Shown here: positions 1 to 64,000 of the stretch, in pieces
How positions within the stretch are numbered: the stretch's first letter is position 1
Layout of the letters: the number at the start of each line of letters is the position of its first letter
NCBI RefSeq assembly: GCF_947496875.1
Contig: NZ_CANMEH010000004.1
Span: forward strand, 186,001-250,000
Length of the DNA: 64,000 nt
Source: an uncultured Paracoccus sp.
Lineage (GTDB): Bacteria; Pseudomonadota; Alphaproteobacteria; Rhodobacterales; Rhodobacteraceae
Direction: 5' to 3'
The notes under the pieces: generated by a model
Told to the model about the DNA's origin: nothing
What the model saw: the letters and a program-made list of their open reading frames with translations, nothing else
The model's database searches: none
Translations under genes and position numbers: made by a program

Positions 1-783
1 CTGCTTGCCTCGGGCTGGATGTTTTCTGCGCTGCAGGAATTCCTTTGCAACAGCGCGGTACGCGGCGCTGCCCTTGGAACCCGGATCGTAATGGATGACC
101 GGCTTTCCGTGCGACGGGGACTCGGAAACCCTTACATTGCGGGGGATCACCGTGGAGAAGACCAGCTCTCCCAAGGTGGACCGCGCGTCAGCCTCGACCT
201 GAATGGCAAGATTGTTTCGATTATCCGACATCGTCAGCAGAACGCCTTCGATCCGCAGATCGGGATTGGCGGACTGGCGCACCTCGCGGATGGTGAGCAG
301 CAGTTGCGACAACCCTTCAAGAGCATAGAACTCCGCCTGCAGTGGCACGAGCACGCTCTGCGCCGCGACCATGGCGTTCAATGTCAGCAGACCGAGCGCC
401 GGGGGGCAGTCGATCAGCACGAACTCGCTCTTCGACTGCGATACGGCCTGCCGCAACAATTTCGTCCGGCTGCTCCGCGCCGAGAGGTCGATATCGGCCG
501 AGGACAGGTCCGCGTTGGCGGGCACGATCGACAGGCGGGGAATCGCCGTGTCGCGTACAGCATCGGCCAACCCGGCTTCGCCCGTCAGCAGATCATAGCT
601 GCTCGGTTCGCGCTGATCGGGATCCAGTGAAAGGCCCGTCGAGGCGTTGCCCTGCGGGTCCAGGTCGACCAACAGCACGCTGTGCCCAAGATCGGCTAAG
701 GCGGCGCCGAGGTTGATGGCGGTGGTAGTTTTTCCCACACCACCTTTTTGATTGGCAATGGCGACGATTGCGGGTTCAGGCAT
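1..783 (-). CDS. parA: Chromosome partitioning ATPase ParA (C-terminal end cut by window edge)
   Basis: Deviant Walker A ATPase that, with ParB bound at parS, segregates the origin region after replication. The reverse strand is open for 261 codons from an ATG at 783 to the window edge. It carries the deviant Walker A KGGVGKTT at residues 13-20, the A' motif DLDPQGN at 40-46 and Walker B FVLIDCPP at 121-128. Chromosomal ParA proteins are about 260-270 residues, so only a few C-terminal residues are probably missing, and parB is expected just beyond position 1. The start overlaps the end of rsmG by 8 bp, which implies translational coupling. Identification is secure from the motifs and from the rsmG-mnmG neighbourhood. 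Confidence 0.95.
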   Translation of the reverse strand, partial: MPEPAIVAIANQKGGVGKTTTAINLGAALADLGHSVLLVDLDPQGNASTGLSLDPDQREPSSYDLLTGEAGLADAVRDTAIPRLSIVPANADLSSADIDLSARSSRTKLLRQAVSQSKSEFVLIDCPPALGLLTLNAMVAAQSVLVPLQAEFYALEGLSQLLLTIREVRQSANPDLRIEGVLLTMSDNRNNLAIQVEADARSTLGELVFSTVIPRNVRVSESPSHGKPVIHYDPGSKGSAAYRAVAKEFLQRRKHPARGKQ

Positions 784-1351
784 GCCGGATGTCCGAGAGC
801 TGCAGGATGGCTGCGCCGGGCCGGGTTCGGCTCGGATGAACATTCAGGGTGAATCGCCAGTCATTCCGCACCGAATCTACCTCGTTCTGCCATGCCTCGC
901 CCTTCATGAGCCAAGCGGTTCCGTGGGGGGCGAGATGCCGCGCCACGTATGGCACGAGCCTCTCGAGTGGAGCAAGCGCACGGGCACTGATATGTTCTGC
1001 TGTTGCGGGAATGCGCTGTTCGATGCGCATGTTCGTGACGCGCACGTTAGGCAGATCGAGTTCGCGCGAGCAGGTTCGCAGGAAGGCGCACTTTCGGGCA
1101 TCCGCCTCGAGCAGTTCAACACTCATTGTGGGACGGAGAATGGCGAGTACAAGCCCGGGCAACCCGCCGCCCGAGCCGAGATCCAGCCAAGAGGGCGCTT
1201 CAGGGGCGACATCGGCGAGTTGTGCGCTGTCCAGAATGTGTCGATCCCACAGGTCGGTGAGCGTGCTTGCTGCCACCAAGTTTATCGACGGACTCCATTT
1301 CTTGACCAGAGCGGCATAGCAGCGAAGCTGCGCTTCACGTGAAGCAATCAC
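776..1351 (-). CDS. rsmG: 16S rRNA (guanine-527-N7)-methyltransferase RsmG (GidB)
   Basis: Methylates N7 of G527 in 16S rRNA using S-adenosylmethionine. The 191-residue product matches the size of alphaproteobacterial RsmG and has the SAM-binding loop [11 protein letters not shown] near residues 56-66, followed by an acidic strand end (ELLEAD). The start is GTG at 1351, overlapping the mnmG stop as GTGA. This gives the N-terminus [19 protein letters not shown], which resembles family N-termini. Codons 2-7 overlap a parS-like sequence. Gene order mnmG-rsmG-parA is the classic arrangement near bacterial origins. Confidence 0.96.
1331..1346. other. parS-like ParB binding site 1 (inside 5' end of rsmG)
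   Basis: The 16-mer CGCTTCACGTGAAGCA matches the conserved bacterial parS TGTTTCACGTGAAACA at 13 of 16 positions. It keeps the invariant CACGTG core and the flanking TT/AA, and is a perfect 14-bp palindrome from 1332 to 1345. It lies within the first codons of rsmG, close to parA and about 5 kb from the proposed origin. That is where ParB sites normally cluster. Confidence 0.75.
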
Positions 1352-3213
1352 GCGGATTGACGAGACTGGCGTCTGATCAATGCGAGCAGCAGCGTCAGGG
1401 CAGCGGGTGTCATGCCCTCGATCCGCGCAGCTTGGGCGATTGTTTCAGGCTGAGAAGCCGACAACTTCTGCTTCAGTTCACCGGATAATCCGGACACTGT
1501 TCCGAAAGCGAAGTCGGGTGGTATGGCAATCGCCTCTTCCCGCCTCAGCGCATCCGCGTCACGAGCTTGCCGGTCCGTGTACTGGGCATAGAGCGCATCC
1601 CGCTGTAGCTGCTCGACGATAAGGGCGTCCACCCTTGCGAGATCGCTGTCGAGAGCCGCGATCCGGTCGTGGGATGTGCCCGCCTGACCAAGCAGCGCGT
1701 AAAGGGAGCGCCGCTGCCCGTCGGCACGAACCTCTATTCCACGTGCGCCGAGTTCGGCCGGGGTGAAGACTGTATTCTTGGCGATGGCCTCGGCCCGGCG
1801 ATACTCGCGGACCTTCCTTTCATGGTGATGCCACCGTTCGTCGCGAACGATACCCAGCTCCCTGCCGAACTGCGTCAGCCGCTGGTCGGCATTGTCTGCC
1901 CGCAGGGACAGCCGGAACTCGGCCCGCGACGTGAACATGCGGTAGGGCTCAGAGACACCGCGTGAGGTCAGATCGTCGATCATCACCCCGATATAGCTCG
2001 ACGTCCGGGAGAAGATGGCGGGCGCGCGCGACGCGACGGATCGGGCCGCATTGAGTCCCGCCACCAGCCCTTGTGCCGCAGCCTCCTCATAGCCCGTGGT
2101 ACCGTTGATTTGCCCGGCCAAGTACAAGCCGGGCACGCGCTTGAGTTCCAAGGTAAGCTTCAAGGCGCGCGGGTCGACATAATCATACTCCACGGCGTAA
2201 CCGGGTTGCAGGATCTCGGCTTCCTCGAGACCCCGCATCGTTCGCACGTAATCGCACTGAACCTCCTCGGGCAGGGATGTCGAGATGCCATTCGGGTAGA
2301 CGATATCGCTGTCCCAGCCTTCCGGTTCCAGGAAAACCTGGTGCGAGCGCTTGTCGAAGAAGCGCACGACCTTGTCTTCAATCGAGGGACAGTACCGCGG
2401 GCCAACGCCTTCGATGCGGCCGCCATACATCGCGGACCGGTCGAGATTATCCCAGATGATGCGGTGTGTCTCCGCATTCGTGTGGGTGATCGCGCATGTG
2501 ACCTGAGGCGCAACAGGACCTTCGCTGAGATAAGAAAACATGACCGGGTCCTCGTCTCCCGGCTGCTGCTCCAGCCGATCCCAGTCGATGGTCCTCCTCG
2601 CAAGGCGCGGGGGGGTCCCCGTCTTCAATCGTCCCAGCGGCAGACCCAGTCGCAGCAATTCCGCCGCCAAGCCTACGGAAGCAGACCCACCCCAGCGTCC
2701 CGCGCGTCGGCTCTGGTCCCCTGTGTGAATGACACCGTTGAGGAAAGTTCCGGCGGTGACAACAACGGCGCCGGCGCCGATCTCGCTCCCCTCTGAAAGG
2801 ACGATGGCCCGAACTCGTCCCGCAGCGTCCCGCAGGAGTTTCGTGACCTCGCCGGCAAGGACGTCCAGCCGGTCGTGATCCAGGACCAAGTCGTTGACCG
2901 CGATCTTGTACAAGTCCCGATCCGCTTGCGCTCTTGGGCCCTGCACTGCTGGTCCCTTGCGTCGGTTCAGCAGACGGAACTGGATGCCAGCCCTGTCGGC
3001 GGCCAACCCCATGATCCCGTCAAGTGCATCTATTTCTCGAACGAGATGTCCCTTTCCGAGCCCCCCGATTGCCGGATTGCACGACATTGTTCCAATGTCA
3101 GCGCTGCGCATCGTGACCAGCAGCGTCGCCGCACCTGTTCGGGCGGATGCAGCTGCCGCCTCGACACCGGCGTGACCGCCTCCGATAACCACGACCTCGT
3201 AGGATTGCTTCAC
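1348..3213 (-). CDS. mnmG: tRNA uridine-5-carboxymethylaminomethyl modification enzyme MnmG (GidA)
   Basis: FAD-dependent subunit that works with MnmE to build the 5-carboxymethylaminomethyl group on wobble U34 of certain tRNAs. The protein is 621 residues, the usual length. It shows the Rossmann FAD motif [13 protein letters not shown] near residues 8-20, the CNPAIGG signature near 45-51 and the conserved [16 protein letters not shown] stretch in the second half. Translation starts at a GTG (3213-3211) lying inside the CACGTG core of a parS-like site. The stop overlaps the rsmG GTG start. The mnmE stop is only 6 bp upstream, so mnmE-mnmG-rsmG-parA is one tight operon. Confidence 0.97.
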
Positions 3214-3221
3214 GTGAAACT
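3206..3221. other. parS-like ParB binding site 2 (mnmE-mnmG junction)
   Basis: TGCTTCACGTGAAACT matches consensus parS at 14 of 16 positions, the best match in the window. It spans the mnmE stop codon, the 6-bp gap and the GTG start of mnmG, so the parS core itself supplies the mnmG initiation codon. Confidence 0.82.
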
Positions 3222-4476
3222 ACTTCCCGATGCAGAACGCTGAAAATACCTCGTCTAGATAGTCTTCGACGCCGATTTCGCCAACCACTTCACGCAGCGC
3301 GGTCGACGCAACGCGTATATTGTCGGCAACCAGCTCCGCTGACAGCCCCGCCTCCACGTCCAGCGCCGCGAGAGCTCGCTCCAGAGCGCTGGCCTGCCGG
3401 TGGCGGGTCACCAGACCGGCGGACGATACCCGCTCGGTCAGCAGCGATCTTATCGTATCGAGAACCTCGCGCACACCCTGACCTGTCACGGCCGAAATAT
3501 CCCCGCCCTCGGTCAGGTCAGCCTTGGACCGCAGGCACAGATCCCCGTCCCGCCACAATCGAGCCGATCTCGTTCCGCTCTCCGAGAGGTGGATGCGAAG
3601 ATCGGCGGCCGCCGCGCGCGACTCGGCACGCTCGATACCCATCCGCTCCACGACGTCCTTGGTCTCACGCAGACCCGCGGTGTCAAGAAAAGTCACGGGC
3701 AGTCCACCAAGATCCACCCTGACTTCCAGAACATCTCTGGTTGTGCCCTCGATAGGGGTAACCAGCGCGACCTCGCGGCGCGCGATGGCATTCAGCAGAG
3801 AGGACTTGCCGGCATTGGGCGGACCTACAATTGCCACCTCGAAACCGGTCCGGATCTGCTCTGCCGCTGGAAACCCCGCGAGCTGCTCTTCGATTCTGCC
3901 CCGAACCTCGCGCAGCAACGCGACAGCTTCCACCGCCAGATCATCGGGCAGCTCTTCGTCGGCAAAGTCGATCGACGCCGCCACCAGGGCGCCCGCGCGG
4001 ACGAGCTTGCTGCGAAGGTCAGTCGCCCAATCCTGCAAGGCGCCGCCGGCATTGCGAATGGCCTGACGATGCTGCACCTCGGTTTCGGCCGCCAGCAGAT
4101 CCGCCAGCCCCTCTGCCTCGGTCAGATCCATCCGGCCGTTCAGAAAGCCGCGATGGGTGAATTCACCGGCATCGGCATGCCGCGCACCCAGGCTATCCAG
4201 CCTGACCTGCAGTAACCTGACCACTACCGGTGCCCCGTGGAGCTGGAACTCAACAACCTCCTCGCCCGTAAAGCTGGATCCGGCGTCGAACCGAACGACC
4301 AGTCCGCGATCGATCAGCCGATCACCATCACGCAAGGCTCGAAGATAGCAGTGACGGGCAATGGGCAGGGGCCCCGCAAGACCCTCTGCAATCACCCGGG
4401 CGTCGGGGCCGCTGAGGCGGACGACCGAGATGCCGCCGCGCCCGGGCGGCGTAGACTCGGCGTAGATCGTATCCAA
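3220..4476 (-). CDS. mnmE: tRNA modification GTPase MnmE (TrmE)
   Basis: GTPase partner of MnmG in wobble-uridine modification. It has 418 residues, at the short end of the family. The N-terminal folate-binding-like domain is followed by a G domain: G1 GPPNAGKSS near 218-226, G2 GTTRD at 244-248, G3 DTAG at 265-268, and a G4 motif reading SKAD at 317-320 instead of the textbook NKxD. The C-terminus ends in the family hallmark CIGK. The start is a TTG at 4476, chosen because the product then begins MDTIYAESTPPG, the conserved MnmE N-terminus. The rho stop is 7 bp upstream. Confidence 0.96.
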   Translation of the reverse strand: MDTIYAESTPPGRGGISVVRLSGPDARVIAEGLAGPLPIARHCYLRALRDGDRLIDRGLVVRFDAGSSFTGEEVVEFQLHGAPVVVRLLQVRLDSLGARHADAGEFTHRGFLNGRMDLTEAEGLADLLAAETEVQHRQAIRNAGGALQDWATDLRSKLVRAGALVAASIDFADEELPDDLAVEAVALLREVRGRIEEQLAGFPAAEQIRTGFEVAIVGPPNAGKSSLLNAIARREVALVTPIEGTTRDVLEVRVDLGGLPVTFLDTAGLRETKDVVERMGIERAESRAAAADLRIHLSESGTRSARLWRDGDLCLRSKADLTEGGDISAVTGQGVREVLDTIRSLLTERVSSAGLVTRHRQASALERALAALDVEAGLSAELVADNIRVASTALREVVGEIGVEDYLDEVFSAFCIGK

Positions 4477-4483
4477 CGCAATA

Positions 4484-5764
4484 TCAGGCGTTCATCGAGT
4501 CGAAGAACTCGGCATTCGACTTGGTCTGCTTCAGTTTGGAAATCAGGAACTCGACGGCGTCGGTGGTGCCCATCGGGTTCAGGATGCGGCGCAGCAGATA
4601 GGTCTTTTGCAGGTCCTTCTGCGCCACCAGCAATTCTTCCTTCCGCGTTCCCGACTTCAGGATGTCCATCGCCGGGAACACGCGCTTGTCCGCAACCTTG
4701 CGGTCGAGGACGATCTCGCTGTTCCCAGTTCCCTTGAACTCCTCGAAGATGACCTCGTCCATGCGCGAACCCGTGTCGATCAGCGCGGTCGCGATGATGG
4801 TCAGCGACCCACCTTCCTCGATGTTGCGCGCGGCACCAAAAAAACGCTTCGGCCGCTGCAGGGCGTTGGCGTCGACGCCACCCGTCAGCACCTTGCCCGA
4901 ACTCGGGACGACGGTGTTGAACGCACGCCCCAACCGCGTGATCGAGTCGAGGAGGATGACGACGTCACGCTTGTGCTCGACCAGACGCTTGGCCTTCTCG
5001 ATCACCATTTCGGACACAGCGACGTGCCGGCTGGCGGGCTCGTCGAAGGTCGACGACACCACCTCGCCCTTGACCGACCTTTGCATGTCAGTGACCTCTT
5101 CCGGTCGCTCGTCGATCAGCAGCACGATCAGGTAGCATTCCGGATGGTTCTGCGCGATTGAGTGGGCAATGTTCTGCAGCAGCACCGTCTTGCCGGTGCG
5201 GGGCGGGGCGACGATCAGGCTTCGCTGACCCTTGCCGATCGGCGCCACCAGATCGATGATGCGCGCCGAACGATCCTTGATCGTCGGATCCTCGATTTCC
5301 ATCTTCAAACGGGAGTCGGGATACAGCGGCGTCAGGTTGTCGAACGCAACCTTGTGCCGGGCCTTCTCGGGATCCTCGAAGTTGATCTTCTCGACGCGGG
5401 TCAGTGCAAAATACCGCTCGTTTTCACCCGGGGCCCGGATCACCCCTTCGACCGTATCTCCGGTGCGCAGCGCGTGCTGCCGGATCATGTCCGGGCTGAC
5501 ATAGATGTCGTCCGGACCGGGCAGGTAGTTGGCCTCTGTCGATCGCAGGAATCCGAAACCGTCCTGAACGACTTCCAGAACCCCGTCGCCACCGATGTCG
5601 AACCCTTCATCCGCATGCTCTTTCAGCAGCGAGAACATCATCTCGCCCTTGCGCATCGTGGACGCGTTCTCGATTTCCCATTCCTCGGCCATCGAAAGCA
5701 GGTCGGCCGGACTTTTCGCCTTCAGGTCCGCGAGGTTCAGGCGCTCTTCGTTCATGTTGCTCAC
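4484..5764 (-). CDS. rho: Transcription termination factor Rho
   Basis: Hexameric RNA-dependent ATPase/helicase that terminates transcription. The 426-residue protein has an N-terminal Rho domain (about 1-50), a cold-shock-like RNA-binding domain (about 55-125; GFGFLRS and YVSPDMIR are recognisable), Walker A APPRTGKT at 186-193, Walker B VVILLD at 268-273, the Q-loop LTGGVD near 293-298 and the R-loop region FEEFKGTGN. It heads a leftward gene string rho-mnmE-mnmG-rsmG-parA. In Rhodobacterales rho commonly sits just outside hemJ/hemE near the origin, as here. Confidence 0.98.
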
Positions 5765-5780
5765 CAGCTATGGACCTGCT

Positions 5781-5797
5781 TGTCCCTGGAAGGGACA
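5781..5797 (-). promoter_or_regulatory. Small hairpin in the rho leader
   Basis: TGTCCC (5781-5786) and GGGACA (5792-5797) form a short inverted repeat 17-33 nt upstream of the rho start. rho leaders are often regulatory (autogenous control by Rho), but this hairpin is short and no function can be read from it. The overlapping GCTTGTCCC (5778-5786) is another copy of a motif repeated in the proposed oriC. Confidence 0.3.
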
Positions 5798-5893
5798 GTT
5801 GAAGGACCGCAATCTCGAATATGGAAAACACTACCCGGACGGGCAGCCCCGACCTGATAGGTCAAGCCGCGATCGGAGTCAAACCGGGCGTCG

Positions 5894-6343
5894 TCAGAAC
5901 TTGACGATCACCGACACCACGATGACGACCATCAGGGCAGTCGGAACTTCGTTCATCAGCCGATAGCTTCGGCCCGGAAGCGGCGCCGGCTGCGTCACCA
6001 TGATCTTGCGCTGCCGCGACAGCCAGTGATGGAACCACGTCATCCCGATCACGGCGGCAGCCTTTGTCCAGGGCCATATCATCGACCAGTCAACGATCCC
6101 CGGTGTGAACACAAGCGCCAGGCCCGCGACCCAGGTGGCAATCATGGCGGGGTTCATGATCAGTCGCATGAGCTTTCGCTCCATGATTCTGAACGAATCC
6201 AGCGGCTCGCCAGACTCACCCGCGCGTTCGGCATGATAGACTAGGATGCGCGGCAGGTAGAACAGGCCAGCCATCCAGGACAGCACGGCCATCACGTGAA
6301 ACGACTTCACCCAAGGGTATGCAAGCGCAAGAAAGTCCAACAT
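5894..6343 (-). CDS. hemJ: Protoporphyrinogen IX oxidase HemJ
   Basis: Small integral membrane enzyme that oxidises protoporphyrinogen IX to protoporphyrin IX in heme synthesis; formerly UPF0093. The 149-residue protein has about four membrane segments. It starts MLDFLALAYPWVKSFHVMAV, with His16 in the position of the essential heme-ligand histidine of HemJ, and Lys94 in PWTKAAAVIGMTW as the likely second conserved residue. The ATG at 6343 directly faces the proposed origin. Downstream, 129 bp separate it from rho. The neighbouring hemE found beside hemJ in many relatives is absent here. Confidence 0.92.
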   Translation of the reverse strand: MLDFLALAYPWVKSFHVMAVLSWMAGLFYLPRILVYHAERAGESGEPLDSFRIMERKLMRLIMNPAMIATWVAGLALVFTPGIVDWSMIWPWTKAAAVIGMTWFHHWLSRQRKIMVTQPAPLPGRSYRLMNEVPTALMVVIVVSVIVKF

Positions 6344-6446
6344 GGCGGGACGTGTACGGCCACCTCATCTTAACTGAAAGACTAAAAGAAGGATGATGAT
6401 GGTTGTAGGGGCTGTGGGGTACTGTATGTACGCGTCTGCCGAGCGA

Positions 6447-6455
6447 TTATCCACA
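6447..6455 (+). promoter_or_regulatory. Perfect DnaA box TTATCCACA
   Basis: Exact match to the high-affinity DnaA binding sequence TTATNCACA. It lies in the hemJ-aroE intergenic region and is followed 3 bp later by TGATACACA, one mismatch from the consensus in the same orientation. The AT-rich segment begins about 15 bp downstream. Confidence 0.75.
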
Positions 6456-6561
6456 GGATGATACACAGCTTCATCCTCGTAAATTTTCTTATGAAACGTA
6501 GATCAATCAGTATCTTATACATTATCTGATCGGTTGTTCAGCGACGGGAGCAGCGATCTTT

Positions 6562-6688
6562 GGACAAGCCGAGAACCGCTTGTCCCCCTGTGGAAATCCG
6601 GCCCTGCCGAACCGTTCACATGGGCTCGGATCAGGGCCAGAGGGATCACACCCAGCTTGTCAGAGGCTTCTTACACAGGCTTGTCCCC
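6562..6688. repeat. Repeated GCTTGTCC(CC) motif in the origin region
   Basis: GCTTGTCCCC occurs at 6578-6587 and 6679-6688, a shorter GCTTGTC at 6655-6661, and the inverted copy GGACAAGC at 6562-6569. The inverted copy makes an 8-bp inverted repeat with the 6578 copy. A further GCTTGTCCC lies at 5778-5786 in the rho leader. It is not a DnaA box or parS, and its function is unknown to me. Confidence 0.6.
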
Positions 6689-6781
6689 ATTTCTGTCGTC
6701 AATGCGATGGCCGAGCCGCGGGGGTTGTTCCGACGATCCGTCCGGCCGATGATTGATGCGTCGCACTAGACCGGAGCCTCG

Positions 6782-7630
6782 ATGGCCGACCCTCATCCCA
6801 AGTCGAACGGTATCCCTCTGGCGGGTGTGATCGGCTGGCCGGTCGCTCATTCGCGCTCTCCGGCGCTGCACGCGCACTGGCTGGCGAGGTACGGGATCCG
6901 TGGCTACTACGTTCCCATGGCGGTGCAGCCGGAGCATCTGGCCAATGTCCTGCACACGCTCCCGCAGGCGGGCTTCGTCGGCGCAAACGTCACCATCCCG
7001 CACAAGGAGGCGGTGCTGTCCCTGGCCGATGTCGTTTCTGACCGCGCCGCATTGATCGGTGCGGCCAACACTCTCACCTTCCGGCCGGATGGAAGGATGT
7101 ACGCGGACAACACCGACGGATACGGCTTCATCGCCAACCTGCGTCAGGGGGTGCCTGGATGGCGACCCGACGCCGGCCCCGCGGCGGTGATCGGGGCCGG
7201 CGGCGCTGCCCGGGCCGTTGTCTGTGCATTGCTTGAAAGCGGTGCGCCGGAAATCCGCATCGCGAACCGTACCCGCTTGCGGGCAGAACGGATCCGGTCC
7301 GATTTCGGTCCGCGCGTGATCGTCTGTGACTGGGTCCAGGCCGGCAACATGCTGGACGGGGCTGCCACTGTCGTCAACGCGACATCGATGGGGATGGATG
7401 GTCGACCAGATCTCCGTGTCCCGATGGACATCTTGTCAGCGCAGGCAGTCGTGACCGATCTGGTTTATACGCCGCTGGAGACAGCCTTTCTGGTCAAGGC
7501 ACGCGACAGGGGCTGCGAGGTGGTCGACGGGTTGGGCATGCTGCTGCACCAGGCCGCCCCCGGCTTCGAACGCTGGTTCGGTCAAACCCCGGAGGTCGAC
7601 AATGACCTGCGCCGGGCGGTACTCGCATGA
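6782..7630 (+). CDS. aroE: Shikimate dehydrogenase AroE
   Basis: NADPH-dependent reduction of 3-dehydroshikimate to shikimate in aromatic amino acid synthesis. The 282-residue protein has the substrate motif GWPVAHSRSPALH near 18-30, catalytic Lys75 in NVTIPHKE, Asp112 in NTDGYGF and the NADP-binding GAGGAARAVV near 138-147. The stop overlaps the coaE start (ATGA). aroE-coaE-dnaQ is the standard rightward string beside alphaproteobacterial origins. Confidence 0.97.
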   Translation: MADPHPKSNGIPLAGVIGWPVAHSRSPALHAHWLARYGIRGYYVPMAVQPEHLANVLHTLPQAGFVGANVTIPHKEAVLSLADVVSDRAALIGAANTLTFRPDGRMYADNTDGYGFIANLRQGVPGWRPDAGPAAVIGAGGAARAVVCALLESGAPEIRIANRTRLRAERIRSDFGPRVIVCDWVQAGNMLDGAATVVNATSMGMDGRPDLRVPMDILSAQAVVTDLVYTPLETAFLVKARDRGCEVVDGLGMLLHQAAPGFERWFGQTPEVDNDLRRAVLA

Positions 7631-8229
7631 GCTTCGTGCTCGGCCTGACGGGCGGGATCGGAATGGGTAAGACCACTGCTGCCAAGATGTTTGCGGCCCG
7701 CGGCTGTCCCGTCTGGGATGCAGATGCGGCGGTGCACAGGCTGTATGCAGCCGATGGCGCCGCCGTCGAACCTGTCGGCGCAGCCTTCCCCGAGGCCGTC
7801 GTGCAGAACACCGTCGATCGCAGCCGACTGAAGGCACTGCTGGCCGCCGATCCTGACGCCCTGTCGCGGCTCGAGGTGATCGTGCATCCCCTGGTCGCAG
7901 CGGATCGGGCCGCGTTCCTCGAACAGCATGCCGCGGCACCCATCGTGGTACTGGACATTCCGTTGCTGTTCGAGACCGGCAGCGCCGCCGCGATGGACGG
8001 GGTCGCGGTGGTCAGCACCGATGAGGCGGTCCGGCGCAACCGCGTCCTGGCGCGGCCGGGAATGACGGCGGCCACTCTCGACCTGATCCTGTCGCGTCAG
8101 ATGCCGGATGCGGACAAACGTGCCCGCGCCGACTGGATCATCCCGTCCGACAGCATTGACGCCGCCGAGGCGGCGGTCGATGCCATCTGTGACGAAATTC
8201 TCCACCGCAGGGACGCACATGATCCGTGA
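7627..8229 (+). CDS. coaE: Dephospho-CoA kinase CoaE
   Basis: Last step of coenzyme A synthesis: phosphorylates the 3'-hydroxyl of dephospho-CoA. The 200-residue protein has the P-loop GGIGMGKTT at residues 9-17, DADAAVHRLY near 34-43 and the conserved DIPLLFETG near 110-118. It overlaps aroE by 4 bp and dnaQ by 11 bp, so the three genes are translationally coupled. Confidence 0.97.
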   Translation: MSFVLGLTGGIGMGKTTAAKMFAARGCPVWDADAAVHRLYAADGAAVEPVGAAFPEAVVQNTVDRSRLKALLAADPDALSRLEVIVHPLVAADRAAFLEQHAAAPIVVLDIPLLFETGSAAAMDGVAVVSTDEAVRRNRVLARPGMTAATLDLILSRQMPDADKRARADWIIPSDSIDAAEAAVDAICDEILHRRDAHDP

Positions 8230-8929
8230 GATAGTGTTCGATACCGAGACGACCGGATTCGATCCGTTCACCGGCGACCGCGTCGTCGAGATCGGCGCGG
8301 TCGAACTGATCAACCATCTGCCGAGCGGTCGACGCTTCCACGTCTACATCAACCCGGATCGGACCATGCCACCCGAGGCGTTGGCGGTGCATGGGCTGAC
8401 CGACGATTTCCTGCGGGACAAACCCCGCTTTTCGGAGATCGCTGCCGACCTGCTGGCATTTGTGGGCGCGGAAGCGCGCATGATTGCCCACAACGCAGAG
8501 TTCGACTTCAAGTTCTTGAATGCAGAACTTCGGCGGTGCGGCCAACCGCCCCTGACGGCGGAGCGGGCGCTCGATACGGCAGCAATGGCGCGGCAGAAGT
8601 TTCCCGGCGCGCCCGCCTCACTCGACGCGCTTTGCCGCAGGTTCGGGGTGGACAACTCTGGGCGAGATCTGCACGGGGCGCTGCTCGACAGCGAACTGCT
8701 GGCCGAGGTCTATCTTGAGCTGATCGGCGGTCGTCAGCCTGATCTCGTGCTGGACGCCCCGGCCGCTGAGGGCGGTCAGGCGGTATCCCTTGCGCTGACC
8801 CCCCGGCGCGTCCGGGCACGACCGCTGCCGCCCCGCATCAGCCCCGCCGAGATCGAGGCGCATGCGGCCTTCGTCGCGAGGATGGGAGACAAGGCGGTCT
8901 GGCTGCGGGTCGCCAGCCCGCTGTCCTGA
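8219..8929 (+). CDS. dnaQ: DNA polymerase III epsilon subunit (3'-5' proofreading exonuclease)
   Basis: Proofreading exonuclease of the replicative polymerase. Starting at the ATG at 8219 gives 236 residues beginning MIREIVFDTETTG, the family N-terminus; longer upstream starts would only read into coaE. DEDDh exonuclease residues are visible: Asp8 and Glu10 (Exo I), Asp96 in AHNAEFDFKFL (Exo II), His152 and Asp157 in HGALLDSELL (Exo III). The C-terminal tail after about 175 is the likely polymerase-binding region. In relatives secB usually follows nearby; here the next gene is a YihY-family protein. Confidence 0.96.
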   Translation: MIREIVFDTETTGFDPFTGDRVVEIGAVELINHLPSGRRFHVYINPDRTMPPEALAVHGLTDDFLRDKPRFSEIAADLLAFVGAEARMIAHNAEFDFKFLNAELRRCGQPPLTAERALDTAAMARQKFPGAPASLDALCRRFGVDNSGRDLHGALLDSELLAEVYLELIGGRQPDLVLDAPAAEGGQAVSLALTPRRVRARPLPPRISPAEIEAHAAFVARMGDKAVWLRVASPLS

Positions 8930-8990
8930 TGCGACGTTGCACGCCGCCGGCAAAGCGGCGATGCTGTGCCGGCGCAGACGATGAGCCGGC

Positions 8991-9902
8991 ATGATCGAAC
9001 AGCTCAAAGATATCTGGGTCTTCATGCAAGCCGTGTTCGAGCGGATGGACAAGATCCACATGGGTCTGATCGCAGCGGGCGTGGCCTTCTACGCGATGTT
9101 CGCCGTGTTTCCCGGAATGGCGGCCATCATCGCCCTGTGGGGCCTGTGGTTCGACCCGACGATCATCACCGACTACTACATGACCGTGGATGAATTCCTG
9201 CCACCCGAGGCAGGCGAGATCCTGCGGGCCCAGGTCGATGCGCTGACCTCTGGCGGGCGGACCAAGCTGGGCTGGGCCTCTGCCATCTCGTTCCTCATCG
9301 CTACCGTCGCGGCACGGGCCGGAGTCGATGCGTTGGTCCGGGGCCTGAACGCCGCCTATGGGGTACGTTCCCACTCCACCATCTTCGGTTTCGTTCTGGC
9401 CTACGCCCTGACGCTGGCAATCGTCGGCGTTGTGCTGATGGGCCTTGCCACGATCGTCATCGTCCCCCTGGCGCTGAATTTCCTCAAGTTCGGGGCAATC
9501 CGGGGCTTCCTGATCAGCGCCGCACCTTGGGGCGCGTTGTTCCTGATCGTCATCATCGGGATCGGGCTGATCTATCGGTATGGGCCCAACGTGAAGACGC
9601 CCCGGACTCCGATCTTCACGTGGGGTGCGCTGATCGCGGCCATGGCATGGGCCGGGGCGTCGCTGGCGTTTTCAGCGTATCTTGGCAGTTTCAACAGCTA
9701 CAACCGGATTTACGGGTCGATCGGGGCCGTCGTGGCGCTGCTGATGTGGTTCTATCTGGCCGGATTTTCGGTGATGCTCGGCGCCTTGATTAACGTCGAA
9801 CTGGCCCGCCGGCGGCGGGTGGTGGCGGCCCGCCGCGCCCGGGCACTGGCAAACCGGACCGAAGCCGCCAATGCATCTGAACCGCACCAAGAGTCTCAGT
9901 GA
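8991..9902 (+). CDS. YihY/BrkB-family inner membrane protein
   Basis: 303-residue integral membrane protein of the YihY/virulence-factor-BrkB family. The conserved N-terminal part reads GLIAAGVAFYAMFAVFPGMA and the late motif SYNRIYGSIGAVVALLMWFY is characteristic. About six hydrophobic segments are visible. The cytoplasmic C-terminus is Arg-rich. The molecular role of the family is unsettled; the old annotation as ribonuclease BN is wrong. It converges on the sensor kinase gene, and the two coding regions overlap by 7 bp at their 3' ends. Confidence 0.88.
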   Translation: MIEQLKDIWVFMQAVFERMDKIHMGLIAAGVAFYAMFAVFPGMAAIIALWGLWFDPTIITDYYMTVDEFLPPEAGEILRAQVDALTSGGRTKLGWASAISFLIATVAARAGVDALVRGLNAAYGVRSHSTIFGFVLAYALTLAIVGVVLMGLATIVIVPLALNFLKFGAIRGFLISAAPWGALFLIVIIGIGLIYRYGPNVKTPRTPIFTWGALIAAMAWAGASLAFSAYLGSFNSYNRIYGSIGAVVALLMWFYLAGFSVMLGALINVELARRRRVVAARRARALANRTEAANASEPHQESQ

Positions 9903-11683
9903 CGCGCACCGCCACGGGCTGCGGATGTCAGGACGACCCGTCGCTCGGGCTCAACGGAAAACCCGACGTTCTCGTCCACCCGAAAGCGCATCCGCAACCT
10001 GTAGGACTTCTCGTCGATGTGGGTTTCGGCTTCGCTGTCAAGTTGCGTGGCAAAGGCCTCGATCAGCTGTCCACCCAGGCCGGTTCCCTCGATCTGCTCG
10101 CGGGTGCTCGGGCCGATCGAGTTCTCGACCTCCAGCAGGGCGAAACCGGACACGTCCCGCTTCAGCGCGACCCGGACGAAATAACGCCCGTCCTCCTCCG
10201 ACCGGCCCGCATATTTCAGCGCATTCGTGAATGCCTCGGTCGTCAGCAGCGTCAGCGGCACCGCCTGGTCGGGTAACAAGGTGAGGTGGTCGAGATCCGT
10301 CTGGATGGTCAGACCTGAACCTGGCCCGACGGAGGCGTTTGCCATCTGGTTGATGATGTCAGAAATGAGCCGATCGGCCTCGACGGAATCCAGATGTTCG
10401 GCCTGGTACAGGTTTCGGTAGATGGTCGCCAGCGAGGCGACGCGATCCTGGACGGAGCGCAGCACCTTCCCCGCCTCGCTGTCCCTGAACATGCGACTTT
10501 GCATGTTGATGATGGATGCGATCAGCTGAAGGTTGTTCTTCACGCGATGATGGACTTCCTTCAGCAGGACCGTCTTCTCGTGGACGGCTGCCTCCATCGC
10601 GGCTTCGTCGCGGATCAGGATACGCGCCATGTCATGAAAGGTCTGGCTGACATCGGCGATCTCGGCCGGCGCGTCCTCCAGCACCGGTGGCGGCAGTCGC
10701 CGGTCCCCAATGGCAAAGCGCCGCATCTGTCCCCGCAACTCCCGGATATGGCGCAGGACCAGCCGGAAGACGGCAAAGTAGGCTACGGCGAGCGAGACGG
10801 CCCACAACGCCACGGGAAACAGGATCCCCGTGAAGCGCGAGATCGAGATGTTGATGACGTCGGCGGAATTCAGGTTCCAGCTGCCCAGGGCGTAAACCAG
10901 CCCGGGGATCACGGGTACGACCGTGAACAGCCGTGTCTCGCCCGAGTTCGCCACCTCACGGAACGTGGTCTCGCTCCGATCGATCAGCGACTGCAGTGTC
11001 GCCCCCTGGGGCAGCAGGGTCGACACGTCGGCCCGCGACGCATCCGTGGAAAGCACCTGTCCGGTATTGGTGAAGGTGACCACCCGGGCGGCATTGCCGT
11101 TGTTGTTGGGGTCGTGGGTCGACCGCATGAGATCCTGCGACATCGATGTCGCGACATAGCCCAGCAGTTCGCTGTCCTCGTACAGCGCCTGCGACACGAT
11201 CACGACCGGTTCGCCGGTGATGGGTCCCGCGGACGCGGCCGAGATGACGACACCGGGATTTTCGATGAACGCGAGATAATGCTCGGAGCCCCGCAAGTCG
11301 TGCCGACCGTCGTCGCGCGAGGTACAGTCCGCGAACCCGTCCAGCCGGGTAAACCCCGCAAAGGTGAAGCTGGCGCTGTTCTGGACGAACCGGCGCAGCA
11401 TGTCGGAGCATGCGGCGGAGTCCTTCATCGTCTCCAGCACGGCCGGTCCCAGCGCGTCGGCCGATCCCAAGGCATTCTGCAGAAGCGCGCGTTCGCCGGC
11501 GGCGGCGGCTGATGTCCGGCCGAGCAGGGCGAGCTCGGCAGACCTCTCCGCAGCCTGCGAGAGGTTCAGCGTCTGCATCAGGGAAATGAGCCCGATCGGC
11601 AGGATTGCGACCGACAGCAGCATCGCCAGCCGGAAACCCAGCCCGCGCATGAACTGCAGTCGTTCCGACCAGCGCACGTGCAC
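9896..11683 (-). CDS. Sensor histidine kinase of the HisKA_2 type, likely general-stress-response PhyK-like kinase
   Basis: 595-residue membrane sensor kinase. TM1 is near 17-37, followed by an extracytoplasmic sensor region of about 240 residues and TM2 near 284-308. A HAMP-like linker leads to a HisKA_2 dimerisation/phosphoacceptor domain with EVHHRVKNNLQLIAS (His378/379), and then a HATPase domain with the N-box TTEAFTNALKYA and a GTGLGG loop. HisKA_2/HWE kinases are the known phosphodonors of PhyR in alphaproteobacteria. It starts 2 bp after ecfG, in the same operon, facing phyR. This placement makes it the prime candidate for signalling to PhyR. The sensed stimulus is not readable. Confidence 0.88.
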   Translation of the reverse strand: MHVRWSERLQFMRGLGFRLAMLLSVAILPIGLISLMQTLNLSQAAERSAELALLGRTSAAAAGERALLQNALGSADALGPAVLETMKDSAACSDMLRRFVQNSASFTFAGFTRLDGFADCTSRDDGRHDLRGSEHYLAFIENPGVVISAASAGPITGEPVVIVSQALYEDSELLGYVATSMSQDLMRSTHDPNNNGNAARVVTFTNTGQVLSTDASRADVSTLLPQGATLQSLIDRSETTFREVANSGETRLFTVVPVIPGLVYALGSWNLNSADVINISISRFTGILFPVALWAVSLAVAYFAVFRLVLRHIRELRGQMRRFAIGDRRLPPPVLEDAPAEIADVSQTFHDMARILIRDEAAMEAAVHEKTVLLKEVHHRVKNNLQLIASIINMQSRMFRDSEAGKVLRSVQDRVASLATIYRNLYQAEHLDSVEADRLISDIINQMANASVGPGSGLTIQTDLDHLTLLPDQAVPLTLLTTEAFTNALKYAGRSEEDGRYFVRVALKRDVSGFALLEVENSIGPSTREQIEGTGLGGQLIEAFATQLDSEAETHIDEKSYRLRMRFRVDENVGFSVEPERRVVLTSAARGGARH

Positions 11684-11685
11684 GC

Positions 11686-12273
11686 CTAACGCGAGACGGG
11701 GTTGTTCGCCATCACAGCCATGGTCGCGCGGTCGGTCATCTCGAACTCTTCGCCGTCCTTGAGGTGCAGCAACTCGGCCAGCCGACGCCGCCCCCGGTTG
11801 GCCCGGGACTTGACGGTGCCGACCGCGACGCCGGTCATCTCGGCCGCTTCCTCGTAGGAAAAGCCCGAGGCGCCGACCATGATCAGGGCTTCACGCTGTT
11901 CGTCGGGCAGCTTGTCGAACGCGGCCCTGAAGTCGTTCATGGCCAGGCGTCCGTCATGTTCCGGACGTGTCGCCTGTCGGGCCGCATGAATGCCGTCGCT
12001 GTCGCTGACCTCGCGCCGCGTCTTGCGGCGGGCAGAGTAGAACGTGTTGCGCAGGATCGTGAACAGCCAGGCGCGCAGGTTGGTCCCGACCTGGAACTTG
12101 TCCATGTTGGTCCACGCCTTGACGATCGTGTCCTGGACCAAGTCGTCGGCCGACGCGCCTTCGCGGGTCAGCGACAGCGCAAAGGCCCGCAGCGCGGGCA
12201 GGTGGTCCACCAGTTCGTCACGCGGATCGCCGCTCTTGGCTGCGTCCCGGTCTGACGCCAGTCGGTGTTTCAT
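11686..12273 (-). CDS. ecfG: General stress response sigma factor EcfG
   Basis: 195-residue ECF sigma factor of the EcfG class, which directs the alphaproteobacterial general stress response. Region 2 is near residues 40-75 (DDLVQDTIVKAWTNMDKF, LRAWLFTILRN). Region 4 is near 125-170 (LPDEQREALIMVGASGFSYE, VGTVKSRANRGRRRLAELL). It follows nepR by 2 bp and precedes the sensor kinase by 2 bp. EcfG is normally held inactive by NepR and released when phosphorylated PhyR captures NepR. All three partners are present here. Confidence 0.95.
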   Translation of the reverse strand: MKHRLASDRDAAKSGDPRDELVDHLPALRAFALSLTREGASADDLVQDTIVKAWTNMDKFQVGTNLRAWLFTILRNTFYSARRKTRREVSDSDGIHAARQATRPEHDGRLAMNDFRAAFDKLPDEQREALIMVGASGFSYEEAAEMTGVAVGTVKSRANRGRRRLAELLHLKDGEEFEMTDRATMAVMANNPVSR

Positions 12274-12275
12274 GA

Positions 12276-12422
12276 TTATTCCTGGCCACGCAGTTTCTCG
12301 AGAAGAACAAGAAACCTGTCGGGGACCTCTTGCGCCCTGTCCTGCTCATACACCCGCCGCAGATTTTCGTCGATCTGCTTCTCGATGGCGGCGCGCTTGC
12401 TTTCTTCACGCCTCATGTTCAT
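12276..12422 (-). CDS. nepR: Anti-sigma factor NepR (48 aa)
   Basis: A 48-residue reading frame from ATG at 12422 to TAA at 12276, ending 2 bp before ecfG. The sequence contains IDENLRRVYEQDRAQEVPDR followed by FLVLLEKL. This matches the NepR core pattern: Leu-Arg-x-x-Tyr, then Glu-x-x-Pro-(D/E)-(R/K)-(F/L), then LLxxL. NepR binds EcfG until phospho-PhyR displaces it. A second ATG two codons in (12416) is an alternative start. It is short enough to be missed by automated gene calling; the context nepR-ecfG opposite phyR makes the assignment firm. Confidence 0.9.
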   Translation of the reverse strand: MNMRREESKRAAIEKQIDENLRRVYEQDRAQEVPDRFLVLLEKLRGQE

Positions 12423-12461
12423 TGGTCATCATACTTCCGGAAACTTGTGTGCACCGTCCCC

Positions 12462-12487
12462 AACAGATAGGTAGCACCAACAGTTCC
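12462..12487 (-). promoter_or_regulatory. EcfG-type promoter of the nepR-ecfG-kinase operon
   Basis: On the minus strand GGAAC (12487-12483) is followed after exactly 17 nt by TGTT (12465-12462). The EcfG consensus is GGAAC, a spacer of about 16-18 nt, then (C)GTT. Transcription would start near 12455, leaving a leader of about 30 nt before nepR. This predicts positive autoregulation, as known for ecfG loci in other alphaproteobacteria. Confidence 0.72.
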
Positions 12488-12514
12488 GAGGAACGCCGAA
12501 TTTTTGAGGATTTG

Positions 12515-13318
12515 ATGTCAGCTGCAGATCTTGCCCAGTCGATCGGACGTGAACTGCCCTATCTGCGCCGGTACGCCCGGGCGCTGACGGGCACGCAGAG
12601 TGCAGGGGACAACTATGCCGCCGCGACCCTGGAAGCCATCCTGGCGGATCGCAGCATGGTTGCCGGCGATGACATCCGCATCGCCCTTTACCGCGCCTTT
12701 CATGCAATCTGGCAAAGCTCGGGTCAGCCGGTCGACAGCGAGGAACAGACTTCTCGCGAGGCGCGGGCCCAGCACCACCTGCGCAGCCTGACCCCGAATT
12801 CGCGCGAGGCGCTGTTGCTGCGCACGATCGAGGAGCTGCGCTATGACCAGATTGCCCGGGTCATGCAGATCGAGCAGGACGAGGCTGAGGAGCTGGTGCA
12901 GATCGCCCTGAACGAGATGGGGCGCGCGATCAGCGGCCGGGTGATGATCATCGAGGACGAGACGATCATCGCGATGGACCTGAAGGGCATCGTGCAGGCC
13001 ATGGGGCATGAGGTGACGGGCATCGCCCGAACCCACTCGGCTGCCCTGCAGTTGGCCGGGGAACGGCGCCCGGACCTGATCCTCGCCGATATCCAGCTGG
13101 CCGACGGATCGTCGGGGATCGATGCGGTCAACGAACTGATGACCAGCCTGGGCGATCTGCCGGTGATCTTCATCACGGCGTTCCCCGAGCGGCTGCTGAC
13201 CGGCGACCGGCCGGAACCGGCCTTCCTGATTTCCAAGCCGTACAGCGAGGAACAGGTGCGGTCCGCCGTTAGCCAGGCGATGTTCTTCGCGTCGTCGGAA
13301 GGCATGGGCGCTGCCTGA
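12515..13318 (+). CDS. phyR: General stress response regulator PhyR
   Basis: Anti-anti-sigma response regulator with a sigma-like N-terminal domain (about 1-135) and a C-terminal receiver domain (about 140-258). Receiver residues visible: acidic pair Glu147/Asp148 in MIIEDE, phosphoacceptor Asp192 in ILADIQLADG, Thr221 in FITAFPERLL and Lys241 in ISKPYS. The chosen ATG at 12515 gives 267 residues and the conserved N-terminus; reading upstream would cross the divergent nepR promoter region. Phosphorylated PhyR binds NepR and frees EcfG. It is divergent from nepR with 92 bp between them. Confidence 0.95.
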   Translation: MSAADLAQSIGRELPYLRRYARALTGTQSAGDNYAAATLEAILADRSMVAGDDIRIALYRAFHAIWQSSGQPVDSEEQTSREARAQHHLRSLTPNSREALLLRTIEELRYDQIARVMQIEQDEAEELVQIALNEMGRAISGRVMIIEDETIIAMDLKGIVQAMGHEVTGIARTHSAALQLAGERRPDLILADIQLADGSSGIDAVNELMTSLGDLPVIFITAFPERLLTGDRPEPAFLISKPYSEEQVRSAVSQAMFFASSEGMGAA

Positions 13319-13361
13319 GCCAACCGCAGCCACGACCTTCTGAAATCCGCAATGCAGCACC

Positions 13362-13380
13362 GAGGCCCCGCCAGGGCCTC
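13362..13380. terminator. Hairpin between phyR and the MFS gene
   Basis: GAGGCCC (13362-13368) and GGGCCTC (13374-13380) form a perfect 7-bp stem with a 5-nt loop, followed by GCTTTCGGTT. It lies in the short gap where phyR and the MFS gene converge, so it probably terminates both. Confidence 0.65.
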
Positions 13381-13391
13381 GCTTTCGGTTG

Positions 13392-14705
13392 TCAGACGAT
13401 CGACATGTCGCGTGTTTCCTTGCCGATCAGCAGTGTGACGACAGCCGCGATGATCAGCAGCGCCGCGAACAGGCCGATCGCCAGCGCGAAATCACGCTCC
13501 ACGACAGGGCGCAGCAGGCTCGGAGCAAAGATGCCTCCCAGCCGCGCCATCGCCCCTGCCGTGCCCATGCCCGTCCCCCGCAGGGTGGTCGGGTAAAGCT
13601 CGGGTGTCAGGGCGTAGAGGGCCCCCCACGTGCCGAGCAGGGCAAAGCTCATCACCAGAAGCGAGATTGCGACCATCGCGGCCGAGGTGGCGAGCACGAA
13701 ACCCAGACAGCCAGCCGCTGAGATCAGCAGGAACAGTTGCAGCGTCGGGCGGCGGCCGATCCGCTCCACCCCCCAGGCCGCGAGCGCGTAGCCCGGCAGC
13801 TGGGCGATCGCCAGCAGCACGAGAAAACCGTACCCCCGGACGAAGCCGAACCCCTCGGTCGCGAGCCGGCCCGGCAGCCATACGAAGACGCCATAGTAGG
13901 ACAGCGACACCAGGAACCACAGCGCCATGACCGCGATGGTCATGCGGGCGCGACCACCGGAAAAGAGCCCTTCACCCGGGATGCCGGCCGGAACCGACAG
14001 GCGGATCTTGTCTGAGAGCGCCGCGATTCCGTTCGTTCGGCGTACCCTGTTCAACACCGACCGGGCCTCATCCAGCCGACCCTTGCGGATCAGGAACATC
14101 GGTGACTCGGGCACCCACAGGCGCAGGAAGATGCCGATCAGCGCCGGCAGCGCCGCGACGATGTAGATCAGCTTCCAGGGGGAGGTCAGGCCGGTCGAGG
14201 CCGCATACCAAGCGGTCAGCGCCACGATCAGCGTCCCGACCGCCCAGAACCCCTCGAGCCAGACCAGCCAGCGACCGCGATTTCGTGGCGGCAGGAATTC
14301 GGCCATCATCGCGTAGTCGACGGGCAGGGTGCCCCCCACCGCCATCCCGGTCAGGAACCGCAGGAGGAGCAGGATCTCGAACGAAGGGGCGAAGGCCGAC
14401 GCCAGTCCGAACACGGCATCGCAAAGAACCGTCACCAGCAGGACGTTCCGACGCCCGACCCGGTCCGCGATCCGCCCGAACAGCGCGGCACCCAGGAACA
14501 TGCCCAGGAAGAACAGCGTACCCGTCTGCTGCGCAGCCTGCGCGACGGTCAGGCCGAAATCCTTCGCGATCGAGGCCGCAGCAAAGCCGACCGCCACCAC
14601 CTGCATCGCATCGGCTGCCCACACCAGGCCGAAGATGCCCATCAGCCGGCGCTGAAAGCGTCCGGCGCCCGCTTCGCTCAGGACCTCGTCGACCGTTCTG
14701 TCCAT
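13392..14705 (-). CDS. Major facilitator superfamily transporter (sugar-porter/NiaP-like)
   Basis: 437-residue transporter with 12 predicted membrane segments. The N-half loop has GRIADRVGRR, the classic MFS loop 2-3 motif. GMAVGGTLPVDYAMMAEFLP and PRNRGRWLVWLEGFWAVG resemble the NiaP/SV2-like branch, which moves aromatic acids, nicotinate or sugars; LYPTTLRGTGMGTAGAMARL is the matching C-half signature. No adjacent catabolic gene indicates the substrate. It converges on phyR. The ATG at 14705 gives MDRTVDEVLSEAGAGRFQ, typical of this branch. Confidence 0.82.
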   Translation of the reverse strand: MDRTVDEVLSEAGAGRFQRRLMGIFGLVWAADAMQVVAVGFAAASIAKDFGLTVAQAAQQTGTLFFLGMFLGAALFGRIADRVGRRNVLLVTVLCDAVFGLASAFAPSFEILLLLRFLTGMAVGGTLPVDYAMMAEFLPPRNRGRWLVWLEGFWAVGTLIVALTAWYAASTGLTSPWKLIYIVAALPALIGIFLRLWVPESPMFLIRKGRLDEARSVLNRVRRTNGIAALSDKIRLSVPAGIPGEGLFSGGRARMTIAVMALWFLVSLSYYGVFVWLPGRLATEGFGFVRGYGFLVLLAIAQLPGYALAAWGVERIGRRPTLQLFLLISAAGCLGFVLATSAAMVAISLLVMSFALLGTWGALYALTPELYPTTLRGTGMGTAGAMARLGGIFAPSLLRPVVERDFALAIGLFAALLIIAAVVTLLIGKETRDMSIV

Positions 14706-14787
14706 GCCTGTGCCTCGCGCTGAGCGGATACCGGAAGAGGCCGCGACCGGCGCGACCCCTGCACCCTTCCTGTGGATCCCTGTGGGA

Positions 14788-15087
14788 TCAGGCGTTGACG
14801 CTGTCCTTTAGCGCCTTGGCGATGGTCACCTTGACCACCTTGTCCGCGGGCTTCGTCATCATTTCCTGCGTCTGCGGGTTGCGAACCTGACGCTCAGGCC
14901 GGGCGCGCACACCGATCTTGCCGATCCCCGGCAGAGTCAGGGTGCCGCCCTCGGCCACCGTGCGGCTGACCACGGTCTGGATCGCGTCCAGCGCGGCGTT
15001 CGCGGATTTCTTGTCTCCGCCCATCTCGTCGGCGAGCGCAGCAACGAGTTGCGTCTTGGTCATCGGCTTGGCAGGGGCATCAACCAT
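14788..15087 (-). CDS. HU/IHF-family DNA-binding protein
   Basis: Small histone-like DNA-bending protein. From ATG at 15087 it has 99 residues; the family core starts at MTKTQLVAALADEMG and ends with KVVKVTIAKALKDSVN. The beta-arm region contains GIGKIGVRARPERQVRNPQT, the HU arm signature. I chose 15087 because AGGAG lies 10 nt upstream. An in-frame ATG at 15063 would give the minimal HU protein of about 91 residues, but lacks a visible ribosome binding site. The short Pro-containing N-terminal extension is unusual but not unique. Confidence 0.9.
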   Translation of the reverse strand: MVDAPAKPMTKTQLVAALADEMGGDKKSANAALDAIQTVVSRTVAEGGTLTLPGIGKIGVRARPERQVRNPQTQEMMTKPADKVVKVTIAKALKDSVNA

Positions 15088-15634
15088 GGGGTCCCGTCTC
15101 CTCGTGTGGCGCACGCTTGAGCGCGCGCATTCGTACCAGTCGCGCTGGCAATTCCACTGCTACAGCCGGTTTTTCCCAGCATTTCAACCTTTTTTGCGGC
15201 TCGCGGAGGCTGGAACGGCCACAAGTGGCTCAAATTGGCCTCACACGCGGCCGTGGCGCACGGGGTCGACGCCTGACCGTCCGGGGGGTCCGGTGCTTGG
15301 CCCGTTGCTGTGACATCCGCCTGCGCCACATCGCCCGACGGGCGCGCTCCGGTGCGGCCAGACGATAAGGGCGTGGCGGATATCATAGCGCAGCACGCGG
15401 AAATCGGCAGCCTGCGACGCGTAGATGTCGGGGCGGAAGATCGAGAGCAAACGAGCGAGGAATGTTCCGAAAGGTCCGCGGGTCGCCTGCGTTAGCTCGA
15501 CCGGCACCCGGATGAAGTTCACACCGGTGCAGCTTGAGTGTCAGATCGTCAAGATTTCAGAAAGACGGGCGTCGCCCAGCCGACCGCAATGCTTCCAACT
15601 TTAGCGTCGCAGCCCTCGTGAAAGGGGGAGGCGC
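15088..15634. other. Gene-poor stretch between HU and AMP nucleosidase
   Basis: About 550 bp upstream of the HU gene and downstream of amn. A 93-residue reverse-strand frame (15241-15522) begins plausibly but ends in low-complexity Gly/Pro/Arg text and matches nothing I recognise. The part nearest 15088-15200 must hold the HU promoter. I see no RNA gene or repeat. Confidence 0.4.
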
Positions 15635-17125
15635 TTACAAGAACGCCGTCTCGTGGAACGAGCGCAGCTTGCGCGAATGTAGCCGCTCCACCGGAGTCTC
15701 GCGCAGCTTCTCCATCGCGCGGATTCCAATCAGCAGATGACTGGCGACCTGGGTGCGATAGAAGTCCGTGGCCATTCCGGGCAGTTTCAACTCACCGTGC
15801 AGGGGCTTGTCGCTGACGCACAGCAACGTGCCGTAGGGGACGCGGAAGCGATAGCCATTTGCGGCGATCGTGGCGCTTTCCATGTCCAGCGCAACGGCCC
15901 GGGACTGCGACAGCCGCTGCACGGGTCCTGACTGGTCCCGCAATTCCCAGTTGCGGTTGTCGATGGTCGCCACCGTGCCCGTCCGCATGATCCGCTTCAG
16001 CTCGTACCCTTCCAGTTGGGTGATCTCGGCCACCGCCTCCTGCAGCGCAACCTGCACTTCTGCCAGAGCGGGGATGGGCACCCAGATGGGCAGATCGTCG
16101 TCCAGCACATGGTCTTCGCGCAAATAGGCGTGGGCGAGCACGTAATCGCCCAGGGACTGGCTGTGGCGCAGCCCGGCGCAGTGCCCGACCATCAGCCAGG
16201 CATGCGGCCGCAGGACGGCGATGTGGTCGGTGGCGGTCTTGGCGTTGGACGGACCCACGCCGATATTGACTAGGGTGATCCCTTTCCCGTCCGCGCGCTT
16301 CAGGTGATAGGCGGGCATTTGCGGTGTCTTGGCACCGGTGGCGATTACCTCGTCGGGCCGCTCCAGAACGCTGTTGCCGGGACCGACAAACGCGACATAG
16401 CCGCTGTGCGGGTCCGCGATCACACGCCGGGCAAACGCCTCGAATTCGTCCACGTAGAACTGGTAGTTCGTGAACATGACAAAGGTCTGGAAGTGCTCGG
16501 GTGCGGTCGCGGTGTAGTGGGCCAGCCGGGCCAGGGAATAATCAACCCGCTGGGCGGTGAACGGGGCGAGCGGCCGGCTGCCGTCCGGGTCCGGGGTTCC
16601 CGTTCCGTTGACGATGTCGTCGTTCATCGTGTTCAGGTCGGGCACGTCGAACACGTCGCGCAGCGAATAATCCAGCACGCCATCCTGCGGCACGTTCAGA
16701 TCGCTGCGCGTCGCCACGGCGAAATGGACCGGCATCGGCGTGGCGCTGTCGCCGATCGCCACGGAAACCCCGTGATTGCGGATCAGCAGCCCGATCTGCT
16801 CGGTCAGATAATCGCGGAACAGCTCGGGCCGGGTGACCGTCGTGGTATAGCTGCCCGGACTGGCGACGTGGCCGAAGGCGAGCCTTGAATCCGTCTTGCT
16901 GTGAACCGAGGTGGTCAGCTGAATCTCCGGGTAGAACGCCCTGAACCGCGCTTCGGGACGGTTCCCGGACAGGGTCGTCAGGAACCGGTCCAGCAGGAAC
17001 GCCGAGCTTCGATCGTACAACTCGACCAGCCGGTCCACCGCCGCCCCCGGGTCGGCGAAGAACACGCGTTCCACCGGGTCTGGCGTTTCGACCGGCAGCA
17101 GCCGTGTCATGCTGTCCATGCTCAT
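15635..17125 (-). CDS. amn: AMP nucleosidase
   Basis: Hydrolyses AMP to adenine and ribose 5-phosphate, adjusting purine nucleotide pools. The 496-residue product (ATG at 17125) has an N-terminal domain (about 1-200) with FRAFYPEIQLTTSVH and LLIRNHGVSVAIGDS, and a C-terminal nucleoside phosphorylase-like domain with VNIGVGPSNAKTATDHIAV, MVGHCAGLRHSQ and ALDMESATIAANGYRFRVPY. This matches Amn. An in-frame start 48 bp upstream would add residues unlike the family. It is divergent from the luciferase-like gene with 93 bp between. Confidence 0.93.
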   Translation of the reverse strand: MSMDSMTRLLPVETPDPVERVFFADPGAAVDRLVELYDRSSAFLLDRFLTTLSGNRPEARFRAFYPEIQLTTSVHSKTDSRLAFGHVASPGSYTTTVTRPELFRDYLTEQIGLLIRNHGVSVAIGDSATPMPVHFAVATRSDLNVPQDGVLDYSLRDVFDVPDLNTMNDDIVNGTGTPDPDGSRPLAPFTAQRVDYSLARLAHYTATAPEHFQTFVMFTNYQFYVDEFEAFARRVIADPHSGYVAFVGPGNSVLERPDEVIATGAKTPQMPAYHLKRADGKGITLVNIGVGPSNAKTATDHIAVLRPHAWLMVGHCAGLRHSQSLGDYVLAHAYLREDHVLDDDLPIWVPIPALAEVQVALQEAVAEITQLEGYELKRIMRTGTVATIDNRNWELRDQSGPVQRLSQSRAVALDMESATIAANGYRFRVPYGTLLCVSDKPLHGELKLPGMATDFYRTQVASHLLIGIRAMEKLRETPVERLHSRKLRSFHETAFL

Positions 17126-17218
17126 ATCCCGCTTGCCCGGCGGGACTGTCGCATCGCCATGGTGCACTGGCAAGTGGACCGGGGCGGGCCTATGTGAGGG
17201 TCAAACAGGGGACTGCTC

Positions 17219-18196
17219 ATGGACCTATCCATTCTCGACTTGGCGCCTGTTCCCGAAGGATCGGACACCCGCACCGCCATCGCGACCAGCGTCAGTCTGG
17301 CCCAGGCGGCCGAGGCGCAGGGCTACAAGCGCTACTGGCTGGCCGAACACCACAACATGCCCGGGATCGCCAGTGCCGCGACCGCGGTGCTGATCGACCA
17401 CATCGCCGGGCAGACCAGCAGCATCCGTGTGGGGGCGGGTGGCATCATGCTGCCCAACCATGCACCCCTCGCGGTTGCCGAAGCGTTCGGCACGCTGGCC
17501 ACCATTCACGGACCCCGCATCGACTTGGGGCTGGGGCGCGCGCCTGGCGGCGACGGCGCGGTGATGTATGCCTTGCGCCGGGGGATGCAGCGCAACGACG
17601 ATTTCCCCAACGACGTGGTCGAACTGCTGTCCTATCTTGGCCCGCGCCGCGCGGGGGCCCCGGTGGCGGCCCATCCGGGCGAGGGCACGAACGTGCCGGT
17701 CTGGATCCTCGGCTCGTCGCTCTATGGGGCGAGCCTGGCGGCGGCACTCGGGCTGCCCTATGCCTTTGCGTCACATTTCGCCCCCGGCGATCTGGACCAG
17801 GCCGTGTCTCTCTACCGCCAGCGGTTCCAGCCGGGGCCGTGGGGGGATGCACCGCGGTTCATGCTGGCGGTCAATGTCATCGCCGCCGACACGGACGCCG
17901 AAGCGGCGCGGCTGCGCACCAGCCAGCAGATCAGCTTCTACCGGCTGCGCAGCGGCCAGCCGGGCAAGCTGCCGCCGCCCGTGGATGATCTGGACGCCCA
18001 TATTCCCCCCCAGCACCAGACGGCGGTAAATGCCACGTTGCGGATCAGCGCTGTTGGCGCGGCAGATGCGGTCGAGTCGCAACTGGACGAATTGGTGGCG
18101 AAGTACGAACCCGACGAGATGATCCTGACCGGCAACATCTTCGATCCTGACGCACGGCTGCGCAGCTATGCCATCGCCGCCGAGGTGATGGGATGA
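17219..18196 (+). CDS. Luciferase-like (LLM-class) flavin-dependent oxidoreductase
   Basis: 325-residue TIM-barrel flavin monooxygenase of the bacterial luciferase-like superfamily, closest in pattern to the MsnO8/YhbW group. It starts [51 protein letters not shown] and [11 protein letters not shown] are group signatures for FMN binding. The substrate is unknown. The stop overlaps the next gene by 4 bp (ATGA), suggesting a two-gene operon with the extended SDR. Confidence 0.88.
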
Positions 18197-19080
18197 AGCT
18201 GGTTGTCTTGGGGCACGGCTACTCGGCGGGCTTTCTGACCCGTCTGCTGGTGCCGCGGGGATGGGAGGTGGTCGGAACCACCCGGGAAGGCAAGTCGCGC
18301 GTCGCGGCGGACGGCGCCCGGCCGCTGCACTGGCCCGGCGAAGAAGAAGCGGTCCGCTCGGAGCTTGCATCTGCGGATGCGATCCTGATCGGCGCCGCAC
18401 CGGACGAGGCGGGTGATCCGGCCCTGCGGGACTTCGCCGACGCGATCGCGGCCAGCCCGGCACCCTGGCTCGGCTACCTGTCGACGACTGGCGTTTACGG
18501 GGATCGGGACGGCGGCTGGGTCGACGAAAGCTCGTCCCTAAACCCGACCACCCGGCGGGGGCGGGCGCGGGTGACTGCCGAGGCGGACTGGCAGGCGCTG
18601 GCGCTGGCGCATGACCTGCCGCTGCACATCTTTCGTCTGGCCGGCATCTATGGCCCCGGCCGGGGTCCATTCGCCAAGCTGCGCGCGGGCACGGCGCGGC
18701 GGATCGTGAAACCGGGCCAGGTGTTTTCCAGGATCCATGCCGAGGACATCGCGCAGGTGCTTGCGGCGTCGATTGCCCGGCCTGATCCCGGCGCGATCTA
18801 CAATCTCTGTGACGATGATCCCGCACCGCCGCAGGACGTGATCGCCCATGCTGCCGAACTGCTCGGCGTGCCGGTGCCCGAGGCGGAACCGTTCGATACC
18901 GTCGGGATGACGCCGATGGCGCGCAGCTTCTACGCGGACAGCAAGCGCGTGCGGAACGACCTGATCAAGCGGGATCTCGGCGTTCGCCTGCGCTATCCGG
19001 ATTACCGGAGCGGCCTTGCCGCAGTTCTAGCGGCGGAGCAGGCGAACCGTCTCGCTTCACGTGAAACTGTCGGAAGATAG
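18193..19080 (+). CDS. NAD(P)-binding extended SDR / YeeZ-like epimerase-dehydratase family protein
   Basis: 295-residue Rossmann protein. N-terminal [19 protein letters not shown] supplies the nucleotide loop; [19 protein letters not shown] carries the Ser/Thr and Tyr region, and [14 protein letters not shown] is a common extended-SDR strand/loop. The usual catalytic YxxxK is not evident: the region after GVYGD reads [11 protein letters not shown]. It may therefore bind a nucleotide sugar or act non-classically. The extreme 3' end carries a parS-like site (19053-19068). It is translationally coupled to the upstream flavin oxidoreductase. Confidence 0.8.
19053..19068. other. parS-like ParB binding site 3
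   Basis: CGCTTCACGTGAAACT matches consensus parS at 13 of 16 positions, with the full TTCACGTGAAAC core. It lies inside the last codons of the extended SDR gene, about 12.6 kb to the right of the proposed origin, on the opposite side from sites 1 and 2. Confidence 0.75.
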
Positions 19081-19096
19081 CAGCACGGCTTGGACA

Positions 19097-19714
19097 TCAG
19101 TGGCCGATCCGGCAGCATCCGGTGAACATGCGTGATGCTTGCGCCGACCCGTCGAAGATCAGCGTCGCCGACAGCCCGTAGGCGCGGTCCGACATGCCGT
19201 CGCTGCATTGCTCCGGCCGGATAACGGCGGTCAGCCTCCCCTGCGCGTCGCCTGCGATCAGCCCGCGCACCGGGCTGCGGAAATGCCCGTCATCCATGAC
19301 CTTGCGCAGCTCCATGGTACGATCCGGGCCGTCGGGTGACGAGAACACCATCCCTCCCGCCCCCTGCGACAGCGCCCAGAAGGGCTCGGTCCCGACGCAG
19401 CCCAGGGTGGGCGGCAGGGCCCCCGGTTCCCAGACATCGGTGCGATAGGCGAGGAACTTGGCATTGACCCAGCCGGAGCGCTCGGCACTCGTCACCTGTG
19501 CCCAGCCGGACCGCTCGCCCACCACCTCGACCTCCCTGGCGTCGGGGGCAAGCGTCCCGATGATCGGGGCCGAGGGATCAGGCCGCTCGCGGATGTTCAG
19601 CCGATCGTCGGCGGCCACTCCCGTGACGTCGAACAAGGTGGGCAGCACGTATTCGGGTGTTGCCCATGCCGGCGTTGCGCAGCAAAGGGCCAGGACAAGC
19701 AAGGAACGGAACAT
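19097..19714 (-). CDS. Exported SH3-domain protein
   Basis: Starting at ATG 19714 gives 205 residues with a signal peptide (MFRSLLVLALCCATPAWA) and cleavage near residue 18. A bacterial SH3b domain follows at about 25-85 (LNIRERPDPSAPIIGTLAPD, GWAQVTSAERSGWVNAKFL). The C-terminal domain of about 110 residues, with CVGTEPFWAL and CCRIGH, resembles the COG3650-type domain. Probably periplasmic and envelope-associated; no enzymatic role can be assigned. A longer upstream start reads into the neighbouring VIT gene and lacks the signal peptide position. Confidence 0.78.
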   Translation of the reverse strand: MFRSLLVLALCCATPAWATPEYVLPTLFDVTGVAADDRLNIRERPDPSAPIIGTLAPDAREVEVVGERSGWAQVTSAERSGWVNAKFLAYRTDVWEPGALPPTLGCVGTEPFWALSQGAGGMVFSSPDGPDRTMELRKVMDDGHFRSPVRGLIAGDAQGRLTAVIRPEQCSDGMSDRAYGLSATLIFDGSAQASRMFTGCCRIGH

Positions 19715-19727
19715 CAGCGTCGATCCT

Positions 19728-20441
19728 TCAGGCAGCAGTTCCGAAAAGATGCCCGATTCCCGACGTGATCGCCATCGCCGCCCCGCCCCACAGGAACACA
19801 CGTACGAGAGCCCGTCCAACGGGCGCGCCGCCCGCCACCGCGCCGATCCCGCCCAGCAGCCCAAGGGCCAAAAGCGTCACGACGAGGACCGCCGGAAATA
19901 GCATCTCGTCAGAGGCCAGCAGCCCGGCGGCCAGCGGGATCGCGCCTGCGGCGCTGAAGGTCAGGGCGGACGCCAATGCCGCCTGCATCGGGCGCGCCCC
20001 CAGCACCTCGGTCAGGCCGAGTTCGTCCCGGACATGGGCCCCGAGTGCATCATGTTCGGTAAGCTCAACAGCGACCAGCCGGGCGGTGTCAGGCGCCAGT
20101 CCGCGTGCCTCGTAGATCCGGATCAACTCTTCCAGCTCGATCTCCGGCTGCGCGTGCAGGGCGTGGCGTTCGCGCGTGATGTCGGCCCGCTCGATGTCGG
20201 CCTGTGAACTGACGCTGACATATTCGCCTGCGGCCATCGACAGCGCCCCGGCGGCCAGAGCCGCGACCCCCGCAATCATGACGGCGCGCGGCGACGGATC
20301 GGCAGACGCCACCCCGAGGATCAGCGACCCGATCGACACGACGCCGTCATTCGCACCGAGCACCGCGGCGCGCAGCCACCCGGACCGTGTGATGCGGTGC
20401 GGATCGTGGGGGTGGGCAAGCGGGTGGGTGTGCGGGCTCAT
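19728..20441 (-). CDS. VIT family iron/manganese transporter
   Basis: 237-residue membrane protein of the CCC1/VIT1 family. It begins with a His-rich segment (MSPHTHPLAHPHDPHR), then SGWLRAAVLGANDGVVSIGS, the family signature, about five membrane segments, and a cytoplasmic Glu-rich loop (EIELEELIRIYEARGL) that in VIT proteins binds metals. AAGALSMAAGEYVSVSSQAD is the second signature. The protein probably exports or sequesters Fe(II)/Mn(II). The SH3 gene follows 13 bp downstream. Confidence 0.88.
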   Translation of the reverse strand: MSPHTHPLAHPHDPHRITRSGWLRAAVLGANDGVVSIGSLILGVASADPSPRAVMIAGVAALAAGALSMAAGEYVSVSSQADIERADITRERHALHAQPEIELEELIRIYEARGLAPDTARLVAVELTEHDALGAHVRDELGLTEVLGARPMQAALASALTFSAAGAIPLAAGLLASDEMLFPAVLVVTLLALGLLGGIGAVAGGAPVGRALVRVFLWGGAAMAITSGIGHLFGTAA

Positions 20442-20548
20442 CGACCCCGCCCGTGCTCACTGATCCGCGACACAAGCCGTCGGGAATCCTGCCTCGGGAT
20501 GCGTCCGCCCATGATCGTCCCGCCCGTGATCGGTTAAACGTCGCCGGA

Positions 20549-22489
20549 TCACGCCCGGCGCACGACAGCCACGTCCAGCAGTTCGAGCACCTTGGCTTCG
20601 ATCTGCGGCGCGTCCATGGCGGCGACCCGATACATCGCGGCCGGTGAGGCGTGATCGATGAAGCTGTCGGGCAGAACCATGCTGCGGAACCGCAAACCCC
20701 TGTCGAAGACGCCTTCGTCGGCCAGAAGCTGCGCCACATGGCTGCCGAAACCGCCCACCGCGCCTTCCTCGATCGTGATCAGCGCTTCGTGCTCGCGGAC
20801 AAGCTGCAGGATCAGGTCTCGGTCCAACGGCTTCGCGAACCGCGCATCCGCGACAGTCGGGGCAACCCCTCGGGCAGCCAGGGCCTCGCGCGCCCGCATG
20901 ACCTCGGCCAGACGGGTGCCGAAGGACAGGATGGCGACACGCGCCCCTTCGGCGATGATGCGGCCGCGCCCGATCTCCAGCGGTGTTCCGCGTTCCGGCA
21001 TGTCGACCCCGGTGCCTTCCCCCCGGGGAAAGCGAAAGGCGCTCGGCCGGTCGTCCAGCGCCGCGGCGGTGGCCACCATGTGGACCAGTTCCGCCTCGTC
21101 CGCCGCGGCCATGACGACGAAACCGGGCAGGCTGGACAGGAATCCGATGTCGAAGGCACCGGCATGGGTGGCGCCATCCGCCCCGACCAGCCCGGCCCGG
21201 TCGATCGCAAAGCGGACCGGCAGGCGCTGAATGGCCACGTCATGCACGACCTGGTCGTAGCCGCGCTGCAGGAAGGTGGAGTAGAGGGCGCAAAACGGCT
21301 TCATCCCGCCGGCCGCCAGCCCGGCCGAAAAGGTGACCGCGTGCTGTTCGGCGATCCCCACGTCAAAGCAGCGTTGCGGAAACCGCTCCGCAAACAGGTT
21401 GAGCCCGGTTCCGTCCGGCATCGCGGCGGTGATGGCGACGATCTTGTCGTCGTTTTCCGCCTGGCGGATCAGGGACCGGGCGAAGACGCTGGTGTAGCTG
21501 GGGGCGTTCGATTTGGCCTTGGCCTGCTCGCCGGTGATCACGTCGAACTTGGACCGGGCGTGACCGCGGTCGGCGGCATTTTCGGCCGGCGCGTATCCCT
21601 TGCCCTTGCGGGTGACCGCGTGGATCAGCACCGGCCCGTCCGCCCGCGACCTGACGGTCCGCAACAGCGCCAGCAACTGGTCCAGATCGTGCCCGTCGAC
21701 CGGGCCGATATAGGAAAAGCCGAGCTCTTCGAACAATGTGCCGCCGACCGTCAGCCCCTTCAGCATTTCCTTGGCGCGGCGCGCCCCGGCCCGCATCGGC
21801 GGCGGCAGCAGGCTGACCGCCCCCTTGGCCGCCGACTTGAGTTCCTGGAACGGACCCTGCGTGTAGAGCCGGGTCAGATAGCTGGACAATGCGCCGGTGG
21901 GCGGGGCGATCGACATTTCGTTGTCGTTCAGGATCACGATCAGCCGGGTATGCATGTGACCGGCATTGTTGAGCGCCTCGAACGCCATGCCCGCGCTCAT
22001 CGCGCCGTCGCCGATCACCGCGATGGCGTCACCCGGATCGCCGCCCAGATCACGCGCGACGGCAAACCCCAGCGCGGCGCTGATCGAGGTGCTGGAATGG
22101 CCGGCGCCGAACGGGTCGTAGGGCGACTCCGTCCGCTTGGTGAAGCCGCTGAGCCCGCCCTCCATCCTCAAGGTGCGGATCCGGTCCCGCCGTCCGGTCA
22201 GGATCTTGTGGGGATAGCACTGGTGGCCGACATCCCAGATGATCTTGTCGCGCGGTGCGTTGAACACCGCGTGCAGGGCAACGGTCAGTTCGACGACGCC
22301 AAGTCCCGCGCCGAGATGCCCACCGGTCAGGCTGACGGCGCTGATCGTTTCGGCGCGCAATTCGTCGGCAAGCTGCCGCAACTCGCGATCCGACAGCGCG
22401 TGAAGATCGGCAGGCAGGGTGACGCGGTCCAGGATCGGCGTCGCCGGACGCTGGGCTGGGGCAGGCGGCGCGGCAGGCGTGTCGGTCAT
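20549..22489 (-). CDS. dxs: 1-deoxy-D-xylulose-5-phosphate synthase
   Basis: Thiamine diphosphate enzyme that condenses pyruvate and glyceraldehyde 3-phosphate, the first step of the MEP isoprenoid pathway. At 646 residues it is full length. It shows the ThDP motif [19 protein letters not shown], the conserved [30 protein letters not shown] (catalytic Glu region of the transketolase pyrimidine domain) and the C-terminal domain [13 protein letters not shown]. It lies downstream of ispA on the same strand with 41 bp between. Confidence 0.98.
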
Positions 22490-22530
22490 CTGGCATGCCC
22501 CTTTCGGGCGGCTGCAGCCGGTCGGGCCGC

Positions 22531-23433
22531 TCAGGTCTGGCGGTGGATAACGAAACGCGCCAGCTGTCGCAAGTTTTCCGCGGCCGCGCCGGTCTGGTCG
22601 CCATCGCCATACGGCGTCAGCGCCAGTTCCGCCCGCCGCACCATTGCCGCGGCCTTGTCGCGCGCCTCTTCCAGTCCCAGCAGCGACACGAAGGTGGCCT
22701 TGCCGGCTGCTGCATCCTTGCCCACGCGCTTCCCGGCGGTCTCTTCATCGCCGGTGACGTCAAGGATGTCGTCGGCAATCTGAAAGGCGAGTCCCAGATT
22801 GCGGGCATATTCCGCCATCGGCGCGGGATCGGCCCCGCGCATCACGGCGCCGGCCGTCGCCGCGAAGCCGATCAGGGCGCCCGTCTTTGCCTGCTGCAGC
22901 GACTTCACGGCGTTCAGGTCCAGCGGCTCGACGGCCTGTTCGGCCGATATGTCCTGCATCTGGCCCCAGACCATGCCCCGTGCCCCGATCGCCTCGGCAA
23001 ACCGGCGGACCAGCGTCACCCGCACCTCCGTATCGCCCACCGCCGGATCGGTGAGTTGTTCAAAGGCCAAGGACTGCAGCGCGTCACCGGCCAGGATGGC
23101 GGTCGCCTCGGACCACTGGATGTGGCAGGTGGGCATCCCACGACGCAGGTCGTCATCGTCCATCGCCGGCAGATCGTCATGGATCAGGCTGTAGGCGTGC
23201 AGCATCTCGACCGCCAACGCGACGGGCAGGGCCGCAGCGTCTTCCGCGCCGTGCAGCCGCGCCGATTCCATCACCAGGAATCCGCGGATGCGCTTGCCGC
23301 CGACGCAGCCATACTCCATCGCATCCCTCAGTTCGCCCGCGGGCAGCCGCGCCAGCGCCGTTTCCAGCCCCGTCTTGATGGCCGCGCGGACCTCGGTCAT
23401 CCGGGCGGGCATGGCCGTGTCCAGCGCGGACAT
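22531..23433 (-). CDS. ispA: Polyprenyl (farnesyl/geranyl) diphosphate synthase
   Basis: Short-chain trans-isoprenyl diphosphate synthase, 300 residues. The first Asp-rich motif [10 protein letters not shown] is at 86-95 and the second DDILD at 221-225; GGKRIR near 45-50 binds IPP. Large bulky residues before the first motif (HAYSLIHDD) fit a C15 product. It makes farnesyl diphosphate for quinone, hopanoid or carotenoid synthesis, next to dxs and xseB. xseB-ispA-dxs is a common operon. Confidence 0.94.
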
Positions 23434-23436
23434 CGG

Positions 23437-23682
23437 TTACAGACCGTCGACCGGGCGTGTGCCCTGCGGCTCGCCACTGGCGGACAGGGTGATGCGCTCG
23501 ACGCGTTCTTCGGCCTCGCGCAGGCGGCGTTCGCAATGCGCGCGCAACTTGGCGCCGCGCTCGTAGAGCGCGATCGACTGTTCCAACGTCGCCTCACCGT
23601 GTTCCAGCTTGGTCACCGTGGTTTCCAGTTCCTTCATCGCGTCCTCGAAGGACATTGCCTCGATTTCGGGGTCGGTCGTCAT
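23437..23682 (-). CDS. xseB: Exodeoxyribonuclease VII small subunit
   Basis: 81-residue subunit of exonuclease VII, which degrades single-stranded DNA. The core FEDAMKELETTVTKLEHGEA followed by TLEQSIALYERGAKL is the XseB signature. The start overlaps the end of the HDAC-like gene by 4 bp (ATGA), and the stop is 3 bp before ispA. xseA is not in the window. Confidence 0.95.
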   Translation of the reverse strand: MTTDPEIEAMSFEDAMKELETTVTKLEHGEATLEQSIALYERGAKLRAHCERRLREAEERVERITLSASGEPQGTRPVDGL

Positions 23683-24596
23683 GAGGACAGTTCCTTCAGC
23701 GTATCCACGTGCGCCCGGGCAGAACGGCCGAGGGCGGGCAGATCATAGCCACCTTCCAGAACCGATACCACGGGGGCGCCGCAATCCGCCGCGGCCGCGC
23801 AGATCATCCCGGTGATCGCCGCGAAGTCGCCGTCGTCCCAGTTCAGCCCGCCCAGCGGGTCGGCGGCATGGGCATCAAAGCCGGCCGAGATGACAACCAG
23901 CCCGGGCCGCCATTCGGCCAGCCGTTCGGTGATGTCCGCCCACGCCTCGCGCGCGGTCTGGCCGCCGCTGCCAGGGGGCAGCGGCACGTTCATGATCTGT
24001 CCATGGGCACCCTGTTCGGACGCCGCGCCGGTGCCGGGGAACAGCGGCATCTGGTGGGTCGATGCGAAAAAGGCGCGCGGCTCGGCCCACAGCAGGTCCT
24101 GCGTGCCGTTGCCGTGGTGCACGTCGAAATCCATGATCGCGACGCGGTCAAGACCGTGATGATCCAGACCCCGCCGCGCCGCGATCGCGGCCGTCCCCAG
24201 CAGGCAGAACCCCATCGCCAACTCGCGTTCGGCGTGATGACCCGGCGGCCGCATGGCGACAAAGGCGCTGCGGTCGGGACCATCCAGCACGGCATCCACC
24301 GCCGCGCAGGCCCCGCCCACGGCCCGCAGGGCGGCCTGAAGGCTCCCGGCAGAAACGTAGGTGTCGGGGTCAAGCTGCGCCGCGCCGGACGCCGGGACGA
24401 CGGCGCGAAGCCGTGCGAGATACCGCGCCGGGTGACAGCGCAGGATATTCTCCTCCGCAGCCTCGGGCGCCTCGCGGCGATCCAGATCCAGATCGGACAG
24501 CGCGTCGAGAACGGCCTGATGGCGCTCGACCCGCTCGGGATGACCGGGCGGTGTCACGTGGGACGTCGCGGAAGGATGGGTGTACAGCAGGGTCAT
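23679..24596 (-). CDS. Histone-deacetylase-like amidohydrolase (HdaH / acetylpolyamine amidohydrolase family)
   Basis: 305-residue zinc-dependent deacetylase of the arginase/deacetylase fold. Active-site residues visible: RPPGHHAE (His120/His121), DFDVHHGNGTQ (zinc ligands Asp158 and His160) and SAGFDAHAADPLGG (zinc Asp). Bacterial members deacetylate acetylpolyamines or other small amides; the substrate here is unknown. It heads the hdaH-xseB-ispA-dxs string, an arrangement I recall from Rhodobacterales. Confidence 0.9.
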   Translation of the reverse strand: MTLLYTHPSATSHVTPPGHPERVERHQAVLDALSDLDLDRREAPEAAEENILRCHPARYLARLRAVVPASGAAQLDPDTYVSAGSLQAALRAVGGACAAVDAVLDGPDRSAFVAMRPPGHHAERELAMGFCLLGTAAIAARRGLDHHGLDRVAIMDFDVHHGNGTQDLLWAEPRAFFASTHQMPLFPGTGAASEQGAHGQIMNVPLPPGSGGQTAREAWADITERLAEWRPGLVVISAGFDAHAADPLGGLNWDDGDFAAITGMICAAAADCGAPVVSVLEGGYDLPALGRSARAHVDTLKELSS

Positions 24597-24713
24597 GCCG
24601 GGAGCCTAGGCCTGCCTGTCGGGGCCCGCAACCTGCGTTGCCGGGTCTGGCGAGGCATGTGCGGATCGCAGCCCGGCGAACTGCCCCGCGCCGCTCTTGA
24701 ACCCCGCAGCCGA

Positions 24714-25979
24714 TCAGGCCTGCAGCCGGGTGCCGCTGTGCCCCGTGATCCGCACGTCGATCAGCGTGCCGGGAGGCATGTCCCGTTCGAACTGCACCTC
24801 GGTGAACTGGGGGGTCCGGCCCAGGCGCGGCCCTTCGGTCAGAACCTGCCGGCTCTGCCCGATCTCTGCCTGCAGATGGGCACGCAGCGCGGCGTCGCCC
24901 GCCGCCCGCAGTCGCGCTGCACGCTGCTTGATCGCCGGACCGGAAACGGGCGGCATCCGTGCCGCCGGCGTCCCCTGGCGCGCGCTGAACGGGAACACGT
25001 GCAGGAAGGTCAGCCCGCAATCCTGCACGAGCTTAAGCGAGTTGTCGAACTGCGCCTCGGTTTCGGTGGGAAAGCCGGCGATGATGTCGGCGCCCAGGAC
25101 GATGTCGGGCCGCAGCTGGCGCACGGTGTCGCAGAACCGGATCGCATCGTCCCGCAGATGCCGGCGCTTCATCCGCTTCAGGATCAGGTCGTCCCCATGC
25201 TGCAATGACAGGTGAAGATGCGGCATCAGGCGCGGCTCGGTGGCGATCGCCTCCAGCAGGTCCGGGTCGGCCTCGATGCTGTCGATGCTGGAAATCCGCA
25301 GCCGGGGCAAGTCCGGCACCATCCGAAGGATCCGCCTCACCAGGTTGCCCAGCCGCGGCGCACCGGGCAGGTCCGCCCCCCAGCTGGTCAGGTCGACGCC
25401 GGTCAGCACAACCTCGTTGAATCCGCGATCCCGAAGCCGGCCGATCTGGTCGACCACAACACCCGCCGGAACGCTGCGCGAATTGCCGCGGCCATAGGGA
25501 ATGATGCAGAAGGTGCAGCGGTGGTCGCAGCCATTTTGCACCTGGACATAGGCGCGGTGCCGGCCGAACCCGTCGATCAGGTGTCCGGCGGTTTCACGGA
25601 CCGACATGATGTCGTCCACCATCACCCGCTCGGTCGGCCCGATCAGGTCGGGGGCGGCCAGCCTCTGCCAGGTGGCGGGCTGCATCTTCTCGATATTGCC
25701 GACGACGCGCGTCACCTCTGGCATGGCGGCAAAGGTTTCCGGTTCGACCTGGGCCGCGCATCCGGTGACGATGATCGGAGCACCCGGATTCTCGCGTGCC
25801 AGCCGGCGGATTTCCTGGCGCGCCTTGCGCACCGCTTCGGCGGTCACCGCACAGGTGTTGACGATGACGGCGCCGTCCAGCCCCGCCGCCCCGGCCATCT
25901 CGCGCATCGCCTCGGATTCATAGGCGTTCAGCCGGCACCCCAGCGTCGACAGCACCGGGGCTGCGGACGGGCGGGTCAT
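24714..25979 (-). CDS. mtaB: tRNA (N6-threonylcarbamoyladenosine-37-C2)-methylthiotransferase MtaB
   Basis: Radical-SAM methylthiotransferase that converts t6A37 to ms2t6A in tRNA. 421 residues. The N-terminal cluster cysteines are Cys15, Cys43 and Cys74 (STLGCRLNAYES is the MtaB start). The radical SAM CxxxCxxC reads CDHRCTFC at 151-158. The following GRGNSRSVPAG matches MtaB rather than MiaB or RimO. The C-terminal TRAM-like region ends near ITGHSGT. It overlaps dapF by 4 bp. Confidence 0.95.
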   Translation of the reverse strand: MTRPSAAPVLSTLGCRLNAYESEAMREMAGAAGLDGAVIVNTCAVTAEAVRKARQEIRRLARENPGAPIIVTGCAAQVEPETFAAMPEVTRVVGNIEKMQPATWQRLAAPDLIGPTERVMVDDIMSVRETAGHLIDGFGRHRAYVQVQNGCDHRCTFCIIPYGRGNSRSVPAGVVVDQIGRLRDRGFNEVVLTGVDLTSWGADLPGAPRLGNLVRRILRMVPDLPRLRISSIDSIEADPDLLEAIATEPRLMPHLHLSLQHGDDLILKRMKRRHLRDDAIRFCDTVRQLRPDIVLGADIIAGFPTETEAQFDNSLKLVQDCGLTFLHVFPFSARQGTPAARMPPVSGPAIKQRAARLRAAGDAALRAHLQAEIGQSRQVLTEGPRLGRTPQFTEVQFERDMPPGTLIDVRITGHSGTRLQA

Positions 25980-26824
25980 GGCCGGTCGTCGGGTGCGGCG
26001 ATCCAGTCCGGCCGCAGCACGCCGTCACAGACATGCGCGGTTGGGCCCGCCATCCAGACCCCGTCATCGCGCCAGTCGATGTCCAGCCGACCCCCGTCAA
26101 GCACGACCTGCACGCGGCGGCCTGTCACGCCACGGCGTGCCGCGGCAACCACGGCGGCGCAGGAGCAGGACCCCGAGGCGAGCGTCACGCCGACCCCGCG
26201 TTCCCAGATCCGCAGGCGCAGCGTGTCGGGGGCGATCAGGGCGGCCAGTTCGACATTGGTGCGTTCGGGGTAGAGCCGGTGATCCTCATGCGCGGCGCCA
26301 AAGGCCGGAAAGTCGTTCACGGCGTCGATCCGGTCCACAAGGAACGTCATGTGCGGGTTGCCCATGCCGGTGGCAACGGGATCGCCCGGAATCGGCAGAT
26401 GCAGCAGGTCCACGTCGGCGGCCAGCGGGATGTGGCGCCAGTCCAGCACCGGCGGCCCCATGTTGACGCGCGTCAGGCCGTCACCCGCGTCCTCGACGGG
26501 CAGCAGCGCATGATCGCTGCGAAGGGTCAGCGCTTTGGCGCCGCTCTCGTCCAGCAGAAACCGGGCGATGCAGCGGGTGGCGTTCCCGCAGGCCGCCGAA
26601 ACGGACCCGTCGGCATTGAAGAAGGTGAGCTTTGCGTCGGATCGGTCGTCGCTCTGAATGGTCGCAAGCTGGTCGAAGCCGATCCCGAAATGCCGGTCTC
26701 CGACGCGCCGGACCAGCGCCGCGTCGGGCATCGCCCCGCCGTCACGCAGGTCGATCACGACGAAGTCGTTGCCAAGTCCATGCATCTTCATGAACGGCAG
26801 TCCGGCGGGGGCGTTCGTGGTCAT
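25976..26824 (-). CDS. dapF: Diaminopimelate epimerase
   Basis: Cofactor-independent racemase converting LL- to meso-diaminopimelate for lysine and peptidoglycan. 282 residues. The two catalytic cysteines lie in AACGNATRC (Cys79) and ASGSCSCAAV (Cys220). MKMHGLGNDFVVID and GNPHMTFLVD are family signatures. It is coupled to mtaB (ATGA overlap). dapB, another enzyme of the pathway, is also in this window at 58.4 kb. Confidence 0.97.
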   Translation of the reverse strand: MTTNAPAGLPFMKMHGLGNDFVVIDLRDGGAMPDAALVRRVGDRHFGIGFDQLATIQSDDRSDAKLTFFNADGSVSAACGNATRCIARFLLDESGAKALTLRSDHALLPVEDAGDGLTRVNMGPPVLDWRHIPLAADVDLLHLPIPGDPVATGMGNPHMTFLVDRIDAVNDFPAFGAAHEDHRLYPERTNVELAALIAPDTLRLRIWERGVGVTLASGSCSCAAVVAAARRGVTGRRVQVVLDGGRLDIDWRDDGVWMAGPTAHVCDGVLRPDWIAAPDDRP

Positions 26825-26919
26825 CGCGGCGCTATACGCCCGGCGTCCCGATTCCGCCAGCCGTTCCCACTTTCCCCTTGACCCCCCAAACGCCCCTCCG
26901 TAAGCAGACGCCCTGTGTT

Positions 26920-26995
26920 GGGCCCGTAGCTCAGTTGGTAGAGCAACTGACTTTTAATCAGTGGGTCACAGGTTCGAATCCTGTCGGGCTCACCA
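26920..26995 (+). tRNA. tRNA-Lys (anticodon TTT)
   Basis: 76-nt cloverleaf with encoded CCA. The acceptor stem GGGCCCG pairs with CGGGCTC (one G-T pair). The D arm contains GCTCAGTTGGTAGAGC, the anticodon stem CTGA/TCAG surrounds loop CTTTTAA with anticodon TTT at 26953-26955, and the T arm contains GGTTCGAATCC. It is a boundary between housekeeping genes on the left and the accessory catabolic region on the right. Confidence 0.97.
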
Positions 26996-27338
26996 CTTGA
27001 ATCCCTTGCGAGCGAATGCCGATTGCGTGGTGCGGGTCCAGGCCCGAACAGGGCGTCATCGCACTTTCTGCTCCTCTCGCCCGCGAGCGCTGCCGCAAGG
27101 CACCTCCGCGCTGGTGACGAACTCCTCTTTGTCGGTATATCGTCGGCCAAGAGCCAAGACTGGATCGATGGTGATCCCGGAAGAACGGGCGAAGTAAGAT
27201 CATCATGCACCTCGACCTGGCTTCCGGACCGATCCTGCGACGCCCGCCGCCTGGTAGGGCGCGTTCGCTGCGCGTTGTGGGCGCGCCTGCGACAGGGCGC
27301 CAGCCCGTCCACTGTCGCCACAAGCAGGTGCGCGGTTG
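26996..27338. other. Intergenic stretch between tRNA-Lys and otnC
   Basis: 343 bp without a supportable gene. Open frames here are by-products of reading through or antisense to the tRNA. It should hold the otnC-otnI promoter. CGGTATATCG near 27134-27143 resembles, at 7 of 10 positions, the TGGTATACCA palindromes found at other promoters of the cluster, but it lies about 200 bp from otnC and is weak evidence. Confidence 0.45.
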
Positions 27339-27989
27339 ATGGACAGCGAAGCCCGTCTTCGGGAGACGATGTGTCGTCTCGCGCAGTCGATCTATGACCG
27401 GGGGCTGACGCATGGCTCGACGGGCAACATCTCGGCTCGAACCGAGGACGGCGGCGTGCTGGTTTCGCCCACCGGCAGCAGCTTCGGGCGACTGGATCCC
27501 GGGCAGCTCGCCCGGTTCGACGCGGCCGGACGGCACGTGGACGGCCCCGCCCCGACCAAGGAAATGCCGCTGCACCGGGCATTCTACGACACCCGGCGGG
27601 GGACCGGGGCGGTCGTTCATCTGCACTCGACCCACTCGGTTGCGCTCTCGACCCTGCCCGAGGTGGACGAAGACGACTTCCTGCCCCATCTGACGCCCTA
27701 CGCGATCATGCAGCTGGGGCAGGTCAAGCTGTTGCCCTACTTCAGGCCGAGCGACGCGGCGATGGGCGATGCAGTGCGGGCACTGAACGGCCGGCGCGCC
27801 GCGGTGATGCTGGCGAACCACGGCCCGGTCGTGGCCGGTCGCACCGTCGAGGCCGCCTGCAACGCCATCGAGGAGCTGGAGGCGACGGCCCGTCTGGCGC
27901 TGCTGCTGCGGGGGCTGCCCGCGCGTTTGCTGACCGATGCCCAGGTGGCCGATCTGGTCCATATCCACAAGATCGAATGGGGGACATGA
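27339..27989 (+). CDS. otnC: 3-oxo-tetronate 4-phosphate decarboxylase OtnC
   Basis: Class II aldolase/adducin-family metalloenzyme. In L-threonate and D-erythronate catabolism it decarboxylates 3-oxo-tetronate 4-phosphate to dihydroxyacetone phosphate. 216 residues from ATG 27339 (a TTG directly before it is less likely). Metal-binding histidines are His94 and His96 in VVHLHSTHS and one in ANHGPVVAG; GLTHGSTGNISAR near 22-34 and KEMPLHRAFYD near 74-84 (likely catalytic Glu75) are family motifs. It is followed by otnI with overlap; otnK and ltnD lie opposite. The assignment to OtnC rather than another sugar-phosphate aldolase rests on this context. Confidence 0.88.
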   Translation: MDSEARLRETMCRLAQSIYDRGLTHGSTGNISARTEDGGVLVSPTGSSFGRLDPGQLARFDAAGRHVDGPAPTKEMPLHRAFYDTRRGTGAVVHLHSTHSVALSTLPEVDEDDFLPHLTPYAIMQLGQVKLLPYFRPSDAAMGDAVRALNGRRAAVMLANHGPVVAGRTVEAACNAIEELEATARLALLLRGLPARLLTDAQVADLVHIHKIEWGT

Positions 27990-28747
27990 TGCCGCGCTTT
28001 TCGGCCAATCTCGGTTTTCTCTGGGCCGAACTGTCCCTGCCCGACGCGATCCGCGCGGCCGCTCGCGCCGGGTTCGACGCGGTCGAGTGCCACTGGCCCT
28101 ATGACAGTGAGCCGGCGCAGGTCCGGCAGGCGCTGAACGAGACCGGGTTGACCATGCTGGGCCTGAACACGCGCCGCGGGCACCCCGGGGAAAACGGCCT
28201 GTCAGCCTTGCCGGGGCGCGAGGCAGAGGCGCGGGCCGAGATCGACCGGGCGCTGGACTATGCGGCCGGGATCGGCTGCCCGGCGGTGCACGTCATGGCC
28301 GGGTTCGCCGAAGGGCCAGACGCCGACGCGGCATTCCGGGCAAACCTGGACTACGCCGCCGCGCAGGCGCGATCCACCGGCGCGACGATCCTGATCGAGC
28401 CGCTGAACCGCTACGATGCCCCGGGCTATTTCCTCGGCCATGCCCGGCAGGCCGCCGGCATCATCGAGGCATTGGGGCACGACAATCTGCGGCTGATGTT
28501 CGACTGCTATCACCTGCAGATCATGGACGGCGACCTGACCCGACTGCTGCAGGCGATGTTGCCGATCACCGGCCACATCCAGTTCGCCTCGGTGCCGGAT
28601 CGCGGCCCACCCGATCACGGAGAGGTGGACTACCGGCATGTCTTTGCCGCCATCGACGATCTCGGATGGTCGCGCCCGCTGGGGGCGGAATACCGGCCGG
28701 TGGGGCGGACCGAGGACAGTCTCGCCTGGATGACCTCACTGGTGTGA
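27989..28747 (+). CDS. otnI: 2-oxo-tetronate isomerase OtnI (hydroxypyruvate isomerase family)
   Basis: TIM-barrel isomerase that converts 2-oxo-tetronate to 3-oxo-tetronate. 252 residues starting MPRFSANLGFLWAE, the exact OtnI/Hyi N-terminus. GFDAVECHWPY, ILIEPLNRYDAPGYFL (metal-binding Glu) and LMFDCYHLQIMDGDL are xylose-isomerase-like motifs of the Hyi group. ATGATG at 27986-27991 overlaps the otnC stop; GGGGGA just upstream serves as ribosome binding site, and 27986 is an alternative start. Its 3' end overlaps the convergent otnK gene by 12 bp. Confidence 0.9.
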   Translation: MPRFSANLGFLWAELSLPDAIRAAARAGFDAVECHWPYDSEPAQVRQALNETGLTMLGLNTRRGHPGENGLSALPGREAEARAEIDRALDYAAGIGCPAVHVMAGFAEGPDADAAFRANLDYAAAQARSTGATILIEPLNRYDAPGYFLGHARQAAGIIEALGHDNLRLMFDCYHLQIMDGDLTRLLQAMLPITGHIQFASVPDRGPPDHGEVDYRHVFAAIDDLGWSRPLGAEYRPVGRTEDSLAWMTSLV

Positions 28748-29986
28748 GTGGCCGAGGGCGCGGGAAAAGAAATCGGTATCCCCGAAATTGCCGGACTTCA
28801 GCGCCAGCGCCACCAAGCCGCGCTCATCCTCGGCCACGCACCACGGGACTCCCGGCGCGATCTCCGGCCCGATTCGCAACTGCGATACACCCAAGGCCGA
28901 CGTGACCGCCCCCGCCGTTTCGCCGCCCGCGACGACAATTCGCGTCACACCTCGGGCGCGGGCGGCGACTGCCAGCCGGGACAGCGCGGCCTCGACGACC
29001 GCGCCCGCCTTCTCGACCCCCAGGGCAGCTTGGGCCGCGCGCACCTGATCGGGGGCGGCGGTCGCATAGACCAGCGGGGCGGGGTCGAATGGCTGCGCCT
29101 CCAGCCAGGCGAGCGCCGGGTCTACCCCGTCCCGGTCCAGCGTCAGCGGGTCGAGCTGCAGGGACGGGGCATCGGCCGCATACCGCGCGACCTGCTGGCG
29201 GGTCATGGCGGAACAGCTGCCCGACAGGATCAGCGCCGGACCGCCGGGCAGGGCAGGGGCGTTGGCGCGGTCGGCCGCGCGCATCAGTCCCGCGGCGCGA
29301 TACTGTTTCGGCAGATGCGCCGCCAGGGCGCTGCCCCCGGTCAGCAGCGGCAGGTCATGTGCCGCTGCGGCCAGGGTGGCCAGATCGTCATCGCGGATCG
29401 CATCGGCGATTAGGTGCGCGGGCCCGTCCGCAATCGCGCGTCTAACAGCGGCGATGCCGGACGAAACGGTGGGCCAGTCGATCAGCCCAACCGCGTCCGC
29501 CACCTGCGCGGCGAGCACCCGCACCAGGTCGCTGTCCCTCATCGGGTTCAGCGGGTGATCCTTCATCGGGCTTTCGGCCAGCGGCTGGCGGCCCACGAAC
29601 AACTGGCCCATGAAGACACGCCGGCCGTTTTCGGGAAACGAGGGCACGTACAGCGTCTTCACCGCGCCCCGCCGCTCCAGCAGCGCCTGCGCCACGGGGC
29701 CGATATTGCCGGCGGGCGTGCTGTCGAAGGTGGAACAGTATTTCCAGTAGAACCGCTGCGCCCCCGCCGCGGCCAGCCACTCCAGCGCCTGCAGTGCTGC
29801 GGCCACCGCCTCGGGTGCGGGAACGGACCTGATCTTCAGGGCGATCACCTCGACATCCGCCGTCCTGTCGGGCGGTGCGTCGGGCAGGCCGATGCGCAGT
29901 GACACCGTCGCACCGGTCCGGGCGACCATCGCAGCCAGGTCCGTGGCGCCGGTGAAATCGTCCGCGATGCAGCCCAGGATGGTCAT
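28736..29986 (-). CDS. otnK: 3-oxo-tetronate kinase OtnK (DUF1537 family)
   Basis: ATP-dependent kinase of the four-carbon acid sugar kinase family. It phosphorylates 3-oxo-tetronate before decarboxylation by OtnC. 416 residues. The N-terminal domain starts MTILGCIADDFTGATDLAAM, the DUF1537 hallmark; YWKYCSTFDSTPAGNIGP is the substrate-binding region, and the C-terminal nucleotide domain has GGETAGAVTSALGV and ALKSGNFGDTDFF. It overlaps ltnD by 4 bp and is transcribed with ltnD and tctABC. Confidence 0.94.
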   Translation of the reverse strand: MTILGCIADDFTGATDLAAMVARTGATVSLRIGLPDAPPDRTADVEVIALKIRSVPAPEAVAAALQALEWLAAAGAQRFYWKYCSTFDSTPAGNIGPVAQALLERRGAVKTLYVPSFPENGRRVFMGQLFVGRQPLAESPMKDHPLNPMRDSDLVRVLAAQVADAVGLIDWPTVSSGIAAVRRAIADGPAHLIADAIRDDDLATLAAAAHDLPLLTGGSALAAHLPKQYRAAGLMRAADRANAPALPGGPALILSGSCSAMTRQQVARYAADAPSLQLDPLTLDRDGVDPALAWLEAQPFDPAPLVYATAAPDQVRAAQAALGVEKAGAVVEAALSRLAVAARARGVTRIVVAGGETAGAVTSALGVSQLRIGPEIAPGVPWCVAEDERGLVALALKSGNFGDTDFFSRALGHSHQ

Positions 29987-30891
29987 TCGTCATCCCCCGG
30001 CAGGCGCAGCCCGGCACGTTGGGCGAGCAGCCGGGCCACGGCGGCATCATCCTGTCGGCCCCACCCCGCGGCCGCGGTCTGTTCGAAAAGCTTCAGCGCC
30101 GTATCGGACAAGGGCACCGGCACGCCCGCGCCCGACGCGGTCCCGGTCACGATGCCAAGATCCTTGACGAAGATGTCCACCGCGGACCGCGGGGTGTAGT
30201 CGCCCCGGACGATGTGGTCGCCGCGATCGGCGAACATCCATGAGGTGCCGGCACAGGACTGGATGACCCGGTGGACCTCGGCCAGATCCATGCCCAGGCT
30301 GGCGGCCAGCACCATCGCCTCGGCGGCGGCGGCGATGTGCACACCGGCCAGCAGCTGGTTGATCAGCTTCATGCGGCTGCCGGCGCCCGGCTGCTCGCCC
30401 AGTCGGAAGACCGTGGCGGATATCGCCTCGAGCGCCGGCGCGATGCGGTCAAACCCCTCGGACGGGCCGGCCGCCATCATGCTGATCGTACCCTCGCGCG
30501 CCTTGACGGCCCCCCCGGACACCGGCGCGTCGATCGCAACCATGCCGGCGGCAACCAGCCGGTCGCACAGCGCGACCATGTCGGCGGGCGGCATGGTCGC
30601 GCACAGCACGAACACGGTGCCCGGGGCGGCTGCCGCCACGGCCCCGCCGGGTCCGAACAGCACGGCCTCGGTCTGCTGGGCATTAACCACGTAGACCAGA
30701 ACCGCGTCCGCCCCGACCGCCGCTTCGGCCGCCGTAGCGGCCGTGCTGCCGCCGGCTGCCCTCAGTTCCGCCAGCGCTTCGGGGCGCAGGTCGGTGCCGG
30801 TCGTGGGGATCCCGGCCCGCACCAGGGACAGGGCCGCGCCCAGCCCCATCGATCCCAGCCCGATCACCGCCGCCGCCATCTCGTCAGCCAT
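29983..30891 (-). CDS. ltnD: L-threonate 2-dehydrogenase LtnD (beta-hydroxyacid dehydrogenase family)
   Basis: NAD-dependent dehydrogenase, 302 residues. N-terminal GLGSMG at 11-16, substrate motif DAPVSGGAVKA from residue 121, catalytic Lys175 in GSRMKLINQLL. VLYVVNAQ-like and FVKDLGIV motifs match the family. In L-threonate catabolism it yields 2-oxo-tetronate, the substrate of OtnI. Position between otnK and a tct transporter supports LtnD over other family members (tartronate semialdehyde reductase, HIBADH), but the substrate stereochemistry cannot be read from sequence. Confidence 0.85.
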   Translation of the reverse strand: MADEMAAAVIGLGSMGLGAALSLVRAGIPTTGTDLRPEALAELRAAGGSTAATAAEAAVGADAVLVYVVNAQQTEAVLFGPGGAVAAAAPGTVFVLCATMPPADMVALCDRLVAAGMVAIDAPVSGGAVKAREGTISMMAAGPSEGFDRIAPALEAISATVFRLGEQPGAGSRMKLINQLLAGVHIAAAAEAMVLAASLGMDLAEVHRVIQSCAGTSWMFADRGDHIVRGDYTPRSAVDIFVKDLGIVTGTASGAGVPVPLSDTALKLFEQTAAAGWGRQDDAAVARLLAQRAGLRLPGDDE

Positions 30892-32377
30892 CTGTCACCT
30901 GCCTTCCACGTTGCAGCATCATCCGGATCAGCGGCACCAGCCAGAACAGGATCGCCACGACCCCAAGGCCGGCCGCGATCGGCCGTTCGAAGAAGGCCAG
31001 CATGCTGCCGTCGGACTTGATCATCGAGGTGATGAAGTTCTTTTCCAGCATGGGTCCCAGAACCAGCCCGAGAATCGCAGGCGCGATTGGGATGTCAGCC
31101 TCCTCCATCGCGAACCCGATCACCCCGAAGACCAGCATCACCACCACGCCGAACAGCGAATTGGTGATCGCGAAGCTGCCGACGATGCAGAACAGCAGGA
31201 TCACCGGCATCAGCAGGCTTTGCGGCACGGCCAGAAGCCGCGTGCCCATCTGGATCGCGATCCAGCCCAGCGGCAGCATCAGCAGGTTCGCCAGCAGGAA
31301 CACGATAAACAGCGCGTAGATCAGCTGCGGCTGCATCAGGAAGACGGTGGGACCCGGGTTCATCCCCTTGATGTAGAGCACGCCGATCACGATGGCAGTG
31401 ATGGAATCGCCCGGAATCCCGAACACCAGCGCCGGGATCCAGGCCCCCGAAACGGCGGCGTTGTTCGACGCCCCGGCCTCGACCAGCCCCTCGGGATGGC
31501 CCTGCCCGAACCGCTCGGGGGTGCGCGAGAACCGTTTCGAGATCGCATAGCTGATCCAGGCCGCGATGTCGGCCCCGGCCCCGGGCAGCGCCCCGATCAC
31601 GGTTCCGGTCGCGCTGCCGCGCAGCACCTGGACCGGATAGCGGCGCAGATAGGTCCATTGCCGGCTGAAGATGCCACGCAGCGCAGGGCGTTCTGCACGC
31701 GCCAGCCGGGTCGGGGCCAGCATGGCGCGAAATACCTCGGCCGCGGCGAACAACCCGATCAGGGCGGGGATGAACGGCACCCCAGCCATCAGGTCCACAT
31801 TGCCGAAGGTGAATCGCGACTGACCGGCGGGGTTGTCGAGTCCGACGGTCGCGGCCGCCAGCCCGACGCACAGGGAGACGAGCCCCTTCAGCGCAGAGCC
31901 GGGCGCGACGAAGATTGCACAGGACAGACCCAGCACCACCAGCCAGAAATACTCGAAGGACGAGAACTTCAACGCGACTTCGGCCAGCACCGAAGACAGG
32001 AAGATCAGGACGAGCGTGCCCAGCACCCCGCCGATCACCGAAAACACCAGCAGTGCGCCAAGCGCATCGGCGGCGTGCCCGGACCGGGTCATCCGCCAGC
32101 TGTCCTCGACATAGGCGGCGCTGGCCGGCGTCCCGGGAATTCGCAGCAGTGCGCCGGGCAGGTCGCCGGCAAAGATCGCCATCGCCGCCGCGGTGACAAT
32201 GGCGGCGATGGCGGGCACCGGCTCCATGAAGAAGGTCACCGGCACCAGCAGCGCGGTGGCCATCGTCGCCGTCAGGCCCGGTATCGCGCCGACGAACAGC
32301 CCGAACGCCCCCGACGCCAGCATGACCAGCAAGACCTGCGGGGTCAGCACCAGTTCCAGCGCCTGGGTCAGCACCAT
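30884..32377 (-). CDS. tctA: Tripartite tricarboxylate transporter TctA-type large permease
   Basis: 497-residue membrane protein with about 10-12 segments. It carries the TctA signatures GLFVGAIPGLTATMATALLV near 26-45 and VIGALPGAGADIAAWISYAI in the middle. It is the large permease of a TTT transporter that takes up an organic acid delivered by the TctC binding protein. Overlap with ltnD (8 bp) ties it to tetronate catabolism, so the cargo is probably a threonate- or erythronate-like acid. Confidence 0.93.
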   Translation of the reverse strand: MVLTQALELVLTPQVLLVMLASGAFGLFVGAIPGLTATMATALLVPVTFFMEPVPAIAAIVTAAAMAIFAGDLPGALLRIPGTPASAAYVEDSWRMTRSGHAADALGALLVFSVIGGVLGTLVLIFLSSVLAEVALKFSSFEYFWLVVLGLSCAIFVAPGSALKGLVSLCVGLAAATVGLDNPAGQSRFTFGNVDLMAGVPFIPALIGLFAAAEVFRAMLAPTRLARAERPALRGIFSRQWTYLRRYPVQVLRGSATGTVIGALPGAGADIAAWISYAISKRFSRTPERFGQGHPEGLVEAGASNNAAVSGAWIPALVFGIPGDSITAIVIGVLYIKGMNPGPTVFLMQPQLIYALFIVFLLANLLMLPLGWIAIQMGTRLLAVPQSLLMPVILLFCIVGSFAITNSLFGVVVMLVFGVIGFAMEEADIPIAPAILGLVLGPMLEKNFITSMIKSDGSMLAFFERPIAAGLGVVAILFWLVPLIRMMLQRGRQVTDG

Positions 32378-32380
32378 CGC

Positions 32381-32866
32381 CTAGGTTCCCGGCAGGATCA
32401 GCCAGTCGGTCCGGGGCAGCGGGACCGACAGCCACTGGACGAACACCCAGCGGATGGCCAGCGTGGACAGGATCGCCAGAAGAGCCGCTTCCCACCAGCG
32501 CCGGCCCAGCAGCATGGCGATCCCCCCGACGAGCAGGACCGACGCCGGCACGAATCCCAGCGGCCTCAGCAACAGGAGATGGCCCACCATCAGCCCGAAC
32601 GAGGCGGCCAGCCGCAGGATTCCTGCCCGATCCACCGGCCGGACGGGTTCGGCGACCGTCGCGCCGCTGCCGGTCAGGGCCGGCCGCGTTGCCTTGAACA
32701 CCAGGGCACCGCCGACCATGACCGCCAGCACCGCGACCAGCCGCGGCAGGGTGCCGGCCCCGTAATTCTGCCCCGGCATGGGGCCGAACGGGCGTGCCAG
32801 CGCGAAAAGCACGAGCCCGCCCACCAGCGTGATCAGGCCGATCAGCAGATCGCCCCGGCGCGCCAT
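32381..32866 (-). CDS. tctB: Tripartite tricarboxylate transporter TctB-type small permease
   Basis: 161-residue membrane protein with four hydrophobic segments, including LLIGLITLVGGLVLFAL near the N-terminus. It fits the TctB fold and position: 3 bp before tctA and 1 bp after tctC. TctB sequences are poorly conserved, so context carries most of the weight. Confidence 0.85.
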   Translation of the reverse strand: MARRGDLLIGLITLVGGLVLFALARPFGPMPGQNYGAGTLPRLVAVLAVMVGGALVFKATRPALTGSGATVAEPVRPVDRAGILRLAASFGLMVGHLLLLRPLGFVPASVLLVGGIAMLLGRRWWEAALLAILSTLAIRWVFVQWLSVPLPRTDWLILPGT

Positions 32867-32867
32867 C

Positions 32868-33866
32868 CTACTCTTGCGCCAGACCCGCGGCCTTCATGAC
32901 CTCGCCCAGGTTGGCATCGTCTTCGGCAACGATGGCGGTAGCCTCTTCGGGGTCGGCCCACCGCAGCCCGAAGCCCCGGTCGGTCATGAATTTCTGATAC
33001 TCCTCCGAATCGTAGGCGGCCTTGACCGCATCGACCAGCTTGCTGCGCACGTCGTCCGGCAGTCCCTTGGGCGCGACGATGGTCCGCCACACCGAGAGGG
33101 TCCAGTCCGAGCCGGTGGCCTCCTGCAGGGTGGGGGTGTCGGGGAACAGGTCCTGCCGCTCGTCCGACATGCTCGCCAGCGCGCGGACGCGACCGGCCTC
33201 GATCAGGGCGCGACCCTCCGCCAGCGATGACGGCACGACCTGCACGCCGCCGGCGACCATGTCGGTCAGGCCTGGAACGGCGCCCTCGCTGGGCACCCAG
33301 GTGACTTGCGTGACCGGCACGTCCTCGGACATCAGCCAGCCCAGGATGTTCAGATGCCAGATGCCGCCCTGGCCGGTCCCGGACGCCTTGAATGTTCCCG
33401 GCGGCTGCGCCTTGATCGCCTCCAGCAGGTCCCCGGCCGTCTGAAATTCGCTGTCGCTCGCCACCATGAGGCCGCCGGGATCGGCGTTGACCATCGCGAG
33501 GATGTCGAAATCCTGGTAGGTCAGGCCGGTCAGCCCCTGCCAGTGCATCATGTCGATCTCAATCGTCATCACGCCCAAGGTGTAGCCGTCGGGCTGGGCA
33601 TTCGCGATCGCCGTGTGCCCGACCACGCCCGAACCGCCCGTCCGGTTCACGACATTGACCGGCTGGCCCAACTGCTGCTGCAGCAGTTCGGCAAACACGC
33701 GACCGACCGCGTCGGTACCGCCACCCGCGCCCCAAGGCACGATCATCTCGATCGGACGTTCGGGATATTCCGCCCACGCCTGGGTTCCGCTGATCGCGAG
33801 GCCCGAAAGGGCAGTCACGGCGGTAATTCCTGCTGCAACGAAGCTGCGTCTGTTGATCCGGTCCAT
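32868..33866 (-). CDS. tctC: TctC-family periplasmic substrate-binding protein
   Basis: Start at ATG 33866 (GGGGAGGG about 8 nt upstream) gives 332 residues. The N-terminus MDRINRRSFVAAGITAVTAL is Arg-rich (NRRSFVAAG) and could be a Tat-type signal; cleavage is likely after AWA near residue 32. YPERPIEMIVPWGAGGGTD and VVNRTGGSGVVGHTAIANAQ are TctC/Bug signatures. It binds the organic acid in the periplasm for TctAB. First gene of the leftward operon tctC-tctB-tctA-ltnD-otnK. Confidence 0.92.
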   Translation of the reverse strand: MDRINRRSFVAAGITAVTALSGLAISGTQAWAEYPERPIEMIVPWGAGGGTDAVGRVFAELLQQQLGQPVNVVNRTGGSGVVGHTAIANAQPDGYTLGVMTIEIDMMHWQGLTGLTYQDFDILAMVNADPGGLMVASDSEFQTAGDLLEAIKAQPPGTFKASGTGQGGIWHLNILGWLMSEDVPVTQVTWVPSEGAVPGLTDMVAGGVQVVPSSLAEGRALIEAGRVRALASMSDERQDLFPDTPTLQEATGSDWTLSVWRTIVAPKGLPDDVRSKLVDAVKAAYDSEEYQKFMTDRGFGLRWADPEEATAIVAEDDANLGEVMKAAGLAQE

Positions 33867-33942
33867 TTCGGCCCTCCCCGCCCGGTATTTTCGTCGCCTT
33901 CCGTCGAGCGGGGCGACGCAATCACCGGAAAGACTGTGCGGC

Positions 33943-33954
33943 CGTGTATACGTT
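33943..33954. promoter_or_regulatory. GTATAC-centred operator candidate between tctC and the ABC transporter
   Basis: CGTGTATACGTT, with core GTATAC at 33946-33951, sits in the 211-bp divergent region. It is 77 bp from the tctC start and about 125 bp from the ATPase start. It shares the core with three other palindromes at promoters of this cluster and fits the dyad recognised by FCD-type GntR regulators. Confidence 0.5.
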
Positions 33955-34077
33955 GTCAAATGTTTTCCCGCAGGCTGGTCGGCACGGGCGCGCCACGGCG
34001 CGCGGCGACGAAAGGGCTTGCCGAACGGCTGCGTAACGATACGATGCCGGCAGGAATTTCCCTTGGGGGAGGGGTTG

Positions 34078-35133
<1,056 letters not shown>

Positions 35134-35158
35134 AAAACAAACCAGGGAGGAGGAACCC

Positions 35159-36460
35159 ATGACCATTACCCGCAGAACGCTCGTCGCCTCGGGCGCGGCG
35201 CTTGCCACAGGCCTGTTGCTGTCAGGAACGGCTCTCGCACAGGACTTCAGCGGTCCGTTCACGCCCGAAGAGGGCGCCAGCCTGCGCCTGCTGCGCTGGG
35301 TGCCCTTCGTCAAGGGCGACGAGGAGACCTGGAACCAGCTGACCAAGGAATTCACCGACGCGACGGGTGTCGAGGTCCGGATCGACCAGGAAAGCTGGGA
35401 AGACGTGCGCCCGAAAGCCGCGGTGGCCGCCAATGTCGGGTCCGGCCCGGACATCGTGATGGGCTGGTTCGACGACCCCTTCCAGTATCCAGACAAGCTG
35501 GTCGACGTGACCGACCTGGCCACGACCTTGGGCGAACGGTCGGGCGGCTGGTATCCGGGTCCGCAAAGCTACGGGATGCACGAGGACAAGTGGATCGCGA
35601 TTCCGATCGCAGTCATCGGCAACGCCGTCGTGTATCGCGACAGCATGGTCAAGGCGGCCGGCTTCGAGGAATTCCCGCAGGACACCGAAGGGTTCCTGAA
35701 CCTCGTCAAGGCGCTGAAGGAAAACGGCACGCCGGCCGGGTTCCCGCACGGCAAGGCGGTCGGGGATGGCAACAACTACGCCCACTGGCTGTTGTGGAGC
35801 CATGGCGCCAAGGCCGTCGACGAGAATGGCGAGGTCACCATCAACAGCCCCGAGACCAAGGCCGCGATCGAGTATGCCACCCAGCTCTACGAGAACTTCA
35901 TTCCGGGCACGGAAAGCTGGCTGGACATCAACAACAACCGGGCCTTCCTGGCAGGTGAGGTGGCGCTGACCGCGAACGGCGTCTCGGTCTACTACGCCGC
36001 CGCCAACGACCCGGCGATGAAGGAGATCGCCGACGACATCCGGACCACGAACTTCCCGATCGGACCGGTGGGCGAAAGCGTCGAGCTGCACCAGATCAGC
36101 TCGCTGATGATCTTCGATCACACCCCGTACCCGAACGCCGCCAAGGCCTATGTCGAGTGGATGCTCCGGCCGGAAAACTACAACCGCTGGATCGAAGGCG
36201 CCTCGGCCTATGTCGCGCCGACGCTCAAGGCGTTTTCGGACAATCCGGTCTGGGAGGCGCATCCGGTGCACGCGCCGTATCAGAAGGCGTCCGAGAACCT
36301 GCGTGCCAACGGCTATGCGGGCCCGCTGGGTGCCGCATCGGCCGGCGCCATGGCTGACTATGTGCTCGTCGACATGTTCGCCGAAGCGGTGACCGGCCAG
36401 CGCACCCCCGAAGAAGCCATGGAGAACGCCGAGCGGCGGCTGCAGCGCTACTATCGCTGA
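35159..36460 (+). CDS. Extracellular sugar-binding protein of the CUT1 ABC transporter
   Basis: 433 residues from ATG 35159, preceded by GGAGGAGG. Signal: MTITRRTLVASGAALATGLL with twin Arg, possibly Tat-exported; cleavage likely after ALA near residue 27. SGPDIVMGWFDDPFQYPDKL and LLWSHGAKAVDENG fit a family 1 (UgpB/MalE-like) solute-binding protein. Substrate unknown; neighbouring DenD, lactonase and GntR genes suggest a sugar acid, lactone or related carbohydrate. Confidence 0.92.
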   Translation: MTITRRTLVASGAALATGLLLSGTALAQDFSGPFTPEEGASLRLLRWVPFVKGDEETWNQLTKEFTDATGVEVRIDQESWEDVRPKAAVAANVGSGPDIVMGWFDDPFQYPDKLVDVTDLATTLGERSGGWYPGPQSYGMHEDKWIAIPIAVIGNAVVYRDSMVKAAGFEEFPQDTEGFLNLVKALKENGTPAGFPHGKAVGDGNNYAHWLLWSHGAKAVDENGEVTINSPETKAAIEYATQLYENFIPGTESWLDINNNRAFLAGEVALTANGVSVYYAAANDPAMKEIADDIRTTNFPIGPVGESVELHQISSLMIFDHTPYPNAAKAYVEWMLRPENYNRWIEGASAYVAPTLKAFSDNPVWEAHPVHAPYQKASENLRANGYAGPLGAASAGAMADYVLVDMFAEAVTGQRTPEEAMENAERRLQRYYR

Positions 36461-36471
36461 TCCCTGACCTC

Positions 36472-36498
36472 GGGTCGCGCGGCGAAGCCGCGCGACCC
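36472..36498 (+). promoter_or_regulatory. Strong hairpin between binding-protein and permease genes
   Basis: GGGTCGCGCGGC (36472-36483), loop GAA, then GCCGCGCGACCC: a perfect 12-bp stem 11 nt after the stop of the binding-protein gene. There is no T-run, so it is more likely an mRNA-stabilising or partial-attenuation element. Such structures keep binding-protein levels above permease levels in ABC operons. Confidence 0.75.
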
Positions 36499-36523
36499 AT
36501 CTTCGCTGCAGGAGACGACGCCA

Positions 36524-37465
36524 ATGGCCCATGACGAAGCTGCTGCCGTGCCGGTCCCGCGCCGTCCCGCGCTGCGTCGGTTCCTGGAAAGCCGCAACGG
36601 CCTCGGCCTGCTGTTCATGCTGCCGGCCGCGGTGTTCCTGCTGTGCTTCCTGACCTATCCGCTTGGCCTCGGCGTATGGCTGGGCTTCACGGACACCAAG
36701 ATCGGCCGCACCGGTGTCTTTGTCGGGCTGGAAAACTATGCTTGGCTGTTCGACGATCCGGTGTTCTGGCTGTCGGTGTTCAACACGCTGATCTACACCG
36801 TGGTGGCATCGATCGCGAAGTTCGCGCTGGGGCTGTGGCTGGCGCTGCTGCTGAACCGCAATCTCCCGATGAAGAAGTTCTTTCGCGCGGTCATCCTGCT
36901 GCCGTGGGTCGTGCCCACGGTGCTGTCGGCGATGGCATTCTGGTGGATCTTCGATTCCCAGTTCTCGATCATCTCGTGGGTGCTGATGAAGTGGGGGGTG
37001 ATCTCGCAGCCGATCAACTTCCTGGGCGATCCGTGGACCGCGCGGTGGTCGGTGATCGCCGCCAATGTCTGGCGCGGCATCCCGTTCGTTGCCATCTCGC
37101 TGCTGGCCGGGCTGCAGACCATTCCGCAGTCGCTGAACGAGGCTGCGGCCATTGACGGGGCGACCCGCTGGCAGATGTTCACCAAGGTGACGCTGCCGCT
37201 GCTGACCCCGATCATCGCGGTGGTCATGACCTTTTCGGTGCTGTTCACCTTCACGGATTTCCAGCTGATCTACGTGCTGACCCGCGGCGGGCCGGTGAAC
37301 GCGACGCATCTCATGGCCACGCTGTCGTTCCAGCGCGCCATCCCGGGCGGGCAACTGGGCGAGGGCGCAGCGATCGCCGTTGCGATGATCCCGTTCCTGC
37401 TGGCCGCGATCCTGTTCAGCTTTTTCGGTCTGCAACGCCGCAGGTGGCAGCAGGGCAACGACTGA
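36524..37465 (+). CDS. Sugar ABC transporter permease 1 (UgpA/MalF type)
   Basis: 313 residues, six membrane segments after a hydrophilic N-terminus. The ATPase-coupling EAA loop reads EAAAIDGATRWQMFTKVTLP, and LPWVVPTVLSAMAFWWIF matches CUT1 permeases. GGAG lies just upstream of ATG 36524. It is followed by permease 2 after 9 bp. Confidence 0.94.
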   Translation: MAHDEAAAVPVPRRPALRRFLESRNGLGLLFMLPAAVFLLCFLTYPLGLGVWLGFTDTKIGRTGVFVGLENYAWLFDDPVFWLSVFNTLIYTVVASIAKFALGLWLALLLNRNLPMKKFFRAVILLPWVVPTVLSAMAFWWIFDSQFSIISWVLMKWGVISQPINFLGDPWTARWSVIAANVWRGIPFVAISLLAGLQTIPQSLNEAAAIDGATRWQMFTKVTLPLLTPIIAVVMTFSVLFTFTDFQLIYVLTRGGPVNATHLMATLSFQRAIPGGQLGEGAAIAVAMIPFLLAAILFSFFGLQRRRWQQGND

Positions 37466-37474
37466 GGGTTTACC

Positions 37475-38359
37475 ATGGCCAAGACCGCGCCCACCGACGA
37501 CCATTCCGAGGGGATGGACCATTTCGACAGCCGCGCGCGCCGGATTCTGACGCTGTGGTTGCCGCTGGCCTGCTTCGTCTTCGTGCTGCTGTTTCCGTTC
37601 TACTGGATGGCAATCACCGCCATCAAACCGAACTACCAGCTGACCGATTACGAAAACTACAGCCCGTTCTGGGTCGTCGAGCCGACCCTGCGGCACATCC
37701 GCTATCTGCTGTTCGAAACCACCTATCCGGCGTGGATGTGGAACACGATCGTGGTGTCGGTCGTCTCCACCGCGCTGGCGCTGGTGGCGTCGGTCTTTGC
37801 CGCCTACGCGATCGAGCGGCTGCGCTTTCGCGGGGCGCGGATGACCGGCCTGCTGATCTTTCTGGCCTATCTCGTCCCACCGTCGATCCTATTCATTCCA
37901 CTGGCGGTCATCGTTTTCCAGGTCGGGATCTTCGACAGCAAGCTGGCCCTGATCCTGACCTACCCGACCTTCCTGATCCCGTTCTGCACCTGGCTGCTGA
38001 TGGGATATTTCAGGTCGATCCCCTACGAGCTCGAGGAATCGGCGTTGGTGGACGGCGCCACTCGCTGGCAGATCCTGACCAAGATCGTGCTGCCGCTGTC
38101 GGTCCCGGGACTGATCTCGGCGGGCATCTTTGCCTTCACGCTGTCGTGGAACGAGTTCATCTATGCGCTGACTTTCATTTCGAGCAGCGAGAACAAGACG
38201 GTTCCGGTCGGGGTGCTGACGGAACTGGTGCGCGGCGACATCTATGAATGGGGCGCGCTGATGTCGGGGGCGCTGCTGGGATCGCTGCCGGTGGTGATCC
38301 TGTATTCCTTCTTTGTCGACTACTACGTCTCGTCGATGACGGGGGCGGTGAAGGAGTAA
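37475..38359 (+). CDS. Sugar ABC transporter permease 2 (UgpE/MalG type)
   Basis: 294 residues with six membrane segments. The EAA loop reads EESALVDGATRWQILTKIVLP. AYLVPPSILFIPLAVIVFQ and FTLSWNEFIYALTFISS are MalG-like features. Last gene of the rightward operon; it converges with the SDR gene. Confidence 0.94.
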   Translation: MAKTAPTDDHSEGMDHFDSRARRILTLWLPLACFVFVLLFPFYWMAITAIKPNYQLTDYENYSPFWVVEPTLRHIRYLLFETTYPAWMWNTIVVSVVSTALALVASVFAAYAIERLRFRGARMTGLLIFLAYLVPPSILFIPLAVIVFQVGIFDSKLALILTYPTFLIPFCTWLLMGYFRSIPYELEESALVDGATRWQILTKIVLPLSVPGLISAGIFAFTLSWNEFIYALTFISSSENKTVPVGVLTELVRGDIYEWGALMSGALLGSLPVVILYSFFVDYYVSSMTGAVKE

Positions 38360-38405
38360 CGGGCCGCCCGATCTCTGCGGTGGACGGGCCCGCGCCGCGC
38401 CCCGT

Positions 38406-39140
38406 TCAGTAGGTCGCCCGGCCGCCCGAGATGTCGAACACCGCACCGGTTGAAAACGAGCAGTCCTCGGATGCCAGCCACGCGACCAGTGCGGCGACCT
38501 CGTCGGGCTCCAGGAACCGGTTCAGGGGGATGCGGGCCAGCATGTAGTCGATATGACTTTGCGCCATCTGGTCGAAGATCGGTGTCCGCGCCGCGGCCGG
38601 CGTGACGCAGTTGGCGATGACCCCTGTCCCGGCCAGCTCCTTGCCCAGCGACTTGGTCAGCGCGATCAGCCCGGCCTTCGAGGCCGAGTAGTGGGCGGCG
38701 TTCGGATTGCCTTCCTTTCCCGCGACCGAGGCGATGTTAATGATGCGCCCATAGCCCCGTTCGACCATGCCGGGGATCAGGGCCCGGCATATCACGAAGG
38801 GCGCGTTCAGGTTGACCTCGACGACCTGCCGCCAGATCGCGGGATCCAGCTCTGTCACCGGGCCGTTCCCTCCGGTGATGCCGGCGTTGTTGACCAGGAT
38901 GTCCACCTCGCCGGCTGCCCGGGCGGCGTCGGCCACCGCGGCATCATCGGCCAGGTCCAGGCAGCGGCCCTGCGCCGCATCGCCCAGCTCCGCCACCGCG
39001 GCCGACAGGGTCGCGTCCTGCATGTCCCACAGGATCACCGACGCGCCGCTGGCGACGAACCGCCGGGCGATCGCCAGTCCGATCCCCTGCGCCCCGCCGG
39101 TGATGACGGCGCGCCGCCCCTCAAGATCGATCCGGTTCAT
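38406..39140 (-). CDS. Short-chain dehydrogenase/reductase (classical SDR)
   Basis: 244 residues from ATG 39140 (GGGAG 8 nt upstream). TGGAQGIG near 14-21, NNAG at 84-87, catalytic Ser138, Tyr151 and Lys155 (YSASK), and the ending GAVFDISGGRATY typical of FabG-like sugar dehydrogenases. Third gene of the leftward operon denD-gntR-SDR. A role in oxidising the sugar or sugar acid imported by the ABC transporter is inferred from context. Confidence 0.9.
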   Translation of the reverse strand: MNRIDLEGRRAVITGGAQGIGLAIARRFVASGASVILWDMQDATLSAAVAELGDAAQGRCLDLADDAAVADAARAAGEVDILVNNAGITGGNGPVTELDPAIWRQVVEVNLNAPFVICRALIPGMVERGYGRIINIASVAGKEGNPNAAHYSASKAGLIALTKSLGKELAGTGVIANCVTPAAARTPIFDQMAQSHIDYMLARIPLNRFLEPDEVAALVAWLASEDCSFSTGAVFDISGGRATY

Positions 39141-39165
39141 CGGTGTTGCTCCCTGCTGTTGCATG

Positions 39166-39897
39166 TCACGCCGCGCCGGATCCGAGCCGGGCGCGCAGCA
39201 GCTCGACCTGCTGCGCATCCGCCCGGTCGCGATGCTGCTGATGGGTTCGCCGCGCGGCCTCGACGTCCCGCGCGGCGATGGCGGCCAGCATCGCGCGGTG
39301 TTCCAGGTCCGATTGCACCGGGGCGGGACGCAGCGGTAGGATCAGCAGCCGTGCCCGGTATTGCTGGCCCCAGTATTCCCCCAGTGTGCGCAGCAGCCGC
39401 GGATTCCCGCACAGCGCGACGATGGTCGAATGCAGATCGTCGTCCATGTCGGACCAGCGGGCGATGTCGCCGGCGGCGGTGAGCCGCTCCATTCGCGACA
39501 GCATCTGTTGCAGATGCGCCAGCTCCTCGTCGGTCAGGCCGCGGCGGGCGACCAGTTCGACGGCCCGGATCTCCAGGGCAGAGAAGACGTCGAGGATGTC
39601 GCGGACGTCCTCGGGCGACACGGTGCGAACGGTGATGCCGTGGCGGGGGCGGATGTCGATCAGCCCCTCTTCCGCCAGCTTGATTGTCGCCTCGCGCACC
39701 GGTGTCCGGGACAGGCCGAGCAGCGCCGCGAGTTCGGTTTCCAGCAGCGTGGTGCCCGGGGCCAGCCGGCCGGTGAGGATGCGATGGCGCAGATCCTGAT
39801 AGGCCCTGTCGCGTGCTGACAGTCCCGGCGCCGCCGTGGGACCCGGCCCGGGTCGGGCGGCCCGCCTGGCGCGTCGGGTCAGCGCCTCGGTCGGCAT
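39166..39897 (-). CDS. GntR-family transcriptional regulator, FCD subfamily
   Basis: 243 residues. The winged helix (about 27-95) contains YQDLRHRILTGRLAPGTTLL and LLGLSRTPVREATIKLAEEG, the GntR DNA-binding signature. The FCD effector domain (about 105-225) has the Asp/His metal-binding pattern (DMDDDLHSTIVALCGN, EHRAMLAAIAARD). Its ATG overlaps the denD stop (TGATG). FCD regulators recognise TGGTATACCA-like dyads, and such dyads occur at four promoters here, so it is the likely local repressor. Confidence 0.92.
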   Translation of the reverse strand: MPTEALTRRARRAARPGPGPTAAPGLSARDRAYQDLRHRILTGRLAPGTTLLETELAALLGLSRTPVREATIKLAEEGLIDIRPRHGITVRTVSPEDVRDILDVFSALEIRAVELVARRGLTDEELAHLQQMLSRMERLTAAGDIARWSDMDDDLHSTIVALCGNPRLLRTLGEYWGQQYRARLLILPLRPAPVQSDLEHRAMLAAIAARDVEAARRTHQQHRDRADAQQVELLRARLGSGAA

Positions 39898-40880
39898 CAG
39901 CCGCTCTCGGGCCGAGCGCCGGTATCGCGGATATGGGCCCGGATGATGTCGTGAAAGCTGGCATCCGCGACGAAGCCGTGCTGCATGGCCCGCGCGGGAT
40001 CGAAATCGCGCGGCCAGCCGGCGACGATGCCGCGGATCGTCTCGTCCGGTTCGCGGCGGACCAGGGCGGTCGTTTGCGGACCGGCCACATCCTCCAGCGC
40101 GGCCAGCATCTCGCCCACCGTCACCGACAGGCCAGGCATGTTCAGGCAGCGCCGGGCGCCCAGCGGCGCCAAATCCATCGTGGCCGCGTGCAGCAGGAAT
40201 CCCAAGGCCGAGGCCGGGCTCGCGACCCAGTGGCGCACGTTATCCTCGACTGGCAGGATCGCCTCTTGACCCGCCAGCGGCTCGCGGATGATCCCTGAGA
40301 AGAACCCGGAGGCGGCCTTGTTCGGCTTGCCCGGGCGCACGACGATGGTTGGCAGGCGCAGGCCGATGCCGTCGAATATGCCCCGGCGCGAATAATCGTT
40401 CAGCAGCAGCTCGCCGATCATCTTCTGGGTGCCGTAGCTGGTCATCGGGGCGGTGATGTAGGTGTCGGTGATCGGGTCCTCGAAGGGGGCGCCGAAGACG
40501 GCGACGGACGACGTATACACAACGCGCGGATGGTAGTCGGGCTGGGCGCGGATCGCCTCGAACAGCAGGCGGGTGCCGTCCAGGTTGATGCGGTAGCCCT
40601 TGTCGAAATCCGCCTCGGCCTCGCCCGACACCACCGCGGCGAGGTGGAAGATGACGTCGGGGCGGTCGCCGATCAGCTGGTCCACCGTTGCGGGGTCGGC
40701 GATGTCGCCTTCACGGATCGACAGGCGGACGGCGGATGATCCGGCGTCCAGGTCGGCCGGGACCACGTCGAAGGCGGTCAGGTCGGTGACCGTGCTGTCC
40801 CCCAGCTTACCGCTGTCCAGCAGGTGGCGCGCCAGCATCCGGCCCACCATCCCCGCCGCCCCGATCACCAGTACCTTCAT
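39897..40880 (-). CDS. denD: D-erythronate 2-dehydrogenase DenD (extended SDR)
   Basis: 327 residues from ATG 40880. NAD-binding GAAGMVG at 8-14 and active-site Ser125, Tyr149 and Lys153 (SYGTQKMIGELLLNDY). IGLRLPTIVVRPGKPNKAAS and VRHWVASPASALGFLLHAAT are signatures of the DenD group. DenD oxidises D-erythronate to 2-oxo-tetronate, feeding OtnI-OtnK-OtnC encoded 10 kb away in the same region. A TGTATACA dyad lies 34 bp upstream of the start. Confidence 0.9.
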   Translation of the reverse strand: MKVLVIGAAGMVGRMLARHLLDSGKLGDSTVTDLTAFDVVPADLDAGSSAVRLSIREGDIADPATVDQLIGDRPDVIFHLAAVVSGEAEADFDKGYRINLDGTRLLFEAIRAQPDYHPRVVYTSSVAVFGAPFEDPITDTYITAPMTSYGTQKMIGELLLNDYSRRGIFDGIGLRLPTIVVRPGKPNKAASGFFSGIIREPLAGQEAILPVEDNVRHWVASPASALGFLLHAATMDLAPLGARRCLNMPGLSVTVGEMLAALEDVAGPQTTALVRREPDETIRGIVAGWPRDFDPARAMQHGFVADASFHDIIRAHIRDTGARPESG

Positions 40881-40913
40881 GTCGCTGTCCCCGCCGCCAA
40901 GATCCCTTCGGGC

Positions 40914-40921
40914 TGTATACA
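40914..40921. promoter_or_regulatory. TGTATACA operator candidate upstream of denD
   Basis: Perfect 8-bp palindrome TGTATACA, 34 bp upstream of the denD start on the minus strand. A bound repressor here would overlap the expected promoter or start site. It shares the GTATAC core with the other candidate operators of this cluster. Confidence 0.55.
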
Positions 40922-41058
40922 TTGCGCGGCGGTGGCGGAAAAGTGTCCGGCGCAGAAAGATGCGACGTTCACGCATGGTTCATGCAGTTTTCATGATCCG
41001 TTCCGGTGCAACGGCAGCCCGGACGTCGGTCCCCGCAGGCCCTTGCCCGCCGGGCCGC

Positions 41059-41070
41059 ATGGTATACCAT
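41059..41070. promoter_or_regulatory. ATGGTATACCAT operator candidate
   Basis: Perfect 12-bp palindrome ATGGTATACCAT, 27 bp before the start of the beta-hydroxyacid dehydrogenase gene. It contains the full FCD-GntR-type dyad TGGTATACCA, the strongest of the four sites. Confidence 0.65.
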
Positions 41071-41097
41071 CGCCGCCAAACAGGGGAGGAAAGCGGC

Positions 41098-42024
41098 ATG
41101 GCGACACCGGAACGGATCGGATTCATCGGGGTGGGGTTCATGGGCCACGGCATGGCCAAGAACCTGATCCAGAAGGGGCATACGCTGCAGGTGATCGGCC
41201 ACCGCAATCGCGGCCCGGTCGACGACCTGATCGGGCAGGGGGCGACCGAGGCGACCAGCCCGGCGGCGATGGCGGCCGAGGTGGACATCATCCACATGTG
41301 CCTGCCGAACTCGGACGTGGTCGAGGCGGTGATGCGCGGCCCCGACGGGATCCTGGCCGGGGCCCGGCCGGGGCTGGTGGTGATCGACACCACGACCGCC
41401 GAACCCGGATCGACCGTGGCGCTGGCCGCCGAACTGAAGGCGAAGGGCGGCGATTACGTCGATGCGCCGCTGGGCCGCACCCCGAAGGAGGCCGAGGCCG
41501 GCACCCTGGACGCGATGGTCGGCTGCGACCCGGCGGTGCTGGAGCGGATCCGGCCGGTGATCGAATGCTGGGCCGCAAACATCAACCATGTCGGGCCGGT
41601 CGGATCGGCGCACAAGATGAAGCTGATCATGAACTTCATCGCGATGGGCTATGCGGCGCTCTATGCCGAGGCGCTGGCCATCGCCGCGCGGGCGGGGCTA
41701 AGCCCGCAGACGGTGCAGACGGTCATCGGGTCCAGCCGGATGTCGAACGGGTTCTTCGACACCTTCATGGCGGGCGCGGTGGGCCGCGACCGCGAGGTGC
41801 ACAAGTTCACCATCACCAACGCCGCCAAGGACCTGCGCTATGCGGCGATGATGGCGATGCAGGCGGGGGCGGCCAATCCGATGGGCGCCGCGATGCGCAA
41901 TGCCTTTGCCACCGCCGAGGCGATGGGCCACGGCGACAAGTTCGTACCCGAACTGGCCGACGTGGTGGCCGGGCTGAACGGGGTGGACCTGGCGGCAGAG
42001 GTGACCCGCGGCGGCAAGGGCTGA
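41098..42024 (+). CDS. NAD(P)-dependent beta-hydroxyacid dehydrogenase (HIBADH/tartronate semialdehyde reductase family)
   Basis: 308 residues from ATG 41098 with GGGGAGGA upstream. GVGFMG at 11-16 and catalytic Lys175 in GSAHKMKLIMNF are present. The substrate loop reads DAPLGRTPKEAEAG instead of the usual DAPVSGG seen in ltnD of the same window, marking a different subgroup with another substrate. It is controlled by its own promoter with a GTATAC palindrome. The substrate is probably a sugar-acid-derived 2- or 3-hydroxyacid. Confidence 0.87.
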   Translation: MATPERIGFIGVGFMGHGMAKNLIQKGHTLQVIGHRNRGPVDDLIGQGATEATSPAAMAAEVDIIHMCLPNSDVVEAVMRGPDGILAGARPGLVVIDTTTAEPGSTVALAAELKAKGGDYVDAPLGRTPKEAEAGTLDAMVGCDPAVLERIRPVIECWAANINHVGPVGSAHKMKLIMNFIAMGYAALYAEALAIAARAGLSPQTVQTVIGSSRMSNGFFDTFMAGAVGRDREVHKFTITNAAKDLRYAAMMAMQAGAANPMGAAMRNAFATAEAMGHGDKFVPELADVVAGLNGVDLAAEVTRGGKG

Positions 42025-42030
42025 CGCCCG

Positions 42031-42107
42031 CCACGGTCGGCCCGACCGTGGCCGTGGGACAGGGGCTGGGGGACCGGCCCCTGCGATGGGGCCCGTATGA
42101 CGGGCCC
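42031..42107. terminator. Three consecutive hairpins between convergent genes
   Basis: CCACGGTCG/CGACCGTGG (42031-42051, loop GCC), AGGGGC/GCCCCT (42061-42082) and GGGCCCG/CGGGCCC (42089-42107, loop TATGA) are perfect stems. They fill the 100-bp gap between the dehydrogenase gene and the convergent lactonase gene. They likely act as a bidirectional terminator, although T-runs are absent. Confidence 0.65.
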
Positions 42108-42124
42108 GCACCAGGCAGGTTCGG

Positions 42125-43339
42125 TCAGGCGGGCCCGGCGCCCTGGGTGGCGGTGGGCAGCGCGTAGAGCGACTGGCTGGCCGCCATGAACAGCACGTTG
42201 CGCTTGGGCCCGCCGAAGCACAGATTGCCGCAGACCTCAGGCAGGCGGATCCGGCCCAGCAGCAGCCCGTCGGGCGACCAGCAGGTCACGCCACTGTAGC
42301 CGACCGCGCGGCCGGCGTTGCTGGACGCCCACAGATTGCCATAGACGTCGCAGCGCACCCCGTCGGGGCCGCATTTCACGCCGTCGACGACGCAGTCGGA
42401 AAACAGCCGCCCGTTCGACGCGGTGCCGTCATCGGCGATGTCGAAGACGTGGATGTCACCCTTGCCGCCCTCGCCCGTGTCGCCCGGACCCTTGCCAGTG
42501 CTGGCGACGTAGAGACGCCGGCCGTCGGGCGAGAAGCACAGGCCGTTCGGGTCGGGCACCTGGACCTCTTCGACCATCCGGGTGATCGTGCCGTCGGTGG
42601 CGATCCGGTAGACGCCGTGCGCCATCTCGCGCTGCGCCTCGCCGATTTCGGGCGGCTGGCCCAGGCGATTGTTGATCAGACCCTCGGGGTTGGTGGGTCC
42701 GCCCGCCGCATCGGGGGCGCCCTCGTAGAGCTGTCCGCCATAGGGCGGGTCGGTGAACCAGATGCTGCCGTCGAGATGTTCGACCACGTCGTTGGGGGAA
42801 TTGAAGCGCTTGCCCTCGAACCGGTCGGCGAGGATCGACACCGATCCGTCGAGTTCATAGCGGACCACCCGCCGGGTCAGATGCTCGCAGGTCAGCTGCC
42901 GGCCGGACCTGTCGAAGCTGTTGCCGTTGGAGTTGTTCGACGGTGCCCGGAAGACGCTGACATGGCCGTCGTCGTCCAGCCAGCGCAGCTGCCGGTTGGC
43001 GGGGATGTCGGACCAGACCAGGAACTTGCCGACGCTGTTCCAGGCCGGCCCCTCGGACCACAGCGCACCGGTCCACAACCGCCTGATCGGCGCATTCGGC
43101 TGGGCGAGGCCGTTGAAGGACGGGTCCGCCGCGATCACGTCCGGGTCCCAGAAATAGACGTTCGGTTCCGCATCCGCCGCGAAGCTGCGGCGCGGCGTGG
43201 TGACGGTGCTGAGCGGTTCGGCCGCCTGCCCGCCCTGGGCCATGACCTGCCGGCTGCCGACCAGGACGGCCGCCCCACCCAGCCCGATCGACACCAGCGA
43301 CTGACGCCGGGTCAGGCCCGGCTTCTGCATCTTGGACAT
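42125..43339 (-). CDS. Exported SMP-30/gluconolactonase-family lactonase
   Basis: 404 residues from ATG 43339 (GGAGGAGGAG upstream). The N-terminus has a twin-arginine signal (TRRQSLVSIGLGGAAVLVG, cleavage after VMAQ near 35). The beta-propeller body has WSEGPAWNSVGKFLVWSDIP (metal-binding Glu), FNSPNDVVEHLDGSIWFTDP and DPNGLCFSPDGRRLYVAST, all SMP-30/SGL signatures. It should hydrolyse sugar lactones to aldonates in the periplasm. An operator-like palindrome lies 70 bp upstream. The product could feed TctC or the ABC importer. Confidence 0.9.
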   Translation of the reverse strand: MSKMQKPGLTRRQSLVSIGLGGAAVLVGSRQVMAQGGQAAEPLSTVTTPRRSFAADAEPNVYFWDPDVIAADPSFNGLAQPNAPIRRLWTGALWSEGPAWNSVGKFLVWSDIPANRQLRWLDDDGHVSVFRAPSNNSNGNSFDRSGRQLTCEHLTRRVVRYELDGSVSILADRFEGKRFNSPNDVVEHLDGSIWFTDPPYGGQLYEGAPDAAGGPTNPEGLINNRLGQPPEIGEAQREMAHGVYRIATDGTITRMVEEVQVPDPNGLCFSPDGRRLYVASTGKGPGDTGEGGKGDIHVFDIADDGTASNGRLFSDCVVDGVKCGPDGVRCDVYGNLWASSNAGRAVGYSGVTCWSPDGLLLGRIRLPEVCGNLCFGGPKRNVLFMAASQSLYALPTATQGAGPA

Positions 43340-43408
43340 CACCAAGTCTCCTCCTCCAAGGATCGCGACGCCGGCAGGTCCCCCTCGGCCCTGCGGCCGT
43401 CCGGCGGC

Positions 43409-43420
43409 ATGGTATACCAG
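43409..43420. promoter_or_regulatory. ATGGTATACCAG operator candidate upstream of the lactonase
   Basis: ATGGTATACCAG matches the 41059 palindrome at 11 of 12 positions and retains TGGTATACCA in full. It is 70 bp upstream of the lactonase start. Confidence 0.62.
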
Positions 43421-43489
43421 AACCGGGCCTCGCGGGAGTCGCATCGCGGAGGCGCGGCGGGTCCACGCCCATCGCCGCCGGGTGGCGCG

Positions 43490-44035
43490 TCAGAGATCGC
43501 CGGGGCGGTCCACGTCCAGCAGCTCGGCCGGCGGGGCCTGGATGATCCGGCATTCGTCCAGCAGCGCGCCGGCGCCGCGGTCGCCCTGCAGCGTGGAGAG
43601 AAGCGGAAAGGCCGTTGCCGGAAAACAGGCCGGCACGCCGGGGCGGCCGTCGGGGTGGCGGACGGCGGCGGGTCGGTCGTCGCAGGCGTCGATCACGGCG
43701 GCAACGGTCGCGTCCGACAGCGCCGGCATGTCGCCCAGCAGGATCAGCAGCCGCCCCGCCCCCTGTGCCGCGGCCCATCCGGCGGCGGCGCGCAGGCTGC
43801 CCGACTGGTCGTCGCCATCGGGCGCGATGTGGATCAAGTCGCTGAGCAGATCGGCCACCGCGGCATCCCGCAGGACGACGGCGCGCAGGGCCACCGGCGC
43901 GCGCTGCAGGGTGGCCGCGGCATGGCAGACCAGCGGCCGCCCGGCATACTCTGCCAGAAGCTTGTTGCCCGGCCCCCAGCGCCGCGAGTGGCCGGCGGCC
44001 AGCAGCACCCCGGCGACCGGCCCGGCCTGGGTCAC
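43490..44035 (-). CDS. MocA-like molybdenum cofactor cytidylyltransferase
   Basis: 181-residue nucleotidyltransferase. LLAAGHSRRWGPGNKLLAEY near 11-30 is the MobA/MocA signature (LAAGxSxRxG...NKLL), and LILLGDMPALSD the metal-binding strand. MocA makes molybdopterin cytosine dinucleotide, the cofactor form used by PaoC-type aldehyde oxidoreductases. It overlaps the XdhC-like gene by 4 bp and is divergent from the oxidoreductase genes. Confidence 0.88.
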   Translation of the reverse strand: MTQAGPVAGVLLAAGHSRRWGPGNKLLAEYAGRPLVCHAAATLQRAPVALRAVVLRDAAVADLLSDLIHIAPDGDDQSGSLRAAAGWAAAQGAGRLLILLGDMPALSDATVAAVIDACDDRPAAVRHPDGRPGVPACFPATAFPLLSTLQGDRGAGALLDECRIIQAPPAELLDVDRPGDL

Positions 44036-44934
44036 GCCGTCGCCTCGGCCAGGATCTCGGCCAGCACCGACACGGCCAGCACCCGGGGGTCGCGGGCCGA
44101 CGGGATCAGGCCGATCGGGCCGCGCAGTCGGGCGATCGCCGCGGCCGGCACGCCCATGTCACGCAGCGCGGCGGTGCGGGCGCGATGGCTGCGCAGACTG
44201 CCTTGCGCGCCCACATAGAAGGCCGGGGTCAGCAGCGCCTGCGCCAGCACCGGCGGCTCGCGGTCGTGATCGTGGTAGAACAGGGTGATGGCGGTCCAGG
44301 GATCGGCGCTGACCGGCCCCGGGGCGCGCAGCGGCACGCCCCTAGCCTGCGCCGCGGCGGCGGTCGCGTCGTCATGGGTGGACAGTTCGACCGGAAAGCC
44401 GGTGGCCCGCGCCAGCGCCGCGAAGGTCACCGCCTCGACCCCCGCGCCCCAGGTCAGGAAGCGGGTCGGCGGCAGCACCCGCAGCGCGAAGCCGGGGCCG
44501 TCCAGCGCCACCGTGCCCCGGTCGAGGTCCAGCCCCAGGATCACAGGTTGCCGGGCGTCGCGGGCCGCCAGCGCGGCGCGGAGCGGGGCCGGGTCGGGCA
44601 GCGGCACCAGCGCGACGTCCAGCCCGCCGCCGCAGGGCAGCACCAGGTCGCGGAACGGAGAGCCGATTCCGTAGCGCAGCCGGATGACCCGGCCGCTGGC
44701 GGCGGACTCGCGGGCGTGGAAGGCGAGGTCGGCCTCGATGCAGCCGGAGCTGAGCTGGCCGACTGCGCCGCCGGCCGCCGGAAAGCCCATGATCGCGCCG
44801 GGGCTGCGGTAATGCGGCCCCTCGACCCCGGTCACCACCGCCAGCACCCCGCCATCGTCCAGGGCCGCGAGCGGGTCGCCGACGGGATCGTCGACCGCCG
44901 CGGACGGCGGCGGCGGAAGGGGCGGTTTGTGCAT
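44032..44934 (-). CDS. XdhC/CoxI-family molybdoenzyme maturation factor (PaoD-like)
   Basis: About 300 residues from ATG 44934; a GTG at 44973 would give 313. The XdhC N-terminal domain has GQLSSGCIEADLAFHA (conserved Cys), and the Rossmann C-terminal domain has FLTWGAGVEAVTFAALAR and FYVGAQGSLRSHRARTAALR. Such proteins bind the cytosine-dinucleotide molybdenum cofactor, protect it and insert it into the partner enzyme. E. coli PaoD next to PaoABC is the closest functional parallel. It is divergent from the three subunit genes and shares their promoter region. Confidence 0.9.
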   Translation of the reverse strand: MHKPPLPPPPSAAVDDPVGDPLAALDDGGVLAVVTGVEGPHYRSPGAIMGFPAAGGAVGQLSSGCIEADLAFHARESAASGRVIRLRYGIGSPFRDLVLPCGGGLDVALVPLPDPAPLRAALAARDARQPVILGLDLDRGTVALDGPGFALRVLPPTRFLTWGAGVEAVTFAALARATGFPVELSTHDDATAAAAQARGVPLRAPGPVSADPWTAITLFYHDHDREPPVLAQALLTPAFYVGAQGSLRSHRARTAALRDMGVPAAAIARLRGPIGLIPSARDPRVLAVSVLAEILAEATA

Positions 44935-44941
44935 CACCCAC

Positions 44942-44971
44942 GGGAACACAACAGCGCGCCGGGTTGTTCCC
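44942..44971. promoter_or_regulatory. Inverted repeat that reads as an EcfG-type promoter in both directions
   Basis: GGGAACA (44942-44948) and TGTTCCC (44965-44971) are a perfect inverted repeat with 16 nt between. On the plus strand it reads GGAAC-N17-TGTT toward the oxidoreductase genes, with predicted start near 44975. On the minus strand it reads GGAAC-N17-TGTT toward xdhC. The same GGAAC-N17-TGTT spacing occurs at the nepR promoter. It could equally be a dyad operator. Confidence 0.45.
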
Positions 44972-44999
44972 ACCCCGGCGCATCGCGGAGGAGAACCCC

Positions 45000-45506
45000 A
45001 TGGAGATCAGCCTGACCGTCAACGGCGCGCAGCACCGGCTGCGGCTGGACGACCCGCGCGTGACCCTGCTGGACGCGCTGCGCCAGCACCTGGGCCTGAC
45101 CGGCACCAAGAAGGGCTGCGACCACGGCCAGTGCGGGGCCTGCACGGTGATGCTGGACGGGCGGCGGATGAATGCCTGCCTGTCGCTGGCGGTGATGCAT
45201 GACGGCGACGCGATCACCACGATCGAGGGGATCGGGACGGCCGAGGCACTGGCCCCGATGCAGGCCGCGTTCATCCGGCATGACGGGTTCCAGTGTGGCT
45301 ATTGCACGCCGGGGCAGATCGTGTCGGCCACCGCGATGCTGGACGAGCTGCGCCAGGGCTGGCCCAGCCAGATGTCGGCGGACCTGACCGCGCCGCAATT
45401 CACCGACGACGAGATCCGCGAACGGATGTCCGGCAATCTGTGCCGCTGTTCGTGCTATCCCAACATCGTGGACGCGATCCGCGACGCCGCGGAGGCGCCG
45501 GCATGA
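45000..45506 (+). CDS. PaoA-like 2Fe-2S subunit of molybdenum aldehyde oxidoreductase
   Basis: 168 residues from ATG 45000 (GGAGGAGAA upstream). Plant-type 2Fe-2S cysteines Cys40, 45, 48 and 60 ([14 protein letters not shown]) and second cluster Cys99, 102, 148 and 150. The insertion between the second pair ([19 protein letters not shown]) matches PaoA/YagT. The last motif reads CRCSCYPN, adding a Cys where CRCGAYPN is usual. Unlike E. coli PaoA there is no Tat signal: the protein starts directly at MEISLTVNG. Overlaps paoB by 4 bp. Confidence 0.92.
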
Positions 45507-46471
45507 GGCCGTTTACCTATACCCGCGCCGCCACCCCGGCCGAGGCAATCGGCAGCGCCGCCCGGATCATCGCCGGGGGCACCAACCTGCTGGACCTGAT
45601 GAAGCACCAGGTCGAGACGCCGGACCGGCTGTGCGACGTGAACCATGTCGGGCTGGACCGGGTCGAGCGGGACGGCGACGGGCTGCGGATCGGGGCGCTG
45701 GTGCGCAATTCCGATCTGGCCGCGGATGACGCCGTGCGGACCGACTGGCCGCTGCTGTCGCGGGCGATCCTGGCCGGGGCCAGCGGCCAGATCCGCAACC
45801 GGGCCACCACCGGCGGCAACCTGATGCAGCGGACCCGCTGCTATTACTTCTACGACATAGATGCGCCCTGCAACAAGCGCGAGCCGGGCAGCGGCTGCGC
45901 GGCGATCGGCGGCCGGACCCGCCTGCACGCGATCCTAGGCGCGTCCGACCAGTGCATCGCCACCTATCCGGGCGACATGGCGGTGGCCCTGTCGGCGCTG
46001 GACGCCACGGTCGAGGTCGAGGGCCCGGAGGGCCGGCGCGAGATCGCCGCGACGGCGTTTCACCGCCTGCCCGGCACGACGCCGGAGCGCGATACCGAGC
46101 TGCGGCCCGGCGAAATGATCCTGTCGGTCCGCCTGCCGGCGCCGCTGGGCGGGCGGCAGATCTATCGCAAGGTGCGCGACCGCCGGTCCTATGCCTTTGC
46201 GCTGGTGTCGGTCGCCGCCGCGGTGGGAATGAAGGACGGACGGATGGAGACGGTCCGCCTCGCCTTCGGCTCGGTCGCGGCCAAGCCCTGGCGGGCCATC
46301 GAGGCCGAGGCGATGCTGGCCGGGCAGGCACCGTCCGCCGACCTGTTCGACCGCGCCGCCGACGTCGTGCTGGCCGGCGCGCAAGGCTATGGCGACAATG
46401 ATTTCAAGATCCCGCTGCTGCGCCGCACGATGCGCGCGGTGCTGGCCGAGGCCACGCAGGAGACGATGTGA
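45503..46471 (+). CDS. PaoB-like FAD and 4Fe-4S subunit of molybdenum aldehyde oxidoreductase
   Basis: 322 residues from ATG 45503. FAD-binding [12 protein letters not shown] near 23-34 and the TTGGN motif at 102-106. Four cysteines (Cys113, 123, 132 and 151; [20 protein letters not shown] and [10 protein letters not shown]) match the extra 4Fe-4S cluster site that marks PaoB/YagS and 4-hydroxybenzoyl-CoA reductase-type FAD subunits. Coupled to both neighbours. Confidence 0.92.
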
Positions 46472-48684
46472 TGCCCGACCCGATCGAACTGACGCTGCGC
46501 CACCAGATGAACAGCCGGGACGAGCGCAACCTGCTGGACCACACGGTGCAGGGGATCGTCGGCAGCCCGCTAGATCGCCCCGAAGGGCCGCTGAAGGTCC
46601 GCGGCACGGCGACCTATGCCGACGAGGATCATCCGCCCGGCACCGTCTATGGCTGGCTGGTCCGGTCGACGGTCGGCAAGGGCTGGGTGGTCGGGCTGAA
46701 CACGTCCGAGCTGCGGGCGATGCCGGGGGTGCTGGCGGTGATCCGCGACGACCGGCTGATCCGCAACCCGGCCCAGGGACAGGCCGGCAAGGCGCCCTAC
46801 CAGGGTCCGGCCGAGGTGTTCTACAAGGGCCAGCCGATCGCGGTGGTGGTCGCCGAGACGATGGAGCAGGCCCGCGATGCCGCGCTGGCGGCCCGGGCGC
46901 AGTATGACGACCGCACCGACAAGGGCGTGTTCACCCCCGAGCGCGCCAGCTACGAGACGCCGCCCAAGAAACAGGCGACGCAGGGCGATCTGGACAAGGA
47001 GATGGACGCGGCGGCGTTCCGGGTCGATCTGGAGTATACCACCCCGACGATGAGCCATTCGGCGATGGAGCCCCATGCCGCCGTCGCCTGGTGGGAGGAC
47101 GGGCAGCTGAAGGTGCGCGGCAGCTACCAGATGCTGAAGCACAATGTCGAAGAACTCGCCGACGCGCTGGGGATCAGCCCCAAAAAGGTGCGGATCCTGT
47201 CACCCTATGTGGGCGGCGGATTCGGCAGCAAGCTGGGGATCAGCCACGAGGCGGTTGGTGCGGCGATCGCCGCGCAGAAGGTCGGGCGTCCGGTGGCGAT
47301 CGCCCTGCATCGCCGCCAGGTCTACGAGACGACGATGCGGCGCAGCGAAAGCCGGCAGCGGGTGCGGCTGGCCTGCGACCGGGACGGCCAGTTGACCGCG
47401 GTCGGGCACGAGGCCTGGGTGTCGAACCTGCCCGGCGAGCGGTTCAGCGAGCCGGTGACCCAGGCGACGCCGTTCACCTATCGCGGCGAGAACCGGCTGA
47501 TCGGCCATCATGTCGGCCGGCTGAACATCACCGCGGCCGGATCGATGCGGGCGCCGGGGGAGGCGATCGGGGTTCCGGTGACCGAGGCGGCGCTGGACGA
47601 GCTGGCCGAGGCGGCGGGCCTGTGCCCGGTGGAGCTGCGGCTGCGCAACATCCCCGACAAGGATCCGACCACCGGCAAGCCCTATAGCGGCAACCGGCTG
47701 GCGGACTGCCTGCGGCGCGGGGCCGAAAGCTTTGGCTGGGCCGATCGGCCGCAGCCCGGCACCCGCCGCGATGGCGAATGGCTGATCGGCATGGGGATGA
47801 CCTCGGCCATAAGGGTGAACATGCTGGAAAACAGCGCGGCCCGGGTGACGCTGGCGGCGGATGGAACCGCGCTGGTCGAGACCGACATGACCGATATCGG
47901 GACCGGCAGCTATGCGATCCTGACCCAGATCGCGGCGGAGGTGCTGGGCCTGCCCATGGACCGGGTGACGACGATGCTGGGCGACAGCGACCTGCCCGCG
48001 TCGTCAGGATCGGGGGGGTCGTTCGGGGCCGCCTCGGCGGGCAGTTCGGTGATGCTGGCCGCGCAGGCGGTGCGCGACCGGCTGGCCGAGCGGATGGGCT
48101 GCGATCCGGGCGAGCTGACGCTGAAGGACGGCACCGCCATCGCCGGCAATCGCCAGCGGCAGATCGTGGACCTGCTGGCCGGCGACAGCCTGCAGGGCAC
48201 CGGCGAGATCGAGCCGGGGACCACGTCGCAGGATCACCGCCAGGCCTGCTGGGGCGCCCAATTCGCCGAGGTCGCGGTCAGCAGCGTCACCGGCGAGGTG
48301 CAGGTCCGGCGACTGAGCGCGGTGTTCGCCACCGGCCGCATCCTGAACCCCAAGACGGCGCGGTCGCAGTGCATCGGCGGGATGATCTTCGGCATCGGCC
48401 AGGCGCTGCATGAGGAGGTGATGACCGATCCGCGCGACGGCGGTTTCGTCAACCGCGATCTGGCGGAGTACCACATCCCGGCGAATCTGGACGTGCCGCA
48501 TATCGATGTCGAGTTCCTGGACGACCGCGATCCCTACGCGAACCCGATGCAGGCGAAGGGGATTGGCGAACTGGCCTGCTGCGGCACGGCCGGCGCGATC
48601 GTGAACGCCATCGCCAACGCCACCGGCAAGCGGTTCCACCATTTCCCCGTCACGCTGGACAAGGTGCTGGCGAAGCTGGACTGA
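46471..48684 (+). CDS. PaoC-like molybdenum catalytic subunit of aldehyde oxidoreductase
   Basis: 737 residues from ATG 46471 (a GTG three bases earlier is possible). Xanthine-oxidase-family fold: YVGGGFGSKLG, HSAMEPHAAVAWWEDG, SMRAPGEAIG and the catalytic base Glu near residue 700 in AKGIGELACCGTAGAI. The length and KGIGELACCG context fit PaoC (YagR). The enzyme oxidises aldehydes to carboxylates at a Mo-MCD centre. The fellow genes for XdhC-like and MocA-like factors support an MCD cofactor. Substrate unknown; a sugar-derived aldehyde is a contextual guess. Confidence 0.92.
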   Translation: MPDPIELTLRHQMNSRDERNLLDHTVQGIVGSPLDRPEGPLKVRGTATYADEDHPPGTVYGWLVRSTVGKGWVVGLNTSELRAMPGVLAVIRDDRLIRNPAQGQAGKAPYQGPAEVFYKGQPIAVVVAETMEQARDAALAARAQYDDRTDKGVFTPERASYETPPKKQATQGDLDKEMDAAAFRVDLEYTTPTMSHSAMEPHAAVAWWEDGQLKVRGSYQMLKHNVEELADALGISPKKVRILSPYVGGGFGSKLGISHEAVGAAIAAQKVGRPVAIALHRRQVYETTMRRSESRQRVRLACDRDGQLTAVGHEAWVSNLPGERFSEPVTQATPFTYRGENRLIGHHVGRLNITAAGSMRAPGEAIGVPVTEAALDELAEAAGLCPVELRLRNIPDKDPTTGKPYSGNRLADCLRRGAESFGWADRPQPGTRRDGEWLIGMGMTSAIRVNMLENSAARVTLAADGTALVETDMTDIGTGSYAILTQIAAEVLGLPMDRVTTMLGDSDLPASSGSGGSFGAASAGSSVMLAAQAVRDRLAERMGCDPGELTLKDGTAIAGNRQRQIVDLLAGDSLQGTGEIEPGTTSQDHRQACWGAQFAEVAVSSVTGEVQVRRLSAVFATGRILNPKTARSQCIGGMIFGIGQALHEEVMTDPRDGGFVNRDLAEYHIPANLDVPHIDVEFLDDRDPYANPMQAKGIGELACCGTAGAIVNAIANATGKRFHHFPVTLDKVLAKLD

Positions 48685-48695
48685 GCGGAGGCCCG

Positions 48696-48718
48696 CCGCG
48701 CCCGGGGGTCGGGCGCGG
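48696..48718 (+). terminator. Hairpin after the paoC-like gene
   Basis: CCGCGCCC (48696-48703) and GGGCGCGG (48711-48718) form a perfect 8-bp stem with a 7-nt loop, 11 nt after the paoC stop and before the convergent DUF2243 gene. Confidence 0.55.
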
Positions 48719-48758
48719 TGCTGTCCTGTCGACACCGGTTGCTCGGCCCGGACCCCTG

Positions 48759-49283
48759 TCAGGGGGCGGCGCCGTCGGATTCCCTGCGCCCGTCCGCGTA
48801 GAGCTTGCGCCCGAACCACAGCATCAGGGCCCCCCAAGCCAGGAAGCCCAGATCCCACCAGATCCAGTAGGCCGGGTCCACCAGTTCGTTCACGTGGTGG
48901 ATGCCCAGCAGCTGGTGGTCCACCAGCCCCTCGACCAGGTTGAAGATCCCGAACCCCATCAGGATCGAGCCGAACAGCAGCTTGGCGGACCAGCGCAGAT
49001 GGGCGCGCCGGGAGGTCTGCCACAGCAGGAACAGCCCCGCCGCGGTGAAGACATAGGTCGTCGCGTGAAACAGCCCGTCGGCAAGGACGTTGATTTCGAG
49101 GTTGCGCAGCGTGTTGGGGGGGAACCCGCCATCGGACAGCATGTGGTGCCACTGCAGGATCTGGTGCAGCACGACGCCGTCGAAGAACCCGCCCAGACCG
49201 AGCCCCAGCAGGATGCCGGCGCCGCGCGGAAACGGGACATCGGGCAGGACGGCCCGGTCCATCTCGTCTGTGTGATGCGCCAT
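48759..49283 (-). CDS. DUF2243 membrane protein
   Basis: 174 residues with four membrane segments and several conserved His residues: GGFFDGVVLHQILQWHHMLS near 31-50 is the DUF2243 signature, with HATTYVFTAAGLFLLW and LVEGLVDHQLLGIHHVNE later. Function unknown; the His pattern suggests metal or heme binding, but nothing here proves it. Stands alone between the oxidoreductase and liv operons. Confidence 0.85.
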   Translation of the reverse strand: MAHHTDEMDRAVLPDVPFPRGAGILLGLGLGGFFDGVVLHQILQWHHMLSDGGFPPNTLRNLEINVLADGLFHATTYVFTAAGLFLLWQTSRRAHLRWSAKLLFGSILMGFGIFNLVEGLVDHQLLGIHHVNELVDPAYWIWWDLGFLAWGALMLWFGRKLYADGRRESDGAAP

Positions 49284-49399
49284 GCGCTCCTCCTGCCTTC
49301 CGGTCGCTGCCGGTCAGTATCGCGCCGGGCCGCGCCGCGGGCAAGGTTCCGGGCAGGACGGGGCGCCTTCGGCGGTCGGGCGCGGGTCAGGCAAGGCGA

Positions 49400-49428
49400 A
49401 GGGCCGCGCCCTTTCGAGGCGCGGCCCT
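49400..49428 (-). terminator. Strong terminator hairpin of the liv operon
   Basis: AGGGCCGCGCC (49400-49410) and GGCGCGGCCCT (49418-49428) form a perfect 11-bp stem with a 7-nt loop, 33 nt after the livM stop. The trailing sequence on the minus strand is not a clean T-run. Confidence 0.7.
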
Positions 49429-49460
49429 GATGCGGGTCATGATCGGGGGATGGATGGCCC

Positions 49461-50459
49461 TCAGCGCAGGCCCAGCATCCGCCCCAGCCGACTTTCCATC
49501 AGTTCGCCGATGATCCCGCGGCGGAACAGCATGACGCAGACCATGAACACCAGGCCGGTGATGATCGTGACCGGGAAATCCGAGGTCGCGAGGCGGTTCT
49601 GCAGGGCGATGATGACGCCGGCGCCGACCACCGGCCCGGCCATGGTGCCGATCCCGCCCAGCAGGGTCATCAGGATGACCTCGCCCGACATCTGCCAGGT
49701 CACGTCGGTCAGCGTGGCGAACTCCATCACCAGCGCCTTCAGCCCGCCGGCAAGGCCGGCGAAGGCGGCCGACATGACAAACGCGGCCAGCTTGTACTGC
49801 GCGACCGAATAGCCCAGCGACACGGCGCGCTGTTCGTTTTCGCGGATCGCCTTGAGGATCATGCCGAAGGGCGAGTTCACGATCCGCCAGATCGCCGCCA
49901 GGCCGAAGACGAACATCGCCGCGACGAAGAAGTACATGTTCAGCGGCTGGTCCAGGTCGATCAGCCCGAACAGGACGCCCCGCGGCACCGACTGGATCCC
50001 GTCCTCGCCGTGGGTGAAGGGCATCTGCAGGCAGGCGAAGAAGAACATCTGCGACAATGCCAGGGTGATCATGGCGAAGTAGATGCCCTGCCGCCGGATG
50101 GCGATCGCGCCCATCACCAGCCCCAGCCCGATCGCGCCGAGCACGCCCAGGATCAGCGCGAACTCCGGCGGCCATCCCCATTCCTTGGCGGCATGGGCGG
50201 TGAAGTAGGCCGATCCGCCGAAGAACGTCGCGTGGCCGAAGGACAGCAGCCCGGTATAGCCCAGCAGCAGGTTGAACGCCGCCGCGAACAGGCCGAAGCA
50301 CAGCAGCGTCATGACGAAGACGGGGTACAGGTAGAAGGGGGCGGCGATCAGCAGGACAAGCCCGATCACCACCAGCAGCATGGTCACCCCCCGGCGCGGG
50401 GCAGGGGCGTCCGCGGCGGCGGTCGGGGTCATGTCGGCGGTTCGGCTTTGGTCGGCCAT
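49461..50459 (-). CDS. livM: Branched-chain-type ABC transporter permease LivM
   Basis: 332 residues. After a hydrophilic N-terminus of about 25 residues there are about nine membrane segments; LLGYTGLLSFGHATFFGGSA is the LivM signature, and LGGIGTMAGPVVGAGVIIAL the conserved coupling loop. Last gene of the leftward SBP-SBP-livG-livF-livH-livM operon, 1 bp after livH. Confidence 0.94.
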   Translation of the reverse strand: MADQSRTADMTPTAAADAPAPRRGVTMLLVVIGLVLLIAAPFYLYPVFVMTLLCFGLFAAAFNLLLGYTGLLSFGHATFFGGSAYFTAHAAKEWGWPPEFALILGVLGAIGLGLVMGAIAIRRQGIYFAMITLALSQMFFFACLQMPFTHGEDGIQSVPRGVLFGLIDLDQPLNMYFFVAAMFVFGLAAIWRIVNSPFGMILKAIRENEQRAVSLGYSVAQYKLAAFVMSAAFAGLAGGLKALVMEFATLTDVTWQMSGEVILMTLLGGIGTMAGPVVGAGVIIALQNRLATSDFPVTIITGLVFMVCVMLFRRGIIGELMESRLGRMLGLR

Positions 50460-50460
50460 G

Positions 50461-51348
50461 TCAAGCTTCCTTTCCGAACAGACCCGCCGGACGCAGGATC
50501 AGCACGATTGCCATGATGACGAAGATCACGATGTTCGACGCCTCGGGGTAGAACACCTTGGTCAGGCCCTCGGCGACGCCCAGCATGTAGCCGGTCACGA
50601 TGGCGCCCATGATCGACCCCATGCCGCCGACCACGACCACCGCGAACACGACGATGATGATGTTCGAGCCCATCAGCGGCGACACCTGGTAGATCGGTGC
50701 GGCCAGCACCCCGGCGATGGCGGCCAGCCCCGCCCCCAGCGCGTAGGTCATCGTCAGCAGCAACGGCACGTTGATCCCGAAGCTCTGCACCAGGGTCGGG
50801 TTCTCGGTCGCGGCGCGCAGCTTGGCGCCCAGCTGGGTCTTCTCGATCAGCGCCCACACCGCGAGGCAGATGATCAGCGAGAACACCACCACCCAGCCGC
50901 GATAGATGGGCAGGAACATGAAGCCCAGGTTCACGCCCCCGTTCAGGGCGGCGGGCGGCGAGTAGGGCTGGCCCGAGGCACCGAAATACCAGCGGAAGCC
51001 GCCCTCGACGGCCAGCGCCAGACCGAAGGTGAACAGCAGGCCGTAGAGATGGTCCAGCTGGTAGAGCCGGGACAGCATCGTGCGTTCGATCAGGGCGCTG
51101 AGGCCGCCAACCACGAGTGGCGCCACGACCAGCGCGGCCCAGTAGGGCACGCCGGCCCATTTCAGCGCCAGCAGCGCGACGAACGCGCCCAGCATGTATT
51201 GCGCACCATGCGCGAAGTTGATCACCCGCAGCAGACCGAAGATCACCGCCAGACCCAGCGACAGCAGCGCGTAGAACGATCCGTTGATCAGCCCGACCAG
51301 CAGCTGCCCCAGCAGCGCCTGGATGGGGATACCGAACACCATCGTCAT
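50461..51348 (-). CDS. livH: Branched-chain-type ABC transporter permease LivH
   Basis: 295 residues from ATG 51348. LINGSFYALLSLGLAVIFGL and LLRVINFAHGAQYMLGAF are LivH signatures; VVGGMGSIMGAIVTGYMLGV is the EAA-like loop. The start lies 1 bp from the livF stop. It pairs with LivM to form the membrane channel. Confidence 0.94.
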   Translation of the reverse strand: MTMVFGIPIQALLGQLLVGLINGSFYALLSLGLAVIFGLLRVINFAHGAQYMLGAFVALLALKWAGVPYWAALVVAPLVVGGLSALIERTMLSRLYQLDHLYGLLFTFGLALAVEGGFRWYFGASGQPYSPPAALNGGVNLGFMFLPIYRGWVVVFSLIICLAVWALIEKTQLGAKLRAATENPTLVQSFGINVPLLLTMTYALGAGLAAIAGVLAAPIYQVSPLMGSNIIIVVFAVVVVGGMGSIMGAIVTGYMLGVAEGLTKVFYPEASNIVIFVIMAIVLILRPAGLFGKEA

Positions 51349-51349
51349 G

Positions 51350-52051
51350 TCAGACCCCCAGCGTTTCGTGCAACATGTCCATGCGGGTTTCCAGTTCGCC
51401 CACCGGGAATTCATGGGCCATCTGCCCGTGATCCATGACGTAGAACCGATCCGCCACCTTGGATGCGAAGCGGAAGTTCTGTTCGACCAGGACCACGGTC
51501 ATGCCGCGGCTGCGCAGTTCCTGCAGGACCACCCCGATCGCCTCGATGATCACCGGGGCAAGCCCCTCGGTCGGCTCGTCGAGCAGCAGGGTGTTGGCGC
51601 CGGTCCGCAGGATCCGGGCCATGGCCAGCATCTGCTGTTCCCCGCCCGACAGCTTGGTGCCCGGGCTGCGGCGGCGTTCCTGAAGGTTCGGGAACAGCTT
51701 GTAGATCTCGGCCACCGACATTCCCCCCTCGGCGAAGACCGGGGGCAGCATCAGGTTTTCCTCGACCGAGAGCGTGGCGAAGATGCCGCGTTCCTCGGGG
51801 ACGAAGCCCAGGCCCGCCCGCGCGGTCTGGTGCAGCGGCATGGCCAGCACATCGCGGCCGGCAAAGGTGATGCGGCCCTTGCGCTGCCGGACGATCCCCA
51901 TGATCGCGCGCAGCGTCGTGGTCTTGCCCATCCCGTTGCGGCCCAAAATGCAGACGGTCTCGCCCTTGTCGACATGCATGGTGACGCCGTGCAGTACGTG
52001 GCTTTCGCCGTACCAGGCGTGCAGGTCTTCGACTTCCAGCAGGCGGGTCAT
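51350..52051 (-). CDS. livF: Branched-chain-type ABC transporter ATPase LivF
   Basis: 233 residues from ATG 52051, overlapping the livG stop (ATGA). Walker A GRNGMGKTT at 37-45, signature LSGGEQ at 134-139, Walker B NTLLLDEP. HAWYGESHVLHGV near 11-23 is the typical LivF A-loop region. The reverse frame stays open well beyond the start, but those codons read across livG in another frame. Confidence 0.95.
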   Translation of the reverse strand: MTRLLEVEDLHAWYGESHVLHGVTMHVDKGETVCILGRNGMGKTTTLRAIMGIVRQRKGRITFAGRDVLAMPLHQTARAGLGFVPEERGIFATLSVEENLMLPPVFAEGGMSVAEIYKLFPNLQERRRSPGTKLSGGEQQMLAMARILRTGANTLLLDEPTEGLAPVIIEAIGVVLQELRSRGMTVVLVEQNFRFASKVADRFYVMDHGQMAHEFPVGELETRMDMLHETLGV

Positions 52052-52821
52052 GCGTCGGATCCCATATATGCCGTTCTCACCCGCGGGTCGGACGCGACGG
52101 TTTCGTAATCGCCCTCGGCCAGGATCTCGCCACGCTGCAGCACCGTGACGTGGTGGCAGATGTCGGCAACCACCGAGAGGTTGTGTTCGACCATCAGCAC
52201 GGCGCGGTGCTGGGCGACCTCGCGGATGATGTCGGACACCATGTGCACGTCCTCGTGCCCCATCCCGGCCATCGGCTCGTCGAGCAGCAGGACCTCCGGG
52301 TCCAGCGCCAGCGTGGTCGCGATTTCCAGCACCCGCTTGCGGCCATAGGACAGGTCGGCGGCGCGGGTGTCGCGGTATTCCATCAGGCCGAGATCGTTCA
52401 GCAGCACCTCGGCGCGGCCGTTCAGCACCTCGAGCGACTTCATCGGGCGCCAGAACTGGATGTGCAGCTCGGCCGGACGCTGCAGCGCGACGCGCACGTT
52501 CTCCAGCACCGTGAGGTGCGGGAACACGGCCGAAATCTGGAAGGATCGCACCAGCCCCATGCGGGCGACCACGTCGGGGCTCATCTTGGTGATGTCGGTC
52601 CCCAGCAGGGTGATCCTCCCGCGCGTGGGCGGGAGGAACTTGGTCAGCAGGTTGAACACCGTGGTCTTGCCGGCCCCGTTGGGGCCGATCAGCGCATGGA
52701 TGCGGGCGTGATGGACGTCCAGGTTCACGTTGTTGACCGCCGTGAACCCGGAGAAATCCTTGCCAAGACCACGGGCGGACAACACCACCCGCGGTTCCGT
52801 GGTCTGAACCGGGTCGCTCAT
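52048..52821 (-). CDS. livG: Branched-chain-type ABC transporter ATPase LivG
   Basis: 257 residues from ATG 52821, 5 bp after the first binding-protein stop. Walker A GPNGAGKTT at 46-54, Walker B EVLLLDEPMAGM near 176-187. The signature motif reads LSYGRK at 157-162 rather than LSGGQ, as is common in LivG. RSFQISAVFPHLTVLENV is the Q-loop region. Confidence 0.95.
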   Translation of the reverse strand: MSDPVQTTEPRVVLSARGLGKDFSGFTAVNNVNLDVHHARIHALIGPNGAGKTTVFNLLTKFLPPTRGRITLLGTDITKMSPDVVARMGLVRSFQISAVFPHLTVLENVRVALQRPAELHIQFWRPMKSLEVLNGRAEVLLNDLGLMEYRDTRAADLSYGRKRVLEIATTLALDPEVLLLDEPMAGMGHEDVHMVSDIIREVAQHRAVLMVEHNLSVVADICHHVTVLQRGEILAEGDYETVASDPRVRTAYMGSDA

Positions 52822-52826
52822 CCGAT

Positions 52827-54026
52827 TCACTGGACCAGAGGGCAGCCGGATTCGGCGGGATCCATGTAGGCCTGCTCGCCCGGGATCTCGGCCAGGATCT
52901 TGTAGTAGTCCCACTCACCCGTGCTTTCCTCGGGCGTCTTGACCTGCACGAGGTACTGGGTGTTCAGCAGCCGGCCGTTCGGGGCGACGGTCGCGCCGCG
53001 TGCGAACACGTCGTCGACCGGCATCTCCTTCAGCTTTGCCGCCACCGCGGTCGCGTCGTCGCCGCCGGCCGCGTCGATCGCCTTGAGATACTGCGACACG
53101 GCCGAATAGACGCCGGCCTGCACCATCGACGGCATCGCGCCGGTGCGTTCCTTGAAGCGGTTGCCGAACTCGCGCGACTGGTCGTCGCGGTCCCAGTAGA
53201 AGGATTCGGTCAGGTACAGCCCCTGCGCGGCCTGCAGCCCCAGCCCGTGGATGTCGGTGATGAACAGCAACAGACCGGCAAGGTTCTGGCCCGCCTGGGT
53301 GATGCCGAACTCGGCCGCCTGCTTGATGGCGTTCTGGGTGTCGGTGCCGGCGCTGGCCAGGCCGATCACCTTGGCGCCCGACGACTGCGCCTGCAGCAGG
53401 AATGCCGAGAAGTCGTTGTTGTTCAGCGGGTGCCGGACCGAGCCCAGCACCTGCCCGCCCTTTTCCTCGACGGTCTTGGTGGTGTTTTCCTCGAGCGAAT
53501 AGCCGAAGGCGTAGTCGGCGGTCAGGAAGAACCAGGTGTCGCCCCCGGCGTCCACGACGGCGCCGCCGGTGCCCACCGCCAGCGCGTGCGTGTCATACGC
53601 CCAGTGGAAGCTGAACGGGGTGCAGGCCTTGCCGGTGATCTCGGTCGTGCCGGCGCCAGTGTTCATGGTGATCTTCTGGTTTTCGCCGGCGACCGCCTGC
53701 ACGGCCAGCGCCACGGACGAGGTCGTCAGGTCCATGATCGTGTCGACCTGCTCGGTGTCGAACCACTGCCGCGCCACGCTGGACCCGACGTCGGGCTTGT
53801 TCTGGTGGTCCGCCGAGACGACCTCGACCGGCGAGCCCTGGACGGTGTCGCCGAAATCCTCGACCGCCATCCGCGCCGCCTCGACCGAGCCCTGGCCGCT
53901 GATCGCGGAATAGGGGCCCGACATGTCGTTCATGATGCCGATCTTGACCACGCCGTCCGAAATCTCGGCATGCGCAGCGGCGCCGGTCAGCGCCATGGCG
54001 CCGACGCTCAGCAAAAGCTTCTTCAT
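52827..54026 (-). CDS. ABC transporter substrate-binding protein (type 1, LivJ-like), copy 1
   Basis: 399 residues. Signal MKKLLLSVGAMALTGAAAHA, then the mature start EISDGVVKIGIMNDMSGPYS. DLTTSSVALAVQAVAGENQ and WFFLTADYAFGYSLEENT are periplasmic-binding-protein type I signatures. Two Cys remain in the mature protein (KACTPFSFHW and SGCPLVQ at the C-terminus). It is closely similar, over the whole length, to the next gene upstream, which is exactly as long: a tandem duplication. Located directly before livG. Confidence 0.93.
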   Translation of the reverse strand: MKKLLLSVGAMALTGAAAHAEISDGVVKIGIMNDMSGPYSAISGQGSVEAARMAVEDFGDTVQGSPVEVVSADHQNKPDVGSSVARQWFDTEQVDTIMDLTTSSVALAVQAVAGENQKITMNTGAGTTEITGKACTPFSFHWAYDTHALAVGTGGAVVDAGGDTWFFLTADYAFGYSLEENTTKTVEEKGGQVLGSVRHPLNNNDFSAFLLQAQSSGAKVIGLASAGTDTQNAIKQAAEFGITQAGQNLAGLLLFITDIHGLGLQAAQGLYLTESFYWDRDDQSREFGNRFKERTGAMPSMVQAGVYSAVSQYLKAIDAAGGDDATAVAAKLKEMPVDDVFARGATVAPNGRLLNTQYLVQVKTPEESTGEWDYYKILAEIPGEQAYMDPAESGCPLVQ

Positions 54027-54103
54027 GTATTTCCTCCCAGATCCCGCTCTGTGGCGGACCGTACGACAGGGTCGGCGATGATCGCCGTCATTGCAAGAGT
54101 TCC

Positions 54104-54127
54104 CGCGCGGTGCCGGGGCGCCGCGCG
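54104..54127 (-). promoter_or_regulatory. Hairpin between the two binding-protein genes
   Basis: CGCGCGG (54104-54110) and CCGCGCG (54121-54127) form a 7-bp stem with a 10-nt loop, just after the copy-2 stop. It may attenuate readthrough from copy 2 into copy 1 and the permease genes, or stabilise the upstream mRNA. A second small dyad, GGCGATGATCGCC, lies at 54074-54086. Confidence 0.4.
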
Positions 54128-54135
54128 ACGCCGCG

Positions 54136-55335
54136 TCACTCGACCAGCGGACAGCCCGAGGCGGCGGGATCCATGTAGGCGTCGTCGCCCGGGATCGTCG
54201 CCAGCACGTCGTAATAGTCCCACTCGCCGGTGCTGTCCTCGGGCGTCTTGACCTGCATCAGGTAGACGTCGGAAATCATCCGCCCGTTCGGGGCGACCTT
54301 GCCGTTCTCGGCGAACAGGTCGCTGACCGGCAGTTCGTGCATCTTGGCGGCGACCGCCTCGGTCTCGTCCGTGCCGGCGGCCTCGATCGCCTTGAGATAG
54401 TGCAGGACGCCCGAATAGGTGCCGGCCTGGATCATGTTCGGCATGGCCCCGGTCCGCTCCTTGTAGCGGTTGCCGAATTCGCGGCTTTCGTCGGTGCGGT
54501 CCCAGTAGAAGCTTTCGGTCAGGGTCAGCCCCTGCGCGGTCTGCAGCCCCAGCCCGTGCACCTCGGCCAGGGTGAACAGCAGCGCGGCCATCTTCTGGCC
54601 CCCCTGGGTGATGCCGAATTCGGCCGCCTGCTTGATGGCGTTCTGGGTGTCCATGCCCGCGTTTGCCAGGCCGATGACCTTGGCCCCCGAGGACTGGGCC
54701 TGCAGCAGGAACGACGAGAAGTCGTTGGTGGCCAGCGGGTGCTTGACGGCCCCGGCGACCGACCCGCCGCGTTCCTTGACGATGTTGGCGGTGTTTTCCT
54801 CGAGCGAATAGCCGAAGGCGTAGTCGGCGGTCAGGAAGAACCAGCTGTCGCCGCCCTGCTCGACCAGCGCGCCGCCCGTGCCCACGGCCAGCGCATGGGT
54901 GTCGTAGGCCCAGTGGAACCCGTAGGGCGAACACTGCTCGCCGGTCAGGTCGGTGGTGGCCGCCCCGGTCACCAGGTTGATCTTCTTCTTTTCCTGGCTC
55001 AGCGCCTGAACGGCCAGCGCCACCGACGAGGTCGTCAGCTCCATGACGGCATCCACCTGTTCGGTGTCGTACCACTGGCGGGCGATGTTGCTGGCGATGT
55101 CAGCCTTGTTCTGGTGATCGGCCGAGACGATCTCGATCGGCATGTCCAGCACGGTGCCGCCGAAATCCTCGACCGCCATCCGGGCGGCCTCGACCGAGCC
55201 GGTGCCGCCGAAATCCGCATAGACGCCGGACTGATCGTTCAGGATGCCGATCTTGACCTTGCCGTCCGAAATTTCCGCCTGCGCGGCCGTCGTCATCAGC
55301 GCCGCTGCCGCGACGCCTCCCAATAGCTTGTTCAT
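54136..55335 (-). CDS. ABC transporter substrate-binding protein (type 1, LivJ-like), copy 2
   Basis: 399 residues from ATG 55335 (GGGAGGAT upstream). Signal MNKLLGGVAAAALMTTAAQA, mature start EISDGKVKIGILNDQSGVYA. WFFLTADYAFGYSLEENT, SSGAKVIGLANAGMDTQNAI and YMDPAASGCPLVE repeat the features of copy 1. Conservation is strongest in the core and lower where the ligand is expected to sit (e.g. LSQEKKKINLVTGA against VAGENQKITMNTGA). It heads the liv gene string; the HpcH/HpaI aldolase gene precedes it by 95 bp. Confidence 0.93.
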   Translation of the reverse strand: MNKLLGGVAAAALMTTAAQAEISDGKVKIGILNDQSGVYADFGGTGSVEAARMAVEDFGGTVLDMPIEIVSADHQNKADIASNIARQWYDTEQVDAVMELTTSSVALAVQALSQEKKKINLVTGAATTDLTGEQCSPYGFHWAYDTHALAVGTGGALVEQGGDSWFFLTADYAFGYSLEENTANIVKERGGSVAGAVKHPLATNDFSSFLLQAQSSGAKVIGLANAGMDTQNAIKQAAEFGITQGGQKMAALLFTLAEVHGLGLQTAQGLTLTESFYWDRTDESREFGNRYKERTGAMPNMIQAGTYSGVLHYLKAIEAAGTDETEAVAAKMHELPVSDLFAENGKVAPNGRMISDVYLMQVKTPEDSTGEWDYYDVLATIPGDDAYMDPAASGCPLVE

Positions 55336-55430
55336 ATGATCCTCCCTGTGCGGTGGCAGTTCCTGCCCTTCGCCGGCGCAAGCATGCCGAAAACAGGTCG
55401 CAATGCAACTGTCCCTCTGGACAGGCGGCG

Positions 55431-56222
55431 CTAGCCCGGATCGCCGCGGAAAGCCGGTTCGTCCCCATTGCGAAACTGCGCCAGCAGCGTGTCGGTGGCG
55501 CGCCGCAGCAGCCCCACATCCGTGCCGACGGCGACGAACAGTGCGCCCAGGGCCAGATAGCGCCGCGCCTGGGCGACGTCCTCCGCGATGATGCCGGGCG
55601 CCTTGCCGGCGTCCCGGACGGTCGCGATCGCCGCCTCGACCGTGGCCTGCACGTCCGGATGGCCGGGATCGCCCAGATGTCCCATCGCGGCCGACAGATC
55701 GGCGGGACCGATGAATACCCCGTCCACCCCGTCGGTGCCCGCGATGGCCGCCAGATTGTCGATCCCGCGGGTGGTCTCGACCTGGACCAGCAGGCAGGCG
55801 TCGTCGTCGGCGCGGGCCAGATATCCCGCGTCGCGATCGAAGCCGCTGACGCGCGCCACCGCGCTGGCCACCCCCCGGATGCCGTCCGGCGGATAGCGCA
55901 TGGCGGCGGCCATCTCGGCCGCCTGCTCGGCCGTGTCGATCATCGGGATCAGCAGCGTCTGGATTCCGATGTCCAGATACTGCTTGACCAGATGCACATG
56001 TCCGACCGGCGCCCGGGCCACGGCATGGCTGTGATAGGGCGCGATCGCCTGGGCCTGCGCCAGGGTCGAGCGGATGTCGTTCGGCGCGTGCTCGCCGTCG
56101 ATCACCAGCCAGTCGAACCCGGCCCCGGCCACCAGTTCGGCCGCATAGTGGTCGGCCAGCCCCAGCCACAGGCCGATCTGCGGACGGCCCTCGGCCAGGG
56201 CGGTCTTGAAGCGATTGGGCAT
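55431..56222 (-). CDS. HpcH/HpaI-family 2-oxo-acid aldolase
   Basis: 263 residues from ATG 56222. Class II pyruvate aldolase: [64 protein letters not shown] (metal-binding Glu) and [14 protein letters not shown] are all present. The family cleaves 4-hydroxy-2-oxo acids to pyruvate and an aldehyde. 62 bp separate it from truB. It could serve catabolism of whatever the adjoining liv transporter imports, but this is inference. Confidence 0.9.
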
Positions 56223-56284
56223 CGGGTCATCCACGCGGCAGGTTCTGCGGCAACCTAGCGGCGCGGCGCGCCGGGGACCAGCCG

Positions 56285-57178
56285 TCAGTGACGCACGAAC
56301 ACCCGGCTGGGCTGCACCTCGCCGCCCAGATAGCGGCCGATGCACAGCGCCTGGCCCGCATGGCTGACCTGCACCTCGGTGCCGTAATCGACATGGCCCA
56401 GAACCTGCCCGGGATTGCCGTTGGCGATCCGCACGGCGCCCTGATCGGTGGCCTGCAGTAGCGGCAGGGTCAGCGCCGCCTCGATCGGGCGCAGCGCGGC
56501 CTCCAGTTCGGCGCTGTTCGCCCGGTCGACCCGGTCGAACGGGACCGCCCCCTCCACGTCGAAAGGCCCGGACCACACCCGGCGCAGGGCGGTGACGTGG
56601 CCGAGGCAGCCGAGGGCGCGGCCCAGATCGCGGGCGATGGCGCGCACATAGCCGCCCTTGCCGCAGACCATGTGCAGGTCGGCGTCGTCCGGCCGCGCCT
56701 CGACCAGCGTCAGTTCCTCGACCCATAGCGGTCGGGCGGCCAGATCGACGGCCTCGCCGGCGCGCGCCAGATCATAGGCGCGGGCACCCTCCACCTTGAC
56801 CGCCGACACCGCCGGCGGCACCTGCAGGATCTCGCCGGTGAAGGCCGGCAGGGCGGCCCGGATCGCGGCCGCATCGGGGCGGGCGTCCGAGGTCTGTAGC
56901 ACCGCCCCAGACGCGTCGTCCGTGGCGGTCTCGGCGCCCCAGGCGACGGTGAAGTCGTATGCCTTGAGCGCATCGGTCAGATAGGGGACGGTCTTCGTCG
57001 CCTCGCCCAGTGCCACGGCCAGCAGCCCGGTGGCGTCCGGGTCCAGCGTCCCGGCATGGCCGGCCTTCTTGGCGTCCAGCGCCCAGCGGACCCGCCCGAC
57101 AACGTCGGTGGACCCGATACCCGCCGGCTTGTCGACGATCAGCCAGCCCGAAAGGTCGCGCCCCTTGCGCCGGCCCAT
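56285..57178 (-). CDS. truB: tRNA pseudouridine-55 synthase TruB
   Basis: 297 residues from ATG 57178. Catalytic Asp46 in [40 protein letters not shown] is the N-terminal signature, [18 protein letters not shown] and GTYVRA-like [15 protein letters not shown] follow. The start overlaps the DUF2233 stop (TGATG). rbfA-DUF2233-truB runs leftward, divergent from dapB. Confidence 0.96.
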
Positions 57179-57948
57179 CAGGACTGCCCCCGGGCCTTGC
57201 CGACATAGCCCACGATTGGCCCCATGGCGCGGCCCCAGTCGGCGCGGTTCAGCGCCGGCGCGTAGAGCCGCGAGATCGAGCCATCGAAATACAACGCGTT
57301 GCGCGCCCCCAGCCCGTCGCGGAAGAACCGGGCAAATTCGTGGAAGGTCACCGCCCGGTCGGAAATCACGAACCACGCGGTCTGGAAATCCTGCGACACC
57401 CCCACGCCGTTGCGGATATAGCGGCTGTCGCTGTCGGCCAGGAACCGCGGGTGCAGCTCGCCGTCGATCACCAGCATCGGGCCCGATTGCGTCGCCAGCC
57501 GGCAGTCCGGATCGGCGCTGGCAAAGCGGCGGCTTTCGATGACCTGGAACGGCGCCTTGGCGCCCACGCAGAACACCCCGTTCGGCCGCAGCCCGAAATT
57601 GCCGCCGCCGCCGGCGGTGACCAGCCGCCCGCGTTCGGTGCCGTCGGCCCGGTACAGGCCCACCGGCGCGTAGTCGGGATGAAACATCCCGGCGTTCATC
57701 GCGAATCCCAAGACCTCGTCCGCGGCAAGCGTGCCGCGCACCGCGCCGAAATCGCCCAGCACCTTGCCGTCCGGCCCGTCGAGCCACAGCCGCAGCTTGT
57801 CCTGGTCGGCGCCGCGGACGGTGCAGACCGCGAAGGCTTGGCCCTCAAACGCGCGTTCCTCGCACAGATCGGCCAGCACCGGCAGCGTCATCGCCACCAG
57901 CGCGCCCGCGGCCAGACCCAGCCGGCGCCGGACGTCAGCCCATCTCAT
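57178..57948 (-). CDS. Exported DUF2233 (phosphodiester glycosidase-like, NAGPA family) protein
   Basis: About 256 residues if translated from ATG 57948, which gives a normal signal peptide ([20 protein letters not shown], cleavage near 26). In-frame ATGs at 57963 and 57972 are alternatives; all overlap the end of rbf[48 protein letters not shown] and [15 protein letters not shown] are family signatures. Related proteins hydrolyse phosphodiester glycosides; the bacterial substrate is unknown. Confidence 0.82.
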
Positions 57949-58363
57949 CGGAATCCGGTCCATCGCCGTCATTCGCCACGTCGCGACGCACCCGGTCCTG
58001 TTCCAGCAGGCGCCGGGTGTCGTCCATCCGGTCGAATGTCTCGTCCAGCTCGAAGCGCAGGTTGGGTGCGTATTTCAGCGTCAGGTCCCGCGACACCAGG
58101 TGGCGCAGCTCCCGCGTGTTGCGCCGCAGCGCGGCCAGCGCCTCGTCGGCGTCGCGGCCGCCAAGCGGCAGCACATAGGCGGTGGCGATCTTCAGGTCGG
58201 GCGAGGTGCGGACCTCGCCCACGGTGATCGAGAACCGGTTCAGGTCGGGATCGTGCACGTCGCCCCGCAGCAGCACGTCCGACAGCGTGCGGCGGATCAG
58301 CTCGCCCACCCGCAGCTGGCGCTGCGACGGGCCGGGTCCGTGTTGAAAGCGGTTGGATGCCAT
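57935..58363 (-). CDS. rbfA: Ribosome-binding factor A
   Basis: 30S maturation factor with a KH-like fold. 142 residues starting [20 protein letters not shown], the alphaproteobacterial RbfA N-terminus; an ATG three codons earlier (58372) is possible. [20 protein letters not shown] and [19 protein letters not shown] match RbfA. Divergent from dapB with 85 bp between, and translationally overlapping the DUF2233 gene. Confidence 0.95.
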
Positions 58364-58448
58364 CCGCCTCATCTAGGGGGTCGCCGCACATGCCGCAACG
58401 GGGTAGGGATATGCGGGGCACAAGCCGGACAACAAGGGGGCGGCGAGG

Positions 58449-59297
58449 ATGGACGCGACAACGGACGACACGACCGGCAGCACGACGGACGAGGCGGGTC
58501 CGGGGATCGTCGTCACCGGCGTCTCGGGCCGGATGGGGCGGATGCTGGTCGAACTGGTGCGCGCGTCGGATGCCTGCCACCTGGTCGGCGCCGTGGAGCG
58601 TGAGGGCAGCGACTGGATCGGCCAGGACCTGGGTGCCGCGCTGGGCGGGGCGCCGATCGGGATCACCGTCACGGACGACCCGCTGCCGGCCATCGCCCGG
58701 GCGCAGGCGGTGATCGATTTCACCACGCCCTCGGCCTCGGTCGGCTTTGCCGAGCTTGCGGCGCAGGCGCGGGCCGTCCACGTGATCGGAACCACGGGCC
58801 TGTCACCCGACGACCTGACCCGCATCGCCGCCGCCGCCCGCCACGCCCCCATCATCCGGGCCGGGAACATGAGCCTGGGGGTCAACCTGCTGCTGGGGCT
58901 GACCCGCCGCGTCGCCGCCGCCTTGGGCGAGGACTGGGACATCGAGGTGGTCGAGGCGCATCACCGCCACAAGGTCGATGCCCCATCAGGCACTGCGCTG
59001 ATGCTGGGCGCGGCGGCGGCCGAGGGGCGCGGCGCGGCGCTGGAGGAGCTGCGCACCCCGGCCCGCGAGGGGATCACCGGGGCGCGCCGGCCGGGCAGCA
59101 TCGGGTTCAGCGCGATCCGCGGCGGCGATGTGGTCGGCGAACACGACGTGATCTTCGCGGCCGCGGGGGAACGGGTGGTGCTGCGACACCTGGCCACCGA
59201 CCGCGCCATCTTCGCCCGCGGGGCGCTGCGCGCGGCCTTGTGGGGGCAGGACAAGGGGCCCGGCGAATACGACATGGCCGACGTTCTGGGGCTGTGA
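58449..59297 (+). CDS. dapB: 4-hydroxy-tetrahydrodipicolinate reductase DapB
   Basis: NAD(P)H-dependent step of diaminopimelate/lysine synthesis. 282 residues: [18 protein letters not shown] near 21-38 binds NAD(P), [19 protein letters not shown] is the DapB signature with catalytic His/Lys, and [15 protein letters not shown] follows. A Thr/Asp-rich N-terminal extension of about 18 residues precedes the fold and might mean a later start, but no other Met is nearby. Confidence 0.96.
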
Positions 59298-59367
59298 CCG
59301 CAGCGCGTTGACCGGCGGCCGTTCAGGACCCCGGGTGACGAGGGCGCCGGCGGCAGCACCCGGCGGG

Positions 59368-59550
59368 TCAGAAATCGACGGCAATCCCCTTGCGCTCATA
59401 GTCACCATAGCGCACCGGCTCCGGCCCGTCGCGGCCGCCCAGTTCGGGCGGCAGGTCCAGCGGCGGCTGGCGCTTCCGGCGCTCTTCGGCCTCGGCCAGC
59501 GCCCGCAGCGCGGCCGCCGGCAGGTCCGATCGGTTGGTCGCTTCCGTCAT
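59368..59550 (-). CDS. DUF1674 / SdhAF4-like succinate dehydrogenase assembly factor
   Basis: 60-residue protein from ATG 59550, with GGAGGGG as a strong ribosome binding site. LPPELGGRDGPEPVRYGDYE and the ending KGIAVDF are the DUF1674 (SdhAF4) hallmark. Members chaperone flavinylated SdhA. Divergent from rsmB with 56 bp between. The reverse frame is open for much longer, but the upstream codons read antisense to rsmB and are not part of the gene. Confidence 0.92.
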   Translation of the reverse strand: MTEATNRSDLPAAALRALAEAEERRKRQPPLDLPPELGGRDGPEPVRYGDYERKGIAVDF

Positions 59551-59606
59551 GGCAAAGCCCCTCCAGCGAGGATATCCCTGATCGCCAGCTAAGCAGCGGA
59601 GGCGAG

Positions 59607-61070
59607 ATGGACAAGTCTGATGACCGTGAGGGCCGGCCGGGGAACGGACCCGAGGCGCGTCCGCGCCGCCGCGTTGCCGCCCGTGTCCCGCCGCCGAAAC
59701 CGTCCGCTCAGCCGCCTGCTGCAGCGGATGACACCCCGCCCGCCACGGCAAGACCTGAACGTCGAAAGAAGTCGTCGCCGCCCGGCCGACGGCCATCGGC
59801 AGCACGACTACCTCGTCACGACAACTCCGTCGCCGACGCCCGCGCCGGTGCGCTGGCGCTGCTGGCGGCGGTCCGGTCCGGCGCCACGCTGTCGGACGCG
59901 GCCGCCGCGCTCGACCATCTGCCCGGCGCCGATCGTGCCCGCGCCCAGCGACTGGCCGCCGAGACCCTGCGCTACCGGGGGCGCGCCGAGGCGGTGCTGG
60001 CGCCGCTGTGCCCGCGCCGCCCGCGGCCCGAGGTCCATGACATCCTGATGCTGGGGACGACCGAGATGCTGGCCCTGGCCGAGGCGCCGCACGGCGTCGT
60101 CAATGCGGCCGTCGCGCTGGCGCAGCGGGGTGCGCCAAAGGTTCGGGCCGCGGCCGGGATGGTGAATGCCGTGCTGCGCCGCGCCGCGTCAGGGCAGGCC
60201 ATCTGGAACGCGGCGGGTCCGACCGAATTGCCCGCGTGGGTGCGAAGGCCGATGGAACAGGCTTGGGGCGGGGCAGCGGTCAGCGCCATCGAGGCCGCCC
60301 ACGAACGCGCCGCGCCGCTGGATCTGACCGGCAAGCCCGGGGCCGTGGTGCCGGGCGAGCCGCTGCCGACCGGCAGCCATCGCCTGCCCGCCGGCAGCCA
60401 GGTCACCGCCCTGCCGGGCTATGGATCGGGCGACTGGTGGGTGCAGGACGCCGCCGCGGCGCTGCCGGTGGCGGTGCTGGCCCCGCGTCCGGGCGAACGC
60501 ATCGCCGATCTGTGCGCCGCGCCGGGCGGCAAGACCCTGCAACTGGCGGCGGCCGGGGCCCGCGTGACCGCCGTGGACCTGAGCGCGCAGCGCCTGACGC
60601 GGGTGGCGGACAATATGGCCCGGACCGGGCTTGCCGCCGATCTGGTCGCCGCCGACGCCCTGAGCTGGCGTCCCGATGCGCCGCTGGACGCGGTTCTGCT
60701 GGACGCGCCCTGTTCGGCGACGGGGACCATCCGCCGCCACCCGGAACTGCCGCTGATCCGCGACGGCAGTGGTATTCCCGAACTTGTAGCAGAGCAGGCG
60801 GCGCTGATCGATCGAGCGCTGGACCTGCTGCGCCCCGGCGGACGGCTGGTCTATGCGGTCTGTTCGCTGCTGCCCGCTGAAGGCGAGGATCAGCTGGATG
60901 CCGCACTTGCCCGCCATCCGGATTGCGCGGTCGAACCGCCCGACGGCCCCGGCATCGACCCAGTCTGGATCACCGCTTCCGGCGGGCTGCGGCTGCGGCC
61001 GGACTACTGGCCGGATCGCGGCGGCATGGACGGGTTCTTCATCGCCCGGCTCAGGCGCGGCCAGGGCTGA
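59607..61070 (+). CDS. 16S rRNA m5C methyltransferase RsmB-family (NOL1/NOP2/sun)
   Basis: 487 residues from ATG 59607 (GGAGGCGAG upstream). A basic, Pro-rich N-terminal tail of about 75 residues precedes an RsmB/NusB-like domain (about 76-215) and the methyltransferase domain. CAAPGGKTLQLA is the SAM motif; the two catalytic cysteines lie in LLDAPCSATGTIRRHPEL and VYAVCSLLPAEGE. Probably methylates C967 of 16S rRNA or an equivalent site. Converges with the nitronate monooxygenase gene, leaving a 7-bp gap. Confidence 0.92.
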   Translation: MDKSDDREGRPGNGPEARPRRRVAARVPPPKPSAQPPAAADDTPPATARPERRKKSSPPGRRPSAARLPRHDNSVADARAGALALLAAVRSGATLSDAAAALDHLPGADRARAQRLAAETLRYRGRAEAVLAPLCPRRPRPEVHDILMLGTTEMLALAEAPHGVVNAAVALAQRGAPKVRAAAGMVNAVLRRAASGQAIWNAAGPTELPAWVRRPMEQAWGGAAVSAIEAAHERAAPLDLTGKPGAVVPGEPLPTGSHRLPAGSQVTALPGYGSGDWWVQDAAAALPVAVLAPRPGERIADLCAAPGGKTLQLAAAGARVTAVDLSAQRLTRVADNMARTGLAADLVAADALSWRPDAPLDAVLLDAPCSATGTIRRHPELPLIRDGSGIPELVAEQAALIDRALDLLRPGGRLVYAVCSLLPAEGEDQLDAALARHPDCAVEPPDGPGIDPVWITASGGLRLRPDYWPDRGGMDGFFIARLRRGQG

Positions 61071-61077
61071 CGCCCGG

Positions 61078-62046
61078 TCAGCCGGCGCACAGCGCCTGGC
61101 GGGCCGCGGCGTATTCGTCGGCCAGGCGGTCGATCAGCCGGGCCGCCGGCACCACCGACCGGACCGCACCGATCCCCTGGCCCGATCCCCAGATCTGGCT
61201 CCACGCCTTGGCCTTGCTGCTGCCCTTGCTGAAATCCATCGATTCAGGGTCGGCCGCCTGCAAGGCGTCGGGGTCGAGCCCCGCGGCGCGGATCGAGGGT
61301 TTCAGGTAGTTTCCGTGGATGCCGGTGAACAGCGACGAATTCACGATGTCCTCGGCCCCGCTGTCGACGATCATCTGCTTGTAGGCCGCGTCCGCCTGCG
61401 CTTCCTCGGTGGCGATGAAGGGGCTGCCGATATAGGCCAGGTCGGCGCCGGCGGCCTGGGTAGCGAGGATCGCCCGCCCGGTCGCGATCGCGCCGGACAG
61501 CAGCAGCGGGCCGTCGAAGAACGCGCGGATTTCCTGGACCAGCGCGAACGGGTTCTGCTGACCCGCATGGCCGCCGGCGCCGGCGGCCACCGCGATCAGC
61601 CCGTCGGCGCCCTTGTCCAGCGCCTTGCGCGCGAAGGTCGCGTTGATGATGTCGTGCAGCGCGATCGCACCGCAGTCATGCGCGGCCTCGTTCACCTCGG
61701 GCCTGGCGCCCAGGCTGGTGATCCAGATCGGGACCTTGTGGCGGTGGCAGATCTCGATGTCGCGTTCCAGCCGCGCGTTCGACCGGTGCACGATCTGGTT
61801 CACCGCGAAGGGGGCGGCAGGGCGGTCGGGATTGGCCTGGTTGTGGCGGTCCAGTTCGTCCTGAATGCGGGTCAGCCAGGCGTCCAGCAGGGGCGGCTCG
61901 CCCTCGGCCTCGCGGGCGTTCAGGGCCGGGAAACTGCCGACGATGCCGGCCTTGCACTGGGCGATGACCAGGTCCGGGCCGGACACGATGAACATCGGCG
62001 ATGCGACAACGGGGATGCGCAGGCCTTGCAGGATGGGCGGCAGCAT
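61078..62046 (-). CDS. Nitronate monooxygenase-family flavoprotein (2-nitropropane dioxygenase-like)
   Basis: 322 residues from ATG 62046 (GAGGAGAA upstream). FMN TIM barrel: LRIPVVASPMFIVSGPDLVI near the N-terminus, GLIAVAAGAGGHAGQQNPFA in the middle and ATQAAGADLAYIGSPFIATE later. This subgroup detoxifies alkyl nitronates or acts on unknown substrates. No catabolic neighbours give a clue. Confidence 0.88.
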   Translation of the reverse strand: MLPPILQGLRIPVVASPMFIVSGPDLVIAQCKAGIVGSFPALNAREAEGEPPLLDAWLTRIQDELDRHNQANPDRPAAPFAVNQIVHRSNARLERDIEICHRHKVPIWITSLGARPEVNEAAHDCGAIALHDIINATFARKALDKGADGLIAVAAGAGGHAGQQNPFALVQEIRAFFDGPLLLSGAIATGRAILATQAAGADLAYIGSPFIATEEAQADAAYKQMIVDSGAEDIVNSSLFTGIHGNYLKPSIRAAGLDPDALQAADPESMDFSKGSSKAKAWSQIWGSGQGIGAVRSVVPAARLIDRLADEYAAARQALCAG

Positions 62047-62126
62047 GGGGTTCTCCTCGACTGTCGCGCGATGATGGGCGCCGCGCGACGAAGCGCAAGC
62101 CCCGCCGCGGCGTCGGATCGGGCAGG

Positions 62127-63188
62127 TCAGAACGACAGCGGGTGCGCCCGGTGAAACGCGTCGATTTGGCGGGCGGCGTCGGCATCGACCGTCACCGACA
62201 GCCCGGCCAACAGGTGATCGAGTTGCGCCACCTCGGTCGCGCCGATGATGGGGATGGCGGGGAACGGGCGCGCCCGGACGAAGGCGATGGCGAGATGGAT
62301 CGGATCATGGCCCAGATCCCGCGCCATCCTGCCCCAGGCGTCGGCCGCGGCGACCGAGCGGTCGGTCCGGCGCCCGCCCAGGTTTCCCTGTCCGCCATGG
62401 GCGATATCGACCGCCGCCCGGCTGCCCGCGGGCGTGGCGCCGCCGGAATACTTGCCGGTCACCAGCCCTGCTGACAGCGGCGAATAGGCCAGCAGGGTCA
62501 CGTCCTCCTTGTGGCCCAGCTCGGCCATGTCGGTGTCGTAGAGCCGGTGCAGCGGGCCGTATTCGTTCTGGACTGATACGACGCGGGGCCCGCCGGTTCG
62601 TTCGGCGGCGGCCAGCCACCGCATCGTGCCCCACGCCGTCTCGTTCGACAGGCCGAATTCGCGCACCTTGCCCGCAGCGACGATGTGCTTCATCGCCTCG
62701 GCCACGCCGCCCATGTGGTCCTCGACCTGCGCCTTGCTGGTGCCGCGCGGGTCGTAGGTCCAGTTCTGCCGGAACGCATAGCTGCCGCGCTTGGGCCAGT
62801 GCAGCTGGTAGAGATCGATCACGTCGGTCTGCAGCCGGCGCAGCGACAGGTCGACCGCCTGCGCGATGTTGTCGGGCTCGAACCCGCGATTGTCGCGGCT
62901 GAACTGTCCGTTCCTGCCCTTGCCGCTGGCCTTGGTGGCCAGCTGCACGTCGGCGCGGCGCCCGGTACGTGCGAACCACGCGCCGATGATTTCCTCGCTG
63001 CGTCCGTAGGTTTCGGCAGTCACGGGGTTGACCGGATACATCTCGGCCGTGTCCCAGAAGGTGATCCCGGCATCGATCGCCCGGTCCATCTGGGCAAACG
63101 CATCCTCGGGTCCCGTCTGGTTGCCGAAGGTCATCGTTCCAAGGCAGACATCGGTGACGGTCAGGCCGCCAAGCGTGCGGGTTTTCAC
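62127..63188 (-). CDS. Aldo/keto reductase (Tas-like)
   Basis: 353 residues from a GTG at 63188. The NADPH-dependent AKR catalytic set is visible: Asp46, Tyr51 (WDTAEMYPVN), Lys86 (LATKASG) and His in LYQLHWPKRGSYAF. The length and TYDPRGTSKAQVEDHMGGVA resemble E. coli Tas. LLAYSPLSAGLVTGKYSGG and the end RQIDAFHRAHPLSF are consistent. Substrate unknown. Divergent from the M16 peptidase gene. Confidence 0.92.
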   Translation of the reverse strand: MKTRTLGGLTVTDVCLGTMTFGNQTGPEDAFAQMDRAIDAGITFWDTAEMYPVNPVTAETYGRSEEIIGAWFARTGRRADVQLATKASGKGRNGQFSRDNRGFEPDNIAQAVDLSLRRLQTDVIDLYQLHWPKRGSYAFRQNWTYDPRGTSKAQVEDHMGGVAEAMKHIVAAGKVREFGLSNETAWGTMRWLAAAERTGGPRVVSVQNEYGPLHRLYDTDMAELGHKEDVTLLAYSPLSAGLVTGKYSGGATPAGSRAAVDIAHGGQGNLGGRRTDRSVAAADAWGRMARDLGHDPIHLAIAFVRARPFPAIPIIGATEVAQLDHLLAGLSVTVDADAARQIDAFHRAHPLSF

Positions 63189-63390
63189 GGAATGATCGTC
63201 CTTTGATTGCGGTGCCGGCGGCGCGCGCGACCCTGCCAGCCCGGGCGGGCGGGTGCAAGCGGCCGCGGCCCCGCCCCGGGGCAGGGTGCGCCGGGACGCC
63301 CCGCCTCACGCGCGGTTGAGCGGGGCGTTCTTGCGCCCGGTCCCGGCAGTTGCCACCTTTGCCGGGCCACACGCCCCAGAAGGAGCAGCG

Positions 63391-64000
63391 ATGTCCCGCG
63401 CCACCCGCCGCCTGCCCGCCGCCCTGCTGCTGGGGCTTGTGCCCGCCCTTGCCGCGCCGGTCGCGTGGGCCGAGATGCCGCCGGGCATCAGCCATTTCAC
63501 CCTGGACAACGGCATGGAGGCGGTGGTCATCGAGGATCACCGCGCCCCCGTCGTGGTGCAGATGGTCTGGTACAAGATCGGATCGGCCGACGAGACGCCC
63601 GGCAAGACGGGCCTCGCGCATTATCTCGAACATCTGATGTTCAAGGGCACCGACACGCTGGAGCCGGGCGAGCTGTCGAAGACGGTGACCGCCAATGGCG
63701 GCATGGACAACGCCTTCACCAGCTATGACTTCACGGCCTACTTCCAGCGGATCGCCGCCGACCGTCTGCCCCTGATCATGGAGATGGAGGCCGACCGCAT
63801 GGCCAATCTTCGGATCGGCGAGGATGACTGGCAGGCCGAACGCCAGGTCGTGCTGGAGGAGCGCGCCCAGCGGACCGACAGCGATCCCGCCGCCCTGTTT
63901 GGCGAGGAACGCGCCGCGGTGCAGTTCTACAACCATCCCTATGGCCGCCCGGTGATCGGCTGGCGCGAGGAGATGATGGGGCTGACCCGGCAGGACGCGC
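63391..64000 (+). CDS. M16-family zinc peptidase (partial, continues past the window)
   Basis: 203 complete codons from ATG 63391 (AAGGAG upstream) to the window end. Signal peptide MSRATRRLPAALLLGLVPAL with cleavage after AWA near 27. The inverted zinc motif HYLEH at 77-81 and downstream Glu in VVLEERAQRTDSDP are the pitrilysin/processing-peptidase catalytic set. Family members are about 440-460 residues, so over half lies outside. In relatives a second, non-catalytic M16 gene usually follows. Confidence 0.93.
   Translation, partial: MSRATRRLPAALLLGLVPALAAPVAWAEMPPGISHFTLDNGMEAVVIEDHRAPVVVQMVWYKIGSADETPGKTGLAHYLEHLMFKGTDTLEPGELSKTVTANGGMDNAFTSYDFTAYFQRIAADRLPLIMEMEADRMANLRIGEDDWQAERQVVLEERAQRTDSDPAALFGEERAAVQFYNHPYGRPVIGWREEMMGLTRQDA

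Follow-up and report, generated by a model that had tools for sequence, protein, structure and literature searches.

The 438-bp intergenic region between hemJ and aroE in this uncultured Paracoccus sp. (positions 6344..6781) is very likely the chromosomal replication origin, and it abuts these two genes presumably because its edges have lost hemE, PPSR, and an origin-side maf. The stretch of DNA analyzed, hereafter the window, covers 64 kb (G000:C4:186001-250000) of a 3.95-Mb draft assembly with 112 contigs. The two boundary genes, namely, hemJ on the minus strand (5894..6343; UPF0093, Pfam PF03653) and aroE on the plus strand (6782..7630; Pfam PF08501 Shikimate_dh_N), both point away from the gap, in agreement with the reversal of gene polarity in the original prediction. 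The neighbors are also as described there. The hemJ side carries rho, mnmE, mnmG, and rsmG, and just past rsmG, the ORFs and Pfam matches of locus L201 place parA (1..843, minus strand; its last bases lie beyond the window end) and parB (mostly outside the window). On the other side, aroE is followed by coaE and dnaQ. The gene order of this locus, examined in its own genome, contains no hemE, maf, or PPSR at the gap. Taken as a whole, the locus is very probably an ordinary alphaproteobacterial oriC with a lineage-specific and stepwise eroded neighborhood.

We searched 41 genomes of the genus for hemJ and aroE, including the genome studied here. In 31 of the 40 other Paracoccus genomes, the two matches are 338-570 bp apart, while eight have aroE elsewhere and one (G017, 71% complete) has no hemJ or aroE match. 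Because the adjacency is common to these 31 genomes, an assembly join between hemJ and aroE is ruled out.

Several of the expected origin elements were found inside the gap. The exact DnaA box TTATCCACA at 6447..6455 on the plus strand is present as predicted; it is the sole exact copy in the 64 kb and one of nine in the 3.95-Mb draft, and some relatives, L030 among them, have TTGTCCACA-like boxes aligned to it. The second box, TGATACACA (6459..6467, plus strand), does start 3 bp after the first and is one mismatch from TTATNCACA, but it differs from TTATCCACA at two positions and is better regarded as a weak DnaA-like site. The AT-rich tract holds up well: the 60-mer at 6481..6540 has 72% AT, the highest in the window (57% at the next distinct place), and approximately 0.5% of 438-bp segments match or exceed the gap in AT content. 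This tract is a candidate duplex-unwinding element. Within it, at 6505..6517 on the plus strand, is a match to WATCARNNNNTTR, which we take to be the consensus for IHF binding; this is the sole exact match on both strands of the window. Among 92 gaps examined, the exact consensus occurs in 12, compared with 2.5 expected from shuffles (maximum 6), and most relatives have no exact match. Since the consensus is not general to these gaps, the match at 6505 is only suggestive of IHF binding.

Toward aroE, the box-like sites are degenerate. A facing pair, TTGTCCCCC and TGTGGAAAT, occupies 6580..6597, where the aligned consensus of the relatives is TTGTCCACC TGTGGA; TGTGGAAAT is a two-mismatch box. 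Another two-mismatch DnaA-like site, TTGTCCCCA (6681..6689, plus strand), aligns shortly before the conserved aroE-side box column of the relatives, and that conserved box is not preserved in the window according to the alignment. Thus, the alignment shows degenerate forms at several positions where Paracoccus boxes recur, and the box set of this gap consists of one strong box and weak sites, with no further strong box. With one box at no more than one mismatch, this gap ranks lowest in DnaA-like boxes among 36 Paracoccus gaps (median 4). Over the whole window, TTATNCACA with up to one mismatch occurs nine times against 7.3 expected, a count reached by 32 of 100 shuffles. Bare motif counts over the window are no more than chance, and the window alone does not prove an origin. 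The weight of the evidence rests on the comparison with relatives rather than on these counts.

Given the few boxes in this gap and the two genes diverging from it, the region could alternatively hold only the divergent promoters of hemJ and aroE, regulated by DnaA, with the active origin located elsewhere in the vicinity. The distribution of boxes in relatives argues against this. In 77 of the 80 named loci (L053, L085, and L099 were left out), DnaA-like boxes with up to one mismatch have a density of 6.90 per kb in the gaps (260 in 37,689 bp) and 0.17 per kb outside them (149 in 870,084 bp), an approximately 40-fold difference; for longer gaps, the 500 bp adjoining hemJ were counted and the remainder enters neither figure. 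The 36 Paracoccus gaps (32 distinct) contain 159 boxes, whereas 100 single-base shuffles gave a mean of 2.6 and a maximum of 7. When aligned after removal of identical copies, these gaps have boxes recurring at similar spacings. Both in length and in boxes, the gaps of Paracoccus sp. Z118 and P. haematequi correspond to those of the genus members G040 and G012. The best matches of the HemJ encoded in the window, the top three, are likewise from Paracoccus, and both observations point to this genus. The promoter reading fares no better in the eight Paracoccus genomes with aroE elsewhere (on another contig in two of them): upstream of hemJ, all eight retain 3-7 boxes, and at least 1.4 kb upstream of aroE is free of boxes in every case.

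These rearranged loci have other features. In five of the eight genomes, aroE is in reverse orientation at a distance of 10-25 kb, the arrangement expected after an inversion with one end at the origin. Seven of the eight (L186-L188 and L190-L193) have, in the stretch examined, a gene similar to the origin-side gene of L187, which by eye reads as a Rieske-type ring-hydroxylating oxygenase. Outside the genus, in L053 (Primorskyibacter sedentarius), coaE and maf adjoin the origin and no aroE match was found in the locus.

The clustering of parS at the gap likewise speaks against a promoter region alone. In the draft genome, we found three parS-like sites of the form GYTTCACGTGAARC, all of which are 3-13 kb from the gap (C4 positions 187,332, 189,207, and 205,054, with the gap at 192,344-192,781). 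Two are on the hemJ side, namely, GCTTCACGTGAAGC at the mnmG/rsmG junction (1332..1345) and GCTTCACGTGAAAC at the mnmE/mnmG junction (3207..3220); a second GCTTCACGTGAAAC palindrome is on the aroE arm (19054..19067). Relatives also have sites near hemJ. The exact parS consensus has no match in this genome and is present in six of eight genomes, in which no listed site is more than 22 kb from hemJ or the gap; the four sites of G007 are likewise no farther than 22 kb from its gap. The GYTTCACGTGAARC form was also found in G013 and G040 (two sites each). In G040, one palindrome, GCTTCACGTGAAGC at C106:125356-125369 (in L015), lies inside the hemJ-aroE origin gap. parS sites and parAB, both expected near an oriC, are found close to the gap.

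The evidence from GC skew is mixed. The original prediction called for a cumulative skew minimum at this locus. This agrees with the single-contig relative G050, in which the best-fitting origins span 20-140 kb and include the gap at approximately 79 kb, but not with G007, in which the best fit is at 640-660 kb and the gap at 780 kb is 120-140 kb off, ranking 11th of 163 candidates. The skew scores of G050 and G007 were reached by three and one of 200 shuffles, respectively, under a model of two equal arms and with samples that cover approximately 22% of each chromosome, most of them 39-58 kb apart. Contig C4 itself has no skew switch at the gap; its skew is weak, and the negative samples, 20 of 24, flank the gap on either side. 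The cumulative curve of the window bottoms out near 33 kb, and there is again no switch at the gap. The absence of a switch on C4 and the offset in G007 would fit a promoter region with an origin some distance away, whereas the range in G050 includes the gap. Set against the box density in relatives, the boxes that stay with hemJ, and the parS sites, we consider the promoter-only reading very unlikely. The original prediction that the gap is oriC is upheld by these lines of evidence, together with the AT-rich tract and the IHF match.

Still less credible is a decayed origin in this species, with initiation mainly from another site and the gap left as a relic: the smallest number of boxes among 36 Paracoccus gaps and the degeneracy of sites that relatives conserve would fit it, but the exact box, AT-rich tract, and parS sites are retained, the gaps of G007 and G013 also hold just two boxes each, and the nine exact boxes of the draft (exact boxes being the form searched genome-wide) form no cluster, with only two on one contig, 381 kb apart. 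The exact box TTATCCACA by itself was rejected as an origin locator, as the G007 gap has none.

The absence of hemE, PPSR, and maf from the edges of the origin was claimed from the window, and the gene searches and gene orders support it. The whereabouts of these genes differ. hemE was found on contig C5, beside a gene that by eye reads as hemC. PPSR has no match in this genome; it was found in none of 19 Paracoccus genomes (this one included) compared with 6 of 12 other members of the class, and within the family, 7 of 120 genomes have a match and 113 do not. A single maf is present, adjoining a gene that by eye reads as RNase E/G. Its product is 29-31% identical to two origin-side Maf proteins, whereas these two share 44% identity, and this particular copy appears to be a paralog different from the origin-side maf. 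Among the Paracoccus genomes, 39 of 41 have one maf match, G043 has two pieces, and G017 has none. The two pieces in G043 (C1:382411-382948) make up its sole maf region, which looks broken or misread; this genome is 79% complete and 6% contaminated. Among 118 non-Paracoccus genomes of the family, 106 have at least two matches, 10 have one, and 2 have none. Single maf copies therefore also occur outside Paracoccus.

Gene orders at the origin form a graded series. Three of the seven PPSR-bearing family genomes (L246, L247, and L249) have the order hemE / ori / ppsR-maf-aroE, and the other four (L248, L250, L251, and L252) have hemJ / ori / ppsR-maf-aroE, without hemE nearby. Among the 58 named non-Paracoccus loci, 56 have the order hemJ / ori / maf-aroE if the maf remnant of L085 is included; the exceptions are L053, without aroE, and L099, which is truncated. 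All 22 named Paracoccus loci have hemJ / ori / aroE and so differ from these 56, in which maf or its remnant lies between the origin and aroE. L085 is labeled as Flavobacteriaceae and has a Rhodobacterales gene order at the origin with a short maf match (2486-2668); the label is probably wrong, and its maf is perhaps decaying.

A tree of the 84 among 97 loci that have all four genes, rooted on L246 by choice, placed the 22 maf-less tips, including the locus studied here, in one clade (support 1.0). The hemE-bearing loci diverge first and the remaining PPSR-bearing loci next, ahead of all others (supports 0.999, 0.999, and 0.805); the node that follows has a support of 0.356. This rooting is favored because the class-level loci L002-L005 have both hemE and PPSR at the gap; in L006, a gene that reads as hemH replaces hemE. 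These patterns suggest that hemE was lost first, followed by ppsR and then the origin-side maf. Loss of the origin-side maf appears to mark Paracoccus, and the missing genes reflect a condition of the genus and family rather than one particular to this genome. Among the titles and abstract openings listed in searches of open PMC papers, none names this maf loss in Paracoccus, which is weak evidence of absence.

Comparison with described origins places the gap within a familiar type. Passages of two sources describe hemE and COG1806 as boundary genes of alphaproteobacterial origins, with a change of this boundary in Anaplasmataceae (PMC1914354), and the use of the hemE-ori-COG1806/PPSR cluster in sphingomonads (PMC4741004). 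Like Cori of Caulobacter crescentus and the Rickettsia/sphingomonad type in these passages, the origin proposed here is an intergenic region of at least approximately 400 bp, and shares with them an AT-rich stretch, an IHF site, predicted in our case, and DnaA boxes, of which this gap has one strong copy and otherwise weak sites (PMC1914354; PMC4741004). Unlike the Caulobacter type, the Paracoccus gap is flanked by hemJ and aroE instead of hemE and PPSR (COG1806). The passages on Wolbachia, Ehrlichia, and Anaplasma provide a precedent for a change of boundary gene, in which COG1253 replaced COG1806 by rearrangement (PMC1914354), whereas at the Paracoccus gap the genes are missing stepwise.

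According to passages of PMC6699656, oriC was predicted with Ori-Finder for 101 Rhodobacteraceae strains, with nearness of parAB as one criterion. DnaA boxes, a local GC minimum, and nearness of parAB, as used there, all hold at the hemJ-aroE gap, and these passages do not mention loss of flanking genes. One of the DnaA-box motifs listed in that work, TGTTTCACG, is similar to one half of the parS palindrome found at this locus, so that some of the boxes counted may have been parS sites. Other sources report marker-frequency profiles that include Paracoccus (PMC13342612) and tracking of oriC1 of R. sphaeroides via ParB (PMC6315104). No mention of the oriC of P. aminophilus turned up in a term search of PMC3925955.

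Based on these features, initiation would proceed as follows. DnaA would bind the exact box at 6447, the adjoining weak site, and the degenerate sites toward aroE, and this binding would help unwind the AT-rich tract at 6481-6540, perhaps assisted by IHF bending the DNA at 6505. Helicases would then be loaded for two forks as the origin fires, and ParB on the nearby parS sites would segregate the duplicated origin. During evolution of the family, hemE, PPSR, and the origin-side maf would have been lost from the origin edges, most likely in that order.

A broader reading is that selection keeps the parS-bearing mnmG/mnmE-rho-hemJ segment and the origin as a unit, with origin and centromere sites on one arm, while the aroE arm next to the origin repeatedly loses or moves genes (PPSR, maf, and later aroE, the last in 8 of the 40 other Paracoccus genomes), and that the origin studied here works with almost no strong DnaA boxes. 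We regard this as rather doubtful, as hemE was lost from the hemJ arm too and some parS sites are on the aroE arm. For locating oriC in Paracoccus, whose GC skew is weak, the hemJ-rho side may serve as a practical marker, and both the hemE/PPSR rule and aroE should be treated with caution as unreliable guides. The stepwise losses may also provide a natural series of variants at the origin edge, with which the role of flanking genes in replication initiation could be tested.
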